Part shown: piece by piece, positions 1-64,000 of the stretch
How the letters are laid out: each line of letters starts with the position of its first letter
Numbering within the stretch: the stretch's first letter is position 1
NCBI GenBank assembly: GCA_030532135.1
Contig: JAUNLT010000007.1
Location: forward strand, 1-64,000
Direction: 5' to 3'
Source of the DNA: Lagierella massiliensis
Lineage (GTDB): Bacteria; Bacillota; Clostridia; Tissierellales; Peptoniphilaceae
DNA length: 64,000 nucleotides
Notes under the pieces: model-generated
Told to the model about the DNA's origin: nothing
The model's input: the letters and a program-made list of their open reading frames with translations, nothing else
Databases searched by the model: none
Translations under genes and position numbers: made by a program

Positions 1-199
1 CAATTTTATACTCCAAAACTTCTGATATATCACATTTAAAATACTTACAAATTCTTCCAAGTATTTCCATACTTACATTCTCATCTCGTCCCATTTTAGC
101 AATGGTTCGAGGTGTTGTTCCAATAGCTTTTTGTAAGTCTAATTTATTCATTTTTTCGTCAATTAATTTTTTCCATAGTTTATCATAGGAAAATCCCAT
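1..199 (-). CDS. XRE-family helix-turn-helix regulator (3' end outside window)
   Basis: Reading leftwards from the ATG at 199 gives about 66 residues beginning MGFSYDKLWKKLIDEKMNK. The segment LDLQKAIGTTPRTIAKMGRD and then MEILGRICKYFKCDISEVLEY has the five-helix pattern of a Cro/CI-type DNA-binding domain. Many such proteins are only about 70 residues, so little is missing. They usually act as small transcriptional repressors in mobile or accessory DNA. The neighbouring decayed recombinase fits that, but the target is unknown. The gene is cut by the window edge. Confidence 0.8.
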   Translation of the reverse strand, partial: MGFSYDKLWKKLIDEKMNKLDLQKAIGTTPRTIAKMGRDENVSMEILGRICKYFKCDISEVLEYKI

Positions 200-559
200 A
201 TTACACCTCTAAACATATTTCACTTTGTATAGTTTTTCTATAATATTATACTACATTTTACATCGTAATATTTACAAATTTCTTAAAACGGATAATTAAT
301 CGTCTTTTTCATTGCTAGTGAAAAATATTAATCAAATACATAGAAAATGACCTAGAGAATATGAAAGATATCTCTTCTTTTAAAAAATGAAAAGAATGGA
401 TATTTATATTTAATCCAAGTGGTAAGGATTTTAGAATATTTATCTCTTTGTCGGATGCCACTATCTACAACACTAATCTTTATATAATAAATACAGAAGA
501 AGTTGAAGTCTATGTTTCCGTTTTACTAATCACTTTATAACTATCACAGGAGATGCTTA

Positions 560-786
560 TCAATAGAAATTATATATAAAGAAGATAAAACAGCTTGAAT
601 ATAAAAAAATCTAATTACGGATGTGAAAAGATAGCTATGTCTTATGATGAGGAAGAAAAAAACACTTAAAAGAAAATAGCTGAACTTTAGAAGCTATTAC
701 TAAGTTTCAGAAAGAAGAACTAAATGTCGAATTATTTCTAAAACTTGTAAGAAAATACACAGATATAAAAAACTCTCACATAATGT
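560..786 (+). pseudogene. Relic of a large serine recombinase C-terminus
   Basis: Interrupted frames read IYKEDKTA(stop), then CEKIAMSYDEEEKNT(stop)KKIAEL(stop), and after a frame change EAITKFQKEELNVELFLKLV followed by RKYTDIK and a stop. The order of these pieces matches the C-terminal end of large serine (TnpX/Tn916-group) site-specific recombinases. There a conserved MSxxYExEQ-like helix and a KKIAEL coiled coil precede an xxxFLxLVRKYTDI segment. At least three stops and one frameshift make it non-functional. The N-terminal catalytic and DNA-binding domains are absent. Identification rests on family pattern only. Confidence 0.55.
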
Positions 787-797
787 AAGAGTTTTTT
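767..797. terminator. Bidirectional terminator-like hairpin
   Basis: Ten-base perfect arms AAAAAACTCT (767-776) and AGAGTTTTTT (788-797), extended inward by a partly paired ACAT/ATGT. It lies at the end of the recombinase relic and 206 bases past the stop of the nitrilase-like gene, so it could serve either strand. Confidence 0.6.
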
Positions 798-1002
798 AAG
801 ATAACAAATTCTTTGTGTTTTTACTTGAATTTTAAATTTATTATTTTTTTATAAATGTACTATAAAGTATATTATAATAAAATTCTTTACTATAAATCTA
901 TATATTTACTTATAGTTAGTTAAAACAAACATTTTTAACTAATGAAATTTTTTATAATACATAACTTAATATTATTATTTAATTATGATCAAAACTATTA
1001 AT

Positions 1003-1683
1003 CTATATTTGTATTTTATTTTTAAATTTTCTTAGTTGTCTTATCTTTCCATGTTTTAATATTTTAGCATAAGAATTAATTTTATTTATTTCAACTAATA
1101 GAATAGGTTTATCTAATATTTCAGAAATCTTTAGAAATTTTTTAATACTAAAATCTAAGTTATAAATTGATGTTACATAATATAAGTCTACATCACAATC
1201 CATTTCAATTAATTTAGGTAAATTTTCTTCATCTAAAAAATCTTCTGCAGTGATAGGTGCAATTTCTTTACCTTTACACTTAAAACTATAAAAGGAATGT
1301 CCTTGTCTATAGTCTGCACAGGCGTTTTCAGCTTTCCAGTTTATGGAATTAGTTCTATAATTTAATAATTTACCATATTTTGGATGTAAGACTATAAAAG
1401 AATTATAAAGTCCTCCTTTAAAATTTTCATAATATCCAAATCCTAAACAAAAATTCTTATTCTTTAAAGCTTCTTGAATTTTTACAATTTCTAATCCATT
1501 TTGAAAAATCGCAATATTAGAGTCATGTATATATCTAAAATTAAAAGAAGATGTACCTTGAAAAAACCTCTGTTGCAACAATACTAAATCCACACTATCT
1601 ATACTATTAATTAATTTAATTAGATTTTCTAAATTCTTTTCAATGGAATTATAAGTTTTCAAAATCGGTGTTTTAATAATCAT
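1003..1683 (-). CDS. Nitrilase-fold protein lacking the catalytic triad
   Basis: 226 residues with the spacing of the carbon-nitrogen hydrolase (nitrilase) superfamily. VDLVLLQQ stands for the Glu strand, GFGYYEN...LYNSFIVL for the central sheet, GKLLNYRTNSI for the Lys loop, and IAPITAED for the Cys nucleophile elbow. All three catalytic positions appear replaced: Glu to Gln38, Lys to Thr111, Cys to Ala146. It is therefore probably not a hydrolase, and its role is unknown. Its ATG overlaps the mprF stop (ATGA), so it is translationally coupled to a membrane-lipid aminoacylation gene and may act with it. No signal peptide or membrane segment is seen. Confidence 0.6.
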   Translation of the reverse strand: MIIKTPILKTYNSIEKNLENLIKLINSIDSVDLVLLQQRFFQGTSSFNFRYIHDSNIAIFQNGLEIVKIQEALKNKNFCLGFGYYENFKGGLYNSFIVLHPKYGKLLNYRTNSINWKAENACADYRQGHSFYSFKCKGKEIAPITAEDFLDEENLPKLIEMDCDVDLYYVTSIYNLDFSIKKFLKISEILDKPILLVEINKINSYAKILKHGKIRQLRKFKNKIQI

Positions 1684-4253
1684 AATAGATTCCTTTCTGT
1701 AAATTCTTTGGTTATTTCTTCTAAATAGTTAATATCTTTTTTATTACCATAACCATAGGTAACATTTACCAGTTTTATTAAAGTGTCTGGTAGTTGAAGA
1801 TCATCTTTGTATGCTAAAAACACAGATGACCACTCAGGAGTGTATTTATTTTTAAATCTTCTTAATCCTTGAAAACCATATATCTTGTTACCATATTTAT
1901 AAGCCAGTTTAACGGTTTTTTCTTTGTTTGTAGAATAAATTTTATTTCCCACATTAGACAGTGGAGCTACTCCCAAATCAAATTTTTCATATCCGTTTTC
2001 TTTTGCCCATTTTATAATATTTAAAAACATCATGTCCATTACCCCATCAGGACTGTTTATTAAATGTCTCATTAAATCTATAGATACAGTTTTAGTGCCT
2101 TTTAGTGGAAACATATTTGCAAATGCATATATCTTGTCATCGTCTTCTATAGTGAATATTGGAGCTTTTTGTAAGTATTTCTCATCAAAAAAACCGATAG
2201 AAAACTGCATCTCTCTACGATGATCTAGCCATTCATCTGAAATGTTTTTCAGTTCAAATAAAAACTCTTTAGCAAATGGTGGATTGTGTATTTTAAATTG
2301 TAAATTTTTAGTTTCCATAGAGTTTAAAGTTCTTCTTAAAATTTTAAACTTCTTTCCTTCCATTGAGAAGTTTGTTAAATCAACTTTCGCATCTTCGCCA
2401 ATTTTTAATATAGAAAATCCTTGGTTTACAAAGTTTTCAAGATATTTTCCTGTAATTTGAAAAAAAACCACATCCATTTTGTTTTTTGAAGCCATTTTTA
2501 TAAATTCATCAAGCGCGTCATCAAAATCTTTTACATTTCCAGCAGGATCTCCTAGAACAAATATTTTATCTCTATATGGTCTATATAAAAACATAACCGT
2601 TTTTTTTGAATTAAAAAAAATATTTTTATCCCTAAGGTAGAAAGAATGTGTATTTTCAACAAATGAATTTACTTTGAAAAAGTCTTCAAATTTCTTTAAA
2701 TCTTCAGAATTTAGTTTTTCAAATGTCATATATTTTCTCTTAACTCCTAAAAATATAGAGGCTATCGCAAGAGTTACCATAGGTGGAAATAGCACATGTA
2801 CTAAATTATTTTTAATGAAATAAATACTAAATTTTTCCATTCCATATAAGAAATTTACTCTATTTCTTATATTGTAAATAAGAATAATAAGAATAAAAAT
2901 TATAAAAGTTGTAATTGTTATTTTAAAGAATTTTCTAAAGGATAGATTTTCTGTAAGTCCATCAAAATAACTTCTATTAACATACAGTGCTACTGTTAAT
3001 ACCGTACAAATTACAGCTTCTAAATATCCCTTACCCATAATTAAATAAAGCATTGATAAGATAATTAAGAAAATTATAGCCATTCTATGAGCTATTTTTA
3101 CCCTATTTTTAATTCCTGATGCTAATGCCATTAAGGAAAGACCACAAATTAGAGTAAATCTCTTGTTAAGTAGTAGCATATAATTTGGAAATAGTTTCGT
3201 AATAAACTTTATTTTAATAAATAGTTGTGGCAATATCATAGAGACAACAATAAGTCCCCCTGTTGCTAATACTGAATATGATAATACTGTACTGATTGCA
3301 TTTTGTTTTTTTACATCATTTTGATCTGTTTGACCCTTAGTAGAAATTACTAAAAGAAGAAGTCCTACTATCCAAGGTATAATTGTGTAACAAATCCTAC
3401 AAATCAATAGTGAAATGACTATTTTAGGAGTGCTATACCCCATTAAATTAAAAACAAATACACAACATGCTTCAAAAGAACCAAGACCTCCTGGAATTAA
3501 GGATATAATACCTACAATTGTAGCAATTACATATACTGTACAAGCAGTCAAAATAGAGATATTGTCCTCAAAGTATCTAATTGTAAAAGCAAAAAAAAGT
3601 GCCGCTAAGAACCACTCAAAGGTTGACTGTATGGAAATATAAAGTCTCAATTTTCTCTGGGCACGAATAAATATAGACCTTTCATCACTTATGTATTTTG
3701 ATAAGTCAATTTTATCAATAAAAATAAATAAAATTACCATAATAAACATTATAAATAGTATTGGTACTAATTTATATTTACCTCTTTGTATAAGACCTAT
3801 AGCCGATGGTAAACCCAATGAAAAGAGACCTATCATGTCAGAAAATATTACTATAAATAAAATCCTATTAATTACTTTTTTATCTACTTTATATTTGTCA
3901 TACATTAACTCTCTAATTGTAAAACCTGCAACTCCTCCAAATCCAATAAAATTATTAAACGACTGGGAAATCCAACCAATTATAAAAACTTCCTTTATAG
4001 GAATGTTCATTTTATAATATTTAGCTAATAAAAAATCATAAATAGTTGCAAATGAAAAAGCAAATATACCAAATACTATAAAAAAAACTTTTGCTTTAAT
4101 ATCCGTTTCCAAAAGTATTTGTTTTAACTCATTTAAATTAATTCCTGCTATTTCTCTTTTTATTATCATTGCTGAAATAAAAATTACTAGTAAAACAAGA
4201 ATTGTTCTTATGTAATTTTTGTATTTTCTGTAAAATATTTTAATTTTTTCCAT
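1680..4253 (-). CDS. mprF: Phosphatidylglycerol lysyltransferase/flippase MprF
   Basis: 857 residues, the usual MprF length. The first roughly 500 residues carry many membrane helices, with the flippase-type GGLGSFEACCVFVFNLMG motif near residue 260. From about 520 on is the cytosolic GNAT-fold synthase domain, with FVLGDPAG, FGFQGLRRFK-like KIYGFQGLRRFKNKYTPEW and DLGVAPLSNVG. The family transfers lysine (or alanine) from charged tRNA to phosphatidylglycerol and flips the product outwards, lowering net negative surface charge and giving resistance to cationic peptides. The amino-acid specificity cannot be read here. It is the first gene of a two-gene unit with the nitrilase-like protein. Confidence 0.92.
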   Translation of the reverse strand: MEKIKIFYRKYKNYIRTILVLLVIFISAMIIKREIAGINLNELKQILLETDIKAKVFFIVFGIFAFSFATIYDFLLAKYYKMNIPIKEVFIIGWISQSFNNFIGFGGVAGFTIRELMYDKYKVDKKVINRILFIVIFSDMIGLFSLGLPSAIGLIQRGKYKLVPILFIMFIMVILFIFIDKIDLSKYISDERSIFIRAQRKLRLYISIQSTFEWFLAALFFAFTIRYFEDNISILTACTVYVIATIVGIISLIPGGLGSFEACCVFVFNLMGYSTPKIVISLLICRICYTIIPWIVGLLLLVISTKGQTDQNDVKKQNAISTVLSYSVLATGGLIVVSMILPQLFIKIKFITKLFPNYMLLLNKRFTLICGLSLMALASGIKNRVKIAHRMAIIFLIILSMLYLIMGKGYLEAVICTVLTVALYVNRSYFDGLTENLSFRKFFKITITTFIIFILIILIYNIRNRVNFLYGMEKFSIYFIKNNLVHVLFPPMVTLAIASIFLGVKRKYMTFEKLNSEDLKKFEDFFKVNSFVENTHSFYLRDKNIFFNSKKTVMFLYRPYRDKIFVLGDPAGNVKDFDDALDEFIKMASKNKMDVVFFQITGKYLENFVNQGFSILKIGEDAKVDLTNFSMEGKKFKILRRTLNSMETKNLQFKIHNPPFAKEFLFELKNISDEWLDHRREMQFSIGFFDEKYLQKAPIFTIEDDDKIYAFANMFPLKGTKTVSIDLMRHLINSPDGVMDMMFLNIIKWAKENGYEKFDLGVAPLSNVGNKIYSTNKEKTVKLAYKYGNKIYGFQGLRRFKNKYTPEWSSVFLAYKDDLQLPDTLIKLVNVTYGYGNKKDINYLEEITKEFTERNLL

Positions 4254-4341
4254 GTCCTCTCCTTACATTTAATATGATAACATAATTTAACAATCAAAAT
4301 TTCATACAAAATAAAATGTAAGAATATTGTAAGAATTAAAA

Positions 4342-4381
4342 GATGGATTTGAACCCACTCTTTAGTAGATTCAAATCCATC
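4342..4381 (-). terminator. Terminator of the second oppA
   Basis: Perfect 12-base arms GATGGATTTGAA (4342-4353) and TTCAAATCCATC (4370-4381), followed on the minus strand by TTTTAATTCTT. Sits 33 bases past the oppA2 stop. Confidence 0.8.
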
Positions 4382-4413
4382 AGTTTTCTTATTTATATTT
4401 TTCGGAAATTATA

Positions 4414-6117
4414 CTATTTTCTACCTGAAGTATCAATAGTTTTATATCCAGTTGTTGTAAACTCATTAAATGTAATTCCCTTTACAAAGTCATAATAGAA
4501 TTGTAGTGAACCACCATGAGTTAATGGAATTATAACTGTTTGATCTGATAATATTTGTTCAGCTTCTTCATATTTTTCTAGAGCTTCTTTAGGATCTTTA
4601 GATTTTATAGCATCTCTAACTAATTCGTCATACTTAGGATCTTCCCAGTTAGTGTTAACTGCGTTAGCTGTAGACATAAATAATGTCAACATAGCTGATG
4701 GATCGTTATAGTCTGCTGTCCAAGCAAGGTAACCAAGTTGGTAATCTCCTTGTTGAATTCTACCTGAAAGTATTGGCCATTCCATAGTTTCAAGTTTAAT
4801 CTCAGTACCTAAAGTAGAGTTTACTGATTGTTGGATAAATTCACAAATTTGTTTAACTAGAGGAGCATTAGTGTAAATTAAAGTTAAGTCTGCTTTTGCA
4901 GGATCTTCATCTTTTCCAAGTTCCTTAAGTCCTTCAACAAATAGTGCCTTTAAGTCTTCATTATCTTTTCTTAATTGTTCATAAGTATCGCCATTGTCTT
5001 TTCTAAAGTCTGTACCATCAAGTTCCATTCCTCCAGGTACCCAACCTGTTGCAGGTTTTTGAATTCCCTTAGAAACCATATCTACAAGACCTTGTTTATC
5101 TATAGCTAGTGATATTGCAAGACGAATCTTGTCATTCTTTAAGTATTCATCATCATGATTAATTGAAAGATATCCAACTGATGGAATAGATACTTCTTGA
5201 TTCTTAACAGTATCCATGTCTTTAAACTTTTCTACCCACTCAGGTAAACTTGTTCTAACTGCATCAACTTCTCCTACAGAGAAAGAGTTCATTACAGTGT
5301 TTGTATCAGTCATGATTGGAAGGTTTACAGTTTCAACCTTAACATTGTCTTTATCCCAGTAGTCTTCATTTTTAACTAAAGTAATTCTAGAGTTATGAGT
5401 CCATTCTGAAATTTTGAATGGTCCACATGATAAAACTGTGTCAGCTTCTGCACCATATTTTTCATTATGTTGTTCAACTAAGTCTTGTCTACAAGGTAGC
5501 ATAACTCTGAAAGGAACTAATGTAGGGAAATAAGAAGCAGGATTCTCAAGAGTAACTTCAAGAGTAAGATCATCTATAGCTTTTACTCCTAATTCGTCCA
5601 TATTAACTTCACCTTCAGCTCCATTTAGCTTAGCAAAGTTTTTAATAGGGTCAAGTAAGAATGCTGATTCAGAACCAGTTGCAGGGTCTACAGAACGTTT
5701 AATTCCATATTCATAGTCCTTAGCTGTAAGAGGCTCTCCATCTTCCCATGTCATACCTTCTCTTAAGTGGAAAGTATAAACTAAACCATCTTCAGATACT
5801 TCATATTTTTCTGCTGCTGCAGGAAGTATTTCATTAGTACCATCTTCTTTTTCTCCCATTCTCAATAATGGTTCATTAATATTATTAATGATTTTGTTAC
5901 CATAAAGGTCAGATCCTTTTTGAGCATCAAGAGTGTTAGGCTCCGCATCAAGAAGCGTATTGTAGTACATACCCTCTGAACTACCACTTTCAGATACTGC
6001 GTCGTCTGTTGTGTTAACGTTACCATCTGTTCCATCATTATTTCCTTGACTACATGCAGTTACAAATAGCATACTACATGCTAAAAGGAGAGAAAGAACT
6101 TTTTTCTTACTTTTCAT
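4414..6117 (-). CDS. oppA: Oligopeptide ABC transporter substrate-binding lipoprotein (second copy)
   Basis: 567 residues. Lysine-rich start, hydrophobic helix and lipobox LFVTAC, so it is anchored at the outer face of the membrane by Cys22. The body is an SBP_bac_5 peptide-binding protein (GLVYTFHLREGMTWEDGEPL, QGDYQLGYLAWTADYNDPSA). It is a close paralogue of the oppA at 10619-12304 and lies at the other end of the same operon. A terminator separates it from oppF and it has its own extended -10 promoter, so it is probably expressed separately. It likely delivers a different or overlapping peptide range to the same OppBCDF permease. Confidence 0.92.
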   Translation of the reverse strand: MKSKKKVLSLLLACSMLFVTACSQGNNDGTDGNVNTTDDAVSESGSSEGMYYNTLLDAEPNTLDAQKGSDLYGNKIINNINEPLLRMGEKEDGTNEILPAAAEKYEVSEDGLVYTFHLREGMTWEDGEPLTAKDYEYGIKRSVDPATGSESAFLLDPIKNFAKLNGAEGEVNMDELGVKAIDDLTLEVTLENPASYFPTLVPFRVMLPCRQDLVEQHNEKYGAEADTVLSCGPFKISEWTHNSRITLVKNEDYWDKDNVKVETVNLPIMTDTNTVMNSFSVGEVDAVRTSLPEWVEKFKDMDTVKNQEVSIPSVGYLSINHDDEYLKNDKIRLAISLAIDKQGLVDMVSKGIQKPATGWVPGGMELDGTDFRKDNGDTYEQLRKDNEDLKALFVEGLKELGKDEDPAKADLTLIYTNAPLVKQICEFIQQSVNSTLGTEIKLETMEWPILSGRIQQGDYQLGYLAWTADYNDPSAMLTLFMSTANAVNTNWEDPKYDELVRDAIKSKDPKEALEKYEEAEQILSDQTVIIPLTHGGSLQFYYDFVKGITFNEFTTTGYKTIDTSGRK

Positions 6118-6460
6118 TTAATGATTCCTCCTATGAATAATATGTAGCAATTAGTTATGAAATCGTTTAGTTAATACTCGAGGAAATGTTTTCATAAAAT
6201 CTCTTGTATAACTTCCCTAATCACTTAAGTAAATTATACCACATTAAAATTAAAATAAAAGCTTTTTTTGAATTATTTAAATATGAGTATAGTCAGAACA
6301 ATTTATTATTACCTAATTTTATATTTATAAATTAACTATAATACTTCTATAAATTGCATAAAACAAAGCATTACCAAACTTAAAATATAACGAAAAATTA
6401 TTTTGATTAGATAATTTTATTCGTATCAATTTGTAAAGAATTACTCTAATTAAAATAAAA
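6118..6460. other. Intergenic region carrying the oppA2 promoter
   Basis: AT-rich spacer between oppF and oppA2. It holds a clear ribosome binding site next to the oppA2 ATG (AGGAGGAATCATT on the minus strand) and the promoter at 6233-6241. The rest shows no coding potential or other structure. Confidence 0.6.
6233..6241 (-). promoter_or_regulatory. Extended -10 promoter for oppA2
   Basis: The minus strand reads TGGTATAAT, a perfect TGnTATAAT extended -10 element, about 116 bases upstream of the oppA2 start. No good -35 hexamer is present, which is usual for extended -10 promoters. Confidence 0.6.
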
Positions 6461-6504
6461 AACCCTAATTAAGTAATCTATTTCATAGATACCTAATTAA
6501 GGTT
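6461..6504 (-). terminator. Terminator of the oppABCDF operon
   Basis: Imperfect long hairpin: AACC..TAATTA..ATCTA against TAGAT..TAATTA..GGTT, loop TTTCA. The minus-strand transcript continues TTTTTTATTTTAATTAG. It lies eight bases beyond the oppF stop. Confidence 0.75.
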
Positions 6505-6511
6505 ATTTTTA

Positions 6512-7534
6512 TTAATCTTCTGAAAGTTTTTTAAGTCCCTCTTCTAAGCCGTTATTATATAAATGACAAGCAACGTAATGATTGTCTCTTAGTTCTTTAA
6601 GTTCAGGTCTTTTCTCTTTACATATCTCCATACAATATCTACATCTAGAACTAAATTTACATCCTTTTGGAGCATTAATTGGTGAAGGGATTTCTCCTTC
6701 TAATTTAATTCTATCTTTAGACTTAACTGACGGATCAGGTATAGGGATTGCAGAAATAAGCGCTTTAGTATATGGATGAAGTGGCGCATAATATAAGTCT
6801 TCCTTAGGAGAAATTTCAACCATACTTCCTAAGTACATTACACCTATTCTATCAGATATATGTTTAACCATTGATAAATCATGAGAAATAAATAAATATG
6901 TTAAATGTTTCTCATTTTGTAATTTTATCAAAAGGTTAACTACTTGTGCTTGAATACTAACATCCAGTGCGGAAATAGGCTCATCACAAACTATAAATTC
7001 AGGTTCAACCGCAAGAGCTCTAGCAATTCCAATTCTTTGTCTCTGTCCTCCAGAAAGCTCGTGAGGAAATCTTGCACCATGCTCTGAGTTTAGTCCAACT
7101 GTCTTTAGAAGCTCTGTAACTCTTGATTGAATTTCATCTTCTTTTAATTCTTTAAAGTGAACTCTTAAACCTTCACCTATTATATCTCCCACAGTCATCT
7201 TAGGGTCTAATGAAGCATATGGGTCTTGGAAAATCATTTGAGCTTTTTTCTTAAAAGATTTTTGCTCTTCTCGATTAAATTTAGTAATGTCTTTTCCCTT
7301 ATAAAGAACTTGTCCATTAGTAGGATCATATACTTTAATAACAGTTCTTCCAGCTGTAGTTTTACCACAACCTGACTCTCCTACCAGACCTATTGTTTCA
7401 CCCTTATAAATCTTTAAGTTTACACCCTCAACAGCCTTAACTGTTTTGTTTTTACCTATTGGGAAGAACTTGTCCAACTCTTTTAGCTCAACAAGAACTT
7501 CTCTATTATTTTCTTTTATTTGTTCTCTATTCAT
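6512..7534 (-). CDS. oppF: Oligopeptide ABC transporter ATP-binding protein OppF
   Basis: 340 residues. Walker [13 protein letters not shown], signature [15 protein letters not shown], Walker [14 protein letters not shown] and switch His in LFISHDLS. The C-terminal oligopeptide/dipeptide extension carries a cysteine cluster [14 protein letters not shown], typical of OppF/DppF and able to hold an Fe-S cluster in this subfamily. It forms the ATPase heterodimer with OppD, encoded nine bases upstream, and powers peptide import through OppBC. Confidence 0.93.
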
Positions 7535-7543
7535 AGTTCACCT

Positions 7544-8695
7544 CTAGTATGGTCTTTCTACTTCAGGAGCCAATTCGTGGTGTAACCAACATTTGCTACA
7601 ATGTGTTTCGGAAAATTTATGCATTGGAGGTTTTTGTTCTCTACAAATTTCCATAGCATAATCACATCTTGGTGCAAATGGACATCCTGGAATATCAAGA
7701 AGTAAATCCGGTGGTGTTCCCCCTAAAGCATAAAGAGTCTCTTTATCTTTAGAGTCAAGTCTTGGTACTGATAACAATAATGCCCATGTATATGGATGTT
7801 TACCATTACCAAATATCTCTGTAACAGTTCCAGTTTCCATAACTTCACCAGCATACATAACTTGAATTCTATCTGCAAAATCAGCTACTACTCCTAAATC
7901 ATGAGTAATTAAAACTGTAGCTGTATTGTTTTTTTCTTTAAGTTCTCTTAATAAGTCAATAATCTGAGCCTGAATTGTAACATCTAATGCAGTTGTTGGC
8001 TCATCAGCTAAGATAACTTTAGGGTTACAAGCCAATGCAATAGCTATCATAACTCTTTGTCTCATACCTCCAGAAAGTTCATGAGGATATTGGTTTACTC
8101 TTTCTTCTGGGTTAGGTATATTTACAAGTTTTAGTAATCTTACTGTTTCTTTTTTTATTTCGTCTCTTGATAAGTCAGTATGAAGTTCAAGAGATTCAGC
8201 AATTTGTTTACCTATTTTTGTAGTTGGGTTTAAGGAAGTCATTGGGTCTTGGAAAATCATAGCTACATCAGAACCTTGATATTCCTTAACTCTTTTCTTA
8301 GACATTTCTAATACTTCTTCGTCCAAATACTTGATAGATGAACCTTCTTTAATAATTGCTGATTGTTTTGGTAGTATCTGTAAAATTGCCTTTGCAGCAA
8401 CTGTTTTTCCTGAACCAGATTCTCCCACTATTGCAAGAGTTTCTCCCTCGTATATGTCAAAGTTAACACCTCTTACAGCCTTTACTTCTCCTGCATATGT
8501 GTTAAACGAAACTCCCAAGTCTTTTACATCTATAACTTTTCTTCTAGTTGTAATATCCTGTTCTTTTTTTATTGACTCCTCTAATTCACGTTCATCTTGA
8601 TACGCAGTTCCAGCCTTTACTTTAGTAGCTTCAATAGATGAGTCATCAAGAATCTCATTTACATCTTTATTTTCAATATTTCTTTTATCTGTCAT
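7544..8695 (-). CDS. oppD: Oligopeptide ABC transporter ATP-binding protein OppD
   Basis: 383 residues. A charged N-terminal extension of about 50 residues precedes the ATPase domain, longer than in most OppD proteins. Walker A GESGSGKTVAAK, signature LSGGMRQRVMIAIAL, Walker B VILADEPTTALD, C-terminal CPFAPRCDYAMEIC cluster. It pairs with OppF. The start at 8695 lies six bases from the oppC stop. An internal Met is not favoured, since there is no better ribosome binding site. Confidence 0.93.
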   Translation of the reverse strand: MTDKRNIENKDVNEILDDSSIEATKVKAGTAYQDERELEESIKKEQDITTRRKVIDVKDLGVSFNTYAGEVKAVRGVNFDIYEGETLAIVGESGSGKTVAAKAILQILPKQSAIIKEGSSIKYLDEEVLEMSKKRVKEYQGSDVAMIFQDPMTSLNPTTKIGKQIAESLELHTDLSRDEIKKETVRLLKLVNIPNPEERVNQYPHELSGGMRQRVMIAIALACNPKVILADEPTTALDVTIQAQIIDLLRELKEKNNTATVLITHDLGVVADFADRIQVMYAGEVMETGTVTEIFGNGKHPYTWALLLSVPRLDSKDKETLYALGGTPPDLLLDIPGCPFAPRCDYAMEICREQKPPMHKFSETHCSKCWLHHELAPEVERPY

Positions 8696-8701
8696 AATTA
8701 C

Positions 8702-9619
8702 CTACTTTCTAAGGTTTGGATCTAGAGCATCTCTCAAACCGTCACCTAATAGTGTAAATGATAGCATTGTTAATGCTATTGTTAAGGCAGGGAAGAATAG
8801 TTGATAAGGATAGAATTGGAATTTTTGTTGAGCAGAAGCTGCCATAGCACCCCAAGATGTTTCTGGTGGTGCAACTCCAAGTCCTAAATAACTTAAAAAC
8901 GCCTCACTGAATATATATCCTGGTATATCAAATGATATGGATACCAAGATTACATTTAATGTATTTGGAATTAAATGTCTTAATATAATGTTTTTATTTG
9001 ATACTCCTAGTACATCAGCAGCCAAGATAAAATCCTGTTGCTTTAATGATAGAATTTGTCCTCTAACAAGTCTTGCAAGACCACACCATCCTGTTATAGT
9101 CATCGCTATAATTAGTGTGGAAATACCATCAGAGTTAAGAGCAAGTCTTACTATTATAACTACTAAAAGATAAGGTAATGAAAAAAGTATTTCTACTATT
9201 CTCATCATTATATTATCTACTCTTCCTCCAAAATAGGCAGAAACCGCTCCATATATTGAACCTATTACAGTTCCAATTACAGCTCCAGCTATACCTATGA
9301 ATATGGAAATTCTTCCACCTTTCCAAAGTCTAGTAAATACATCTCTTCCTATTTCATCAGTACCGAACCAAAATTCTGCGTTTGGTTTAGTATTTGGAGC
9401 TCCAACAATATTCTTAAAGTCATATTTGGAAATCATAGGTCCTATAATTACCATAACTGTTAAAAATACTAATATTATAAATGCCAACATGGCAGTTTTA
9501 TTTGATCTAAATCTTCTCCATGCATCGGACCAATAAGTTACGACAGGTCTTGCAATATACTCAGCATTTCCCTCGTCCTTTGGTACTCTCCTAAATTTAC
9601 TTTTATCTAAACTTTCCAT
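8702..9619 (-). CDS. oppC: Oligopeptide ABC transporter permease OppC
   Basis: 305 residues. A cytosolic N-terminus (about 40 residues) precedes six predicted membrane helices. The EAA loop is LAADVLGVSNKNIILRHLIPN, where the permease contacts the ATPases. The C-terminus LGDGLRDALDPNLRK is characteristic of DppC/OppC. It forms the channel with OppB. Confidence 0.92.
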   Translation of the reverse strand: MESLDKSKFRRVPKDEGNAEYIARPVVTYWSDAWRRFRSNKTAMLAFIILVFLTVMVIIGPMISKYDFKNIVGAPNTKPNAEFWFGTDEIGRDVFTRLWKGGRISIFIGIAGAVIGTVIGSIYGAVSAYFGGRVDNIMMRIVEILFSLPYLLVVIIVRLALNSDGISTLIIAMTITGWCGLARLVRGQILSLKQQDFILAADVLGVSNKNIILRHLIPNTLNVILVSISFDIPGYIFSEAFLSYLGLGVAPPETSWGAMAASAQQKFQFYPYQLFFPALTIALTMLSFTLLGDGLRDALDPNLRK

Positions 9620-9628
9620 CTTCGTCTC

Positions 9629-10561
9629 CTAGCTATCTACTCTAATTCTTGGATCGGCAACGGTATATAGAATATCAACTAAAAGTTGTGCAACTAAAAA
9701 TAATGCTGCATAAAATACTGTAGTACCGATGATCATTGGGTAGTCACGAGTTTGGATAGCGTTTACAAAGTAAAATCCAAGTCCCGGGATACCAAACATA
9801 CTTTCAATGATGAAAGAACCTGTAAATATTCCTACTATTTGCGGTCCAATGATTGTAATAATTGGAAGAATTGCATTTCTCAAAACATGTTTTCTGATTA
9901 TATTGAATCTTGAAACACCTTTAGCTTGAGCTGTAAGAATATAGTCCTCATTTAATACTTCAAGTACATTACTTCTCATATATCTTGCATACGTTGCAAT
10001 GGAACCAAAGCACATTGCAAGGGATGGTAAAACTGTATATTTGAAGACGCCAGGTCTGAAACCAGAAGTTGGGAACCATTGCAATTTAACTGCAAAGAAC
10101 AATTGTAATAGTGAACCCATTATAAATACCGGGATAGTAACTCCTAGAATAGCAATGACGCTTACTATGTAGTCAGGCAACCTACCCCTATTTAATGCTG
10201 CTATTATACCTAATATGATACCAATCGCAAGTCCTACGATCATGGCTTGTCCACCAATTCTTCCTGATACAGGGGCTGTATCTTCAATAACCTTTGATAC
10301 TTCTCTACCAGGGTATTTAATAGATGAACCTAAATCACCGTTTGTAAATACATTTTTTAAGAAAATTGCATATTGTTCAGGAACCGGTTTATCAAGACCA
10401 TACTTTTTCCTATAGTTTTCTATAGTTTGTGGTGGTAATGTTTTACCCATGGCTGAGATTGGATCACCCTGAATGTTATGCATTAAAAAGAAAGTTACAG
10501 TGGTTATAATAAATAATGTTAAAACCATGTAAAAAAATCTTTTTCCTATATACTTTAACAT
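9629..10561 (-). CDS. oppB: Oligopeptide ABC transporter permease OppB
   Basis: 310 residues. MLKYIGKRFFYMVLTLFIIT start, a long extracytoplasmic loop after the first helix, then five helices with the EAA loop LTAQAKGVSRFNIIRKHVLRN. The C-terminus LLVDILYTVADPRIRVDS is typical of OppB/DppB. It lies 57 bases downstream of oppA with a strong hairpin between them. Confidence 0.92.
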   Translation of the reverse strand: MLKYIGKRFFYMVLTLFIITTVTFFLMHNIQGDPISAMGKTLPPQTIENYRKKYGLDKPVPEQYAIFLKNVFTNGDLGSSIKYPGREVSKVIEDTAPVSGRIGGQAMIVGLAIGIILGIIAALNRGRLPDYIVSVIAILGVTIPVFIMGSLLQLFFAVKLQWFPTSGFRPGVFKYTVLPSLAMCFGSIATYARYMRSNVLEVLNEDYILTAQAKGVSRFNIIRKHVLRNAILPIITIIGPQIVGIFTGSFIIESMFGIPGLGFYFVNAIQTRDYPMIIGTTVFYAALFLVAQLLVDILYTVADPRIRVDS

Positions 10562-10575
10562 CTTAACCTCCTAAA

Positions 10576-10597
10576 TCAGGTGGCTCTCGCCACCTGA
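10576..10597. terminator. Intercistronic hairpin between oppA and oppB
   Basis: Perfect nine-base GC-rich arms TCAGGTGGC (10576-10584) and GCCACCTGA (10589-10597), loop TCTC. On the minus (operon) strand it is followed by GATTTAGGAGG, not a U tract. It is therefore more likely a partial attenuator or 3'-end stabiliser raising oppA mRNA over oppB than a full stop. The plus strand has the T-rich tail. Confidence 0.6.
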
Positions 10598-10618
10598 ATT
10601 ATTTTTTTATTCCTTCAA

Positions 10619-12304
10619 CTAAGGTCTAGCTGAAGTATCAATTGTTTTAAATCCTGTTGTAGTGAATGAGCTTGTAGCCATTCCCTTTACATAGTCATAA
10701 TAGTATTGGTTAGTACTTGCTCCTATTAGAGGGAATATAACTGATTCATCTACAAGTACTTTATCTGCTTCTTTATATAGTTCAAATGCTTTTGTAGGAT
10801 CTGTTTCTTGAGCTGCTTCATCAATTAACTTATCGTAATCTTCATTTGCCCAACCTGTGTTAACAGCGTTTGCATTAGATTTAAATAGTGATAACATAGC
10901 TGATGCATCATTGTAGTCTGCTGTCCATGCTAGGTAACCTAGTTGATAATCTCCTTTTTGGATTCTACCAGCAAGAATTGGCCATTCCATAGTCTCTAAC
11001 TTAACATTAAGTCCTAATGTTGTGTTTAGACTTTGTTGAATGTATTCGTTGGTCATCTTTACAATTGGTGAGTTAGTGTAGATAATTGTTAAATCTACTT
11101 TAGATGGGTCTTCACCTAAACCTAACTCTTTTAATCCTTCAATTAATAAAGCTTTAGGATCTTCATTTGCTTCTCTTAGTTCTTTATAAGAATCTCCTGC
11201 TTCATCTCTAAATTCTTTACCATTTTGTTGGATTCCATTTGGTACCCATCCTTGAGCTGGAGGGTTAAATCCATCGGATAATAGTGAAGAAATTCCTTCT
11301 CTATCAATAGCTAAGTTTATAGCTGCTCTAACCTTGTCGTTAGAAAGTAATTCATCTTTATGATTTACTGATAAATAGTCTACTGATGGAAGACTAACAG
11401 GTTTACTTTCAACTTCTTCAATTCCTTCAAACTTAGATATCCATTCAGGAATATTTGTTCTAACTGCGTCAACTTCTCCAACTTGGAAAGAGTTCATAAC
11501 TGTGTTTGTATCAGTCATAATTGGAATGTTAACAGTTTGTAGCTTAACGTTTTCTGCATCCCAGTACTCTTCATTCTTTTCAAGAGTAAGTCTTGAGTTG
11601 TGAGTCCATTCAGCTAGTTTGAAAGGTCCACAAGATAATGCTGATTCAGCTTCTGCACCGTATCTTTCACCGTGTTCCTCAACTACGTCTTGTCTTGCAG
11701 GGAACATTACTCTAAATGGTACAAGTGTTATAAAGTATGATGCTGGAGCATCTAAAGTAACTTCTAATGTACTTTCATCTATAGCTTTAACACCTAGCTC
11801 TTCCACTGGTAATTTTCCTGAGTTTACGTCGTTAAAGTTTTTGATTGGATCTAATAGGAAAGCTGATTCAGAACCAGTTTCTGGGTCTGCTGCTCTTTTA
11901 ATTCCATATTCGAAATCATTAGCAGTAAGTGCTTCACCATCTTCCCACTTCATTCCTTCTCTTAATTTAAAAGTATATGTCAATCCATCTTCAGATACTT
12001 CATAGCTTTCAGCTGCAGCAGGTATAACTTCATTTGAACCATCTTCATTCTCAGCCATTCTCAATAGTGGTTCAGTTATATTGTTTATAATTGTATTACC
12101 ATAAACATCTGATCCCTTTTGAGCGTCTAGAGTTGTTGGTTCACTGTTTATTAAAGTGTTAAAAACTTGCTCTCCGCTATTTCCTCCCGCTGCTTGGTTT
12201 CCGCTTGCATCGGTACCATTTGTGTCAGCTCCGTCACCACAAGCAGTTACAAATAACATCATTCCTGCAAGTGCAAGTGAAAGAACTTTTTTCTTTCCTT
12301 TCAT
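10619..12304 (-). CDS. oppA: Oligopeptide ABC transporter substrate-binding lipoprotein (first copy)
   Basis: 561 residues. Signal peptide with lipobox LFVTAC (Cys22), then an SBP_bac_5 peptide-binding domain: LTYTFKLREGMKWEDGEALT, KGDYQLGYLAWTADYNDASA. It is the promoter-proximal gene of oppABCDF, preceded by AAGGAGGAAT. It is highly similar over its whole length to the copy at 4414-6117, indicating a duplication. It captures peptides outside the membrane and hands them to OppBC. Confidence 0.93.
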   Translation of the reverse strand: MKGKKKVLSLALAGMMLFVTACGDGADTNGTDASGNQAAGGNSGEQVFNTLINSEPTTLDAQKGSDVYGNTIINNITEPLLRMAENEDGSNEVIPAAAESYEVSEDGLTYTFKLREGMKWEDGEALTANDFEYGIKRAADPETGSESAFLLDPIKNFNDVNSGKLPVEELGVKAIDESTLEVTLDAPASYFITLVPFRVMFPARQDVVEEHGERYGAEAESALSCGPFKLAEWTHNSRLTLEKNEEYWDAENVKLQTVNIPIMTDTNTVMNSFQVGEVDAVRTNIPEWISKFEGIEEVESKPVSLPSVDYLSVNHKDELLSNDKVRAAINLAIDREGISSLLSDGFNPPAQGWVPNGIQQNGKEFRDEAGDSYKELREANEDPKALLIEGLKELGLGEDPSKVDLTIIYTNSPIVKMTNEYIQQSLNTTLGLNVKLETMEWPILAGRIQKGDYQLGYLAWTADYNDASAMLSLFKSNANAVNTGWANEDYDKLIDEAAQETDPTKAFELYKEADKVLVDESVIFPLIGASTNQYYYDYVKGMATSSFTTTGFKTIDTSARP

Positions 12305-12750
12305 TACGTTATTCCTCCTTAAGAATATAAATAAGAATTTTAAATTTTACAAAACTATAATTTCCTGGTTCCCCAAGAAAACGATTTAAATTTTTATAAA
12401 TATAAAACATTCTCTCAAAGCCTTGTCTATTCAATGTTTTGTAGAACTCATTGATTATTATAACATAACTTTTTGCCATTTCAACTGTAAAAACCACTAA
12501 TTAATCAATAGGCAAATACATACGTTAATTTAAAGCTAAACTCAATAAAATTACTTAATTTTTATTAAGTTTAATAACTATGTGGATTTAGAGTGAAAAA
12601 GTATGCTAATTCTGTAAAATTTCAAATAAAATAGACTTTGATTATATTTATACAAACATATAATGTTTGTTATTAAATAAACTTATTTGGTTTTTAATTT
12701 TAAAATCTTTTTAAAAATTTTTAATATTTTACAATTTACTATGATTTAGA
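12305..12750. other. oppA leader and upstream region
   Basis: Holds the opp promoter (12457-12484) and a leader of about 145 bases. In the leader, 12361-12380 can form an eight-base hairpin closed by a GGAA (GNRA) tetraloop on the minus strand. Beyond the promoter, 12490-12750 is AT-rich without a convincing terminator for dedA. Confidence 0.5.
12457..12484 (-). promoter_or_regulatory. Promoter of the opp operon
   Basis: Minus strand TTGAAA (12479-12484), 16-base spacer, TATAAT (12457-12462). Transcription should start near 12450. Confidence 0.65.
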
Positions 12751-13353
12751 TCACTTTTTGTTTCTATATTTTTTGAAGAAATAGATAGTAGTACTTACTA
12801 AAAGCAAAGCTATTACAATAAGAGTGTAATCATTTATTATCTTCTTTATATAAGCCCAATTATCACCTAGAGTCATTCCCGCATATATTATTATAGAATT
12901 CCATATTAATGAACCAAGTCCTGTTAAAATTACAAATTCCAAAATATTCATTTTAAACATACCTGCAGGAATAGAAATAATCGATCTAAATATAGGGACC
13001 ATTCTTAAAAAGAATATGGAAACCCGTTCATATTTTTGATATATACTTTTAATCTTTTCAAGTTTATCCTGCCCAAGTTTTAAAACCTTATCTTCTCCAA
13101 TAAAATATTTTCGAACATTTGGACTATTTAGATGCCTTCCTATATAATATAGAACTAATGCCCCCATTATAGATCCTAAAGTTGAAGAAAAGAGAACAGA
13201 TATGAAAGTTAAATTAGTTTCTATAATAAATATTCCACCCATTCCTAAAACTACTTCTGATGGGATTGGTGGAAATACATTTTCAATAAATATTAAGAAG
13301 AATATTCCAAGATTTCCAAATTGTTCAATACATTTCAAAAACAAATCTTCCAT
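12751..13353 (-). CDS. DedA-family membrane protein
   Basis: 200 residues with several membrane helices. The family signature ENVFPPIPSEVVLGMGG lies near residue 25, and FFLRMVPIFRSIISIPAG is the conserved re-entrant motif. DedA/SNARE-associated proteins are membrane transporters; some members recycle undecaprenyl phosphate or other lipids and support membrane energetics. The substrate cannot be told here. It is monocistronic, with an extended -10 promoter at 13376. Confidence 0.88.
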   Translation of the reverse strand: MEDLFLKCIEQFGNLGIFFLIFIENVFPPIPSEVVLGMGGIFIIETNLTFISVLFSSTLGSIMGALVLYYIGRHLNSPNVRKYFIGEDKVLKLGQDKLEKIKSIYQKYERVSIFFLRMVPIFRSIISIPAGMFKMNILEFVILTGLGSLIWNSIIIYAGMTLGDNWAYIKKIINDYTLIVIALLLVSTTIYFFKKYRNKK

Positions 13354-13375
13354 AATTTCCTCCTCTCTTCTTAAA

Positions 13376-13384
13376 ATTATATCA
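13376..13384 (-). promoter_or_regulatory. Extended -10 promoter for dedA
   Basis: Minus strand TGATATAAT, a TGnTATAAT element 23 bases upstream of the ATG, leaving a short leader with AGAGGAGGAAA as ribosome binding site. Confidence 0.6.
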
Positions 13385-13590
13385 AAAATATATGTACATA
13401 TAAAATTAGACTTATCTATTAATATAGGAATCTAATTTTTTAGCTGTATCTTTTATGACTAAAACTTTTTAATATTTTAAAAATCTCTTTTTATCAAAAT
13501 TTAGAAGATTGAACTCTGTTCTTTCAAGGATTAGAGTTTTTTATTTAACCAAAATTCTTGAAAGAGTACTTATATAACTTTATTGATAAA

Positions 13591-13638
13591 AACTAATATA
13601 AAACCTAAGCCAATATTGGCTTAGGTTTTATATTAGTT
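13591..13638 (-). terminator. 48-bp perfect palindrome ending the J-domain gene
   Basis: 13591-13614 and 13615-13638 are exact inverted copies (24-base arms, no spacer). The core reads CCTAAGCCAATATTGGCTTAGG. The TAA stop of the J-domain gene (13633-13635) lies inside the right arm. The minus transcript would fold back on itself and continue TTTTTATCAATAAAG, so it acts as terminator. Confidence 0.75.
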
Positions 13639-14424
13639 TACATATGATTTGTATCTTTGTATATTTTCTTCCGTTAAAAACTCATATGCAGTATTTACTT
13701 TTTGGAACATTTCAGAAGCCTTAGGACTATTATTTAAATCTGGATGATATTTTTTTGCCATCTTTCTATATGCTGTTTTTACTTCATACACATTTGTATT
13801 AAGTGGAACTTCTAAAATTTTACAACTCTCCTCGTATTTTCTTTTAAAATCATCATATGGATTTGAATAGGTTGCACCTCGACCATAGTAACTACTATAA
13901 TTTCCCTGTGTACTACTCCAGTTTTTATTATAAGTAGAACTATTTACATTCCTAAATATTTCTTCCCAAAATTGATTTTGTGCCCTTTGTCTTTCCCTTT
14001 CTCTTCTTTCCTCTTCTGCCTTCTTATTTCTATATGCACTTTTAAATTCTTCATAGCTCTTGTAATTTTCTTTATTATTTATAAGGTAATCACCATAATT
14101 TCTTAGATATTCAACTGCAGAATAGTGAAGAAATTCTAAGTAACTTATAAACTTTCTACCTAATAAAGGGATTATTATGAAAAAGAAGAATAGAAAAATT
14201 AATACAGGAAGATATATTATTACAAGTGGTAACAAAAAAATTATTCCTGAACAGGCTAGAACTCCTAACAACATAAGTAATGATTTTCCAAGGCTAGTAA
14301 TTACATCAACTACTGATCCAACTAACTTTATTAAACCACCTATTAAAAAATCTAGAACATCTGCTAATCCTAGAATAAATTTTCCCCACAATTTTTTCAT
14401 ATTTAATACCTCATTTAAATTCAA
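13633..14424 (-). CDS. Membrane-anchored J-domain (DnaJ-like) protein
   Basis: 263 residues. Residues 30-90 hold two or three hydrophobic segments. Then comes a basic, Glu/Arg-rich coiled region (EERRERERQRAQNQFWEE), a Tyr/Ser-rich linker, and a C-terminal J domain of about 63 residues with YRKMAKKYHPDLNNSP, including the HPD tripeptide that stimulates DnaK. Zinc-finger and client-binding domains are absent, so it is a type III J protein that probably recruits DnaK to the membrane. The start at 14424 is uncertain: Met9 (MKKLWGKF) is an alternative. Confidence 0.8.
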   Translation of the reverse strand: MNLNEVLNMKKLWGKFILGLADVLDFLIGGLIKLVGSVVDVITSLGKSLLMLLGVLACSGIIFLLPLVIIYLPVLIFLFFFFIIIPLLGRKFISYLEFLHYSAVEYLRNYGDYLINNKENYKSYEEFKSAYRNKKAEEERRERERQRAQNQFWEEIFRNVNSSTYNKNWSSTQGNYSSYYGRGATYSNPYDDFKRKYEESCKILEVPLNTNVYEVKTAYRKMAKKYHPDLNNSPKASEMFQKVNTAYEFLTEENIQRYKSYVN

Positions 14425-14486
14425 ATTAAACTATAACATTAAAATTATAACATTTATTTTCTTTTTTTAAAAATTGTATATTATAA

Positions 14487-14530
14487 AAAACCAAAGTTTA
14501 GAACATTTCACTAGCTCTAAGCTTTGGTTT
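14487..14530 (-). terminator. Terminator of the MacAB-type operon
   Basis: Arms AAAACCAAAG-TTTAGA and TCTAA-GCTTTGGTTTT, with the T run of the minus transcript formed by TTTTTTATAAT. Four bases beyond the permease stop. Confidence 0.75.
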
Positions 14531-14534
14531 TAAC

Positions 14535-15743
14535 TTAAGATAAAATTTCAATTACATTTTTATTAGCAGCTGACTTTGCTGGAGCATATGAGAATACTAT
14601 ACCTATTGCAAGTGAGATTCCAAGTGCAACAAGTATTGGTCCAACTTCAACTGAAGCACTAAATGGTAGAAACACAGAAATTACCATTGCCATTAAAAGT
14701 CCAAATAAATATCCAAATATTCCACCAATAACTGTTACTATTACCCCTTCTAATAAAAACTGGACAGTAATATTTTTCTTTGTAGCTCCTATTGCCCTTC
14801 TTATTCCTATCTCTTTTGTACGTTCAGATACTGATATAAACATCATATTCATCATTCCAATACCTGCAATAAACAAAGAAATACCACCAATTAACGCTAT
14901 AAATAAAGTTATTTGACTAAGAACTTTCGATACTCCTTCCATAACCTCAGAGATGTCGAAAAAATTATAGGATCCTAAATCTTTCATTGAACCTGTCTCT
15001 GATAACTTATCTACAATTTTTTTTGCGGTTTCTTTAACATTTGAACCTGATTTTACAAAAACTTCAATAGCTGGAGAGTTTGGTTTTTCATCTTTAAAAA
15101 TATTATATGTGTTTTTTGGGATTGCAAGATCTGCATTAATATTTCCAATTCCAAAAGTAAATTCTCCTGTTTTATAAATTCCTACAACTCTATAACTCAA
15201 TCCTGCTATTTCAACAGTAGATCCAATAATAGAATTGTAATTTTCAAAAATTTCCTTTGCAAATTCTTCAGAAACAACACACACTCTTTCCTGCAGATCG
15301 TTATCAAGTAAATTTAAGTTTCTTCCTTCTACTATTTCTTTATCCGTCTGCTCAACAGTTTCTACAAAAGTTGTTACTTTGCCATTTCTTGTTTTTAAAT
15401 CCACATTATGAACATTAGGATTATATGAATCTTCTGCAAGTTTTACACTTTCAACATTTTCAATGGATTTAATATTTTCAAAATCCTGTTGATTGTAAAA
15501 AACTATGTTTTTATCCTCATACATATTTGGATTTTTAGGTATAAATGAAATGGCGATAGATAAATTCTGTTCTCCGTCATTAGTTAAGTTTTCCATAACA
15601 TATTTTTGAAATCCATTACCTATAGATATTATTGTAATTACTGCCCCAATTCCAATAATTATACCCAACATGGTTAAGATGGATCTTTTTTTGTTTCTTT
15701 TCAAGGCGTTAAAAGCATCTGCAAAAAGCACTGAAAATTTCAT
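14535..15743 (-). CDS. MacB-type ABC transporter permease
   Basis: 402 residues. N-terminal helix at 20-40, then a MacB periplasmic-core-like extracellular domain (about 45-270). Three C-terminal helices form the FtsX domain, with ERTKEIGIRRAIGATKKNI, the typical coupling region. Such permeases work by mechanotransmission, driving export of peptides or toxins from outside the membrane. Start and ATPase stop overlap (TAATG), so the two are co-translated. Confidence 0.88.
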   Translation of the reverse strand: MKFSVLFADAFNALKRNKKRSILTMLGIIIGIGAVITIISIGNGFQKYVMENLTNDGEQNLSIAISFIPKNPNMYEDKNIVFYNQQDFENIKSIENVESVKLAEDSYNPNVHNVDLKTRNGKVTTFVETVEQTDKEIVEGRNLNLLDNDLQERVCVVSEEFAKEIFENYNSIIGSTVEIAGLSYRVVGIYKTGEFTFGIGNINADLAIPKNTYNIFKDEKPNSPAIEVFVKSGSNVKETAKKIVDKLSETGSMKDLGSYNFFDISEVMEGVSKVLSQITLFIALIGGISLFIAGIGMMNMMFISVSERTKEIGIRRAIGATKKNITVQFLLEGVIVTVIGGIFGYLFGLLMAMVISVFLPFSASVEVGPILVALGISLAIGIVFSYAPAKSAANKNVIEILS

Positions 15744-16426
15744 TATATATCCATCCTTTCTTCCAAATCTCCATCTTTCATAAAAAGCACTTTGGAACAG
15801 TAGGATTTTAGTGACCTATCATGAGTTACCATAATTACTGTTGTATTATTTTCACTATTTAATTTTTTAAAAATATCCATAATTTCTATAGAAGTAACCG
15901 AATCCAAAGCTCCTGTTGGCTCATCAGCAAGCAAAAAATATGGTTTATGGACAATAGCTCTTGCAATTGCAACTCTTTGTTTCTGTCCACCTGATAACTG
16001 CCCTGGATACTTTTCGATTTTATCGAGTATTCCAACAGAATCTAAAGCTTCTTTTACTCTATCAAGAACTTTACTAGGACTCTCTCCTCCATATAAAAGT
16101 GGCAATTCAACATTTTCTTTAACTGTATAATTTTCAATTAAATTGAAATTTTGAAAAACAAATCCAACACTCCTATTTCTAAGATTGGACATTTCATCAT
16201 CACTTAAATTTTTCACTGATTTTCCATTAAAAATATAATTTCCAGAGAATTTTCTATCTATAAATCCTATTATATTCATTAAAGTAGATTTTCCAGAACC
16301 GGATTCACCCATTATACCGACAAATTCACCTTTTTGAACATTAAATGATACATCTTTAAGGACATGTAGTTTTTCTTCTCCTGCAATATATATTTTATTA
16401 ACCTTTTTGACTTGAATCATTACCAT
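15743..16426 (-). CDS. MacB/LolD-type ABC transporter ATP-binding protein
   Basis: 227 residues. Walker A GESGSGKSTLMN, signature LSGGQKQRVAIARAI, Walker B FLLADEPTGALDS, His switch MVTHD. It belongs to the MacB/LolD ATPase group that pairs with FtsX-like permeases. The first ATG (16426) follows AAAGGA at a good distance and overlaps the adaptor gene by 29 bases. Confidence 0.92.
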   Translation of the reverse strand: MVMIQVKKVNKIYIAGEEKLHVLKDVSFNVQKGEFVGIMGESGSGKSTLMNIIGFIDRKFSGNYIFNGKSVKNLSDDEMSNLRNRSVGFVFQNFNLIENYTVKENVELPLLYGGESPSKVLDRVKEALDSVGILDKIEKYPGQLSGGQKQRVAIARAIVHKPYFLLADEPTGALDSVTSIEIMDIFKKLNSENNTTVIMVTHDRSLKSYCSKVLFMKDGDLEERMDI

Positions 16427-17771
16427 TAGTTTCCTTTTGATTTATATCTTTTGATGAATTCGTATTATTGTCTTCATTTTCAACTTCTAATTTTATTGAT
16501 CCTGATTCTTCTTTATTAGAATTATTTTTATTCTTAGAATCTTCTGTTGATTGTTCAGTATTTAAATTTTCATCTTTTATTTTTATTTCTTGACCATCAA
16601 CTATTCCTGATATATTTTCAACAATTTTATCGCCTAATTTCAATCCATCTAGAATTTTATATGCTCCATTTTCTTTCATCAAACTTATTTCTTTTTTCTT
16701 AGCTTTACCGTCTTTAACTGTGAATATATATGTTTTGCCATCTTCTTCTAAAACAGATGACTCTGGTATAAATAGTCCGTCTTCTTTTAATTTTATATTT
16801 ACTGAAAAACCATATTGTATAAATCCATCTGGTAGTACAGAAAAACTAAATTCAGACATAGAATTTTCGTTAGAATCTGTAATTCCTGGTGCAATTTCCT
16901 TTGGCATATCCGATAAGAAGTCTACCTTCCCTTTTTGAGTTTCTCCAGTTGCAATTACTGTAAGATCAACCCTATCATCTTTTTTTATCTTATCATAGTC
17001 AAATTCAGTTATATTAGATACTATCTTACACTCTTTTGAAACTATCTTTACAACAGGTTCTGTAGCTTGTGGCCCTTGGTTTGCAGAATCTTTATTTAAA
17101 TAAACTACTCCTGAAATAGGTGCTTTTTCAGTTATGTATTGTTTATTTTTTAAATTATTTAATTGATCTTTTAAACCACTTAATTGAGAGTTTGTTTCAG
17201 AAATTGCCCTTTGAGCAGGAGTTATTTGACTCTCATACATATTAACTTCTTGTTTTGACGCTTCAAGTTCCATTTGAAGTTGTTGTATTTCAGCTTGTTT
17301 TTGAGCAAGTTCTTCTGGATCATCTGTATTTAAAGATTTTTTTGTTTCTTCCAGTTTTTTTGACACATTGTATTGACTATTCTTAGCATTTTGTAAGTCT
17401 CTTTTAGCGTTGGATAAATCTTTATTTGAAAATCCTAGTTGTTTATTAACACTTGTTATCTGCCTTTGTAATTCGTCAATTTGTTCTTTTATAACAGGAT
17501 TTTCATACATAAATAGGTTTGCTCCCGCTAAAACTTCATCCTTGTCATTAACATAGTATTTTATAATTTCGCCCTTTGTAGGATCAAAAAATAAGCTCTT
17601 TGAATCTACAGGAACTGAATTACCAACAAAAGTTAATCCTTCTTTTTCTTTTATAGTATAAAGTGAATATTCCTTCTTATCTTTCTTTTTTGGCATAAAA
17701 ATGCCTATAATAGTGGCTGTAACTAAAATTACAGCCACTATAGATAAAATTATTTTATTTTTCTTGCTCAT
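16398..17771 (-). CDS. Membrane-fusion (HlyD/MacA-like) adaptor of an ABC exporter
   Basis: 457 residues. N-terminal membrane anchor (IILSIVAVILVTATIIGIFM). A long coiled-coil hairpin spans about 100-210 (VNKQLGFSNKDLSNAKRDL...QMELEASKQEVNMYESQ), then lipoyl/beta-barrel segments (YITEKAPISGVVYLNK). The C-terminal tail is disordered and Asp/Asn/Ser-rich. It links to the MacB-type permease on the cell surface. I start it at Met 17771 (MSKKNK), because AGAGGAAAA lies just ahead of it. The in-frame ATG at 17789 has no ribosome binding site. Confidence 0.82.
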   Translation of the reverse strand: MSKKNKIILSIVAVILVTATIIGIFMPKKKDKKEYSLYTIKEKEGLTFVGNSVPVDSKSLFFDPTKGEIIKYYVNDKDEVLAGANLFMYENPVIKEQIDELQRQITSVNKQLGFSNKDLSNAKRDLQNAKNSQYNVSKKLEETKKSLNTDDPEELAQKQAEIQQLQMELEASKQEVNMYESQITPAQRAISETNSQLSGLKDQLNNLKNKQYITEKAPISGVVYLNKDSANQGPQATEPVVKIVSKECKIVSNITEFDYDKIKKDDRVDLTVIATGETQKGKVDFLSDMPKEIAPGITDSNENSMSEFSFSVLPDGFIQYGFSVNIKLKEDGLFIPESSVLEEDGKTYIFTVKDGKAKKKEISLMKENGAYKILDGLKLGDKIVENISGIVDGQEIKIKDENLNTEQSTEDSKNKNNSNKEESGSIKLEVENEDNNTNSSKDINQKETNGNDSSQKG

Positions 17772-18330
17772 ATAAATTTTCCTCTTCATCGGGATATTTA
17801 TCTACCTTAGAATTAAGAATTAACATTCTAATAGCTGGAAGTAGTTTAATTATAAGTACAATTAATCCTGTTACCACCGCTATTATAATTGCCGCTGTAA
17901 CCACTCCAGTTTCTGTATCTTTCAAAGTCACTTGAATATTATTTCCACTTCCAGATGAATTTCCTGCTTGTCTTACAGCAACTACAATTCCCAATATAAA
18001 ATTATATGCTGCCATAATTAAAGTTAAAGCGTAAGGTATAATATCTACCTTTAATCTTTCAATTATTTTCTTTCGATTCTTAAATGCCATAACTACACAA
18101 TAAATTGTAATAGCTGTTGTTACGATTAGCATTACTTTATCAAAAGTTGTAGGCATAAATTCTTTTGAATCAATCCCAAGATCTTCCAATTGCTTAACTG
18201 ATGATTTGGTAATAAATGTATCTACTATACTAAACACACTAAATATAGCACTTAAACTGGTTAAAATTAAGTAGAAATTATTCCAAAAACCCATCTTCTT
18301 AAAAACATCTTCTCTTTTCATAATTTTCAT
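17755..18330 (-). CDS. Four-helix membrane protein of the export operon
   Basis: 191 residues, not recognised as a named family. Predicted helices at about 15-37, 66-84, 99-121 and 143-170; one extracytoplasmic segment carries GNSSGSGNNIQVTLKDTETG. The C-terminus is acidic. It is the first gene of the operon (this protein, adaptor, ATPase, permease) and overlaps the adaptor start. It may be an immunity, sensor or accessory subunit; function unknown. Confidence 0.7.
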   Translation of the reverse strand: MKIMKREDVFKKMGFWNNFYLILTSLSAIFSVFSIVDTFITKSSVKQLEDLGIDSKEFMPTTFDKVMLIVTTAITIYCVVMAFKNRKKIIERLKVDIIPYALTLIMAAYNFILGIVVAVRQAGNSSGSGNNIQVTLKDTETGVVTAAIIIAVVTGLIVLIIKLLPAIRMLILNSKVDKYPDEEENLYEQEK

Positions 18331-18369
18331 AATGTACCTCCCTTAGTGTACTAGAGTTTTGATACATTA

Positions 18370-18398
18370 ATAATAACATTTAAGGCTAAATTTGTAAA
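18370..18398 (-). promoter_or_regulatory. Promoter of the MacAB-type operon
   Basis: Minus strand TTTACA (18393-18398), 17-base spacer, TATTAT (18370-18375), 40 bases before the first ATG, which is preceded by AAGGGAGG. Confidence 0.55.
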
Positions 18399-18438
18399 GA
18401 ATTTTTTTCTAATTTAATAAATTTGTAAGAATTAAAAA

Positions 18439-18460
18439 AGAGATAGGATTTCCTATCTCT
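18439..18460 (-). terminator. Terminator of nrdDG
   Basis: Ten-base arms AGAGATAGGA and TCCTATCTCT with a tiny loop, followed on the minus strand by TTTTTTAATTC. The nrdG stop codon (18459-18461) lies inside the stem. Confidence 0.85.
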
Positions 18461-18953
18461 ATATATTTAAATTAATTACTCTATTAGCTTTTAAAGTAGC
18501 CTTTAAGTCTATTATTCTTTGGTTTGATGATCCTCTAAATTTAAGCTTTAAATCTTTTCGTCTTTCTATAAATGGCCCATCAACAAGTACATCACAGTTT
18601 TCTAATATAGTTTTTGCATCTTCATTAAGAATTAACTTATCATATACATATCCCGAGTATATCCAGATACTTTTTTTAGTATTTTTTCTTATATATGGAA
18701 CAATTTCAGATAAATCTTTAGCATTATCAAAGGGCTCTCCCCCCAATATGGTTAAACCTTCAACTTGTGGTTTTGCTAGATTTTCAATCAATTTATCCGT
18801 TACTTCCTGTGTCCAAATACTTCCATAATTGAAATCTTGATATTCAGAATTAAAACAGTTCTTACAACCAATGGTACAACCTGTTACAAATATAGTTGTT
18901 CTAACACCAGGTCCATTTGCCACATCATATTCTCTAATTTGTGCAAATCTCAT
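18459..18953 (-). CDS. nrdG: Anaerobic ribonucleotide reductase activating protein NrdG
   Basis: 164 residues. Radical-SAM cysteines in TGCTIGCKNCFN near residue 30 (CxxxCxxC) bind the 4Fe-4S cluster; GGEPF is the SAM-contacting motif. It generates the glycyl radical in NrdD using S-adenosylmethionine. Start and nrdD stop overlap as TAATG. Confidence 0.95.
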   Translation of the reverse strand: MRFAQIREYDVANGPGVRTTIFVTGCTIGCKNCFNSEYQDFNYGSIWTQEVTDKLIENLAKPQVEGLTILGGEPFDNAKDLSEIVPYIRKNTKKSIWIYSGYVYDKLILNEDAKTILENCDVLVDGPFIERRKDLKLKFRGSSNQRIIDLKATLKANRVINLNI

Positions 18954-21073
18954 TATATATGAAGAACTCTTTCTTTAATTTCTTTTGTCCTACCTTCATT
19001 CCAAAAGTTTTCACCTAAATATCCACATGTTCTTCTAGTTACATTCATTTTGGAAGTATCTTGATTATGACATTGAGGACAAGTCCAATGATTGTCATCG
19101 TCTAAAATGATTTCTCCATCATATCCGCACACTTGGCAATAGTCAGACTTAGTGTTAAATTCTGCATATTGAATGTTTTCATATATATATTGAACCATTG
19201 TTTCAAGAGCTTCCAGATTGTGAGCCATATTTGGAATTTCTGCATAAGAAATACATCCTCCTCTTGAAAGGTCTTGAAATTGTGACTCAAATTCAAACTT
19301 AGAAAACACATCTATATCTTCTCTAACATCCACATGGAATGAATTGATATAGTATCCTTTATCAGTAATATCTTTTATAATACCAAATCTCTTCCTATCA
19401 ATTGAATTAAATCTATGTGTTAAAGATTCTGCAGGAGTGCCATATAGTGCAAAACCTAATCCTGTTTCACTTTTCCAAAGATTAATTTTTTCGTTTAATT
19501 TTTCCATAATTTTTAGTGCAAATTCTCTTCCTTTTGGATCTGTATGACTTACACCTTTAGTTAGAAGAGTTGCTTCATAAATTCCAATATAACCTAAAGT
19601 AACTGTAGCATATCCATTTATTAATAAATCTTGGATAGACTCGTGTTTTTCAAGTCTTGCAATTGCTCCATGTTGCCAGTGTATAGGACTTGAGTCGGAA
19701 TTAGCTCTTTGTAATAACTCATACCTCAACATACAAACTTTTTTACAAAGATCTAGTCGTTTTTCTAATATACTAAAGAATTTTTCTTCATTGCCTTCTG
19801 CAAGAATACCTATTTGAGGTAAGTTGAGAGTAACTACCCCCATATTAAATCTTCCATCAAACTTATAATTTCCATTTCCATCTTTCCAAGGAGATAAGAA
19901 CGCTCTACATCCCATAGGAGAAAATACATTTCCTTCATAATTTTCTTTCATCTTTTTTGCGGAAATATAGTCAGGATACATTCTTTTTGCAGTACATCTT
20001 ATAGATAATGCAGTTAGGTAGTAGTATTTGCTATCTTTGTGTATATTATTTTCATCAAGTACATAAATTAGTTTAGGGAATGCTGGAGTTACATAAACGC
20101 CCACTTCATTTTTAATACCTTGAATTCTCTGTTTTAAAATTTCTTCTACAATTCTTGCAACCTCATCCTCATATTCATCACCATCTTCAATATGCATAAA
20201 TAAGGTTACAAAAGGAGCTTGTCCATTACTTGTCATCAAAGTATTAATTTGATATTGAATTGTTTGAATTCCAGATTCCAAATCTTTCTGTGTCAATTCT
20301 TCAGCCATTTTTTCAGCTAAACTTAAATCTTTTATTACTGAAAGTGCCATGTTAAGATTCTTTTCATACGATTTTCTTAGATATTTTCCTAGGCATTTTA
20401 TATCTATACTTTGTCCACCATATTGATTACTTGCAATTTGAGCAATAATCTGAGTCATAACATTACATGCAACTTGAAATGATTTTGGAGTTTCAATCAT
20501 CTTGCCATTGACAACAGTTCCATTATCTAGCATATCTTTCATGTTTACTAGACAACAGTTAAACATAGGTTGTACAATATAGTCCATATCATGAATATGT
20601 ATTGCCCCTTCATCATGAGCCTGTATCAAATCTACAGGAATCATCTTTCTTCTAGCAATATCTTTAGAAACCTCTCCTGCAATCAAATCTCTTTGAGTTG
20701 AAGCGATATAAGCGTTTTTATTTGAATTTTCCTTCATCAATTCATGATTTTCAGTTTCTAGAAGTCCAATAATACTATCGTCTGTTGTGTTTTTTTCTCT
20801 TTTATAAGTCTGGACAGCTTTGTAATTTTCATAAGCTCTAGCAGTTGCTGAATTGCCATTTTGAATTAACTTATAATAAACTTGATCTTCAATGTCAAAA
20901 ATTGACATTATCTTACCAGTGGTTTTTGCAAAGTCTTCTATCTCGTGTGCAATTTTACTTGCAAGTCCTTCTTCATATAGCCCTGTGCTTGAATTCATAG
21001 CTTTTTCAATGGCTATTATAATTTTTTCCTTATTAAATTCTACTAAATTTCCATCCCTTTTTTTAACTTTCAT
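18953..21073 (-). CDS. nrdD: Anaerobic (class III) ribonucleoside-triphosphate reductase
   Basis: 706 residues. N-terminal ATP-cone (KVKKRDGNLVEFNKEKIIIA), active-site region with FNCCLVNM, zinc site CQVCG...CPQCH, and the glycyl-radical loop RRTCGYLGENFW near the C-terminus. It reduces ribonucleotides to deoxyribonucleotides without oxygen, usually with formate as reductant. The start at 21073 (MKVKKRDG) follows CAGGTGAT. An upstream in-frame ATG at 21118 would add 15 residues but lies within the putative NrdR region and lacks a ribosome binding site. Confidence 0.95.
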   Translation of the reverse strand: MKVKKRDGNLVEFNKEKIIIAIEKAMNSSTGLYEEGLASKIAHEIEDFAKTTGKIMSIFDIEDQVYYKLIQNGNSATARAYENYKAVQTYKREKNTTDDSIIGLLETENHELMKENSNKNAYIASTQRDLIAGEVSKDIARRKMIPVDLIQAHDEGAIHIHDMDYIVQPMFNCCLVNMKDMLDNGTVVNGKMIETPKSFQVACNVMTQIIAQIASNQYGGQSIDIKCLGKYLRKSYEKNLNMALSVIKDLSLAEKMAEELTQKDLESGIQTIQYQINTLMTSNGQAPFVTLFMHIEDGDEYEDEVARIVEEILKQRIQGIKNEVGVYVTPAFPKLIYVLDENNIHKDSKYYYLTALSIRCTAKRMYPDYISAKKMKENYEGNVFSPMGCRAFLSPWKDGNGNYKFDGRFNMGVVTLNLPQIGILAEGNEEKFFSILEKRLDLCKKVCMLRYELLQRANSDSSPIHWQHGAIARLEKHESIQDLLINGYATVTLGYIGIYEATLLTKGVSHTDPKGREFALKIMEKLNEKINLWKSETGLGFALYGTPAESLTHRFNSIDRKRFGIIKDITDKGYYINSFHVDVREDIDVFSKFEFESQFQDLSRGGCISYAEIPNMAHNLEALETMVQYIYENIQYAEFNTKSDYCQVCGYDGEIILDDDNHWTCPQCHNQDTSKMNVTRRTCGYLGENFWNEGRTKEIKERVLHI

Positions 21074-21102
21074 AATATCACCTGATATAATTTTAAGCCA
21101 TA

Positions 21103-21150
21103 TCTCTATATATAGCAACCACTATATGTGGACTATACTACATATAGTGT
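21103..21150 (-). promoter_or_regulatory. Candidate NrdR-box cluster upstream of nrdD
   Basis: Three adjoining 16-base segments (21103-21118, 21119-21134, 21135-21150) resemble the NrdR box, ACACTATATATAGTGT-like. The best is ACACTATATGTAGTAT on the minus strand (21135-21150). The outer two are 32 bases apart, three helical turns, as expected for paired NrdR boxes. NrdR represses nrd operons in response to (d)ATP. Assignment is by consensus matching by eye. Confidence 0.55.
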
Positions 21151-21261
21151 CTATCTCTATGCAAATACTATGTATATTATTTGTTACAAATGATTAATCT
21201 AGGCGTTTAACATGATTAAATATTCAATGACTTTGCTTTTTATCTTTTCTACTTGTGGAAA

Positions 21262-21296
21262 AAAAGAAACCGATATACTATATATCGGTTTCTTTT
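21262..21296. terminator. Terminator of the polysaccharide deacetylase gene
   Basis: Perfect 16-base arms AAAAGAAACCGATATA (21262-21277) and TATATCGGTTTCTTTT (21281-21296). The minus transcript runs into TTTTCCACAAG. The stop codon 21295-21297 overlaps the stem. Confidence 0.85.
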
Positions 21297-22203
21297 ATTT
21301 GAATTTTCCAAATTTATAATCCAAGTCTTTAAAATAGGCTATAACTTGCGGAAGTGCTTCTATGGTCAATTCTTTATTTTTGCTGTCATGCATTAAAATA
21401 ACCTGCATATTATTGCTTGAAGCCTCGTTTAATATCTTTACTTTATTAACCATATCGTTTACATTTGAAGGCCTTCTAGATTTTGGTTCCGCATCTCCAG
21501 TCATATTGTTCCAATCTATCCAGTCTACTCCTAAAGCTTTTAACTCCCGGTCCGCCTCTTCGAGATTACTCCATGACATATGCCCGCCTGGATACCTCCA
21601 TGTGTGAAAGTTAAAATCTTCTCCTAAGTATAAACTGGCTCTTTCTTGTATCTTATTAAAATCTGATAATATATTTTTTGTATTTCCAACCCTCCCTGGA
21701 TATAGAAAAGAATAATCGTGCCCAAAACTATGTGCTGCGATACAATGACCTTCACTATACATTCTCAATAAAATATCTTTAGTGTTTTCATTAATATACT
21801 GTCCCTGTAAGAAAAAAGTAGCTGGTACTTCATGCTCTTTTAAAATATCCATTATTCGAGGTGTAGAAATATTATCTAACCCATCGTCAAAGGTTAGAAA
21901 CACAACTTTTTCTCCGGTATATTCTTCCTCGTTCCTTATAATTGAATTAACTTCTCCTGCTTCAAATATTAAATTTTCATATGGGTCTTTTAAATTTAAA
22001 GAACTAGATAAATTAGTTTCTTGTGTAGACTTTGTCTCTTTTTTATTTTCAGTGGTTTCCTTTATTTTTTCTTCCGTTGTAACTTGTTTTACTTTAGAAA
22101 TATTTTTAGAATAGGATATATGTTCCTTAATGAAAATTACAGTTACTAATATCAAAAGTAAAATTGATATGGAGAACATAAAACCTTTAGTTTTTTTCAT
22201 CAT
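21295..22203 (-). CDS. Membrane-anchored polysaccharide deacetylase
   Basis: 302 residues. N-terminal membrane helix, Thr/Glu/Lys-rich linker (40-80), then a NodB domain. Motif 1 is FLTFDDGLD (catalytic and metal-binding Asp), motif 2 is HSFGHD (metal His), motif 3 is RYPGGH, and the C-terminal motif is VILMHD. It faces outward and resembles PgdA-type peptidoglycan N-acetylglucosamine deacetylases, which give lysozyme resistance; the substrate is inferred. It follows ctpA by 13 bases. Confidence 0.87.
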   Translation of the reverse strand: MMKKTKGFMFSISILLLILVTVIFIKEHISYSKNISKVKQVTTEEKIKETTENKKETKSTQETNLSSSLNLKDPYENLIFEAGEVNSIIRNEEEYTGEKVVFLTFDDGLDNISTPRIMDILKEHEVPATFFLQGQYINENTKDILLRMYSEGHCIAAHSFGHDYSFLYPGRVGNTKNILSDFNKIQERASLYLGEDFNFHTWRYPGGHMSWSNLEEADRELKALGVDWIDWNNMTGDAEPKSRRPSNVNDMVNKVKILNEASSNNMQVILMHDSKNKELTIEALPQVIAYFKDLDYKFGKFK

Positions 22204-22216
22204 CTAAACTCCTAAG

Positions 22217-23419
22217 TTATTTTAACAATTCTATCGCTTTTTTTAATTGATTATCTTTTTCCATAAAATCTGGACCAAAATTTATAGCATCTTCAGATAA
22301 TTTTACTTCAATGTCTGGTTTTACTCCTATCTCGTGAATTTTTTTATCATTTGGGGTAAAGTACTCTTGAACAGTTAATTTTATTGCACCGTTATCCTTA
22401 ATGCCAAAGCTCTTAGCTGGAGCTATTGTTTGAACTATCCCCTTTCCAAAACTTTTAGTTCCTACTACCTTTGCTTTACCATAGTCTTTAATTGCTCCAA
22501 CCAATATTTCTGATGCTGAAGCAGATCCTCCATTAATTAAAACTACCATAGGAAGTGTTTCTTCTTTATCATCAGACATATCAACTTCTTCTTTTTTATT
22601 TTTATCAACAGTCTTGACAATTGGTCCTTCTGGTAAAAGATAATCTGCGATATTTACACAACTATCCTTAAGACCTCCAGGATTGTTTCTAAGATCTAAA
22701 ATTATTCCAGTTACATTCTTTGATTTAAGTTCTTCAAAATTTTTCTTAAATTCTTCAAATGTCTTCTCTCCAAATTGAGAGATGTGTATATAACCCAGTC
22801 CTTCAATTTCTTCAGATGTTACTGTCATAAGATTTATCTTTTCAAGTTTAATATCCATCACTATATCGTCATAAGTACCTGATAAGTTTTTCCTCTTTAT
22901 AACGAGTTTAACCTCATCGCCATCACGACCTTTCATTATGGCGGTTGCTTCATTGAGCTTATCTCCTGGATAAACTTTACCATTTACAGAATATATAATA
23001 TCATCAGGTTTAATTCCCTTTTTAAAAGCTGGCGATTCTTTAATAGGAGAAACCACCCTTATTAAATTATCTTCTGTAACAGTAATGTAAATTCCTATTC
23101 CTTTGTATTCGCCGCTAGTGCTCTCCTTAAAGGCATTAAATTCCTCTTCTGTTAAATACTCAGAATATGGGTCTTCCAGCCCTCTAAATAATCCCTTATA
23201 AAGCTCATCTTCTAATTTTCTCTGCTTAACATCAAATAAAAAATACTTATCAATTACTTGCTTCATCTGATCTGTTTTAGAATATATACTATAGTCGTCT
23301 TTTGTCAAAACTACCTTGTTTCCAGTTGAGATGGCAACGTAATTTCCAAGAAAGAAAGATCCTGTCATAAGTGCCAAAATCAAAATAAAAGATACGACAA
23401 ATTTTATTCCTTTTTTCAT
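22217..23419 (-). CDS. ctpA: C-terminal processing peptidase (S41 family)
   Basis: 400 residues. N-terminal signal anchor, PDZ domain at about 95-180 (GIGIYITVTEDNLIRVVSPI), then the S41 domain with catalytic Ser in GGSASASEIL and Lys in GTKSFGKGIVQ. It cleaves C-terminal segments of exported proteins. It has its own promoter overlapping the udp terminator and is cotranscribed with the deacetylase. Confidence 0.93.
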   Translation of the reverse strand: MKKGIKFVVSFILILALMTGSFFLGNYVAISTGNKVVLTKDDYSIYSKTDQMKQVIDKYFLFDVKQRKLEDELYKGLFRGLEDPYSEYLTEEEFNAFKESTSGEYKGIGIYITVTEDNLIRVVSPIKESPAFKKGIKPDDIIYSVNGKVYPGDKLNEATAIMKGRDGDEVKLVIKRKNLSGTYDDIVMDIKLEKINLMTVTSEEIEGLGYIHISQFGEKTFEEFKKNFEELKSKNVTGIILDLRNNPGGLKDSCVNIADYLLPEGPIVKTVDKNKKEEVDMSDDKEETLPMVVLINGGSASASEILVGAIKDYGKAKVVGTKSFGKGIVQTIAPAKSFGIKDNGAIKLTVQEYFTPNDKKIHEIGVKPDIEVKLSEDAINFGPDFMEKDNQLKKAIELLK

Positions 23420-23443
23420 ATTTCACCTCATTCATGTACTACA

Positions 23444-23473
23444 ATTATAAAACACTTACAAAAAAAGTGTGAA
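23444..23473 (-). promoter_or_regulatory. Promoter of ctpA
   Basis: Minus strand TTCACA (23468-23473), 18-base spacer, TATAAT (23444-23449). The -35 hexamer lies inside the hairpin that ends the udp transcript. Confidence 0.55.
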
Positions 23474-23487
23474 AACTAATCACACTT
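23465..23487 (-). terminator. Terminator of udp
   Basis: Eight-base arms AAGTGTGA and TCACACTT, loop TTAGTTT containing the udp stop; the minus strand continues TTTTTTGTAAG. Confidence 0.8.
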
Positions 23488-24255
23488 CTTGTCCTTATCT
23501 ATTTGTATCTTCAAAGCTTGTATAGCAGTTTTAATTCCTATATTCACATCGTCAATAATTTTATTTGACAAATTTTTCTTCTGCCTTTCCTGATTATTTA
23601 TACAGACAAAAACAGCACCTGCTCTAACTCTTCTATATGACGCTACCGTAAACAATGTAGAAGACTCCATTTCTGAACATAAACACCCAAGCCTTAACCA
23701 AGCTTTCCATTTATTTTCAAGCTCATAGGAAACAGGTTTATCTTGTGGACTATGCTGACCATAAAAAGAATCTTTACTCTGGACAATTCCTGTATGATAT
23801 GGTAGTTTCAATACTTGGCTTGCCTTTACAAGGCTATCACAAATTTCAAAATTTGAAACTGCGGGAAATTCTATGGGAGCATATTCCCTAGAAGTTCCCT
23901 CCATTCTAATTGCCCCTGTAGCTATTACAATATCTCCAGATTTAACATCTAGATCCATACCTCCACAAGTTCCTACTCTTATAAAAGTATCTGCTCCAAT
24001 ATTGCATAATTCTTCAACTGCAATTGCAGTTGATGGCCCTCCAATTCCCGTTGAACAAACCGTAACTTTTTCGCCATTTAAATATCCATTATATATACAA
24101 TATTCTCTATTATCCGAAATAAGTTCGGGAGTTTCAAAGTGTTTAGATATTAATTTCGACCTTTTCGGATCTCCAGGAAGTAAAACATATTTTCCTATAT
24201 CTCCTTTTTTTAACTTTATGTGAAACTGCTCTTCTCCAAGTATTTCTCTAGTCAT
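23476..24255 (-). CDS. udp: Uridine phosphorylase
   Basis: 259 residues, the normal length. LLPGDPKRS binds phosphate, GIGGPSTAIAVEEL and RVGTCGGM are the hallmark loops, and CSEMESSTLFTVA is the sugar-binding Glu-Met-Glu region of the Udp/DeoD nucleoside phosphorylase family. It cleaves uridine with phosphate to uracil and ribose 1-phosphate. Last gene of the operon beginning at trmN6, eight bases after the subtilase. Confidence 0.93.
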   Translation of the reverse strand: MTREILGEEQFHIKLKKGDIGKYVLLPGDPKRSKLISKHFETPELISDNREYCIYNGYLNGEKVTVCSTGIGGPSTAIAVEELCNIGADTFIRVGTCGGMDLDVKSGDIVIATGAIRMEGTSREYAPIEFPAVSNFEICDSLVKASQVLKLPYHTGIVQSKDSFYGQHSPQDKPVSYELENKWKAWLRLGCLCSEMESSTLFTVASYRRVRAGAVFVCINNQERQKKNLSNKIIDDVNIGIKTAIQALKIQIDKDKKCD

Positions 24256-24263
24256 CTTAACAC

Positions 24264-26573
24264 CTACTTGTTTACCATTTTAAATATATTATACATGTTA
24301 TTGGAAGATATTGAACTCCTTCCTCCCAACACATAATAATTTAGTATTGATTTGTCTTTATAAAATTCATTTATATCATCACTTATACTATCCATTTGTA
24401 CAATTTGTAATGGGGAGTTTAACTTTCCAAGAACAGGCCCCACAGACAAAGCGTCAGCAATATTATATCCATTAGCCAAAAATAGCGGGTTATACTCTTC
24501 AAAGTAAACCTGATTAACTTTTGCTCCCGTTAAAAATCTATCTTTACCTTTTAGTCTTTCAATATTTTTTACACCTAAATCAGATAATTCAACTTCTATA
24601 CTTTCAGAAACTGTGGAATCGCCTCCAATTATTGTAACTTTTTCAATTTCATATGCGATTAAAAAATTCTTTAATGATGGTGATAAAGTGTCTTTTTTAG
24701 AAAATACAATTGGAATTCCTTCTCTAGCTGATACTGATACAATATTTATAGAGTCCGCTTCTTCATACCCATTTACCAAAAAGACTTCTTTACTCTCTTT
24801 TACATTTGTCTTTCTTGCAATTTCAAGAGAGGTTTCAATTCTATCTGAACCTTTAACCCTCTCAACTTCAGCAAAAGATTTTAATTCCTCCTCTAGCTCT
24901 CTTCCTATAGTAGCATCTCCACCTATGATAATAATTTTTTTAGGATTTAATCTCATAAGTTCCTGCTTTGCATTAATAGTCAACTTGTCATTTGGAAGTA
25001 ACAATAACGGTCCATTTTCATACTTTGTAAGTGAACCCATGCTTAATCCATCTGCATACGAGAAGTGATTAGTTATATATACATAATCAGAGTTTTCATA
25101 AAATTTTTTAGATATTTCTAAAGAGGTTTCTGACCTATTATATCCGTTTATTCTTCTTGATTTAGTAAATTCATCGTAATTAAGTCCAAGTTCAACACCA
25201 GCTAATGCATCTACAATACCATGTCCATAACCCATATTTGGACTTGTATTAAATTGCTCATCTTTTAAAGGACTTGCTGTAAGAGTTAATATATTTTTCA
25301 TATCTTCATTATTTAGATTTCTATTAGCTTGTAATATTAAAGCAATTACCCCTGATACTTTTGGCGTAGAAAAAGATGTTCCAGACCAATAGGCATAGTG
25401 ATTGTTTAAATCTGCAGCATACACGTCCACTCCTGGAGCAACAACATCTGGTTTTATAACAGACTTTGTAGTATCTAGTGGTGAAGGACCCAAACCAGAA
25501 AAATCCGCAAGTAAATTATTTTTATCAACTGCACCAACAGAGATTACATCCAAAAGTGCAGCTGGATAATCAATGCTACCAAGGTAATTGAAATATTCCG
25601 TGTTTCCTGCAGAAAAAACAGGAATTATACCTGCGTTGATCCATGCGTTTATCATTGGGTCAAACCATCTATCTAATATTGTTTTTCCCCATGAATTATT
25701 TACAATATTAGGAGCTAAATCGGCTCTCCCCCCTGGTGCCAAAAACCACTGGGCAGCTTTCAGTATATTGCTATTGCTAGTAGTTTGACTTTTAAATGCT
25801 CTAGCTAAAATCCAAGTTGCCTTCGGAGCTACTCCTATATTTTCTCCAACCGCCGTAGATACCACAGCTGTACCATGCCCTTGACCAGAACTTATCGGAA
25901 ATTGAGATTCTTCAAAAACATCATACCAAGATGTAGACGCCCCTTCAGTATGTCCCCTCCAGTTGTCATAAATTTCAGGATTCTTATATTCATCTCCTTC
26001 TAAGTCAACTCCACTATCTAAAAAGCCTATGACAATATCAGTTCCATATAACTTGTATTTATCCCTTAAATTAAATACATTCATATTTTCTAAATCCCAA
26101 AATACAGACGATTTATCTGTATTTTGTAAGAAACTTGCATTTTCTAATTGCACTTCTCCATTTTCTGCAACTTCAATTATATTATCTAATTTTAAAATTT
26201 CTTTAATCACCGAACCAAAGGCTTTTACTCTTATGGTATTAGTAATATAAAAACTCTCTATTTCGTGAACTTTTTCTACATTTTCTTTACATATTTCAAG
26301 AGCTTTCTTCTGAGAAATATTTGCATTTTTTTTCAAATTTTCAATATAAGCTTTTCTTTGATTAATTTGATTTCCTTTACTTGAAGATAGATCTACTTTT
26401 TCATTATTTGCAATTTCATCTTCGAAAGTAATTAGAACATCTATACTTACATCTTTTTCAATTTTATTTAATAAATCATCAGAAACTACTTTTTCTTTAG
26501 CTTTGACAGTACTAGGTGCAAAAACACTTATTACCATTGCAAATGCCAACATATACGATATAAATTTATTCAT
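24264..26573 (-). CDS. Secreted subtilisin-like protease with CWB2 cell-wall-binding repeats
   Basis: 769 residues. Signal peptide 1-25 (cleavage after VKA). An inhibitor-like propeptide-type region spans to about 150. The S8 catalytic domain has Asp186 (FLDSGVD), His233 (GHGTAV), oxyanion Asn in NNSWG and Ser400 (SGTSFSTPK). From about 470 there are three cell-wall-binding-2 repeats (RINGYNRSETSLEISKKF, RVKGSDRIETSLEIARK, RLKGKDRFLTGAKVNQVYF), which bind anionic wall polymers. It is therefore a surface-displayed protease, like those of clostridia. Its start overlaps the thioesterase stop by eight bases. Confidence 0.92.
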   Translation of the reverse strand: MNKFISYMLAFAMVISVFAPSTVKAKEKVVSDDLLNKIEKDVSIDVLITFEDEIANNEKVDLSSSKGNQINQRKAYIENLKKNANISQKKALEICKENVEKVHEIESFYITNTIRVKAFGSVIKEILKLDNIIEVAENGEVQLENASFLQNTDKSSVFWDLENMNVFNLRDKYKLYGTDIVIGFLDSGVDLEGDEYKNPEIYDNWRGHTEGASTSWYDVFEESQFPISSGQGHGTAVVSTAVGENIGVAPKATWILARAFKSQTTSNSNILKAAQWFLAPGGRADLAPNIVNNSWGKTILDRWFDPMINAWINAGIIPVFSAGNTEYFNYLGSIDYPAALLDVISVGAVDKNNLLADFSGLGPSPLDTTKSVIKPDVVAPGVDVYAADLNNHYAYWSGTSFSTPKVSGVIALILQANRNLNNEDMKNILTLTASPLKDEQFNTSPNMGYGHGIVDALAGVELGLNYDEFTKSRRINGYNRSETSLEISKKFYENSDYVYITNHFSYADGLSMGSLTKYENGPLLLLPNDKLTINAKQELMRLNPKKIIIIGGDATIGRELEEELKSFAEVERVKGSDRIETSLEIARKTNVKESKEVFLVNGYEEADSINIVSVSAREGIPIVFSKKDTLSPSLKNFLIAYEIEKVTIIGGDSTVSESIEVELSDLGVKNIERLKGKDRFLTGAKVNQVYFEEYNPLFLANGYNIADALSVGPVLGKLNSPLQIVQMDSISDDINEFYKDKSILNYYVLGGRSSISSNNMYNIFKMVNK

Positions 26574-27291
26574 GATTATCTCCTAACAACACTCTACCTA
26601 TTGTCTTTAAATTTTTACCTTCATCCTCAATCAAGAAAAGGATAGTGTCTTTTCCATCTTCTTTTATAATATCTGACCTTTTTACATTTAAAACTTGACC
26701 ATAAAAACTTTCTTTTTTGTATATTATAGACATCTCTTCAACATTCATATTTGGTTCAAGAGAATTTAACATTAACTCCACATATACAACATTATTTACA
26801 TGATTATTTAAATCAATATCTAAAGGACCAATTCTTCTTTTATATGAATTATTAAATTCTAAATTATCATCGACCTTAAAATCACTTATATGGGATTTAA
26901 CCTGACCAATATTATAGAAATTCAAATATGAGTTTGGAATACGTGATGGACTTCTCTTTAACTTAGACAATAAAATCCATTCAGATTTAGCTTTTATACA
27001 TACTTCATTATTTTCATTATAGACTGTAAAATCTCTTAAAGCAAAAAATTTTCTAACTCCCGTGATTTCAGTTCTAACTTTAACACTGCTATTACTTTTT
27101 AGTTTCCTTATTAATTTTATATCCCAACGATAAACTATCCAAAACATATCATCAAAATATTCATTATTATCTCTTTTTGAGTGTTTGTAAGCAGTCTCAC
27201 ATAAGATATTAAATATTTTTGACAATGATACATTTCCTGACCTTTCATCAAAACTGTATAATTTAAATTGTTCTTCAAATATTCTATTCAT
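26566..27291 (-). CDS. Acyl-ACP thioesterase
   Basis: 241 residues with two hot-dog domains of the FatA/bacterial acyl-ACP thioesterase family. The N-terminal half has LCETAYKHSKRDN; the C-terminal half has the characteristic DIDLNNHVNNVVYVELML (Asp, Asn and His catalytic region). It releases free fatty acids from acyl carrier protein. Overlaps herA and the protease by eight bases on each side. Confidence 0.87.
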   Translation of the reverse strand: MNRIFEEQFKLYSFDERSGNVSLSKIFNILCETAYKHSKRDNNEYFDDMFWIVYRWDIKLIRKLKSNSSVKVRTEITGVRKFFALRDFTVYNENNEVCIKAKSEWILLSKLKRSPSRIPNSYLNFYNIGQVKSHISDFKVDDNLEFNNSYKRRIGPLDIDLNNHVNNVVYVELMLNSLEPNMNVEEMSIIYKKESFYGQVLNVKRSDIIKEDGKDTILFLIEDEGKNLKTIGRVLLGDNHE

Positions 27292-29125
27292 TTAAAATAT
27301 ATTTCACCATAAGTCCTTTTACTTTTTTTAAATATCCTTTTTGTGTTAAATCTTCTAAAATATTCTCTAATTGATCAACAGTATATACAATACCTGTATC
27401 TTCTTGAATTTCCTTACACGTTTCAAATATTCCTAATTCGTTTATCGGTAAATAGTCACTCAATATATTCATTATATTAGATGTAGCTTCTGCTTGTCTA
27501 TTAATCAACTCTTCAAATGGATTTTCCCCGTGGGGTGTTAAAGTATGGGAAGCTCTAATTCTAACATACATGGTTCTGCCTATAGCAGACTCAGATAAGA
27601 ACACATCTCCTGTTTTTAAATAAGGAAGTCTATTTGTTTGTTCTATTGATAAATCTGTCTCTTCTTTAATAGTTTGAATATCTGTCGATCTAGTGGTTCT
27701 GTATATGAATTTTGTATTTAATTGAGCTGTTACTGTATTATCCAAAAGGGACGGTCTTTGTGTTGCAAGAATTAAAAATACTCCATATTTCCTTCCTTCT
27801 TGGGCAATTTCTCTAAGTATATACTTGGAACTCAAATCACCGCCATCAAAACTTTGTGGTGCAAAATTATGAGCCTCGTCTGTAATTACAAAAAATGGAG
27901 GAAAATATTGAACATCCTCATTTTTTATTACACTGTCTTTATAATCTCTCCTAAGATTGTATAGACTATTAATAATATATGTTGCATATACTTGTATTAT
28001 TTTTACAGAACCTTGTATTACTCCAATTTTACCCATTTTAACACAATCGTATAAAAGCTTAGAGTCATGTTCAAATATCCCTAGTTTTGTCAACCTATTA
28101 AATCTCCAGCTTACTCCAAATACAGAACTTGGAGGACATTTGTCATTGTATTTTTTATATACGTAAAGTATGTTTTCCCAATCTTTTCTTTCAACACCTT
28201 CAGATTCTTGAATAATTTCCTGAATTTTTTGAAAACTACCAATTTTTTGACCTTCAATTAAGTGATTAAGTCTAGTCAAAAAAGTTTGTAGAGAATCTTT
28301 TGGTTTATGAAGTGTTTCAATTACAGATTCCATTCCTTCACTAAGCTTAGAAGAAGTACCTATTAATGCCTTTAGCTGTCTTGTATTTATATCTTCAAAT
28401 TTTATACCTGTATTTTCACCTATTACGAACTTTGAAAAACTAGAGCTATAATCTTCTCCATAATTTTCTTTACTTCTTATAGTAAAATCCATTTCATAGT
28501 GAGGATCAAGTATTATACCTGGAACCTTTTTTTGCATAAGTTCTTCAATCACAACTCTAAGACCATATGATTTTCCAGAACCTGAGCCTCCAAAAATTCC
28601 TATATGTGGATATTGATGCATCCCATGCAAATTTAGAAGATAAGGTAGTTCTGTTTGTTTTCTAAAACTATTATCTTCCAAAGTTTCACAAATGTATTTT
28701 AAACTATCGGGACAGCTTTTATAAATGTCATCTGTATTTCTTATTACTCCAACTATTAGGGATTTATCTATTGATGAGGTCATGAAATACTTTTTTACTT
28801 CATTGAACTCAGGAATTCTACAAGAAGAACCCGTTTCAATAGGATAATTGTTTTCTTCTAATAGCCTTATTTTTCCCAAATAGATTGTATCTTCTTCTAA
28901 ATTAAATCCTAGTGCCACTAAATTTTCTATTAGCTCAGAATTTAACATTTCTCCTTCTTTTGGCACATTAATATATCTATTATAAGTATGAACTTCTACA
29001 ACCTCTCCTAATATATCACCCATAGGGTCTTGTATCATGAGAAATTCATTAATTCTAAACTTCCAGTCATTTGACCCAATAAATGCCTCTTGTTGATCTG
29101 TTATTCCGATAATTTTAATATCCAT
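27284..29125 (-). CDS. herA: HerA-type hexameric DNA translocase/helicase
   Basis: 613 residues. N-terminal HAS-barrel (1-90), then an FtsK/HerA-like ATPase: Walker A GIFGGSGSGKSYGLR near residue 170, Walker B FFVITDEAHNFAP, ATQRPSLLD sensor region. A C-terminal winged-helix-like end follows. Archaeal HerA works with the nuclease NurA in double-strand-break end resection. Here nurA is directly upstream with a one-base overlap, strong evidence for a physical complex. A defence role is possible but not shown. Confidence 0.88.
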   Translation of the reverse strand: MDIKIIGITDQQEAFIGSNDWKFRINEFLMIQDPMGDILGEVVEVHTYNRYINVPKEGEMLNSELIENLVALGFNLEEDTIYLGKIRLLEENNYPIETGSSCRIPEFNEVKKYFMTSSIDKSLIVGVIRNTDDIYKSCPDSLKYICETLEDNSFRKQTELPYLLNLHGMHQYPHIGIFGGSGSGKSYGLRVVIEELMQKKVPGIILDPHYEMDFTIRSKENYGEDYSSSFSKFVIGENTGIKFEDINTRQLKALIGTSSKLSEGMESVIETLHKPKDSLQTFLTRLNHLIEGQKIGSFQKIQEIIQESEGVERKDWENILYVYKKYNDKCPPSSVFGVSWRFNRLTKLGIFEHDSKLLYDCVKMGKIGVIQGSVKIIQVYATYIINSLYNLRRDYKDSVIKNEDVQYFPPFFVITDEAHNFAPQSFDGGDLSSKYILREIAQEGRKYGVFLILATQRPSLLDNTVTAQLNTKFIYRTTRSTDIQTIKEETDLSIEQTNRLPYLKTGDVFLSESAIGRTMYVRIRASHTLTPHGENPFEELINRQAEATSNIMNILSDYLPINELGIFETCKEIQEDTGIVYTVDQLENILEDLTQKGYLKKVKGLMVKYILNE

Positions 29126-30075
29126 TACATACCTCTCTTATCTCTTTGAGAATGAAACAACAACTCAAACTTATCCTTGGAAATATAGGATTCACAAAGA
29201 GATTTTATATTCTTATTCGTAATTCTTGCTTTCATATCTACTAAATCTAGGATATAAGGAATTCCTCTACTTTTTCTAGCTGTTATAGAAAGAATCAGCT
29301 CATGAATAAATTCACGATTCTCTTTTTGATCCTCTAACATGTCTACGGCAATGACTGTAGGATCTGTAGAGGTCCTAAAAAAAGATGAAACAATACCATA
29401 ATTATTTTTACCCCTATCTGTAATAAGAGGAGTAAAACACTCCCCATATTCTAGGCAATTAAACAAAAATTCTCTATCATAAAAAAAATCCATATCATAA
29501 TCTTTTTTAATATTTTCAAATATTAAGTTAGTTTTAATATCCTCAATTACGCCAACTACGATAACCTGTTTTTCTAAAAGTATGTCAATAAAATTTTCCC
29601 AAGTATTAGGACAAATTATTCTATATCTAATTAAAGACCCGTCCATAATTATCATCTTTGGATTTTCATCTAATGCTTTAATGGCAACATCAAGTTCCAC
29701 CTTAGCAAGAAGTCTCTCTACTATATTTTTTTCTTCATAAATATCGGTTTCTTCTAAAATGGGGCAGTATATCTCTACAGATTCTTTTTTATATGTTAAA
29801 TCTTTGATAGCAATGCCTTGAAATATCTGAATATAGTGGGGAAAAGCTCCTCCAAATCTATTTGTCGATCCATCGACAGCATATACTCCTCCAAGTTTTT
29901 CTAATTCTTGTAATTCTTTCTTATCCATTGGAATAATATGAGAAAAATTCCCTAATTCTAATAAGATTTTTCTTTTTTCAGAAATACTTAATGAATCTAA
30001 TAAAAAATACTTTCTATTTAACTCGTTATTTAAATTTTTAAGCTTTTTAACAATTTCATCATTCAAATTAATCAC
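29125..30075 (-). CDS. nurA: NurA-domain nuclease
   Basis: 316 residues. Metal-binding motif VYAVDGSTNRFGG near residue 65, IIMDGSLIRY, and ITDRGK are the conserved Asp positions of the NurA 5'-3' nuclease family. Assigned with help from the adjacent HerA-type ATPase. The pair probably processes DNA ends. Its start overlaps the rsmI stop by eight bases. Confidence 0.85.
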   Translation of the reverse strand: MINLNDEIVKKLKNLNNELNRKYFLLDSLSISEKRKILLELGNFSHIIPMDKKELQELEKLGGVYAVDGSTNRFGGAFPHYIQIFQGIAIKDLTYKKESVEIYCPILEETDIYEEKNIVERLLAKVELDVAIKALDENPKMIIMDGSLIRYRIICPNTWENFIDILLEKQVIVVGVIEDIKTNLIFENIKKDYDMDFFYDREFLFNCLEYGECFTPLITDRGKNNYGIVSSFFRTSTDPTVIAVDMLEDQKENREFIHELILSITARKSRGIPYILDLVDMKARITNKNIKSLCESYISKDKFELLFHSQRDKRGM

Positions 30076-30904
30076 CTAGTCGAAGACTATACTCATAAAC
30101 TTCATTTTTTTTAAGTCCATACTTTTTTACAACTTCTTTTATTGCAGATTTTTTTGTAAGACCCTTATCCAATTCTACCTGTAACAATTCCAAAATATCT
30201 AAATCTTCTACTTTTTCAAAAGATCCTTCTAGTACTATTACAAATTCCCCTTTAATTTTTTCTTTTTTTAAATACTGTTCATAAACTTCAATTAAAGTGC
30301 CTCTGCTGACTTCTTCATACATCTTTGTCATTTCACGAATTACAGAAACTTTTCTATCGGGAAAATTAGTAGATAAAATTTCAAGACATTCCAAAATCCT
30401 ATGGACTGATTCATAAATTATTGAAGTTTCTTTTCTAGATTTTAAATCTTCCAAAAAATTATTTCTTTCACTTGTTTTTCTTGGAAAAAAGCCTAAAAAA
30501 GTAAATCTATTATTATCCAACCCTGACAGCACCAGCGCTGTAATAGTTGCAGATGCACCTGGTAATACTTCAAATGGTAAATTTTTTTTAATAAGCTCTT
30601 CTATAATAACATGTCCTGGATCTGAAACCCCAGGCATACCCGCATCGCTAACTAAAGCTAAAGTTTTTCCTTTATTTAAATTATCTACTATTTCTTCTAC
30701 TCGGCTCTTCTCATTGTGCTCATGATATGAAACCAAATTATTTTGAATATCGTAGTGATTTAAAAGTTTAATTGTATTTCTACTATCTTCACAATAAATA
30801 ATATCTGCACATCTTAATACTTCAAGTGCTCTCAAAGTTATGTCTTTAAGGTTACCTATTGGTGTTGGAATTACATATAACTTTTTTTCCATCATAAATA
30901 TCAA
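30068..30904 (-). CDS. rsmI: 16S rRNA (cytidine1402-2'-O)-methyltransferase
   Basis: 278 residues. LYVIPTPIGNLKDITLRAL start, IYCEDSRNTIKLLNHY, and GMPGVSDPGHVI are diagnostic of RsmI (tetrapyrrole-methylase fold). It methylates C1402 of 16S rRNA with SAM. The start is taken as TTG at 30904 because AAAGGA lies five bases before it. The ATGs at 30895 and 30892 are 14 or more bases from that site. Overlaps trmN6 by 53 bases, the largest overlap here. Confidence 0.93.
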   Translation of the reverse strand: MIFMMEKKLYVIPTPIGNLKDITLRALEVLRCADIIYCEDSRNTIKLLNHYDIQNNLVSYHEHNEKSRVEEIVDNLNKGKTLALVSDAGMPGVSDPGHVIIEELIKKNLPFEVLPGASATITALVLSGLDNNRFTFLGFFPRKTSERNNFLEDLKSRKETSIIYESVHRILECLEILSTNFPDRKVSVIREMTKMYEEVSRGTLIEVYEQYLKKEKIKGEFVIVLEGSFEKVEDLDILELLQVELDKGLTKKSAIKEVVKKYGLKKNEVYEYSLRLGD

Positions 30905-31598
30905 TTATTTCCTTTCTATAACCGTCATCACCATAAATAACTAGAGGTTTTTCATAAGTAAAAAATTCTCCAGCCTCTTTTATAAATTCCATCAGAATAA
31001 ATTGAGGCTTTTCTCCTTCTCTTGAGATAACAGGAATCATCCTTTTAGGTTCAATATTAAATTTTCTCCCAAGGTATAACATATCTACAAGTCTTTCGGG
31101 TCTATTAATTAAATATAATTTTCCTTTTTGTTTCAATTTTTCTTTAGAAAACTCAAATATATTTTCAATAGTCATATATTTTTCATATCTTGAAATTAAA
31201 TGATTTTCATTTTTATTGTCAATTCCACAACCATATTTAAAATAAGGTGGATTTGAAATAATTCCATCTAAACTATTGTCTTTTATTATCTCATAACATT
31301 TATTAATATCATTATAGATTGGAATAATCTTATCTTCTAATTTATTAGTCGCGATATTTTTTAACAGAATAGTGTAATTATCTTCTTGAATTTCTACAGC
31401 ATAAATTTTTTTAGTATTATATATCCCTTGTACTCTTAAAGCAATTATACCTGTACCAGAACCTATTTCAAGAATTTCATCAGATTGTTTAAAATTAGCA
31501 AAAGAAGATACTAGAATAGCATCAACTCCAAACGAAAATTTCTTCTTATCCGAATATATATGTAAATTAGTTCCTGGAATATAATTTTTTATTAACAT
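30852..31598 (-). CDS. tRNA1(Val) adenine-37 N6-methyltransferase-like protein
   Basis: 248 residues. SAM site LEIGSGTGIIALRVQ, catalytic ISNPPYFKYG (NPPY, N6-adenine methyltransferase signature), and start FSFGVDAILVSSF, as in the YabB/TrmN6 family. In Bacillus the homologue also precedes rsmI (yabB-yabC), and synteny is kept here. First gene of the long operon to udp. Confidence 0.85.
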   Translation of the reverse strand: MLIKNYIPGTNLHIYSDKKKFSFGVDAILVSSFANFKQSDEILEIGSGTGIIALRVQGIYNTKKIYAVEIQEDNYTILLKNIATNKLEDKIIPIYNDINKCYEIIKDNSLDGIISNPPYFKYGCGIDNKNENHLISRYEKYMTIENIFEFSKEKLKQKGKLYLINRPERLVDMLYLGRKFNIEPKRMIPVISREGEKPQFILMEFIKEAGEFFTYEKPLVIYGDDGYRKEIIDIYDGKKVICNSNTNR

Positions 31599-31640
31599 TT
31601 TATCACCTAGATTATTTTATATTTTGTACATAGATAAAAA

Positions 31641-31659
31641 AAGAAAGCTAAGCTTTCTT
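31641..31659. terminator. Terminator of pdxY
   Basis: AAGAAAGCT and AGCTTTCTT arms, with a run of Ts on the minus transcript (TTTTTTTATC), just past the pdxY stop. Confidence 0.7.
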
Positions 31660-31661
31660 AA

Positions 31662-32498
31662 TTAATCTTCTTTTAATAAATGTAGATGTTGTTCTATGTT
31701 TAATCCTTCAGTTCTATCTATATAATCTCTTTTTTCAGAATCTTCAATAGCCTTTTTTATAAAATTTTTTGCTTTAATTGAACTTTCTTTCAAAGAATAC
31801 CCCTTTAGTACATGTGACATTACTATCGCAGAAAAAATATCTCCAGTACCAGGATAATTAACATCAATTCTATCATAAGGAATTTGGAAATATTCTTTAT
31901 TTAAATGATCATAACCAGCAATATAATGATTTTGTTGTATATCTTTTACAGAAGTTATAATAACTGATTTAGAACCTAAGTCTCTAATTCCATCAATTAA
32001 ATCTTTTAATTCACCTTTATTCTTAACATCTGTTCTATTAAACTTTTCTTCTAATAACAAATATCCTTCTGTAATGTTTGGTATGGATAAATCTGCAAAC
32101 GAAATTAATCTTCTCATTATTTTAATTCTATCAACACCAACGCCATTATATAAATCTCCGTTATCTCCCATAATAGGATCCACCATAACAAATGGTTTTT
32201 GAGAATTGTTGTTAATGATATCTTCACAAATATCAATTTGCCTATCATTAGTAGTAAACCCAATCCCCAAAGCTGAAACTCTAAATTTCAATTTTTCCCA
32301 CACATTCAATGCCTCTTGCATATAATTTGATGTGTCTAAAATTGAAAATTCTCCATAGTCTAAAGTATTAGATATAATCATAGTTGGTAAACTCAAAACA
32401 CTATAACCCATATAATACATAATTGGATTCATCGCAGAAAGAGCTACCCTTGAATAGCCTGGCCAATCATTTACTAATAAAACATTTTCTTTTCCCAT
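31662..32498 (-). CDS. pdxY: Pyridoxal/pyridoxamine kinase
   Basis: 278 residues, ribokinase fold. NDWPGYSRVALSAMNPIMYY start, VMVDPIMGDNGDLY, PNITEGYLLL and the anion-hole motif NYPGTGDIFSAIV. It phosphorylates vitamin B6 vitamers in the salvage route to pyridoxal 5'-phosphate. PatB at the other end of the window is one possible user of PLP. Alternatives within the PfkB superfamily are less likely given the GTGD context. Confidence 0.85.
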   Translation of the reverse strand: MGKENVLLVNDWPGYSRVALSAMNPIMYYMGYSVLSLPTMIISNTLDYGEFSILDTSNYMQEALNVWEKLKFRVSALGIGFTTNDRQIDICEDIINNNSQKPFVMVDPIMGDNGDLYNGVGVDRIKIMRRLISFADLSIPNITEGYLLLEEKFNRTDVKNKGELKDLIDGIRDLGSKSVIITSVKDIQQNHYIAGYDHLNKEYFQIPYDRIDVNYPGTGDIFSAIVMSHVLKGYSLKESSIKAKNFIKKAIEDSEKRDYIDRTEGLNIEQHLHLLKED

Positions 32499-32543
32499 AA
32501 TTCCTCCATCTTCATATGTTTATAATAAATAACATATACTAAA

Positions 32544-32567
32544 AAATGGAGCCCATAGGCTCCATTT
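32544..32567 (-). terminator. Terminator of the ferredoxin gene
   Basis: Ten-base arms AAATGGAGCC and GGCTCCATTT, loop CATA; the minus strand continues TTTAGTATATG after six Ts. Confidence 0.85.
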
Positions 32568-32587
32568 AAAAATATTTATGTACTTAA

Positions 32588-32755
32588 TTATCGAGCTTCA
32601 ATAGCATCTGTAGGACAAACATCCGCACAAGCCCCACAATCTGTACATTCATCAGCGTTAATTACATAAATGTCTCCTTCAGAAATACAATCTACAGGAC
32701 ATTCAGGTTGGCAAGAACCACAAGCGATACAAGCATCAGTAATAAAATGTGCCAT
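32588..32755 (-). CDS. 2[4Fe-4S] ferredoxin
   Basis: 55 residues. Two CxxCxxCxxxCP clusters, CIACGSCQPECP and CTDCGACADVCP, the clostridial-type ferredoxin. A low-potential electron carrier for anaerobic metabolism. Start set at 32755 (MAHFITD), where AAAGGAG is eight bases ahead. The ATG at 32773 overlaps that ribosome binding site and is unlikely. It stands alone, with its own terminator. Confidence 0.95.
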   Translation of the reverse strand: MAHFITDACIACGSCQPECPVDCISEGDIYVINADECTDCGACADVCPTDAIEAR

Positions 32756-32842
32756 TCTTTTCACTCCTTTCATTTATCATAGTATTATTATTGCATAAAC
32801 TAATAATAAATGCAAGAAGTGAAAGTTCAAAATTACTGTATA

Positions 32843-33655
32843 TTACTTTTTAAATTTTACTTCATCTAGATGGAAGGGAAATATTTCTTCATTCTCATCA
32901 TCAATTTTAATTTTGACCTTTAAAAATTCTGTCAATGTATCGGTTGCTATAACTTCACCTTTTCCTAAATTTGTAGTAACCCTAGTCCCTACTTTAGGCA
33001 TTCTTTTTAATTTTTCTTCATATCCTTCTTGCTCATATTTTAAACAGCACATAAGTCTTCCACACATACCTGAAATCTTGGTTGGATTTAAAGATATGGA
33101 TTGATCTTTTGCCATTTTAATAGATACTGGTGCAAATTCTGATAAAAATCTTCCACAACAGCATTCCTGCCCACAACTTGAAAGACCACTTACTATTTTT
33201 GCATGATCCCTAACGCCTATCTGCCTCAATTCAATTCTCATTCTAAATATTGACGCTAAATCTCTAACAAGTTCTCTAAAGTCAACTCTATCATCTGAAG
33301 TAAAATAAAAAATCACTTTATTGTTATCAAAAGTATATTCGCAATCTACTAGTTTCATATCTAATTTATGCTCATTAATCTTTTCTTTGCAAATATAAAA
33401 AGCATCTTTAGCCTTCTTAATATTCTCTCTATTAATAAACTTATCCGTTTCATCTGCAATTCGAAGTACAGGTTTTAAGTCTCCCACTATTTCATCATCG
33501 TGAACTTCTTTTATACCTTTTACACAGTTTCCATATTCTATTCCCCTTGCAGTTTCAACGATAACAGGATCTTCTAACTCGATTTCATATCCGTTAGGGT
33601 CGAAATAATAGACTTTTCCCGCTTTTTTAAATCGTACACCTACGACCTTAACCAT
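32843..33655 (-). CDS. ricT: PSP1-domain protein RicT (YaaT)
   Basis: 270 residues. PSP1 domain with cysteine-rich SSCGQECCCGRFL and MCGRLMCCLKYE, which bind Fe-S clusters in the RicAFT complex. In Bacillus, RicT works with RicA and RicF in mRNA maturation (RNase Y), competence and sporulation. Position after holB is conserved across Firmicutes. Overlaps holB by eight bases. Confidence 0.93.
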   Translation of the reverse strand: MVKVVGVRFKKAGKVYYFDPNGYEIELEDPVIVETARGIEYGNCVKGIKEVHDDEIVGDLKPVLRIADETDKFINRENIKKAKDAFYICKEKINEHKLDMKLVDCEYTFDNNKVIFYFTSDDRVDFRELVRDLASIFRMRIELRQIGVRDHAKIVSGLSSCGQECCCGRFLSEFAPVSIKMAKDQSISLNPTKISGMCGRLMCCLKYEQEGYEEKLKRMPKVGTRVTTNLGKGEVIATDTLTEFLKVKIKIDDENEEIFPFHLDEVKFKK

Positions 33656-34463
33656 TTTGTTCCTCCATTATATATAATAAAAGCTCCTCGTAAGAAAGCT
33701 GAAAGTTTAAATTCATTCTAAAATTATTAAAAATAAAAGTAATTTTTTCTAAAATATTATAAATATTTTCTATAGAAAAATTATTAATTTTTTTATAGAT
33801 GTTAATATTTTTAGGAATAATATAATTAGCTTTATTCTCAAGTTTAGATTTATACAAATAAAGATCATAGAAAAAACAATATAAATAATTATAAAATTTA
33901 TCAGCTTCAAATTTTAGACTATTTAAATATTCTTTTTCTTCAAACATTATAAGCAAGTCCCTTTTAAAACAGCTTACCAAAATATCATTAATTTCTTTCC
34001 AACTTTCTAAAGAATTAGACTCATTAATAAAGAAGTTTACAATTTGACACCTAGAGTAAATCGTATCTATAATTGACATTTCATTATTAGTCGTAAGAAT
34101 TAAAATTCCATAACTAGGAGGTTCTTCTAAAATTTTGAGAAGAGCATTGGCAGATTCTTTATTAAATTTTTCCGCATCTTCTATTAAGACAATTTTGTAG
34201 TCCATCTTAGTTGGAGGAGTTTGTAAATATTTAATAGCTTCTCTAATAGAATCAATTTTTATTACAGCTCCTTCTGGTTTTATCTTAAATAGATCTGGAT
34301 TATAAAAATTTTCCAACGAGTTTACATTTTTTTTATCCCTAAGAACCAGTTTAATAAATTCAATAGTTTGTTTTTCTAATATATCTTTGTCATAAGACTG
34401 AAAAATATATGCATGACTTAAATTATTTTCTCTTACTTGTACATCTAGTATCTTGTCTAACAC
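33648..34463 (-). CDS. holB: DNA polymerase III delta' subunit
   Basis: 271 residues, short for the family (usually about 320). Recognisable by VLIEDAEKFNKESANALLKI and LEEPPSYGILILTTN, TIYSRCQIVNF (SRC motif). No Walker A motif, as expected for delta'. Part of the clamp loader. The C-terminal third is poorly conserved and Lys/Asn/Ile-rich. Located between darA2 and ricT, as in the Bacillus cluster. Confidence 0.9.
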   Translation of the reverse strand: MLDKILDVQVRENNLSHAYIFQSYDKDILEKQTIEFIKLVLRDKKNVNSLENFYNPDLFKIKPEGAVIKIDSIREAIKYLQTPPTKMDYKIVLIEDAEKFNKESANALLKILEEPPSYGILILTTNNEMSIIDTIYSRCQIVNFFINESNSLESWKEINDILVSCFKRDLLIMFEEKEYLNSLKFEADKFYNYLYCFFYDLYLYKSKLENKANYIIPKNINIYKKINNFSIENIYNILEKITFIFNNFRMNLNFQLSYEELLLYIMEEQNG

Positions 34464-34464
34464 A

Positions 34465-34743
34465 TTAAGTCCTTTTTGCCTGTTCTAAGTCCAAAGTAAA
34501 CGCATTAATATTATAGGAATATTCATCTTCAGGATTTCTAAGTCTATTTTTACTCAGACTTTCCAATATTCCTAATATTTTTTCTTCATCATCTTTGTCG
34601 TATCCGATCATCAATGTGGTATTGCCCTTCCTTAAAAGACCCCCAGTAGATGCCAATTTAGTACATCTAATTTTGCTAATGGCAAGAGTCTTGATTATAT
34701 CAAAAGAAATATCATCTTCCACAATTGCAATCATAAGTTTCAT
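34465..34743 (-). CDS. Second DarA-like (cyclic-di-AMP receptor family) protein
   Basis: 92 residues. MKLMIAIVEDDISFDIIKTL and CTKLASTGGLLRKGNTTLMI match the PstA/DarA PII-like family, but the C-terminal beta hairpin with GGATVFVL is missing. It is a shortened paralogue of the gene eight bases upstream. Key c-di-AMP contacts in the TGG and GNTTL segments are kept. Whether it binds nucleotide is open; it might form mixed trimers with DarA. Confidence 0.82.
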   Translation of the reverse strand: MKLMIAIVEDDISFDIIKTLAISKIRCTKLASTGGLLRKGNTTLMIGYDKDDEEKILGILESLSKNRLRNPEDEYSYNINAFTLDLEQAKRT

Positions 34744-34751
34744 TAAATCAC

Positions 34752-35078
34752 CTAAAATCTATAGTACTCGTCTACATCTAACACGAAAACTGTTGCCCCA
34801 CCAATAGTAACTTCTACTGGATACGGGATATATGAATCTACAGGTGCAGAAATATTTAAAAGCGAAGAGTCTGCTTGTCTGGATTTACAATCTTCTTCTA
34901 TAATTTTTAAACATTCTTCAAGTCTATCATCTTCAACTCCAATTAGTAAAGTAGAGTTTCCTATTTTTAAAAATCCACCTGAAGAAGATAACTTAGTCAT
35001 TCTAAAGTCTTTCTTAGCTAAATCCTCCCTCAATAAATATAAATCCTGATCTTGAACAATTGCAACTATAAGTTTCAT
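34752..35078 (-). CDS. darA: Cyclic-di-AMP receptor DarA (PstA/YaaQ)
   Basis: 108 residues, full length for the family. MKLIVAIVQDQD, TKLSSSGGFLKIGNSTLLIG and VEVTIGGATVFVLDVDEYYR are the hallmark segments of this PII-like trimeric c-di-AMP-binding protein. Conserved position between tmk and holB. Overlaps the tmk stop by four bases. Confidence 0.93.
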   Translation of the reverse strand: MKLIVAIVQDQDLYLLREDLAKKDFRMTKLSSSGGFLKIGNSTLLIGVEDDRLEECLKIIEEDCKSRQADSSLLNISAPVDSYIPYPVEVTIGGATVFVLDVDEYYRF

Positions 35079-35701
35079 TTTTTCCTCCTATAATTATCCA
35101 TAATTATTGAGATACACTGTGATGTAACCTCTTCAATAGACTTATTTGCATCTACTGTATAGAAATTATCATCGTCTTTAAATCTCTCCTTAATGTAATT
35201 ATACCCTTTATATACCATTTTGTGGAAATTAACTTCCTCTTTTTCCAGCCTATCGGATATATTTCTATAATTTTTTCTTTTTATAATACCCTCTTGACTT
35301 ACATCAAAATACAAAATTATATCTGGCCTTAGCCCTTTTGTTGCAAATTCATTTAATTTTTTAATGCAGTCAATACCAAGACCTCTTGCATATCCCTGAT
35401 ATACTAAACTTGAGATAACAAATCTATCACAAAGAACAAGCTTATTTTCTTTTAAATTAGGAATTATTAACTCTTCTACATGCTGACTTCTAGAAGCTGC
35501 AATTAATAGACTTTCCGTTATATCTGTAAGTTCTTTATTATTCTCGTCTAATAGTATTTGTCTTAATTTTTCAGAAATTGGGGTTCCACCAGGTTCTCTA
35601 GTTTTAACTGTTTCTATATTAAATTTTAAAAGTTCTTTATTTACCTCTTCTAACACAGTGGATTTTCCACACCCATCTGGTCCTTCAAATGTAATGAACA
35701 A
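35075..35701 (-). CDS. tmk: Thymidylate kinase
   Basis: 208 residues. P-loop FEGPDGCGKSTVL, DR motif LCDRFVISSLVYQG, REPGGTPI. Phosphorylates dTMP to dTDP for DNA synthesis. First gene of the tmk-darA-darA2-holB-ricT unit. Confidence 0.96.
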   Translation of the reverse strand: MFITFEGPDGCGKSTVLEEVNKELLKFNIETVKTREPGGTPISEKLRQILLDENNKELTDITESLLIAASRSQHVEELIIPNLKENKLVLCDRFVISSLVYQGYARGLGIDCIKKLNEFATKGLRPDIILYFDVSQEGIIKRKNYRNISDRLEKEEVNFHKMVYKGYNYIKERFKDDDNFYTVDANKSIEEVTSQCISIIMDNYRRKK

Positions 35702-35733
35702 TTTAATACCTCTGTTTCTTATAAATCTAATAA

Positions 35734-35784
35734 AACCCCTTATATTCGATAAATTAAAATATATTAATCAAATATTAAGGGGTT
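35734..35784 (-). terminator. Terminator of the rplKA operon
   Basis: Nine-base GC-containing arms AACCCCTTA (35734-35742) and TAAGGGGTT (35776-35784) around a 33-base AT-rich loop; the minus strand ends TTTTATTAG. The loop is long for a terminator. Confidence 0.65.
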
Positions 35785-35792
35785 ATAGTCAT

Positions 35793-36500
35793 CTATTTAC
35801 TCTTTTCAACAAATTTAGTTGGATTTAAGTGAACTCCTGGTCCCATTGTAGATGCAATGGAAACAGATCTTAAATACTTTCCTTTAGCTGAAGCTGGCTT
35901 AGCTTTAATAATAGCAGACATAAGTGATATTAAATTATCCTTAATTTTTTCTTCGCCAAATGACACTTTACCAATTGGTGTGTGTATTATATTAGCTTTA
36001 TCAGTTCTATATTCAACTTTACCTGCTTTAATATCTTTGATTGCAGATTCTACTTCAAATGTAACTGTTCCAGATTTAGGGTTAGGCATTAGTCCTTTAG
36101 GTCCTAATATTCTACCAATTTTACCTACAACCCCCATCATATCAGGTGTAGCTACAGCTACATCAAAATCAAACCAGTTTTCATTTTTTATCTTATCTGC
36201 TAGTTCTTCTCCGCCTACATAGTCAGCTCCTGCAGCTGTTGCTTCGTCAGCTTTAGCTCCTTTAGCAAATACCAACACTTTAACTTCTTTACCTGTTCCA
36301 TGAGGTAAAACCATTGCTCCTCTTACTTGTTGATCTGCATGTCTTGAGTCAACCCCAAGCTTAACGTGAAGCTCTACTGTCTCATCAAACTTAGCTTTAG
36401 CAGTTTTTAATAATACATCTATTCCTTCAGAAATATCATACAAATTAGTCTTATCTACTAATTTTGCTGATTCTTGATATCTTTTTCCTCTTTTTGCCAT
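35793..36500 (-). CDS. rplA: 50S ribosomal protein L1
   Basis: 235 residues. [10 protein letters not shown] start, [12 protein letters not shown] and [20 protein letters not shown] are classic L1 segments. It forms the L1 stalk and is known as a translational autoregulator of its own operon. Candidate operators lie upstream of rplA and rplK. Confidence 0.97.
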
Positions 36501-36512
36501 AATAAACCTCCT

Positions 36513-36541
36513 TGTGGTATTAACGAACTTTTTCTCCCACT
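36513..36541 (-). promoter_or_regulatory. Candidate L1-binding operator between rplK and rplA
   Basis: On the mRNA, AGTGGGAG at the rplK stop and ACCACA just before the rplA ribosome binding site pair (GTGG/CCAC) around an AT-rich loop. This resembles the L1 site on 23S rRNA that L11-operon leaders mimic. Confidence 0.55.
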
Positions 36542-36965
36542 AATCTTCTACGGTGATACCCATACTTCTTGCTGTACCTGCAACCATGCTCATTGCAGAT
36601 TCTATAGATGCAGCATTTAAGTCAGGCATTTTTATCTCAGCTATTTTTGAAACTTGTTCTTTAGTTAAAGTTCCTACTTTATTTTTATTTGGTACTCCTG
36701 ATGCTTTGTCCAATCCTAATTCTTTCTTAATTAGAACAGGAACAGGTGGAGTCTTTGTAATAAAAGTAAATGATCTGTCTTGGTATACAGTTAAAACAAC
36801 CGGGATGATCATTCCCATTTGATCTTGAGTCTTTGCATTAAACTCTTTTGTAAACTGCATAATGTTTACACCGTGAGGTCCTAGTGCAGTACCTACTGGT
36901 GGTGCCGGTGTTGCCTTTCCGGCTGGAATTTGTAATTTAACAATTGCTTGAACTTTTTTTGCCAT
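36540..36965 (-). CDS. rplK: 50S ribosomal protein L11
   Basis: 141 residues. [20 protein letters not shown] and [10 protein letters not shown] at the N-terminus, rRNA-binding C-terminal domain ending [11 protein letters not shown]. Part of the GTPase-associated centre. Confidence 0.97.
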
Positions 36966-36987
36966 TTTAGTCCTCCTAATTAACTAA

Positions 36988-37017
36988 TGTGGTTTTGGCG
37001 GGGTATTCCCTCCCACT
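36988..37017 (-). promoter_or_regulatory. Candidate L1-binding operator upstream of rplK
   Basis: mRNA AGTGGGAGGG and CCCCGCC..ACCACA form a stem-loop (GTGG/CCAC plus GGG/CCC) 17 bases before the rplK ribosome binding site. It shares AGTGGGAG and ACCACA with the element before rplA, so both are probably L1 sites. Confidence 0.6.
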
Positions 37018-37053
37018 GGAATATATCTAAATGATTAAATCATAATATTCAAA

Positions 37054-37605
37054 TTATATCTTTTCAATATCGGAAAAATCAACTTCTACTGAAGTGTCTC
37101 TACCAAAAATAGAAACTAAGGCTTTTACCTTTTTCTTTTCCATATTTACTTCTTCTACAGTACCTATAACATCCTTGAAAGCATCTGAAATAATTCTGAT
37201 ACTATCTCCAACTTCCACGTCTATGTCCACTATTGGAACATATCCTACACCGAAAGCTCTCATCTCATTTTCAGTTAAAGGTACAGGTTTTGAACCTGGG
37301 CCTACAAATCCCGTAACACCTCTGGTATTTCTAACTAGATACCAAGAAACATCATTGATTATCATCTTTACGAAAACATATCCTGGGAAGAGTTTTCTCT
37401 CTTTTTTCTTTGAAACGCCGCCAACTGTGGACACATATTCTTCTGTGGGTACAACTACCTGGAAGATATCATCTACATGTCCTCTGTTTTCTACCATTTT
37501 TTCAATATTTACCTTTACCTTATTCTCATGTCCTGAATAAGTGTGTACAACATACCATTTAGCTTCTTTTTCACGTTCGCTAATAGTTTTGTTTTCTTCG
37601 GTCAT
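37054..37605 (-). CDS. nusG: Transcription termination/antitermination protein NusG
   Basis: 183 residues. NGN domain (KWYVVHTYSGHENKVKVNIE, LFPGYVFVKM) and C-terminal KOW domain (VGDSIRIISDAFKDVIGTVE). Binds RNA polymerase. Conserved secE-nusG-rplK-rplA order. Confidence 0.97.
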   Translation of the reverse strand: MTEENKTISEREKEAKWYVVHTYSGHENKVKVNIEKMVENRGHVDDIFQVVVPTEEYVSTVGGVSKKKERKLFPGYVFVKMIINDVSWYLVRNTRGVTGFVGPGSKPVPLTENEMRAFGVGYVPIVDIDVEVGDSIRIISDAFKDVIGTVEEVNMEKKKVKALVSIFGRDTSVEVDFSDIEKI

Positions 37606-37630
37606 TTCAGATTCCCCCTTTAAAGTCTAA

Positions 37631-37825
37631 CTACTTAATAAATAAACTAAAAAGAAAATGGAAAAGTGAATCTAAACCAAATACAATTAATGCAACTGCC
37701 AAAGATATTAAAATCACGACAATAGCATAATTAAATACTTCCTTTGGTGTAGGCCATATAATCTTCTTCCATTCAGCCAACACACCTTTGGTAAAAGACT
37801 TTTTACCAGTATTTTTTTGAGCCAT
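37631..37825 (-). CDS. secE: Preprotein translocase subunit SecE
   Basis: 64 residues. Cytosolic amphipathic stretch EWKKIIWPTPKEVFNYAIVV followed by a single membrane helix, the minimal Gram-positive SecE. Part of the SecYEG channel. Confidence 0.94.
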   Translation of the reverse strand: MAQKNTGKKSFTKGVLAEWKKIIWPTPKEVFNYAIVVILISLAVALIVFGLDSLFHFLFSLFIK

Positions 37826-37845
37826 TTAAACCCTCCAATACTATC

Positions 37846-37995
37846 CTATCTTGTTTCCTTATGCGGAGTATGTTTCTTACAGAATTTACAATACTTATTG
37901 ATCTCAATTCTTTCAGTAGTGTTCTTCTTGTTCTTTGAAGTAGTATAGTTTCTGTTTTTACACTCAGTACATTCTAAAATAACAGAATCTCTCAT
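37846..37995 (-). CDS. rpmG: 50S ribosomal protein L33
   Basis: 49 residues, the standard length: [20 protein letters not shown], then [17 protein letters not shown]. The CxxC pairs (CTEC, CKFC) show the zinc-binding (C+) form. First gene of rpmG-secE-nusG-rplK-rplA, with its own strong promoter. Confidence 0.96.
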
Positions 37996-38041
37996 TGCTA
38001 CACCTCCATAAATTAGTTATGGACAATATCCATACCCGAAT

Positions 38042-38070
38042 ACTTTACCATAAACGGGTGTTGTTGTCAA
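38042..38070 (-). promoter_or_regulatory. Promoter of rpmG-secE-nusG-rplKA
   Basis: Minus strand TTGACA (38065-38070), 17-base spacer, TAAAGT (38042-38047) preceded by TGG, i.e. an extended -10. Near-consensus. Confidence 0.8.
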
Positions 38071-38100
38071 TTACAAAGTGCTATTTCTAGCCTAAATATT

Positions 38101-38128
38101 AAAACCCCCTACTAGTGTAGGGGATTTT
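38101..38128. terminator. Terminator of the efp-CD1247 unit
   Basis: CCCCTAC / GTAGGGG stem flanked by A and T runs, 22 bases past the stop of the acidic-protein gene. Works in both directions by appearance. Confidence 0.75.
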
Positions 38129-38150
38129 AATTAACTAATAATTCTTCGTC

Positions 38151-38456
38151 TTATTCTTCGTCTTCAAAGTCTTCTTCATCTAAGAATTCTTCATAGTCGA
38201 AGTCCTCATCAAAGTCAAACTCATCATCATCAAAGTCAAAAAGTACATCTTCAACTTCTGACAAATCATCATCCAGGAAGGTTAAATACTCTTCCACATC
38301 CTCAAAGTCATAGCTTAGATCTTCAACTTCTGCAGTTAAATCCTCTAGGACATCGATAATTCCAACCAATAATTTGCCTTCTTTAGATTCTTCTTCTACT
38401 GAAATACCCTCAGCAAGTCCTCTTAAGTAAGCAATATTTTCATATAGATCTCTCAT
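38151..38456 (-). CDS. Small acidic protein with CD1247-type N-terminal domain
   Basis: 101 residues. MRDLYENIAYLRGLAEGIS and GKLLVGIIDVLEDLTAEVED form the conserved N-terminal helical domain seen in clostridial proteins next to efp. The C-terminal half is almost entirely Asp/Glu/Phe. Function unknown; in related clostridial proteins a zinc ribbon often follows, absent here. It follows efp by 21 bases and is probably cotranscribed. Confidence 0.75.
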   Translation of the reverse strand: MRDLYENIAYLRGLAEGISVEEESKEGKLLVGIIDVLEDLTAEVEDLSYDFEDVEEYLTFLDDDLSEVEDVLFDFDDDEFDFDEDFDYEEFLDEEDFEDEE

Positions 38457-38477
38457 ATTTTACCCTCCTATACTCTC

Positions 38478-39035
38478 CTATACTCTTGATAAGTACTCGT
38501 TGCTTCTTGTATCTATCTTTATAACATCACCTTCGTTGATGAATAAAGGCACTTGTACAGTCGCTCCCGTTTCAACAGTTGCAGGCTTATTTGCTCCTGT
38601 AGCTGTATCTCCCCTAACTCCAGGTTCAGTTTCTGTAACTACCAACTCTACGAAGTTAGGTGGTGCAACGTTAAACGGCTTCCCTTGATAAAATTTGATA
38701 GTTGCATTATCATTTTCTTTAATATACATGATAGCATCTTCAACAGCTTCTTTTTCAATAGGAATTTGTTCATATGTCTCTTGATCCATAAAGTAGTATA
38801 GGTTGCCATCATTGTAAAGGTATTGCATTTCCTTTGTTTCAATTCTAGCTTCCTGGAATTTTTCTGACGGGTTAAAAGTAGTGTCTTTATTAGCGCCGGT
38901 CATGACGGATCTTATTTTGGCTCTAACAAATGCTGCTCCTTTTCCAGGTTTTACATGTTGAAAGTCAACTATTTGCCAAACGTCACCGTCCATTTCAAAA
39001 GTTGTTCCTTTTCTAAAGTCTCCAGCTGAAATCAT
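38478..39035 (-). CDS. efp: Translation elongation factor P
   Basis: 185 residues, the standard length. [40 protein letters not shown] (the modified Lys loop) and [17 protein letters not shown]. It relieves ribosome stalling at polyprolines. Start set at 39035: GGAGG is seven bases ahead, while the ATG at 39041 is only one base from it. Confidence 0.97.
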
Positions 39036-39067
39036 AAACATTCCTCCCGTATTATAAATCTATTGTT

Positions 39068-39096
39068 ATTATAACATCTTAGTACATTACATACAA
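39068..39096 (-). promoter_or_regulatory. Promoter of efp
   Basis: Minus strand TTGTAT (39091-39096), 17-base spacer, TATAAT (39068-39073). Confidence 0.6.
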
Positions 39097-39108
39097 TTGA
39101 AAAGTAAT

Positions 39109-39600
39109 TTATTTTTCCCCACATTCGCCTTCCATAGAAAGGAGAATTTTTAATCCATGATCTAATTCATCAATTATATACTCTAAAGATTCTCTACAAG
39201 CCTTTGGACTTCCAGGTAGATTTACAATTAAAGTTTTATTTCTTATTACAGAAACAGCTCTAGAAAGCATCGCTCTTTTAGTAATGCTCAATGAGTACAT
39301 TCTAATTGCTTCAGCTATTCCAAAAGCAGGTTTAGTCATTATTTTAATTGTCGCTTCAGGGGTAACATCTCTAGGTGAAAATCCAGTTCCTCCTGTTGTC
39401 AAAAGTAAGTCCAGCCCAATTTCATCACAACAATTTATTAATTCATCTTCTATAGTACTTAAATCATCAGGAATGATGTTATAGTACTCCACTTTAAATC
39501 CATTTCTTTCGAGAATTTCTGAAATTACCTTTCCACTTTCATCTACCCTCTCACCTCTTGAGCCTTTATCTGAAACTGTAATTACACCAACCTTAAACAT
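39109..39600 (-). CDS. MogA/MoaB-family molybdopterin biosynthesis protein
   Basis: 163 residues. VGVITVSDKGSRGERVDESG start, LLLTTGGTGFSPRDVTPEAT (molybdopterin-binding TGGTG loop) and LIVNLPGSPKACRESL. Family members adenylylate molybdopterin. No other cofactor genes are in the window. It sits eight bases after yraN and may belong to the rbgA-rnhB-yraN unit. Confidence 0.88.
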   Translation of the reverse strand: MFKVGVITVSDKGSRGERVDESGKVISEILERNGFKVEYYNIIPDDLSTIEDELINCCDEIGLDLLLTTGGTGFSPRDVTPEATIKIMTKPAFGIAEAIRMYSLSITKRAMLSRAVSVIRNKTLIVNLPGSPKACRESLEYIIDELDHGLKILLSMEGECGEK

Positions 39601-39608
39601 ATTACCTC

Positions 39609-39968
39609 CTATGGAAATGCATTTTCAATATGTTCAATATAATTATTATCTGTTAAAATTTCTACTACGTCAAACCTAGGTTGAAGTTCTTGAAGTTGTT
39701 TTTTACTCATATAGGTTAAAGCTGTTTTCAAAATCTTTTTTTGTTTTGAAGAAGTTACAAAATCTCTAGGTCTACCAAAGTCTGAGTTTTTTCTAAGCTT
39801 TACCTCGATAAAAACTAAAACTTCTCCTTTATTCATAATTAAATCAATTTCTCCAAAACTAGATGAGTAATTTCTGTCAATTAAAGTATATCCTTTTTTC
39901 TCTAAATACGCCTTTGCAATATCTTCACCAAAATTTCCAATATCTCTAGTTTTCAACTTTCTCTCCAA
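39609..39968 (-). CDS. yraN: YraN/UPF0102-family protein
   Basis: 119 residues. GNFGEDIAKAYLEKKGYTLI, FGEIDLIMNKGEVLVFIEVK: an endonuclease-like PD-(D/E)xK core (E, D, ExK present). Enzymatic role unproven in the family. Usual neighbour of rnhB; overlaps it by 23 bases. Confidence 0.92.
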   Translation of the reverse strand: MERKLKTRDIGNFGEDIAKAYLEKKGYTLIDRNYSSSFGEIDLIMNKGEVLVFIEVKLRKNSDFGRPRDFVTSSKQKKILKTALTYMSKKQLQELQPRFDVVEILTDNNYIEHIENAFP

Positions 39969-40560
39969 GTATTTTCTTTAAAAAAGTTATTCTATGAATA
40001 GGTGTTGGACCTAGCTTTTTTAAAGCTTCTCTGTGTTTTTGAGTTCCATACCCTTTGTTGTTTATGAAATCATATCCAGGATATTTTTTATCAAGCTCGA
40101 TGAAATAAGAATCTCTAAGGACTTTTGCTACTATTGATGCACAGGATATTTCGTATATTAGGTCGTCACCTTTAATTAATGAAACTTGTTCAATTTGAGT
40201 GTCTATAGTCTCTGCATCTACCATTATTACATCAGGCTTAAAAGTATTTCCTTCTTTGTCTTTTAAATTTTCTACCGCTAATTTCATGGCAAGTCTTGTA
40301 GCTTGTTTTATATTAATCCTGTCTATAACTTTTTCATCTACAACCCCAATTCCAATTGCCTTTGCCTTTTTAACGATTTCCTTATTCAAGATATCTCTTT
40401 TTTTTGCAGAAAGCTTTTTAGAATCTTTAACCCCGTCTATTTTAACATCTCCCATAACCACCGCACAAGCTACAACAGGTCCTGCCAGAGGTCCTCTTCC
40501 AACCTCATCAACTCCACATATAAGTTTGCCAATATATTTTTTTAATATATTATCTTCCAT
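39946..40560 (-). CDS. rnhB: Ribonuclease HII
   Basis: 204 residues. Catalytic acids in [20 protein letters not shown] (DE), VDAE and the SIVAKVLRD segment. Removes ribonucleotides from DNA hybrids. Overlaps rbgA by 11 bases. Confidence 0.96.
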
Positions 40561-41419
40561 TATGATCGCTAGGCCTTTCTAGAGAAATCTTCCCTAATAC
40601 TCCTTTTCTAAATTCATCTAATACTATATTTGCAATTTTTTCATAGTCAAAGAGTCCACCTTTCATTAAGCATCCCCTCTTATGTCCAATGGATTCCATA
40701 ATTTCAATAGTGGATTTTCCACTTGTATCAATCGCATATCTGTTTTCTAAGATTGTTCTGTCCAATTCAACGAGTCTTTCAATTAATTTAAACGCTAGTG
40801 TTTCACTGTCCATAATCTCATCTTTTATAGCTCCTGTAAAAGCTAAATTTAAGCCTATCTTCTCGTTTTCAAACTTAGGCCATAGAACCCCAGGAGTGTC
40901 TAGAAGTTCAAAATCTCTCCCGGTTTTTATCCATTGATTTTGTCTTGTAACCCCAGGTTTATTACCAACTTTTGCAGATCTTCTACCAGCAATTCTGTTA
41001 ATTAAAGTAGATTTACCTACGTTTGGGATACCTACTATCATAGCTCTAACTCTTTTTGATTCAAGATTTTTTTCTTGTAGTCTTTTAAACTTATCCGTTA
41101 AAAGAGATCTTGAAATAGGTACGATTTTATTTAAGTTGGTTCCCTTGACAGAATCTATCAATATAGCTTCATATCCTTTACTCTTAAAGTGTTCAACCCA
41201 CTTGCTATTGATTTTATCATCTGCTAAATCCATCTTATTTAAAAGAATTACTCTTGGCTTATCCCCTAAGATTTCATCTAAAAGGGGATTTCTTGATGCA
41301 ATTGGAATTCTTGCATCTACCAATTCTAGTACAACGTCTATAAGTTTTAAAGACGATTTTATGGAGTCCATGGTCTTTTTCATATGACCTGGATACCAGT
41401 TTATATTTAAATTTGTCAT
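40550..41419 (-). CDS. rbgA: Ribosome biogenesis GTPase RbgA (YlqF)
   Basis: 289 residues. Circularly permuted GTPase: LLNKMDLAD (G4) precedes [13 protein letters not shown] (G1) and [10 protein letters not shown] (G3). N-terminal [18 protein letters not shown] is typical. Needed for late 50S assembly. Follows rplS, as in Bacillus. Confidence 0.96.
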
Positions 41420-41438
41420 GATTCCCCCTTAACTTAAT

Positions 41439-41462
41439 CAAGCACTCAAAAATGAGTGCTTG
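41439..41462. terminator. Hairpin between rplS and rbgA
   Basis: Perfect ten-base arms CAAGCACTCA and TGAGTGCTTG, loop AAAA. The minus strand continues ATTAAGTTAAG, so there is no real U tract. Probably a partial terminator or an mRNA processing/stability element. Confidence 0.5.
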
Positions 41463-41478
41463 TAATAGACCTAAGTCC

Positions 41479-41823
41479 TTAGTTTTTCTTTTCTTTTACC
41501 TTAGCTGCCTTACCTATTCTGTCTCTTAAGTAGAATAGTCTTGCTCTTCTAGATTTTCCTCTTCTAGTTACTTTTAATGATTCAATTCTTGGGGAATGAA
41601 CATAGAAAGTTCTTTCAATTCCTGTACCATAAGCAATTCTTCTAACAGTAAATGTCTTTCTTACTCCACTACCTTGAATCTTAATAACAGTTCCTTCAAA
41701 CTTTTGAAGTCTTTCTTTTCCACCTTCTCTGATTCTGTAATCAAGAACCACAGTATCTCCAACACGGAAATCAAATTCCTCTTTTCTTAGTTGCTCATCT
41801 TCTATTTGTTTTATTATATCCAT
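41479..41823 (-). CDS. rplS: 50S ribosomal protein L19
   Basis: 114 residues. [60 protein letters not shown]. At the interface of the two subunits. Confidence 0.97.
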
Positions 41824-41832
41824 TCTATCCTC

Positions 41833-42537
41833 CTAAAATCCCTTATTAGGACCATGTTTTTCTAAATATTTTTTATATAAATCAGGTCTTTTATTTTTAG
41901 TGTTTTCTAACGCTGACTTTTCTTTCCACTCTTCAATAAGTTTGTGGTTTCCACTAAATAAAACTTCAGGAACCTTTAACCCCTTAAAATCTCTAGGTCT
42001 TGTATAAATATTATGCTGTAACAAGTTATTATAATGAGAATCTGTAATTGGACTCTCCTCGTTTCCTAGAACTCCCTTAATTAGCCTTGAAATAGCGTCT
42101 ATAAGTACCAACGCTCCTACTTCGCCACCTGAAAGACAGTAATCTCCTATAGAAACTTCCATATCGACATATTCATCGACAATCCTAGAGTCAATTCCTT
42201 CATAGTGACCACATATAAGAGTAATCTCCTCTAAATTAGACAACTCATTACAAAGCTTTTGATTTAAAACCCTACCTTGAGGCGATAAATAAATTACAGG
42301 AACTCCCGTTTTTCTAACAGATTTTATACTGTCATATAAAGGTTGAGGTGTCATGAGCATTCCAGCTCCACCACCAAAAAGTTCATCATCAACCCTTTTA
42401 TGTTTATCTATAGTAAAATCTCTAATATTTACTTTATTTATTTCTATGATTTTTTTATCTATTCCTTTTCCTATTACTCCATAATTATTTAAAACATCAA
42501 AGAAATCAGGAAAAAGCGTTAAAATGTTAAATTTCAT
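41833..42537 (-). CDS. trmD: tRNA (guanine37-N1)-methyltransferase
   Basis: 234 residues. SPOUT trefoil knot: LICGHYEGIDSRIVDEY and SIGDYCLSGGEVGALVLIDA. Methylates G37 to prevent frameshifting. Start overlaps the rimM stop by one base. Confidence 0.97.
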   Translation of the reverse strand: MKFNILTLFPDFFDVLNNYGVIGKGIDKKIIEINKVNIRDFTIDKHKRVDDELFGGGAGMLMTPQPLYDSIKSVRKTGVPVIYLSPQGRVLNQKLCNELSNLEEITLICGHYEGIDSRIVDEYVDMEVSIGDYCLSGGEVGALVLIDAISRLIKGVLGNEESPITDSHYNNLLQHNIYTRPRDFKGLKVPEVLFSGNHKLIEEWKEKSALENTKNKRPDLYKKYLEKHGPNKGF

Positions 42538-43028
42538 TATAATATTCCTTCAATCAGTTCTACATGTAGTTTCTTGTTTTCTACATCTATCTCTTTTATG
42601 AAGGCTTTTACAGCAGGAATTAAAAATTCTTTTCCATCATTAGAAGTACATCTGTAAATGTCATTAGTAGAATTGAATAACACTTCTACAACCTTCCCTA
42701 CGATCTTTCCCCTATCCACTACATCCATCCCTTCGAGATCCGAAATGAAATATGTGTCCGAAGGTAAAGATACTCTGTTTTCTTCACTTACATAAATATA
42801 CTTTGATTTAAATCTAAGAACCTTGTTAATATTGTCATATCCGTCAAGACTTGCATATATCAATCCTCTATAATATCTAGCTTTTGTAATTTTAACTTTA
42901 AATTTTTTATCTATAAAGAAATCAATATCTTCTAGAAATCTTTCTGGATAGTCTGTTAACGGGTAGATTTTTATATCCCCTTTGATACCATGGGTATTGG
43001 TTATATATCCTACTTTTATAAATTCCAT
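42537..43028 (-). CDS. rimM: 16S rRNA processing protein RimM
   Basis: 163 residues from Met at 43028 (MEFIKVGYITNTHGIKGDIK). PRC-barrel C-terminal half FISDLEGMDVVDRGKIVGKV. It assists 30S maturation. No ribosome binding site is visible. The khpA stop reads TAATATG, so the ATG at 43028 is best explained by translational reinitiation. An ATG at 43046 inside khpA is possible. Confidence 0.93.
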   Translation of the reverse strand: MEFIKVGYITNTHGIKGDIKIYPLTDYPERFLEDIDFFIDKKFKVKITKARYYRGLIYASLDGYDNINKVLRFKSKYIYVSEENRVSLPSDTYFISDLEGMDVVDRGKIVGKVVEVLFNSTNDIYRCTSNDGKEFLIPAVKAFIKEIDVENKKLHVELIEGIL

Positions 43029-43029
43029 A

Positions 43030-43260
43030 TTATTGAAGAATGTCAACTGCTACTTTAATTCCATCTTTAATAGCAGAAGCCTTTACTACTGTCCTTATAG
43101 CTTTTGCTATACGTCCTTCTTTTCCGATAATTCTTCCAAGATCATCCTTGTCTGCTCTGATCTCAATTATAAAGGTATTTCCTTCTTGCCTTCCTGAAAC
43201 CTTAACCTCTTCAGGTTTGGTAACCAGTTCTTTGGCAATTAGTTCAACTAATTCTAACAT
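43030..43260 (-). CDS. khpA: KH-domain RNA-binding protein KhpA (YlqC)
   Basis: 76 residues, single KH domain with IIGKEGRIAKAIRTVVKA (GxxG loop GKEG). Small RNA chaperone, partner of KhpB in other Firmicutes. Conserved place between rpsP and rimM. Confidence 0.94.
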   Translation of the reverse strand: MLELVELIAKELVTKPEEVKVSGRQEGNTFIIEIRADKDDLGRIIGKEGRIAKAIRTVVKASAIKDGIKVAVDILQ

Positions 43261-43276
43261 AATACCCCCTAAAGGA

Positions 43277-43576
43277 TTACTCAGTTACCTCTTTTGAAGA
43301 CTCTTCCTTAGCTTCGTTGTTTTCTTTATTTGATTCATACACTCCATGTGCTTTAAATAGTCTATTCACAGTATCAGTTGGTTTTGCACCATTTTTAATC
43401 CATTGATTTACTTTTGCAGGATCTACCTTAACAATTTTAGGCTCTGTAAGAGGGTTGTAAAAACCTATTTCCTCTATAAACTTACCATCTCTTGGTGATC
43501 TAATATCTGCTACTACAATTCTGTAAAAAGGATTCTTCTTTGATCCCATTCTCTTTAATCTTATTTTTACTGCCAT
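43277..43576 (-). CDS. rpsP: 30S ribosomal protein S16
   Basis: 99 residues. [20 protein letters not shown] and [20 protein letters not shown]. The C-terminus carries an extra Glu/Asn/Lys-rich tail of about 15 residues. Confidence 0.97.
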
Positions 43577-43593
43577 TTAAATACCTCCAAATT

Positions 43594-44937
43594 TTATCTA
43601 AAGAAAGGCATTCTCATTTTACCTCTCTTTTTCATTCCTTTACTCATGTTGCCAAATTGTTTCATCATTTTTCTAGTTTCTTTAAACTGTTTTAAAAGTT
43701 TATTAAGTTCTGAAACTGTAACACCTGAACCTTTTGCAATTCTTTTTCTCCTAGAAGAATCTATAACTTCAGGATTTTCCCTTTCATACATGGTCATGGA
43801 TTTAATCATAGCTTCAACTTTTGCTATTTCCTTACCGTCAAATGAAAGCCCTTTTAAAGCTTTTGAATTAACTCCTGGAATCATACCTAAAAGTTCCTCT
43901 AAAGGTCCCATACTTCTGATCTGTTCAAGTTGCTCCAAAAAATCATTAAAAGAATATTTTGAAGAACGAATTTTTTCTTCAAGCTCTTTAGCCTTCTTCT
44001 GGTCAATCGCACTTTCTGCTCTCTCTATAAGAGATAGTACATCTCCCATACCAAGTATCCTAGAAGCCATTCTAGATGGATAAAAAGGTTCTAATTGATC
44101 CAGTTTTTCACCTACACCTATGAACTTTATAGGTTTTTTTGCTACTCTTCTTATAGATAAAGCAGCACCACCTCTAGCATCTCCATCAAGTTTTGTAAGG
44201 ATAGTACCTGTGATATCTAGCCTATCATTAAAAGTTTTTGCTACGTTTACAGCATCTTGCCCTGTCATAGAATCCACTACAAGAAGAATCTCATTAGGTA
44301 AAACTTCTTCTTTTATATCTTGTAATTCCTGCATAAGTTCATTATCAATGTGAAGTCGTCCCGCCGTATCTAAAATGACTATATCTAATCCATTAGATTC
44401 AGCGTGTTCAACCCCCTTTTTAGCAATTTCCACAGGACTTATTTGGTCTCCCATGGAAAACACAGGAACTTCTACAGAATTTCCTACAACCTGAAGCTGT
44501 TTAATTGCAGCAGGTCTATAAATATCACATGCCACAAGAAGAGGTTTTTTACCTTGTTTTTTTAAATGTAATGCAAGTTTACCTCCATGGGTTGTTTTAC
44601 CTGCTCCTTGAAGACCACACAACATTATAACTGTAGGTGGTTTAGAAGAAAAAGTAATCTTGGACTCTTCCTCACCCATTAAAGCTGTAAGCTCTTCGTT
44701 AACTATTTTTATAACTTGTTGTCCTGGAGTAAGAGATTCCATAACATCTGCTCCAAGGGCTCTCTCTTTTACACTTTTAGTAAAATCTTTAACAACTTTG
44801 TAGTTAACATCGGCTTCAAGAAGGGCAAGTCTGACTTCTCTTAAAGCTAAATCTAAGTCCTTTTCAGAAATCTTTCCCTTTCCCGTAAGTTTGGACAGGG
44901 CGCTTTGTAACTTATCAGATAAGTTTTCAAATATCAT
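43594..44937 (-). CDS. ffh: Signal recognition particle protein Ffh
   Basis: 447 residues. NG domain with P-loop CGLQGAGKTTHGGKLALH, DTAGRLH and TKLDGDARGGAALS; C-terminal M domain with Met-rich SMGPLEELLGMIPG and the RRKRIAKGSGVTVSEL helix that contacts SRP RNA. Targets nascent membrane proteins. Start overlaps ylxM by four bases. Confidence 0.97.
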   Translation of the reverse strand: MIFENLSDKLQSALSKLTGKGKISEKDLDLALREVRLALLEADVNYKVVKDFTKSVKERALGADVMESLTPGQQVIKIVNEELTALMGEEESKITFSSKPPTVIMLCGLQGAGKTTHGGKLALHLKKQGKKPLLVACDIYRPAAIKQLQVVGNSVEVPVFSMGDQISPVEIAKKGVEHAESNGLDIVILDTAGRLHIDNELMQELQDIKEEVLPNEILLVVDSMTGQDAVNVAKTFNDRLDITGTILTKLDGDARGGAALSIRRVAKKPIKFIGVGEKLDQLEPFYPSRMASRILGMGDVLSLIERAESAIDQKKAKELEEKIRSSKYSFNDFLEQLEQIRSMGPLEELLGMIPGVNSKALKGLSFDGKEIAKVEAMIKSMTMYERENPEVIDSSRRKRIAKGSGVTVSELNKLLKQFKETRKMMKQFGNMSKGMKKRGKMRMPFFR

Positions 44938-45287
44938 AACTCTCCCATATCCTCCTTTATAAATTCATCTATCTTCTTTTTTAACTCCATAATTACTGGC
45001 AAATCATTATTATCTAAGCTGTCAAAATCTTTTCTAATTTCTTCTAGTAAATCCAAAGTTCTTTCAGATCTTTTTTTTAGATTTAATTTCTGTTCAAAAT
45101 TGTAAAGTCTTTTCTCAGCTCTCTTAATATTTTCAGAAACTGCCTGTTTCGATATACCATATATATCTCCAATTTCATTTAAAGATAGATCTTCGTTATA
45201 GTATTTATCTACCATGGATCTTTGTCTTTCTGAAAGAAGAGAACCATAATAGTCAAATAGTATTCCTACTTCAACTAATTTTTCCAT
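44934..45287 (-). CDS. ylxM: YlxM-family helix-turn-helix protein (UPF0122)
   Basis: 117 residues from Met 45287 (MEKLVEVGILFDYYGSLLSE). Sigma-70 region-4-like HTH: LNEIGDIYGISKQAVSENIK. Universal partner gene upstream of ffh; in streptococci it binds SRP components. Start chosen because AGAGG lies six bases ahead. An ATG at 45311 lacks one. Confidence 0.92.
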   Translation of the reverse strand: MEKLVEVGILFDYYGSLLSERQRSMVDKYYNEDLSLNEIGDIYGISKQAVSENIKRAEKRLYNFEQKLNLKKRSERTLDLLEEIRKDFDSLDNNDLPVIMELKKKIDEFIKEDMGEL

Positions 45288-45328
45288 TATAACCTCTTGT
45301 CTGTCAAGCAATCTCCTTGACCTCTAAT

Positions 45329-45357
45329 ATTATAAGTGAGAGTTATAAAGAAGTCAA
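45329..45357 (-). promoter_or_regulatory. Promoter of the ylxM-ffh-rpsP operon
   Basis: Minus strand TTGACT (45352-45357), 17-base spacer, TATAAT (45329-45334), a near-consensus sigma-A promoter. It faces away from the plus-strand promoter at 45406-45436. Confidence 0.8.
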
Positions 45358-45405
45358 TACTTTTACTGAATATTATAAAAGATTATTATATGAATTTCTT
45401 ATAGG

Positions 45406-45436
45406 TTGATAAACAGTTAAATTTCAGTGATATAAT
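45406..45436 (+). promoter_or_regulatory. Promoter of the secreted-peptide/ABC island
   Basis: TATAAT (45431-45436) preceded by TGA, i.e. a TGnTATAAT extended -10. A weak TTGATA lies 19 bases upstream. Two ribosome-binding-like sites follow (AAGGGGGGGTGAT and AAGGAGG). Confidence 0.6.
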
Positions 45437-45493
45437 ATAGTTGATGAATTAAGGGGGGGTGATTTTAATTTGAATAATTTTCAAGGAGGAAAT

Positions 45494-45820
45494 GTGAAAA
45501 CTTTAATAAAGAAAACTATTGCAATATCAATGTCAATATTATTAATTGGTTCAGTACCTTTAACAACCATTTCTAATGGTTATGTAAAAGAAAATAAAGG
45601 AAGTGTTACTGCTGTTGAAACTAAATATGTAAGTATTACTAGAAAATATAAAAGAGGAACAAGAGTTCCTGCCTCTATCCCTTATCAACAAGATGGTTTT
45701 GGAGGATATCTGAAGAGAGCTTCTAGATATTCATATGTAGAAGGAGATTATATTTTCTGGAATTTTTCAGGAACAGTGGCAAGATCCTCCGGTGGTGGAA
45801 TAGGTATAGGAGGTATATAA
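45494..45820 (+). CDS. Small secreted peptide, bacteriocin-like by context
   Basis: 108 residues from a GTG at 45494, preceded by AAGGAGG. A TTG at 45470, behind its own G-rich site, would add eight residues. Signal peptide VKTLIKKTIAISMSILLIGS to about residue 30. The mature part of about 75 residues is basic and aromatic, with a SIPYQQDGFGGYLKR segment like the SIxYxxGxYxGxL motif of secreted Firmicute proteins. It ends in a glycine tail SSGGGIGIGGI and has no cysteines. It is followed at once by a large ABC permease and ATPase. A role as exported bacteriocin-like peptide or signal is inferred; no family match is certain. Confidence 0.6.
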   Translation: MKTLIKKTIAISMSILLIGSVPLTTISNGYVKENKGSVTAVETKYVSITRKYKRGTRVPASIPYQQDGFGGYLKRASRYSYVEGDYIFWNFSGTVARSSGGGIGIGGI

Positions 45821-45878
45821 AATCTTCCCCCTCTTATCATCTTTTAATCGATAAATACATATTCAGAAAGGAGTACCC

Positions 45879-48254
45879 ATGTTCAGTTTTAATAAATTTT
45901 TCAAAAATAAAATTTGGGGTTATCTATGTCTTTTTTTCGCCATTATCTCTATTATATATGCAGTTAATCAAAAACAATCTTCAATTAAGTCAATTACAGT
46001 TCTAGACAAAACTCTGGAACAACTACCTTACCATCTAACTAATCTTAAAGCGTCTAAAAATAAATTAAAAGACAATAATTTAAAAGAAGAAATTACCCTT
46101 TATAATGAAAAAGCTACAAGCTTTTATTACATTGTTCAAGAAGCATATGGCAATACTTTTTCTTTTGACGACTCTTCATATTACGCAAATATGGATAAGG
46201 CTTATGATGTTTTCATAGAACTTCAAACAATGGAAGATTCTTTCATTGATAAACTTGACCAAAATTTATATAACAGATATTTTACAGACAAAGAAAATCA
46301 AATTGTAAACTTTTTAAATGTTTACAAATATCACAAAGATAATAACATAGAAATAAGTCCCACTAGAGAAACTTTCTTAGGTCTTTTTGAAAGTACTTGG
46401 AAATTATTATTCAGTTCAATATTTATTGTCGTAATGCTTATATTTGCAATCTTTATAAGTGAGTCTAGACAATTCAACTTTAAAGTAGATGATGGATCTT
46501 ATAAATTTCCCCAAATAAATCTACTCGATTTGGCTATGACAACATTTTTACCACCAATTATAATTATATCTTGTTTCTTAGGTATAGGTGTACTCTCTGT
46601 CTTAAGGAGAAATCCCTTCGGAAGTTTCAGAGAACTCCTCACTTATGATGTACTACTTGGAAATTCTTTCAGTTTAATTGATCCTAATAGTAACTTTGGG
46701 ATTTACCATAATTCCTATATACTTATTCTTTTACAACTATTACTTACAACTACACTTTGTTTTTTAACAATGTACTTAATTTACAAACTGTTTAGGAAAT
46801 TTTTAAATTTTGGAATTTCAACTGTTTTAACCTTTTCAATTGTATCTTCAATTATATTTTTACAAGAAAAATTTATAGAATTAGAACTTTATTTTTCTTT
46901 TAATCAAATAAAAATACTCTCAAGGAATACAAATTTAATCTTATTAATAGCTTTAGTAGCTATATTCTCTTGCCTAAATTATATATTTAGATATAGAAGA
47001 GAATCTAAGTTTAACTTAAATAAATATTATAATTCAAAAAATATAAAAAACTTAAAATCCTTTGAGATTGTAAAAATTAAAAGGAGTCCTTTTATAAATA
47101 TTTTTTTTGTTACAATTGTAATTTTAAGTCTTCTAATACCTTTTTCATTTAACGAATCACCTGAAAAAATTAAAAACGACGCTATTACAAATCTAGATGT
47201 ATTGATTAAATTTCAAAAAAATTTCTTAGAAGAATTTAAAGGAATAGATCGGGATAATATGTTAAATAATCCAGAACAAACCATAAGTCTACTAGAAGAT
47301 ATACAAAAAACTTATCCTAAAAAAGACAAAAATCCTAAAGCATATCTAAAAAGTCTACTAAAATATAATATTCAAGGTGATGCTGTTCTTATAGGCGATG
47401 AAGATAATTACAATACAAATCAAAACTATGTTGTCGATAGAATAAAATACTTCTTAGACAATGACTTAAAACCCGATGATGAATTAAATATAACTGGTGT
47501 ATACGACAACTTATTCGTTTTAAAAAAACCTAGTAGTTTGTATTTAAACAATATGTACTTTAGAAATTTTGAAGATAGTGGAGCAATGGGACAATTTGTA
47601 AAAGCCCATGACATAGGTTTTATACCATTAATAACTTTCTTAATTTGTTCCATTATATCTTTTAAAACTTGTGAAGATTTAAAAAAGAGCAAGACTGTTC
47701 TTTTATTGTCCTCAGGAAAGTCAAAAAGCAAGATTTTTCTCACAAAGTTTTTAAGCGCCTTAGTATTAAGTATTATATCTATAATAATTGTATATATCCT
47801 GATATTTGGAATAGGATTTATTAAAGACGGACTCGGTGAACCAAAATATCCTCTAATAACCTATGCTTCATTAAGTTCTGATGTAAAATATATAGGTGGA
47901 AACATTGCTGTTATTAACATTTTGCCAAAAGTGATACTATCTACTATTCTTTATGCGGTTACCTTAATAAGTTTTATCTTTATGATATTTTCTACAGGAT
48001 TTAAGGGATCTAGTGTAATTACTATAATATGTATAGTCCTTGGTATGTCTATTGCTAATATGGGCCTTTTAGGAAAACTATCTGTAATAAACCCCTTTAA
48101 TTATTTTGACTCAATGCTATTTGTGAATGGAGGAATAAGCTTTGTTAATAATACTCCAACCATAAACTTTGTTACCGGTTGTCTTGTCATGATTATAGAA
48201 AGCATAATTTTTATATCTATTGGAAATGTTATTTTAAATAGGAGGTATTTATGA
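45879..48254 (+). CDS. Large ABC-2-like permease with duplicated architecture
   Basis: 791 residues. Each half shows the same layout: one helix (about 12-28; 405-424), an ectodomain of 150-165 residues (30-175; 425-585), then five helices. This suggests fusion of two permease units, although sequence likeness between the halves is weak. No enzymatic motif. It resembles the integral membrane proteins encoded beside lactococcin-972-type bacteriocins in size and layout only. Preceded by AGAAAGGAG; its stop overlaps the ATPase start (ATGA). Likely exports, or protects against, the peptide encoded upstream. Confidence 0.65.
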   Translation: MFSFNKFFKNKIWGYLCLFFAIISIIYAVNQKQSSIKSITVLDKTLEQLPYHLTNLKASKNKLKDNNLKEEITLYNEKATSFYYIVQEAYGNTFSFDDSSYYANMDKAYDVFIELQTMEDSFIDKLDQNLYNRYFTDKENQIVNFLNVYKYHKDNNIEISPTRETFLGLFESTWKLLFSSIFIVVMLIFAIFISESRQFNFKVDDGSYKFPQINLLDLAMTTFLPPIIIISCFLGIGVLSVLRRNPFGSFRELLTYDVLLGNSFSLIDPNSNFGIYHNSYILILLQLLLTTTLCFLTMYLIYKLFRKFLNFGISTVLTFSIVSSIIFLQEKFIELELYFSFNQIKILSRNTNLILLIALVAIFSCLNYIFRYRRESKFNLNKYYNSKNIKNLKSFEIVKIKRSPFINIFFVTIVILSLLIPFSFNESPEKIKNDAITNLDVLIKFQKNFLEEFKGIDRDNMLNNPEQTISLLEDIQKTYPKKDKNPKAYLKSLLKYNIQGDAVLIGDEDNYNTNQNYVVDRIKYFLDNDLKPDDELNITGVYDNLFVLKKPSSLYLNNMYFRNFEDSGAMGQFVKAHDIGFIPLITFLICSIISFKTCEDLKKSKTVLLLSSGKSKSKIFLTKFLSALVLSIISIIIVYILIFGIGFIKDGLGEPKYPLITYASLSSDVKYIGGNIAVINILPKVILSTILYAVTLISFIFMIFSTGFKGSSVITIICIVLGMSIANMGLLGKLSVINPFNYFDSMLFVNGGISFVNNTPTINFVTGCLVMIIESIIFISIGNVILNRRYL

Positions 48255-49075
48255 TAGAAATAGAAAATCTTAAAAAAAATTATGGTCAAAAGGTTGTTCT
48301 TGACCAGTTGTGTCTAAATATAGAAAGACCCGATATATACGCACTGGTTGGACCAAATGGTACGGGAAAGACAACTTTAATGGATATTATAGCAAATTTT
48401 GTAAAGAAGGATTCGGGAAATGTAAGAATATGTGATATGGACCATAGTGACTTTAAAATTTTCGAAAAGCTGTCTTACGCAAGAAATCTTAATATGCTTT
48501 ATGATAATCTTACAGGACTGGATCATTTGGAACTTGCGAAGAGTTTAAAAAAGGTAAGTGACAAGGACTTTAAAGAAACTCTTGAGATATTTGGGGTATC
48601 AGACTTTATGAAAAAGAAAGTATCAACCTATTCTCTAGGAATGAGACAAAAGATGCTGCTAACATATTTTTTTATTGGAGATTACAAAATTTATATGATG
48701 GATGAACCACTTACCGGACTTGATCCTAGTTCAATCATAACCCTAAGAGAATATCTTCACTATCTTAAATCTAAAGGAAAAATGGTAATTCTCTCGTCCC
48801 ATACACTATCCGAAGTGGATAAGACCACAGATAAAATACTATTTTTATCCAAGGGGAAAATATTAAAGGAAAATCTACATTCCTTTGCTGTAGAAAAATA
48901 TCTTTTAAAAACGGATGTTTCATTAAATTATGAAAAGATAAATGATGAATATATCATTCCAAGTGAAGAGCTAGACACGGCAATACGAAATGTGCACACT
49001 AATAAAGGAAAGATTCTATCCATTGAAAAGTATTTGAAATCTACCGAGGAAAGATATAAAGAACTTTATGGTTAA
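48251..49075 (+). CDS. ABC transporter ATP-binding protein of the peptide island
   Basis: 274 residues. Walker A GPNGTGKTTLMD, signature YSLGMRQKMLL (the CcmA/bacitracin-export variant), Walker B IYMMDEPLTGLDP, His switch LSSHTLSE. The C-terminal 70 residues are a variable domain. It powers the 791-residue permease with which it overlaps. Confidence 0.92.
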   Translation: MIEIENLKKNYGQKVVLDQLCLNIERPDIYALVGPNGTGKTTLMDIIANFVKKDSGNVRICDMDHSDFKIFEKLSYARNLNMLYDNLTGLDHLELAKSLKKVSDKDFKETLEIFGVSDFMKKKVSTYSLGMRQKMLLTYFFIGDYKIYMMDEPLTGLDPSSIITLREYLHYLKSKGKMVILSSHTLSEVDKTTDKILFLSKGKILKENLHSFAVEKYLLKTDVSLNYEKINDEYIIPSEELDTAIRNVHTNKGKILSIEKYLKSTEERYKELYG

Positions 49076-49103
49076 GATTAAAGTATAATAAAAATTAATG
49101 AAT

Positions 49104-49146
49104 ACAAAAAAGGTTGTGTCACAGTATCGACACAACCTTTTTTTGT
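49104..49146. terminator. Bidirectional terminator
   Basis: Perfect stem AAAAAAGGTTGTGTC / GACACAACCTTTTTT with an eight-base loop and T runs on both strands. Separates the plus-strand island from the convergent ligase gene. Confidence 0.9.
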
Positions 49147-49181
49147 ACAGCAGACGAGCACTTGAAAAACTCAGTCCTTGA

Positions 49182-50393
49182 TTAAATTTCTTCTCTCTCA
49201 GGTTGAAACTTCGGATAGTACTTAATCGTGGCAAGTCTTCGTCTCCAGTAATTTAACCATCTTTTAAAATTCTTATCTTTTTCATACCATTGAGTAAATT
49301 TAAATCCTTTTTCTAAAAGCCTTTTTACCCTTGGTAAATCCGTTTTATTACAATAATTTTTTAACACAAATGGATCCACATAAATCCATAAACCTTCTTC
49401 TGTATGTTTGTAAATTGGTTTATCTGTATTATCAATTAAGTCATCTACAAGAAATGTTACAAAATTACATCCACCAGCCGTCATATAGTAACTGGAACGA
49501 CCTTGTCTAATATTTATTTCAAAAACTTTATATTTCCCGTCTCTTCTATCGTATTTAAAATCAAAATTTGCAAATCCTCTATAATTTATCTTTTCTAAGA
49601 AGCTCTTTACCATAGAATACAATTCTTCATTTCCTTCTGTAACTAGTGCATTGTAATTACCTATTCCCTCTGGTAGACATTCATCTAGAAGGCATTTACC
49701 AAAGCACATCATCTTAACTTCGCCCTTGCTGTTAACATAAGCGTTCAACACTCCCATGGTAGAGTGATCTCCTGGAATAAAGTCCTGTATTATCATCTCA
49801 CCTGTGTATCCCGCTGCATACACGTCTTGTATTATTTGATTTAATTCCATCTCATCTTTTGCTTTATAAGCTTTTTTCTTTCCAGGAAATTTTAAATTTA
49901 AAAATTCAATACTATCATTCGCCTTAATTGCAACTGGATACTCAAAAGGAATTTTATAATTGTCTTTACTTTCTCTATCAATAATATAAGTTGCAGGATA
50001 ATTCAAATTGTATTTCTCACAAATTTCATAAAAATCCTTTTTATTTTCTAATTTTTCTTGTAAATTTTTCGGAATATAATTAAAAGTATAGTACCTTTTT
50101 AATTTATCTGCATTTTCAGTTAGTAAAGAAGTGTATCCATCAGAACAAGAAATAAGAAGAAGTGTTTTTCCTAGCATTTTCTTTCCAAAATCTTCAAGTT
50201 CTCTTACAAATACTTCACTACTATCAAAATTATTAAAAGTTCTTACATCTACAATTTTAGAATCAGCTGTAAAAGGAAGAGGTTTCATTCCAAAAGCTAT
50301 TGATTTTATTCCATAAGCCTCATGAAAAGATCTTGCAACTCCATATGAGTTAATATCTGTTCCAAGTATTATAGGTATAAATTGTTTAGTCAT
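49182..50393 (-). CDS. D-aspartate ligase-like ATP-grasp enzyme
   Basis: 403 residues. The start FIPIILGTDINSYGVARSFH closely resembles the Enterococcus D-aspartate ligase (Aslfm), and the ATP-grasp metal site is VFEINIRQGRSSYYM. Aslfm adds D-Asp to the lysine side chain of the peptidoglycan precursor, forming the cross-bridge. Here the added acid could be D-Asp or D-Glu, the bridges known from anaerobic cocci. No amino-acid racemase is adjacent. Start overlaps gpsA by eight bases. Confidence 0.75.
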   Translation of the reverse strand: MTKQFIPIILGTDINSYGVARSFHEAYGIKSIAFGMKPLPFTADSKIVDVRTFNNFDSSEVFVRELEDFGKKMLGKTLLLISCSDGYTSLLTENADKLKRYYTFNYIPKNLQEKLENKKDFYEICEKYNLNYPATYIIDRESKDNYKIPFEYPVAIKANDSIEFLNLKFPGKKKAYKAKDEMELNQIIQDVYAAGYTGEMIIQDFIPGDHSTMGVLNAYVNSKGEVKMMCFGKCLLDECLPEGIGNYNALVTEGNEELYSMVKSFLEKINYRGFANFDFKYDRRDGKYKVFEINIRQGRSSYYMTAGGCNFVTFLVDDLIDNTDKPIYKHTEEGLWIYVDPFVLKNYCNKTDLPRVKRLLEKGFKFTQWYEKDKNFKRWLNYWRRRLATIKYYPKFQPEREEI

Positions 50394-51363
50394 TAATCTC
50401 TCCCTCTATAAATTCATCTTTTAATGACCTTAGGAATAAATTTTCAATTTCTTCTTTAGGGTCACCATTCTCATAACAAACATTGTATACAGCTTGAGTT
50501 ATAGGCATATCTACACCGTACTCTTCTTTTAAACTTACGATAGCTTTAGAAGTGTAATACCCTTCTGCAAGCTTTGTAAAATCTTCAGATTTAACTAGCG
50601 CCTCGCCAAATTTTCTATTATTAGAGTATTTTGAAAACACAGTAGCTTCATAGTCTCCCAAGTGACATAAGCCATAAGCTGAGAAAGGATTGCCTCCCAT
50701 TTTTTCAATAAGCCTTGAAACTTCTCTAGTCCCCCTACTCATAAGAGCTCCCTTAAGAGAACTAAGCCCTAGGCCATCTAAGGCACCTGCGGCAATTCCT
50801 ATTACGTTTTTAAGCGCCGCTCCAAGTTCATTTCCTATTAAATCTGTTCCATAATAAAATCTTATTAGTGAAGAAGAAAACTCATGAACTAGGTACTTCT
50901 TTAATTCTTCGTCCTCGCTGTCAATTACCATACAGTTTGGAACACCCCTATAAAATTCCTGTACATGACCAGGACCTATCCACACTGCCACCTTATTAGA
51001 AGGATGAAGTTCTTGTTTACAAACTTCTGATAACCTCATTCTTGTAGCTATTTCAATACCTTTCATACATAAGACTATTTTTTTATTTCTAATGGACAGT
51101 TCATTTAGTTCTTTTAATAAACTTCTAAATGTCTGCGCACCAACAGAGATAACAATAGTTTCACAATCCAACACTACGGATATATCCGAAGATAGCTTTA
51201 AGCTTTCAGGAAGTTTAATATAGTCATTTTCCCTACTTTTTTGAAATCTTTGAAATCTTTTTGATTCGCTTCTTCCATATAAAGTTACATCTTTACCTAT
51301 ACTATTTAAATACCAAGCAATAAAAGATCCCCATCTTCCACAGCCTATTACAGTAATTTTCAT
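50386..51363 (-). CDS. gpsA: Glycerol-3-phosphate dehydrogenase [NAD(P)+]
   Basis: 325 residues. Rossmann start ITVIGCGRWGSFIAWYLN, CMKGIEIATRM, catalytic Lys in GAALKNVIGIAAGALDGLG. Supplies sn-glycerol 3-phosphate for phospholipids. Paired with the wall-bridge ligase. Confidence 0.94.
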   Translation of the reverse strand: MKITVIGCGRWGSFIAWYLNSIGKDVTLYGRSESKRFQRFQKSRENDYIKLPESLKLSSDISVVLDCETIVISVGAQTFRSLLKELNELSIRNKKIVLCMKGIEIATRMRLSEVCKQELHPSNKVAVWIGPGHVQEFYRGVPNCMVIDSEDEELKKYLVHEFSSSLIRFYYGTDLIGNELGAALKNVIGIAAGALDGLGLSSLKGALMSRGTREVSRLIEKMGGNPFSAYGLCHLGDYEATVFSKYSNNRKFGEALVKSEDFTKLAEGYYTSKAIVSLKEEYGVDMPITQAVYNVCYENGDPKEEIENLFLRSLKDEFIEGEIND

Positions 51364-51384
51364 AACCCTCTCCTAAAAATAATA

Positions 51385-51433
51385 TCAAGATTATTTTAAC
51401 ACAATTTAAATGAAAATTTTAAAATAATCTTGA
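51385..51433. repeat. Inverted repeat upstream of gpsA
   Basis: Perfect 15-base AT-rich arms, TCAAGATTATTTTAA (51385-51399) and its complement (51419-51433), 19-base loop, 22 bases before the gpsA start. Could be an operator, since it sits in the promoter/leader position. Confidence 0.5.
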
Positions 51434-51531
51434 AAATTTTTAAATAATACATTATAATATAATATATCTTAATATTTATCTATTAATATAATTTATTAAA
51501 ACAATTACTTTAGATACCTTTATCCTTTCTA

Positions 51532-51560
51532 AGAATGTGATGTAAGCCCCATCACATTCT
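51532..51560. repeat. Inverted repeat downstream of rpsI
   Basis: Perfect 11-base arms AGAATGTGATG and CATCACATTCT, loop TAAGCCC. The plus strand continues TTATCTTT. Neither strand has a good T run; a second weak terminator or regulatory hairpin. Confidence 0.5.
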
Positions 51561-51579
51561 TTATCTTTATGCCAATAAA

Positions 51580-51609
51580 AAAAGCCAAGGAAATATATCC
51601 AAGGCTTTT
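51580..51609 (-). terminator. Terminator of rplM-rpsI
   Basis: AAAAGCC..GGA / TCC..GGCTTTT stem with a short internal mismatch; the minus strand continues TTTTTTTATTGG. Six bases past the rpsI stop. Confidence 0.8.
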
Positions 51610-51614
51610 GTATA

Positions 51615-52007
51615 TTATCTCTTTGAGAATTGTGGGCTCTTACGAGCTTTCTTTCTACCGTATTTTTTACGCTCAACTTTTCTAGGGTCTCTAGTTAAGA
51701 AACCTGCTCTTTTTAAAGTTGGTCTTAGTTCTTCATCAACTTGAAGAAGTGCTCTTGCAACACCATGACGAATTGCTCCTGCTTGTCCAGTATAACCTCC
51801 ACCTTTAACATTCACATGAACATCATAAGAGTCTATATTTTCAGTTAATGTTAGAGGTTCTTTAGCTATAACCTTTAAAGTTTCATAATTGAAATATTCG
51901 TCAATAGGTTTTTTATTTACAATAAAATTTCCATTTCCAGGAACTAATCTTACTCTTGCAACGGAAGTCTTTCTTCTTCCAGTTCCTAAATATTGAATAT
52001 CAGCCAT
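51615..52007 (-). CDS. rpsI: 30S ribosomal protein S9
   Basis: 130 residues. [19 protein letters not shown] start and the conserved C-terminus [15 protein letters not shown] reaching the P site. Eleven bases after rplM. Confidence 0.97.
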
Positions 52008-52018
52008 GTATTCTCCTC

Positions 52019-52450
52019 CTATACTAAATCTAAAGGTTCAGGTTTTTGAGCTTCATGTCCGTGGTTTTCACCGGCATAAACTTTTAATTTCCTGTACATT
52101 TGTCTACCTAATTTATTCTTAGGTAACATTCCCTTAACTGCTAATTCGATTGCTCTTTCAGGTTTTCTTTCCATAAGTTCATCGAAAGTAGAAGTTCTAA
52201 GGCCACCAGGATAACCTGTGTGTCTCTTATAGATTTTTTTCTTGTTTTTGTTTCCTGTTACTCTAATCTTATCTGCATTTATAACTATTACATAGTCACC
52301 AGTATCAAGATTTGGAGTGAATATAGGCTTATTCTTTCCTCTTAGAATAGCTGCAACTTCACTTGCAAGTCTTCCAAGAACTTTGTCTGTAGCATCTACC
52401 ACATACCATTTTCTTTGTATGTCTTTTGCTGTAGTATTAAAGCTTTTCAT
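52019..52450 (-). CDS. rplM: 50S ribosomal protein L13
   Basis: 143 residues. [60 protein letters not shown]. Preceded by a structured leader of about 150 bases. Confidence 0.97.
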
Positions 52451-52491
52451 CTGTCTTCCTTCCTCTTTACAATATTTTTGACCATTTAGAC

Positions 52492-52560
52492 ATCGCCGTC
52501 AAATAGCGACTGTTTTCCCACCAAGCATTTATTAATCGCACCCTTGGCCACTAGGCGATT
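52492..52560 (-). ncRNA. Structured rplM leader (candidate L13-type autoregulatory leader)
   Basis: On the mRNA, AATCGCC (52560-52554) pairs with GGCGAT (52497-52492), and inside it CCAAG (52547-52543) pairs with CTTGG (52525-52521). It lies between the promoter and rplM. Ribosomal protein L13 operons of Firmicutes carry such autoregulatory leaders; identity with that family is inferred from position and structure. Confidence 0.55.
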
Positions 52561-52610
52561 TTGTGAATATTGTTAAAAAGGACTGGGACAATCTTTTTTA
52601 ACACCATAGT

Positions 52611-52639
52611 ATTTTATATTAAATAAACGGAAATGTCAA
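52611..52639 (-). promoter_or_regulatory. Promoter of rplM-rpsI
   Basis: Minus strand TTGACA (52634-52639), 17-base spacer, TAAAAT (52611-52616). The transcript would start near 52604. Confidence 0.8.
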
Positions 52640-52787
52640 ATATTTTCTATATATAGATTCAATTTATTTTCTATATCCTACTTATTTTTAATTTAAGCTT
52701 AAATTAATCTCTATTTTATATATTCTAAGTATATCAGTAAATATGTTCTTTGGTAAAATAAATAGTGTAAACAAGAAAGGAGTTAGT

Positions 52788-53195
52788 ATGAAAAACTGGT
52801 TTTTTAAATTTATGCAAGGTAGAAATGGAGTAAATCATTTTTCTAGATTCTTATCTTCCATAGGTTTATTAATATGGATAATAGCCTTGTTTTTTGAAAG
52901 ATCTACTTTTGGTAATTTTTTGTCTTTATTTGGTATTGGATGTATATTATATTCAAATTTCATTATCTTTTCTAGAGATAAAGTACAAAGAAATAAAGAA
53001 AACCAAGATTATTTGAATTTGAGGAATAAGTTTATAAGTATTTTTTCTAAAAATAAAAATAAAATTTTAAATTCAAAAAAGTATAAGTATTTAAAATGTC
53101 CAAACTGTAAAACAGAAATGAGAGTACCTAAAGGGAAAGGTAAGATTAAAATTCATTGCAAAAACTGTGGAGAAGAATTTCTAACAAAAAGTTAA
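52788..53195 (+). CDS. Membrane protein with C-terminal zinc ribbon
   Basis: 135 residues from ATG 52788, behind AAAGGAG. Two hydrophobic helices (about 18-36 and 42-62), a basic Lys/Asn-rich linker, then a zinc ribbon KCPNCKTEM...HCKNCGEEF (two CxxC pairs). I do not recognise the family as functionally assigned. The ribbon faces the cytosol and could bind nucleic acid or a protein. A 45-base upstream in-frame extension lacks a ribosome binding site. Confidence 0.75.
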   Translation: MKNWFFKFMQGRNGVNHFSRFLSSIGLLIWIIALFFERSTFGNFLSLFGIGCILYSNFIIFSRDKVQRNKENQDYLNLRNKFISIFSKNKNKILNSKKYKYLKCPNCKTEMRVPKGKGKIKIHCKNCGEEFLTKS

Positions 53196-53457
53196 ATTAA
53201 GTTTATTAATAAATATTTGTATGTTTTCATTAACTATGATACAGTATATATATATATATATATTAAATGATATACAGAAAATTTGAATGTATTATAAGTA
53301 CACTTTAATCAAATATTTTATAGATTTTAAATTTTAGTAAATAAGACCTAAATAAAAGTTAGACTGTTTTTTTACTACAATTAGATAAATATTGAATTAA
53401 ATATTTTTTCAAATAGCAAATTTTTGAACCAATTTTTAAGATGAGGAGTTAAATAAT
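53196..53457. other. AT-rich spacer with a TA microsatellite
   Basis: Contains an uninterrupted TA dinucleotide run at about 53244-53263 and no coding potential. A ribosome binding site (GAGGAG) for the next, frameshifted gene lies at its right end. Confidence 0.6.
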
Positions 53458-53996
53458 ATGATTTTATCTAGTAAATTTAAAAAATAATTCTTTTTGCTTT
53501 ATGTTTTGCGTTAATACCTTTTGTGACTTCCTGTGCTAAAGAAGACAATAGTAAAAAAGTCGAGAATTTTCTTAAACAAATTTATATTCCTGAAGAAAAT
53601 GAAGTTTATAAACAAGAAGGTCAAGCTCTAGGTGAAGGTGTAGATGAAAATGTAAATTCGGAAGATGAACTAGAAAAATATTTACAAGAAAAATTTACTC
53701 CATTAATGACAGAAGAAGGATATAATTCTATTAGAGGAACCAATCCACTAATTTGGTTAGGATTTGCAAAAAATCAAGACAATATTGATATCCATATGTC
53801 AAATTTACAGGTAAATAAAATCGAGCCTGAAAAAGCTTCTCCTGATTTCGAATATTATGAATTTAAATTTGATTTAGAATTTTCAAGAGATAATTCAAAT
53901 TTAGATACACAAGAGATAAGAGGTCAGATAAGATTAACTAAAGATGGTCTTGTTGATAACTTCAGAGAAGAAACTCATTTTCAAATACCTCAATAA
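53458..53996 (+). pseudogene. Lipoprotein gene interrupted by a frameshift in an A tract
   Basis: ATG 53458 behind GAGGAGTT reads MILSSKFKK and then TAA. In the next frame the sequence continues IILFALCFALIPFVTSCAKE, a full lipoprotein signal peptide with lipobox FVTSC, and stays open for 157 more residues to 53996. One extra A in the six-A run at 53479-53484 would join the two. The mature protein is acidic and hydrophilic, of unknown family. Either decayed, phase-variable, or a sequencing error. Without the fix, only a leaderless fragment from GTG 53523 is open. Confidence 0.75.
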
Positions 53997-54004
53997 AGAA
54001 ATTT

Positions 54005-54039
54005 AAAGCAGTGAGCCTAATAAGACTCGCTGCTTTTTT
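54005..54039 (+). terminator. Terminator of the lipoprotein gene
   Basis: AAAGCAGTGAG / CTCGCTGCTTT stem with one G-T pair, then TTTTTTG, right after the stop. Confidence 0.85.
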
Positions 54040-54266
54040 GTTGTTTTTTGAAATTTTAATTAAATATATTCCATTAATATATCTCTTATGAAAATTTCTA
54101 TTATAACACCTTTAAACAAATTAATGATTAAATGTGTCTTGTCTTAACATTTTCAATTTTCCTAATTTCGTTCTCTTTAATAGAAACAACAATAACCCTA
54201 GAAGAATTCTCATTTTAGTTAATTCTGCTATTGTATTAGCTTTTAATAAAGGATATAAAAAAGTTT
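54040..54266. other. Intergenic, convergent genes
   Basis: AT-rich. Between the lipoprotein terminator and the aroQ stop. A plus-strand frame of about 35 codons (RRILILVNSAIVLAFNKG and on, ending at a TAA at 54290) looks hydrophobic but has no start or ribosome binding site. It may be a remnant. Confidence 0.4.
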
Positions 54267-54713
54267 TTATTGTTGTAAATATCTTTTTATAAAATAATCT
54301 ACTGCCATAAAGTAACCTTTGACCCCAAATCCTACTATTGACTTTTCACAATAAGTTCTAATGTAGGAAATATTTCTAAAGGCTTCTCTGTTTTTAATAT
54401 CCGATATATGTACTTCTACTGCAGGAATTTTCACAGCTTTAAGTGCATCTAAAATCGCAATAGAAGTATGTGTATAGGCAGCTGGATTTATAATTATTCC
54501 GTCAACACTTTCAATTGCCTGTTGAATTTTATCTACAATCTCTCCTTCATGATTAGATTGAAAAATTTCTATATTAATATTTTTTTCTTTACAGTATTCT
54601 TCTATCAAATTGCAAAGATCCTTATAAGACATATTGCCATAAATACTAGTTTCTCTTACACCCAACATATTTATATTAGGTCCATTAATTATCAGTAATT
54701 TCATTGAATCCAT
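54267..54713 (-). CDS. aroQ: 3-dehydroquinate dehydratase, type II
   Basis: 148 residues. INGPNINMLGVRETSIYGNM start, QSNHEGEIVDKIQ, INPAAYTHTSIAI and EVHISDIKNREAFR: all catalytic blocks of type II dehydroquinases. Last gene of the aro operon, overlapping aroE-aroK by 29 bases. Confidence 0.95.
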   Translation of the reverse strand: MDSMKLLIINGPNINMLGVRETSIYGNMSYKDLCNLIEEYCKEKNINIEIFQSNHEGEIVDKIQQAIESVDGIIINPAAYTHTSIAILDALKAVKIPAVEVHISDIKNREAFRNISYIRTYCEKSIVGFGVKGYFMAVDYFIKRYLQQ

Positions 54714-55929
54714 TAATTATATCCTCAACACAATCGGGATGGTAAATATTTACTACTTTAAAATCCGACAATTCTCTATACAGCCCTTTCCTAGATATTT
54801 GAAGTTTTACAAGGTCCTTATAACCCCCTTTAGATAAAGGTCTTCCTTTTGTCGCAAGTTTGTTTAGCTTTCTTTCTATTTGAACTACAATCCCATTTTG
54901 TTTTAAAGGATTGTAATTGTGTTTATCAAGTACAACTCCTCCTCCTGTAGATATTACAATCCCATTTTCTTTACCATACTTTATACAAGCTAGGTGTTCA
55001 AGCTCTCTAAACCCTTCTTCTCCATATTGATTAAAAATACCTGGAATAGTCATTTGATTTACTTCTTCTATCACTTTATCAAGGTCAATAAACCTTCTTT
55101 CTAATTTTTTAGCAACAGCTTTTCCTATTGATGTCTTTCCCGATCCAGGCATTCCTATAAGAACTATGTTTGAAACATCTCTATAAATTTTATTGTAAAT
55201 CCTTTCTCTTTCTTCATCTTCAAATTTCCTATTAATAAATATTTCTGATGAGTCAATACCTTGATTTACAAGCATTTTAAGACCTGTAGCCGTTTTTAGA
55301 CCCAACATTTGAGCATCTAAGATAAGTTTTGTTCGCAAAGGGTTGTAAACAACGTCTGCAACAGCTTTTAAATTTGGAAAATCTTTTAAATTTACGAGGG
55401 ATTCTAAATTATTAGGATACATTCCGACCGGAGTTGTATTTATTATAACTTGAGCATGATTATACTTCTCTAAATCATTATACTTAATTTCCGTTTTTCT
55501 GGATACTGTAATAATATCTTTTGCACCCATATCTTCTAAAACAGCTCTTATCGTCTTTGAAGTAGATCCATCACCAAGTACAACTACTTCACTTCCTTTA
55601 ATCTCAATGTCTATGTCTTTTAACATAGAGATGGCTCCAAAATAATCTGTGTTAAATCCTATTATATCTTCATTATCAAAAAGCACCGTATTGATACAAC
55701 CTATCTTGAAAACTTCAGGAGAAAACTTGTTACAGTATTTCATGGCTTCTTCTTTATAGGGCATTGTAATGTTAAGGCCTTTTAATTCCTTTTTTAAAAA
55801 TAGTTCTTTTAACTGTGTTTTTGAAACCTCAAACAATTTATATTCATAATCGCCTAAATAACTGTGGAGTTTTGGAGAAAAACTGTGTTTTAGAGTTTTT
55901 CCAACCAATCCAAAAGTATTTCTATACAT
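54685..55929 (-). CDS. Fused shikimate dehydrogenase-shikimate kinase
   Basis: 414 residues. Residues 1-250 are AroE: GKTLKHSFSPKLHSY, LNITMPYKEEA (catalytic Lys), GFNTDYFGA (catalytic Asp), NADP loop VVLGDGSTSKTI. Residues 255-414 are AroK: P-loop IGMPGSGKTSIGK, FRELEHL, VISTGGGVV. A linker of about 15 residues (KFEDEERERIYNKIYR) joins them. It performs steps 4 and 5 of the pathway in one polypeptide. No frameshift at the junction, so it is a true fusion. Confidence 0.93.
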   Translation of the reverse strand: MYRNTFGLVGKTLKHSFSPKLHSYLGDYEYKLFEVSKTQLKELFLKKELKGLNITMPYKEEAMKYCNKFSPEVFKIGCINTVLFDNEDIIGFNTDYFGAISMLKDIDIEIKGSEVVVLGDGSTSKTIRAVLEDMGAKDIITVSRKTEIKYNDLEKYNHAQVIINTTPVGMYPNNLESLVNLKDFPNLKAVADVVYNPLRTKLILDAQMLGLKTATGLKMLVNQGIDSSEIFINRKFEDEERERIYNKIYRDVSNIVLIGMPGSGKTSIGKAVAKKLERRFIDLDKVIEEVNQMTIPGIFNQYGEEGFRELEHLACIKYGKENGIVISTGGGVVLDKHNYNPLKQNGIVVQIERKLNKLATKGRPLSKGGYKDLVKLQISRKGLYRELSDFKVVNIYHPDCVEDIINGFNEITDN

Positions 55930-57013
55930 AATATCCCTCTTCCATAAGCATGTCTAAAAGCACTATACAAGTTGCCGCTTCCATTACAGGTACAGCCCTT
56001 ATCCCAATGCAAGGATCATGTCTTCCTTCAATTAAAAGATTTTTCTTTTCTTTAGTTCTAATATTTATTGTCTTTTGCATTTTCCCAATTGACGGTGTTG
56101 GTTTAAATACACATCTATATACAATAGGCATACCATTTGTAATTCCAGAAACTATCCCTGAAGAGTTGTTAGTAACTGTTCTAATCTCATCATCTATTAC
56201 TGTATATTCATCATTATGAGAAGATCCATTTAACATTGAAGCTTTAAATCCCATACCAAATTCAATTCCTTTTACACCAGGTATTGAAAATGCCATTTGA
56301 GAAAGTCTACCTTCAACAGTATTGAAAATAGGTTTACCCACTGCTTTAGGCATTCCAACTACTCCTACCTCTACTATTGAACCTATGGAATCTTTTTTCT
56401 CTCTAGTCTGTTCGATTAACCTTTGCATTTTATTTTGTGCATCTGATGAAATTGTAGGAAAATTATAATTATTTGTCTTTTCAAGAATTTCTTTTTCCAA
56501 ATTTACAAAATCATATCCATCATCTAATACTTCCCCAATCCTATACAAGTGAGCTCCTACGTAAATTTCTTTTTTATTTAAAAGTTGTTTTGCAATTCCA
56601 CCCGCTATACAAATTGCAGCTGTCAACCTTCCAGAAAGGTGTCCACTACCTCGTAGGTCTGCAAAGCCTTGGTATTTTAAAAATGCAGTGTAATCACCAT
56701 GTGATGGTCTTAAAATATTTTTTAGATTATCATAGTCTTTAGACCTTTTATCTTCATTTTCAATTATTGCACAAATGGGAAATCCCGTGGTTACATTTTC
56801 CATCAATCCTGAAATGAACTTTGGTATATCCTTTTCTCTTCTCTTTGTTGTATAGGTTGAATTACCTGGTGATCTTCTAGTTAAAAACTTATTCAGGCTC
56901 TCCATTTCAATTTCAACACCACTTGGAATCCCATCCATAACAACCCCTATACAATTTCCATGGGATTCTCCAAATATAGATATTTTAAATTTATTACCTA
57001 TAATCGAAGTCAA
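55922..57013 (-). CDS. aroC: Chorismate synthase
   Basis: 363 residues. SIFGESHGNCIGVVMDGIP, FLTRRSPGNSTYTTKRREKD, GRHDPCIGIRAVPVMEAA. FMN-dependent last step. Overlaps aroE-aroK by eight and aroA by 20 bases. Confidence 0.95.
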   Translation of the reverse strand: MTSIIGNKFKISIFGESHGNCIGVVMDGIPSGVEIEMESLNKFLTRRSPGNSTYTTKRREKDIPKFISGLMENVTTGFPICAIIENEDKRSKDYDNLKNILRPSHGDYTAFLKYQGFADLRGSGHLSGRLTAAICIAGGIAKQLLNKKEIYVGAHLYRIGEVLDDGYDFVNLEKEILEKTNNYNFPTISSDAQNKMQRLIEQTREKKDSIGSIVEVGVVGMPKAVGKPIFNTVEGRLSQMAFSIPGVKGIEFGMGFKASMLNGSSHNDEYTVIDDEIRTVTNNSSGIVSGITNGMPIVYRCVFKPTPSIGKMQKTINIRTKEKKNLLIEGRHDPCIGIRAVPVMEAATCIVLLDMLMEEGYYV

Positions 57014-58262
57014 TTAAATCTCCTCCTAATTTTTTTAAATCTTTAAAAAATCTAGGATATGACTTATTTATTGCCTCAGCTCCTTCTATTTCTATCTCAT
57101 TTTTTGCTATTACTGATGCAATTGACGCTGCCATAACCATTCTGTGATCATTAAAACCTTGTACTTTTCCACCTTCTAAAAAACCCTTACCATGAACAAT
57201 TAAAGCGTCATTTATTACTTCTGCATTCCCTCCAAGACAATTAATAAGTCTTTTAGTATTATTTAACCTATCGGATTCTTTAAGTTTTAGTCTGTGACAC
57301 CCTGTGAAAATTGATTTTCCTTCAGCACCACAAGATAATATTGACAATACAGGTAAAAGATCTGGAAACTCATTTATATCCATTTTAAAAGGCTTTTTGT
57401 CTTTTGAAGTAACCAGCACACGGTTTGTAACTTCAACTTTTGCACCAAATTCTTTTAAAATTTCAAGTATTACTTTGTCTCCTTGAACACTTTTAAAATT
57501 CAATCCTGTAAGAGATATTAACCCTCCTAAAGCTCCAGCTATTAAAAAAGGTGATGCATTAGACCAGTCTCCTTCCACAATCATTTCCTCTCTAGGGTTT
57601 AAAACTTGGTTACCTTTAACAAAAAAACCGTTATCGTACTTTGTAACATTAATTCCATAATTCTCCAATACGTCAATTGTAATATCTACATAGGATTTAG
57701 ATTCAAGTCCACTTCTTAACTTTATCCTAGTATCTTCTTTAAACAAAGGCGCAGATAATAAAATTCCAGAGATATACTGTGATGATATATTCCCCTCAAT
57801 TTCAATTTCTCCACCTGTAAACTTTCCACTAGTTTCTAGAGGCAAAATATGATTTTTAAAGTATACACCTTTTTTTTCTAATGCCTTGGTAAGTTCTTCC
57901 ACTGGCCTATTATTTAAACTCCCCTCTGCCACAATTTTATTACATTCATAAATTGCTGTTGCAATAGGGATAATAAATCTTAGAGTAGAGCCAGACTCTT
58001 TGGCGTTTAGAATAGGTTTTTGTTTTCTTTTTTTTATAGGATAAATTCTAAGTATATTATCTAAAATTTCATATCTTCCACCTAATTCTTCTATACATCC
58101 TAAAGTTGCTTTTAGATCTTCATTATATTCGTCTAAAATAAGTTGTGATGGTTTTTGTGAAATAGCAGATAAGATTATCATTCTATGTCCATAACTTTTA
58201 GATGGGATTGCTTTTAAATTTCCAGACAGCTTTTTAGGTTTAATTAAAATATTTTGTTTCAA
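56994..58262 (-). CDS. aroA: 3-phosphoshikimate 1-carboxyvinyltransferase (EPSP synthase)
   Basis: 422 residues. KSYGHRMIILSAI, AKESGSTLRFIIPIATAI, SSQYISGILLSAP, RLKLKESDRLNNTKRLI and FNDHRMVMAASIA. Transfers enolpyruvyl from PEP. Overlaps aroB by 23 bases. Confidence 0.95.
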   Translation of the reverse strand: MKQNILIKPKKLSGNLKAIPSKSYGHRMIILSAISQKPSQLILDEYNEDLKATLGCIEELGGRYEILDNILRIYPIKKRKQKPILNAKESGSTLRFIIPIATAIYECNKIVAEGSLNNRPVEELTKALEKKGVYFKNHILPLETSGKFTGGEIEIEGNISSQYISGILLSAPLFKEDTRIKLRSGLESKSYVDITIDVLENYGINVTKYDNGFFVKGNQVLNPREEMIVEGDWSNASPFLIAGALGGLISLTGLNFKSVQGDKVILEILKEFGAKVEVTNRVLVTSKDKKPFKMDINEFPDLLPVLSILSCGAEGKSIFTGCHRLKLKESDRLNNTKRLINCLGGNAEVINDALIVHGKGFLEGGKVQGFNDHRMVMAASIASVIAKNEIEIEGAEAINKSYPRFFKDLKKLGGDLIDFDYR

Positions 58263-59319
58263 TTTTTAATAAATCCTCCAAACTGTCTAATTTTATTTTT
58301 TTAATGGTGGGTTTCCCAATTTTTTCAACCATTATAATATTGAGATATCCGTCAAAAATTTTTTTGTCTAGAAAGATATATTTTAAAAGATCTTCTTTTT
58401 TAATTGCTGGATAATCAATTAACTTATACTTGTTTATTACTTCTAAAATATCATTAAGTTCATTTTGAGATAAAAATCCCTTATTAAAACTTATCTTTGA
58501 CACTATTTCAATTCCTATTCCAACCGCATAGCCATGCTTTATATTATATCCCGACGCTTGTTCTATAGCATGTCCAAATGTATGTCCCAAATTTAATAAC
58601 CTTCTATTACCCAAGTCATTTTCATCTTCAATCACTACACTTTCTTTAAATTTAATAGCTTTTTCTATTACCTCTTTAAGCCTTTTTGACTTTACGCTAA
58701 AATCTTCTTTTAAAAAGATATCAAAATAATTTCTGTCAAATAAAATTCCATATTTTATACATTCATAAATTCCATTATTAAATTCAATTATAGGTAATGT
58801 TTTTAATGTATTCGTATCTATAATAACTGCTACCGGCTGTTTAAAAGAACCTACTAGATTTTTTCCTCCTGGTAAATCTACCCCTGTCTTTCCACCAACA
58901 GATGAGTCTACACACGCAAGGAGAGTTGTTGGTATTTGAATATAGTCAATACCCCTTTGGTATATTGCTGCACAAAATCCTGCTAAATCTCCAACCACTC
59001 CTCCTCCTAGAGCTATAATCAAATCAGAGCGACTAAATTGTCTTTGGCATAAAAAGTTCATTACATCTGATACCACTTTTAAATTTTTAGATTCTTCTCC
59101 AGGTTTTAAAGAGTATATAAAGTAATTAATTTTTTTACCTTTCAAAATATTTAAAATTGTATTTAAATGATATTTTTTTACGTTTTCATCAGTAATTACA
59201 CAGACTTTTTGAGAATTAGTTATATAGTTTAATACAAAATTAAAATTATCTTCTCCAAGGTGGACTCTGTAACTCTTAGAAACTCTTATATCTATATCTT
59301 TATTCATTATCAAGTTCAT
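58240..59319 (-). CDS. aroB: 3-dehydroquinate synthase
   Basis: 359 residues. LIALGGGVVGDLAGFCAAIY (NAD site), IPTTLLACVDSSVGGKTGVD, LNLGHTFGHAIE (zinc His). Second pathway step. The start could also be Met5 of the same frame. Overlaps aroF by 20 bases. Confidence 0.95.
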   Translation of the reverse strand: MNLIMNKDIDIRVSKSYRVHLGEDNFNFVLNYITNSQKVCVITDENVKKYHLNTILNILKGKKINYFIYSLKPGEESKNLKVVSDVMNFLCQRQFSRSDLIIALGGGVVGDLAGFCAAIYQRGIDYIQIPTTLLACVDSSVGGKTGVDLPGGKNLVGSFKQPVAVIIDTNTLKTLPIIEFNNGIYECIKYGILFDRNYFDIFLKEDFSVKSKRLKEVIEKAIKFKESVVIEDENDLGNRRLLNLGHTFGHAIEQASGYNIKHGYAVGIGIEIVSKISFNKGFLSQNELNDILEVINKYKLIDYPAIKKEDLLKYIFLDKKIFDGYLNIIMVEKIGKPTIKKIKLDSLEDLLKIETKYFN

Positions 59320-60325
59320 TTATCTCTTTTAAAGCCTCTTTTAAAATTGATATTTTTTTCATCATTAGATCAAACTTTTTTGGTTTTAAAGACTGTGCTC
59401 CATCACAAAGAGCCTTTTCGGGATTGTTGTGAACTTCTACTATAAGTCCATCTCCGCCAACAGCAGTTGCTGCCAAAGAGAGTGGTTCAACCATTTCCCA
59501 ATCTCCACACGCGTGGGATGGATCGATAATTATAGGAAGTTGAGTTCTCTGTCGTAAATAAGGTACTGAAGTAATATCTAGGGTATTTCTTACTCCTTTT
59601 TCAAAAGTTCTAATTCCCCTCTCACAAAGAACTATATTTTGATTTCCCCATGACATTAAATACTCAGCAGACATTATCCACTCTTCATAGGTAGCGGAAA
59701 GACCCCGCTTTAATAAGATAGGTTTATCCACTTTTCCAAGTTTTTTTAAGAGGGAAAAATTTTGCATATTTCTTGCTCCAACTTGAAGCATATCTACATT
59801 TTCAAAATATGGAAGATCGTCTATATCCATAATTTCAGAAACTATAGGTAGTCCTGTAATTTCTTTTGCTTCTAATAAGTATTCTATTCCCTTTTCTCCC
59901 ATACCTTGAAAAGAATACGGAGAAGTCCTCGGTTTAAATGCTCCACCTCTTAATATATTTGCTCCTGATTCTTTTACTTTTTTTGCAACTTCTATAACTT
60001 GTTCTCGAGATTCTACAGAACAAGGACCTGCTATAACAACGAAGTTTCCACTTCCTATACTTACATCCTTCACTTTTATCGTAGATGGCTTCTTGTGATA
60101 CTTGAGATTTGCCTCCCTATATGCTTCTTGAATTCTAAACACATTATCTACACAGTCAAAAGCTTTAACAGAAGTTTCATTAATCCATCGCGTATCTCCT
60201 ATTATTGATAAAACTGTAGAATTGTCACCTCTTGTTTCTACTACTTCAAGTTCTTTTTTCTCAAACCAACTTATTAAATCTCTTACATTTTCACTATCTA
60301 CATCTGTTTTTAATTTTACTATCAT
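59300..60325 (-). CDS. aroF: DAHP synthase, type I-beta
   Basis: 341 residues. N-terminal ferredoxin-like regulatory domain (1-75, as in the Thermotoga enzyme), then the barrel: VVIAGPCSVESREQV, GGAFKPRTSPYSFQG, IDPSHACGDWEMV, GGDGLIVEVHNNPEKALCDG. Joins PEP and erythrose 4-phosphate; the N-terminal domain usually mediates feedback by tyrosine or phenylalanine. First gene of the aro operon. Confidence 0.95.
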   Translation of the reverse strand: MIVKLKTDVDSENVRDLISWFEKKELEVVETRGDNSTVLSIIGDTRWINETSVKAFDCVDNVFRIQEAYREANLKYHKKPSTIKVKDVSIGSGNFVVIAGPCSVESREQVIEVAKKVKESGANILRGGAFKPRTSPYSFQGMGEKGIEYLLEAKEITGLPIVSEIMDIDDLPYFENVDMLQVGARNMQNFSLLKKLGKVDKPILLKRGLSATYEEWIMSAEYLMSWGNQNIVLCERGIRTFEKGVRNTLDITSVPYLRQRTQLPIIIDPSHACGDWEMVEPLSLAATAVGGDGLIVEVHNNPEKALCDGAQSLKPKKFDLMMKKISILKEALKEINELDNE

Positions 60326-60466
60326 GTCAAATCCTTTTTATATGATATTCTTATCTATATTCTATCATCTTAATCAATTTTTCTGAAATTAGAATTATAT
60401 AACAAATTTTTTCATTTAATTCTTATATGTTAGAATATTATTATATAAAGAATATAAGGAGGCATT

Positions 60467-61639
60467 ATGGATTACGATTTTAAATCCCGAATTTCCAGAA
60501 AAGATACGGGATCTGCAAAATGGGAATTAATGTATAAAACAGACGAAGAAGTTTGTGAAGAAGTGGTTCCTCTGTCAGTAGCCGACATGGAATTTCACAC
60601 ACCACCATGCATTGTAGATGGTTTAAAAAATTTTTTAGACCATGGAGTACTCGGCTATACCATGCCCTATGATAACTATTTACAAACAGTTAAAGAATGG
60701 TTTTTAAAAAAACATAATTATAAAATCCAAACCGATTGGATAGTACAAAGCCCTGGCGTTGTTAATGCTTTTACTGCTGCCCTTAGAGCACTTTGCAACG
60801 AAGGTGAGGGTGTAATTATATTTAAACCTATTTATCCACCTATGATTAATGCGATAAATTCAAATAATTTAAAAGAGGTAAACGTTCCCTTAATAAATAA
60901 TGACGAAAGATACGAAATAGACTTTGAAACTTTTGAAAAGGCTTGTAAAGATTCAAATAATAAAGTTTTACTTTTCTGCTCTCCACATAATCCTGTTGGG
61001 AGAATATGGTCTATTGAGGAACTGAAAAAAGTTGGGAAGATCTGTTTAGAAAACGATATTATAATAATTTCTGATGAAATATGGATGGACCTAATAAGAC
61101 CAGGTAATAAACATAATATTTTTGCAAGTATATCTAAAGATTTAGAAAATAATTTAATTACTTGTTCTTCTCCTTCAAAAGCTTTTAATATTGCAGGATT
61201 AAATAATTCAAATATAATAGTAGCAAATGAAGAAATTAGAGAAAAATTAAAAGAGGAACTTGTAAAAATGCATTCTACATCTATAAACATTCTTGGATAT
61301 AAAGCTTGTGAATGCGCATATAAAGAAGGTCTTCCTTGGTTAAATGAATTACTTAAAGTCATTGACGAAAACTTTAAATTGTGTGAAAAAACTTTTAGTA
61401 AATTAAATTTACCATATTCAAAAGCAGAAGGCACTTACGTAATATGGGTTAATTTCAATCCTCTAGGGCTTGGAGATAAATTAGAAGATTTTCTTATTGA
61501 AAAAGCTAATATTTTTACAACCCATGGTAAAAACTTTGGTCAAGAAGGAATTGGTTATGAAAGATTTAATCTTGCACTCCCAACTGATGTTTTAAAAGAA
61601 CATCTAAATCGACTTGTTAAAGCAATAAATGATTTGTAA
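60467..61639 (+). CDS. patB: PatB/MalY-type PLP-dependent C-S lyase/aminotransferase
   Basis: 390 residues. VPLSVADMEFHTPPCIVDGL, GVLGYTMPYDNY, SPHNPVGRIWSIEELK and PLP-lysine SPSKAFNIAGL are typical of the cystathionine beta-lyase (PatB/MalY) branch of fold-type I. Cleaves cystathionine or cysteine, with possible hydrogen sulfide release; exact substrate unknown. Preceded by AAGGAGG. Divergent from the aro operon. Confidence 0.88.
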   Translation: MDYDFKSRISRKDTGSAKWELMYKTDEEVCEEVVPLSVADMEFHTPPCIVDGLKNFLDHGVLGYTMPYDNYLQTVKEWFLKKHNYKIQTDWIVQSPGVVNAFTAALRALCNEGEGVIIFKPIYPPMINAINSNNLKEVNVPLINNDERYEIDFETFEKACKDSNNKVLLFCSPHNPVGRIWSIEELKKVGKICLENDIIIISDEIWMDLIRPGNKHNIFASISKDLENNLITCSSPSKAFNIAGLNNSNIIVANEEIREKLKEELVKMHSTSINILGYKACECAYKEGLPWLNELLKVIDENFKLCEKTFSKLNLPYSKAEGTYVIWVNFNPLGLGDKLEDFLIEKANIFTTHGKNFGQEGIGYERFNLALPTDVLKEHLNRLVKAINDL

Positions 61640-61642
61640 ACT

Positions 61643-61664
61643 AAGGAAGGAGAAATCCTTCCTT
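61643..61664 (+). terminator. Terminator-like hairpin after patB
   Basis: Nine-base arms AAGGAAGGA and TCCTTCCTT, loop GAAA. T tail is weak; its right end overlaps the -35 of the tyrS promoter. Confidence 0.6.
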
Positions 61665-61690
61665 GAATATTTCATTAATTATGTTATAAT
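61663..61690 (+). promoter_or_regulatory. Promoter of tyrS
   Basis: TTGAAT (61663-61668), 16-base spacer, TATAAT (61685-61690), with a TGT extension before the -10. Confidence 0.7.
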
Positions 61691-61696
61691 ACCATT

Positions 61697-61870
61697 AAAT
61701 GAATATGGATTTGTGGATTTTTAGTACCTTAAATAGTAACGTTTTTAAGAGAAATTACAACTTCCTTTGTCCAAGGCTCGCAAATGGCCTACATTGCAAT
61801 AAGACTTCCAGTAAAGAAAGGTGGTACCACGGTTTAGCGTCCTTTCAACTTGGAAGATTTTTTATTTGGA
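61697..61870 (+). promoter_or_regulatory. T-box leader of tyrS
   Basis: The T-box sequence AAGGTGGTACCACGG (61818-61832) and its partner CGTCCTTT (61839-61846) form the antiterminator bulge that pairs with the uncharged tRNA end. The UGGU reading fits a discriminator A, as in tRNA-Tyr. A TAC at 61790-61792 is a candidate specifier codon. CTTCCA (61805-61810) against TGGAAG (61851-61856), followed by ATTTTTTATTT, supplies a possible terminator. At about 170 bases the leader is short, so stem I is probably reduced. Confidence 0.8.
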
Positions 61871-61879
61871 GGGTTTCTT

Positions 61880-63127
61880 ATGGTAAATTATGAGTTAGAA
61901 CACGATAATGTGTTTGATGAATTAGTAGAAAGAGGCTATTTTGAACAAGCTACTTACGAAGATGAATTAAGAGAATTACTTGGTAAAGAGTCTGTTAAAT
62001 TTTATATTGGCTTTGATGCCACTGCAGACTCATTAACTATAGGTCACTTTATACAAATCATGGTTATGATGAGAATGCAAAGACACGGTCACGTTCCTGT
62101 TGCTTTACTTGGTGGTGGAACCACAATGATTGGTGATCCGTCAGGAAGATCTGATATGAGAATGATTATGACTAAAGAGCAAATCGACCACAACGCCAAC
62201 TGTTTTTACAATCAATTTCAAAGATTTATAGATTTTGAAGACAATAAAGCAATTATTGCCAATAATGCAGATTGGTTATTAAATCTAAATTTCTTGGAAT
62301 TTATGAGAGAAATAGGAGTTCACTTTAATGTCAATCACATGTTGGCTCTTGACGCTTATAAAAATAGAATGCAAGATGGGCTTACTTTCTTTGAATTTTC
62401 ATATATGTTAATGCAATCTTATGACTATCTAAAACTATATAGAGAATACGGTGTAAAGCTTCAAATGGGAGGCTCTGATCAATGGTCTAATATCTTAGGT
62501 GGTTACGATTTAGTAAGAAAATTGGAACAAGATAAAGTCTATGCCATGACTTTTAAACTTTTAACTACTGCTCAAGGTGTTAAAATGGGAAAATCTCAAA
62601 AAGGAGCTGTGTGGCTTGATGAAAAGAAGACCAGTCCTTATGAGCTATTCCAATATATGAGAAATGTTGACGACTTAGATGTTGAAAAATTCCTCCTAAT
62701 GCTCACTTTCCTTCCTACAGAAGAATGTAGAAGACTTGGCAGTTTAGAAGGTTCAAAAATAAATGAAGCTAAAGAAATTTTAGCATATGAAATAACTAAG
62801 TTAGTTCACGGTGAACAAGAAGCCAAAAAAGCTTTGGAAACTTCCAGATCTTTATTTTCTAATCATGCAGTTAATGAAAATATGCCCACAACAGAAATGT
62901 CTAAAGATGAATTTAGTGAAGGTGTAGGTATCTTAAATCTATTAACTTCACTTAAATTAACAAAATCTAATGGTGAGGCAAGAAGGTTAGTTATGCAAAA
63001 AGGAATAAAACTAAACGGAAAAACCGTCGAGGACTTTAAGCAAGAAATTTCTTTAGATGATTTTTCTGATAATGAAATTATAATACAAAAAGGAAAGAAA
63101 GTTTTCCAAAGAATTAAATTAGTTTAA
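61880..63127 (+). CDS. tyrS: Tyrosyl-tRNA synthetase
   Basis: 415 residues from ATG 61880 (MVNYELEHDN), behind GGAGGG. Class I motifs: YIGFDATADSLTIGHFIQIM (HIGH variant), GGSDQWSNILGG, KMGKSQKGAVW (KMSKS variant). C-terminal S4 RNA-binding domain LTKSNGEARRLVMQKGIKLN. An in-frame ATG at 61850 lies in the leader and is not the start. Confidence 0.97.
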   Translation: MVNYELEHDNVFDELVERGYFEQATYEDELRELLGKESVKFYIGFDATADSLTIGHFIQIMVMMRMQRHGHVPVALLGGGTTMIGDPSGRSDMRMIMTKEQIDHNANCFYNQFQRFIDFEDNKAIIANNADWLLNLNFLEFMREIGVHFNVNHMLALDAYKNRMQDGLTFFEFSYMLMQSYDYLKLYREYGVKLQMGGSDQWSNILGGYDLVRKLEQDKVYAMTFKLLTTAQGVKMGKSQKGAVWLDEKKTSPYELFQYMRNVDDLDVEKFLLMLTFLPTEECRRLGSLEGSKINEAKEILAYEITKLVHGEQEAKKALETSRSLFSNHAVNENMPTTEMSKDEFSEGVGILNLLTSLKLTKSNGEARRLVMQKGIKLNGKTVEDFKQEISLDDFSDNEIIIQKGKKVFQRIKLV

Positions 63128-63170
63128 AAATAAAACTTCCCTAATTGTTAGATTAGGGAAGTTTTATTTT
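63127..63170. terminator. Bidirectional terminator between tyrS and the MATE gene
   Basis: Perfect 19-base arms AAAATAAAACTTCCCTAAT (63127-63145) and its complement (63152-63170), loop TGTTAG, T runs on both strands. The stop codons of both convergent genes touch the stem. Confidence 0.9.
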
Positions 63171-64000
63171 TAAATCTTGTTTTTTAAAGGACTTACAATA
63201 TATCTAATAAGGAAATAAAATCCTATAGGAAATACTAATGCTTCAGAAAATGCCAGCACATACCAAATCATGTGATCAGGTAAAAATTTTACAGTAAAAA
63301 ACATTACTATGCTAATAAGAATAGGTGTTCTCAAGATAGAAAGTACTGTAGCTATTCTCCCCTTTGCTAAACTAGCAAAAAAAGTAATCAACAAGCCATT
63401 AAGTCCTACAAAAGGATATGCCCACGCATATCTTTTTAATGCATTCATGGTTTCTTTTAAAATCTGTGAATTTTCATCCAAAAACAAATCTACTATAGGT
63501 TTAGAAAAATAGTTTGCTATAATTATAAAAAAACCTCCAATTAAAACTATAGATACTATTCCAATTTCAACATATTTCTTAATTCTCTTATAGTTTCTTT
63601 GACCATAATCATACGAAAATATAGGAGCTAATCCCTGTGCTACTCCCGTCATGGTAACTGAAATAAAAACAGATATATAAGAAATAACTGTATATGCTAC
63701 AAGTGCACTATGTCCATAAATTTTAAGTAAATTAGTATTAAATAAAAATACTGTAAATCCTAGTGCTATTTCTGCTATCGCATCTCCTATACCTAAAGGT
63801 ATAGTTTTTTTCAGTATAGAAAAATTCAAATATCTTACAAATTTCAATCTTCCTTTTTTTCTTAGAAAGTGACTCAAAAAAGCTACTGTGCTAATGGTTT
63901 GAGCTATACCTGTTGCAATTGCTGCCCCGCTAACTCCTAAATGAAATACAACTATAAATAAATAGTCTAAAAGTATATTAGAAATTGCAGCCATAGTAAC
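63170..64000 (-). CDS. MATE-family efflux transporter (5' end outside window)
   Basis: At least 276 residues of the C-terminal half. NILLDYLFIVVFHLGVSGAA is the MATE repeat segment at the middle of the protein, followed by VTMTGVAQGLAPIFSYDYGQ (second-half conserved loop). About eight helices. Exports drugs or cations with sodium or proton exchange. The open frame runs to the window edge, so the Met at 63994 is not the start. Confidence 0.88.
   Translation of the reverse strand, partial: VTMAAISNILLDYLFIVVFHLGVSGAAIATGIAQTISTVAFLSHFLRKKGRLKFVRYLNFSILKKTIPLGIGDAIAEIALGFTVFLFNTNLLKIYGHSALVAYTVISYISVFISVTMTGVAQGLAPIFSYDYGQRNYKRIKKYVEIGIVSIVLIGGFFIIIANYFSKPIVDLFLDENSQILKETMNALKRYAWAYPFVGLNGLLITFFASLAKGRIATVLSILRTPILISIVMFFTVKFLPDHMIWYVLAFSEALVFPIGFYFLIRYIVSPLKNKI

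Follow-up and report, generated by a model that had tools for sequence, protein, structure and literature searches.

A possible family of Sec-secreted bacteriocins encoded beside a fused double ABC-2 permease and an ABC ATPase in Firmicutes

The window, a stretch of DNA of 64,000 nucleotides, carries on its plus strand genes for a small peptide, a permease and an ABC ATPase (Table 1). As originally predicted, this cassette sits between two minus-strand gene groups, ylxM-ffh and an ATP-grasp/GpsA-like group (gene names assigned by eye). It had also been credited with its own promoter and a bidirectional terminator. The hairpin stood: a terminator scan called it on the minus strand, and its bidirectional reading was made by eye. 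A promoter for the peptide unit at 45406 is plausible; a promoter scan reported 25 sites, which is not above chance (shuffle mean 24.6), and the site at 45406 was absent from its list. Neither a quorum-sensing or two-component type regulator nor lantibiotic modification genes adjoin the window cassette.

Table 1. Features of the cassette, numbered from the first nucleotide of the window.
Feature	Position	Strand	Basis
Promoter-like site: TTGATA, 19-nt spacer, extended -10 TGaTATAAT	45406..45436	+	By eye
5' arm of predicted stem bracketing the peptide gene	45443..45467	+	22 core pairs in MFE and centroid
RBS AAGGAGG, serving the peptide gene	45483..45489	+	Read from sequence
Peptide gene, 108 aa, basic and putatively secreted	45494..45820	+	ORF; GTG start
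3' arm of bracketing stem, peptide stop codon into pre-permease gap	45818..45841	+	MFE and centroid
Fused double ABC-2 permease, 791 aa, two ectodomains	45879..48254	+	Pfam ABC2_membrane_3; halves homologous
ABC ATPase, 274 aa	48251..49075	+	Pfam ABC_tran, 74.7 bits
Terminator hairpin common to both strands	49106..49143	.	16 pairs, A/T runs on both sides

The first gene had been described as encoding a basic, cysteine-free peptide of about 108 residues with a signal peptide, and the sequence agreed with this. The product lacks Cys, contains SIPYQQDGFGGYLKR and a glycine-rich GGGIGIGGI tail, and has FGGYL and FSGTV as its core strands. Its N-terminus is basic and then hydrophobic, i.e. signal-like, as judged by eye and by a crude hydrophobicity rule. 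With cleavage after residue 28, a position that we chose, the mature peptide would have a net charge of +7 and a pI of 9.9. No family in Pfam, NCBIfam or PHROGs was matched at a convincing E-value (nothing below E 0.05 in PHROGs), and solved structures compared with the peptide profile gave nothing below E 0.26 and nothing plausible. The JUQZ-1/BLB8 bacteriocin was rejected as a relative; one member has a weak NCBIfam match, which is confined to residues 1-41 and so lies largely in the signal peptide, and the portion of PMC11747845 available to us offers no ground for a link.

The permease gene, which overlaps the ATPase gene by 4 nt, had been predicted to encode a duplicated protein with two halves of one layout. 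Mean hydropathy over 17 permeases placed a transmembrane (TM) helix at residues 12-30 of the N half, followed by ~145 aa outside and TMs near 175, 221, 283, 315 and 352, and a helix at 406-424 of the C half, followed by ~154 aa outside and TMs near 579, 628, 690 and 764; an extra C-half TM near 713 appeared only in the single-sequence plot. The C half (residues 405-781) belongs to the ABC-2 family by its Pfam gathering score (ABC2_membrane_3, 44.5 bits, cut-off 31.6), and the N half is homologous to it according to hhalign (99.5%, E 2.4e-22, 204 columns), in a match that spans the five-helix parts and leaves the first helix and ectodomain outside. Solved structures compared with the permease profile gave nothing below E 0.047 and nothing plausible. 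Pfam likewise bore out the third gene as an ATPase.

Related loci were reached through permease searches, and 34 of them were read. A small, putatively secreted protein with two [YFW]xGx[LIV] strands lies beside the permease in 21 (18 by a strict motif, which shuffled mature sequences pass in 1.1% of trials, and 3 by alignment). The peptide-permease-ATPase grouping recurs in relatives; their permeases, the closest relative excepted, are 14-22% identical to that of the window in an alignment of 17 sequences. From direct peptide searches, most of the 28 genomes matched at E up to 1 were set aside, as were matches above about E 1e-6 in a second set, in both cases on the basis of open-frame length and, where fetched, neighbors. 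For three peptide relatives (one in genome G386, two in G581), the 12 kb read contained no transporter of this kind. The hosts of the cassette are human-associated anaerobic cocci (Finegoldia, Mediannikoviicoccus and, with a peptide-less form, Lagierella), other Firmicutes and Cytobacillus plasmids. Four Cytobacillus plasmids were matched with a permease of genome G303 as query; in the two plasmid records read, the peptide is annotated as a hypothetical protein and the other genes as generic ABC transporter parts. We rejected an origin of the window cassette from a phage or plasmid: its peptide and the permease alignment found no relatives among viral contigs, its peptide and permease found none among plasmids, and PHROGs gave nothing below the E-value stated above; two stand-alone peptides also found no plasmid relatives.

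The transporter was present without the peptide in 13 of the 34 loci, including both Lagierella massiliensis loci. Both loci of genome G083 lack the peptide, their G084 counterparts carry it, and permease identity between these two genomes is 87% and 92% (dN/dS 0.14 and 0.24). At Finegoldia locus A, the peptides of two genomes share 38% identity (dS 1.5), while the permease and ATPase are 89.6% and 97.5% identical (dS 0.25-0.28); judged from these values, the peptide was replaced as a block beside a little-changed permease and ATPase. If the swapped peptide works, recognition must therefore be independent of the variable part. The peptide of Finegoldia locus B is conserved (92%, dN/dS 0.145), and this is no sign of an arms race. 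Tandem copies in G303 have a common signal peptide and different mature parts, as do the paralogous peptides of G342. Comparison of the window and G084 peptides gave a dN/dS of 0.89, although the pair is too diverged for this value to be relied on.

In some of the loci the peptide gene lies between the two arms of a predicted RNA stem, and the window case is borderline: only 1 of 40 shuffles was equally good, but 15% of shuffles were so by duplex energy, a failure in the duplex test. Of 18 cassettes, 10 had stems that at least 3 of the 40 shuffles equalled. One G084 stem (G084-1) passed the duplex test and failed the 40-shuffle test, and the stem of FmagB passed the latter in G054 but failed it in the orthologue in G055. 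An invertible DNA element as the source of the inverted repeats is not favored, because the arms differ in sequence between loci yet still pair; one G-C pair of G100, for example, is A-U in G103.

Three patterns, i.e. transporters without a peptide, the block swap and the tandem copies in G303, suggest at the sequence level a toxin with its immunity. The original prediction allowed for a bacteriocin or a signalling peptide with an export or immunity transporter. Loss of the peptide with the transporter kept, together with its exchange as a block, favors a bacteriocin plus immunity and leaves export less favored. We consider it somewhat probable that the cassette encodes an undescribed Sec-type bacteriocin family and an ABC immunity pump; the recurring gene neighborhood and the pneumococcal parallel described below also speak for this. 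The fuller proposal, in which Firmicutes have an unnamed bacteriocin family that is secreted through Sec, with two Y-x-G-x-L strands, a fused double ABC-2 immunity pump, a peptide gene exchanged or lost as a unit and stem-based dosing in part of the loci, is put forward tentatively, at slightly less than an even chance. The first gene would yield a small protein secreted through Sec, as its N-terminus indicates, with a mature part of ~80 residues in which the two strand motifs probably adopt a beta fold and which would inhibit related bacteria. The permease and ATPase, which by sequence form an ABC-2 pump whose two large domains lie outside the cell, would protect the producer by removing from the membrane either the protein or its target complex, and the peptide-less loci would belong to lineages that lost the weapon and kept the protection. 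Where present, the stem may cause peptide and pump to be made in different amounts. Counted against a bacteriocin are the conserved peptide of Finegoldia locus B, the G386 and G581 peptides without a nearby transporter, the lack of an adjoining regulator, the swapped Finegoldia peptide beside an almost unchanged permease and the judgment of the signal peptide by eye.

It is unlikely, in our estimate, that the peptide serves the transporter as an extracellular partner or ligand, e.g. a lipid- or drug-handling accessory, and that the whole is a self-defense or envelope-maintenance pump. Such a role would agree with the tight proximity of the peptide and transporter genes, with a core motif conserved in otherwise different peptides and with the conservation at Finegoldia locus B, but it is at odds with the 13 loci that keep the transporter alone, with peptides lacking a transporter nearby and with exchange of the peptide while the permease stayed nearly unchanged. 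Peptide-less loci would also be expected if a general ABC-2 pump merely adjoined an unrelated small secreted protein by chance, which we regard as highly improbable because permeases with little identity to one another have peptides of one motif family beside them and shuffled sequences so seldom pass the strict motif. Secretion of the peptide and its variation between close relatives would fit a signal (pheromone) that the transporter exports or senses. However, the window cassette has no neighboring sensor or regulator gene and none was evident by eye in the cassettes of the relatives listed, a peptide with a Sec-like signal needs no exporter of its own, and ~80 residues, a folded size, is large for a pheromone; we consider a pheromone very unlikely.

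The original prediction had likened the gene plan to lactococcin 972-type loci and noted that the peptide lacks the residues of that family, and both statements agree with our results: the three-gene order is the same, and PF09683 and its NCBIfam counterpart were absent in 20 peptides scanned at E up to 1. The peptide reached 0.2% by hhalign against one Lcn972-family peptide, the only sequence on that side because PF09683 occurred in just 2 of the 299 genomes and this peptide, used as a query against plasmids, found nothing. DUF1430/bact_immun_7tm (TIGR01654) was absent among the matches of 17 permeases, and hhalign with six TIGR01654-like permeases gave 45% over 72 columns only. The window ATPase scored 95.2 bits against TIGR03608, below the cut-off of 254.85, and four Lcn972-type ATPases formed a separate clade in the ATPase tree. 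Membership in the lactococcin 972 family was rejected on profile, hhalign and partner class. A far-diverged branch with the same fold and target but a different sequence and partner, which would overlap with the bacteriocin reading, is quite unlikely given these peptide comparisons, the other class of permease and ATPase and the presence of TIGR01654-like permeases elsewhere in the same genomes, even though the plan is shared and mediterrocin, at only 18% identity to Lcn972, is predicted to resemble it in structure (PMC12345188, in the part available).

If the bacteriocin reading is right, the cassettes would be a source of weapon/immunity pairs open to testing, with the loci that keep the pump but have lost the peptide as natural controls. 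Among known systems, the lantibiotic self-protection transporters (LanFEG, MutE/EpiE, TIGR03740/TIGR03732) likewise combine an ABC-2 permease with an ATPase, and TIGR03740 is the best NCBIfam model of the window ATPase. However, its score of 159.6 bits lies under the cut-off of 309.75, the window permease halves are fused, and modification genes are missing beside the window cassette. The window permease did not match the MutE/EpiE type, with no NCBIfam family reached at E 0.1; TIGR03732 was matched by 2 of 17 permease relatives (best E 0.0022). ABCA-type full-length exporters have a helix, a large ectodomain and five helices twice in one chain. We liken the doubled layout of the window permease to theirs, although the window ATPase is a separate protein and the sequence profile found no relative of solved structure. 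From lactococcin 972 the cassette differs in having an ABC-2 permease instead of a DUF1430 7-TM protein, in the lack of a family-profile match and in an ATPase of another group. What it shares with lactococcin 972-type loci (Lcn972, streptococcin B scbABC, mediterrocin), as far as the available parts of the sources describe them, is the order of a signal-peptide protein, a large membrane protein and an ABC ATPase, and also the existence of peptide-minus forms that keep the other two genes (PMC11796350, PMC12345188); in pneumococcus, scbBC is kept without the bacteriocin gene scbA in 157 of 571 genomes, according to the part of PMC11796350 available. If the bacteriocin reading holds, the cassettes would represent a second family, unrelated in sequence, that uses the lactococcin 972 plan.

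The plus-strand unit of the original prediction proved to be real (table). The peptide begins with a putative signal, basic and then hydrophobic by eye, and beyond it is Cys-free and basic, with a glycine-rich tail. Downstream of its gene lie those of a 791-residue ABC-2 permease and then the ATPase, which overlap by 4 nt, and the unit closes with a hairpin flanked on either side by A/T runs. The promoter also proposed for the unit could be drawn by eye but did not rise above chance in a promoter scan. The like layout proposed for the two permease halves agreed with hydropathy, and 16-sequence profiles of the N and C halves matched each other (hhalign 99.5%, E 2.4e-22) over 204 columns in the five-helix parts. 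Because the halves match and the layout agrees, the window permease is, as judged from sequence, a fused duplicate.

Coordinates of the cassette features in the window
Feature	Position	Strand	Remarks
Plus-strand unit	45406-49146	+	
Peptide gene start	GTG at 45494	+	AAGGAGG in front; frame of 108 residues

Permease searches reached 34 loci (tandem copies taken as one locus), some of them from near relatives (G054/G055, G079-G081, G099-G103 and G303/G342) and therefore not 34 independent cases. At 21 of the 34, the permease adjoins a protein that is about 90-117 residues long, starts like a signal peptide and has a two-strand core, i.e., two [YFW]xGx[LIV] strands spaced by 10-40 residues; at 13, no such peptide lies alongside. 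Eighteen of the 21 passed a strict form of this rule; two loci of G084 (Mediannikoviicoccus vaginalis Marseille-Q5883) and that of G342 failed it and were counted as peptide-bearing by alignment. The strict motif was passed by 1.1% of shuffled mature sequences. In a 17-sequence alignment, permeases other than those of G084 were 14-22% identical to the window permease. In genus g34 the permease is divided into half-size proteins, and genome G490 combines a pair of half-size permeases with an ATPase and with a divergent peptide gene. Four Cytobacillus plasmid records were also matched by the permease search; in the two examined, a single gene separates the ATPase and permease from a divergently oriented gene for a peptide of this kind (WP_019379905.1).

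In genomes outside its training set, a profile built on 20 peptides recovered three relatives (G386, E 7e-13; G581, E 6e-9 and 3e-7), with no such transporter in the 12 kb read around them. No Pfam or NCBIfam family recurred across the 20 peptides, the best of the weak matches having E 0.017 and 0.027. Such a family was not described among the open-access literature matches listed; in the passages covered of a Finegoldia pan-genome study, bacteriocins are named only as strain-specific functions (PMC5762925). Genome G046 has two adjacent small secreted proteins, one with a double YxGxL motif, downstream of a metal-uptake-like ABC operon and without the cassette transporter (L148:4551-5253).

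The cassette is an accessory element that has changed place. The window assembly comprises 1.23 Mb and is rated 65% complete; the grouping used places G083 (Lagierella massiliensis SIT14) and G084 in the window's genus. In these two sister species the nearest cassette has a different position, with an Rnf-like operon on one side and an antiporter-like gene on the other (names by eye). In G083, other genes (L168:4380-7969) fill the space between ylxM-ffh and the ATP-grasp gene, which houses the cassette in the window; by eye, two of them (845 and 351 aa) resemble an McrBC restriction pair, and this site may be a hotspot for insertions. One G084 peptide gene is immediately preceded by a transposase-like gene that resembles IS110 by eye (L045:3390-4613), and in G055, treated as Finegoldia for the genus label common to it and G054 (Finegoldia magna DSM 20470), an operon resembling rpsL-rpsG-fusA-tuf by eye separates two cassettes (L048:3406-15105).

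Three patterns, namely loss, exchange and paralogy of the peptide, hint at conflict. G083 carries both G084 cassettes minus the peptide (permease identities 87% and 92%, dN/dS 0.14 and 0.24), and within g34 the peptide is absent from G099 and G102 and present in G100, G101 and G103. At Finegoldia locus A, compared between G054 and G055, permease (89.6% identity, dS 0.25) and ATPase (97.5%, dS 0.28) accompany a peptide of 38% identity and dS 1.5, the stretch that diverges beginning near the end of the gene upstream and stopping where the permease starts. Locus B counts against this exchange pattern: its peptide is 92% identical with dN/dS 0.145, which shows that genes of this family do code for protein and that the flux does not extend to every locus. 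The G303 and G342 peptides share a nearly identical signal peptide and diverge after it. One G303 stretch (L092:1529-14343) combines four permeases with two peptides and a nearly identical pair of ATPases; a third peptide lies about 3 kb away (L127:2105-2383), and only the signal part is common to the peptides. Taken together, loss, exchange and paralogues are better explained by a putative weapon whose immunity can be separated from it than by a subunit of the transporter.

In several cassettes, the 5' leader is predicted to pair with the peptide-permease intergenic stretch. Duplex energy reached z -3 or below in 5 of 17 cassettes versus 0 of 51 adjacent-gene control pairs. When the expected pairs were counted in the full fold, at most 2 of 40 shuffles did as well in 8 of 18 cassettes (none in 4 of these), and the stem was unsupported in 10 of the 18. 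The window stem is borderline, with 22 core pairs in both MFE and centroid structures and 1 of 40 shuffles as good, but by duplex energy 15% of shuffles did as well. Stem arm sequences vary among loci; among the close relatives G100, G101 and G103, one position pairs as G-C in G100 and as A-U in G103. The Finegoldia pair gave conflicting results, and where the long stem is lacking, some loci show by eye a local hairpin downstream of the peptide. We infer that the stem may have a dosing role.

On the tests applied, the cassette is not of the lactococcin 972 (Lcn972) type: the peptide does not match that family's profile, the partner is not of the DUF1430/TIGR01654 class and the ATPase is not of the TIGR03608 type, which leaves the peptide outside the family's profiles, as originally predicted. 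Mediterrocin is classed with the Lcn972 family with an identity of 18% (PMC12345188), and sequence thus leaves room for a fold common to Lcn972 and the cassette peptide. TIGR01654 matched other loci in six of nine genomes searched, one match being over the cut-off; therefore, related systems coexist with this cassette. In Finegoldia, G083 and G084 (L142-L145), TIGR01654-like permeases occur with an ATPase and no Lcn972-like peptide was seen alongside; those of Finegoldia lie downstream of a two-component pair (by eye).

The cassette parts are ordinary and the peptide family is unnamed. The evolutionary pattern, read from sequence, points to a bacteriocin-immunity system. In pneumococci, scbBC of streptococcin B, an Lcn972-like three-gene locus, occurs alone in 157 of 571 genomes (PMC11796350), and this cassette family likewise has peptide-less loci that keep the remaining two genes. 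Lactococcin-972 loci and the window cassette are alike in plan, whereas their components differ in make.
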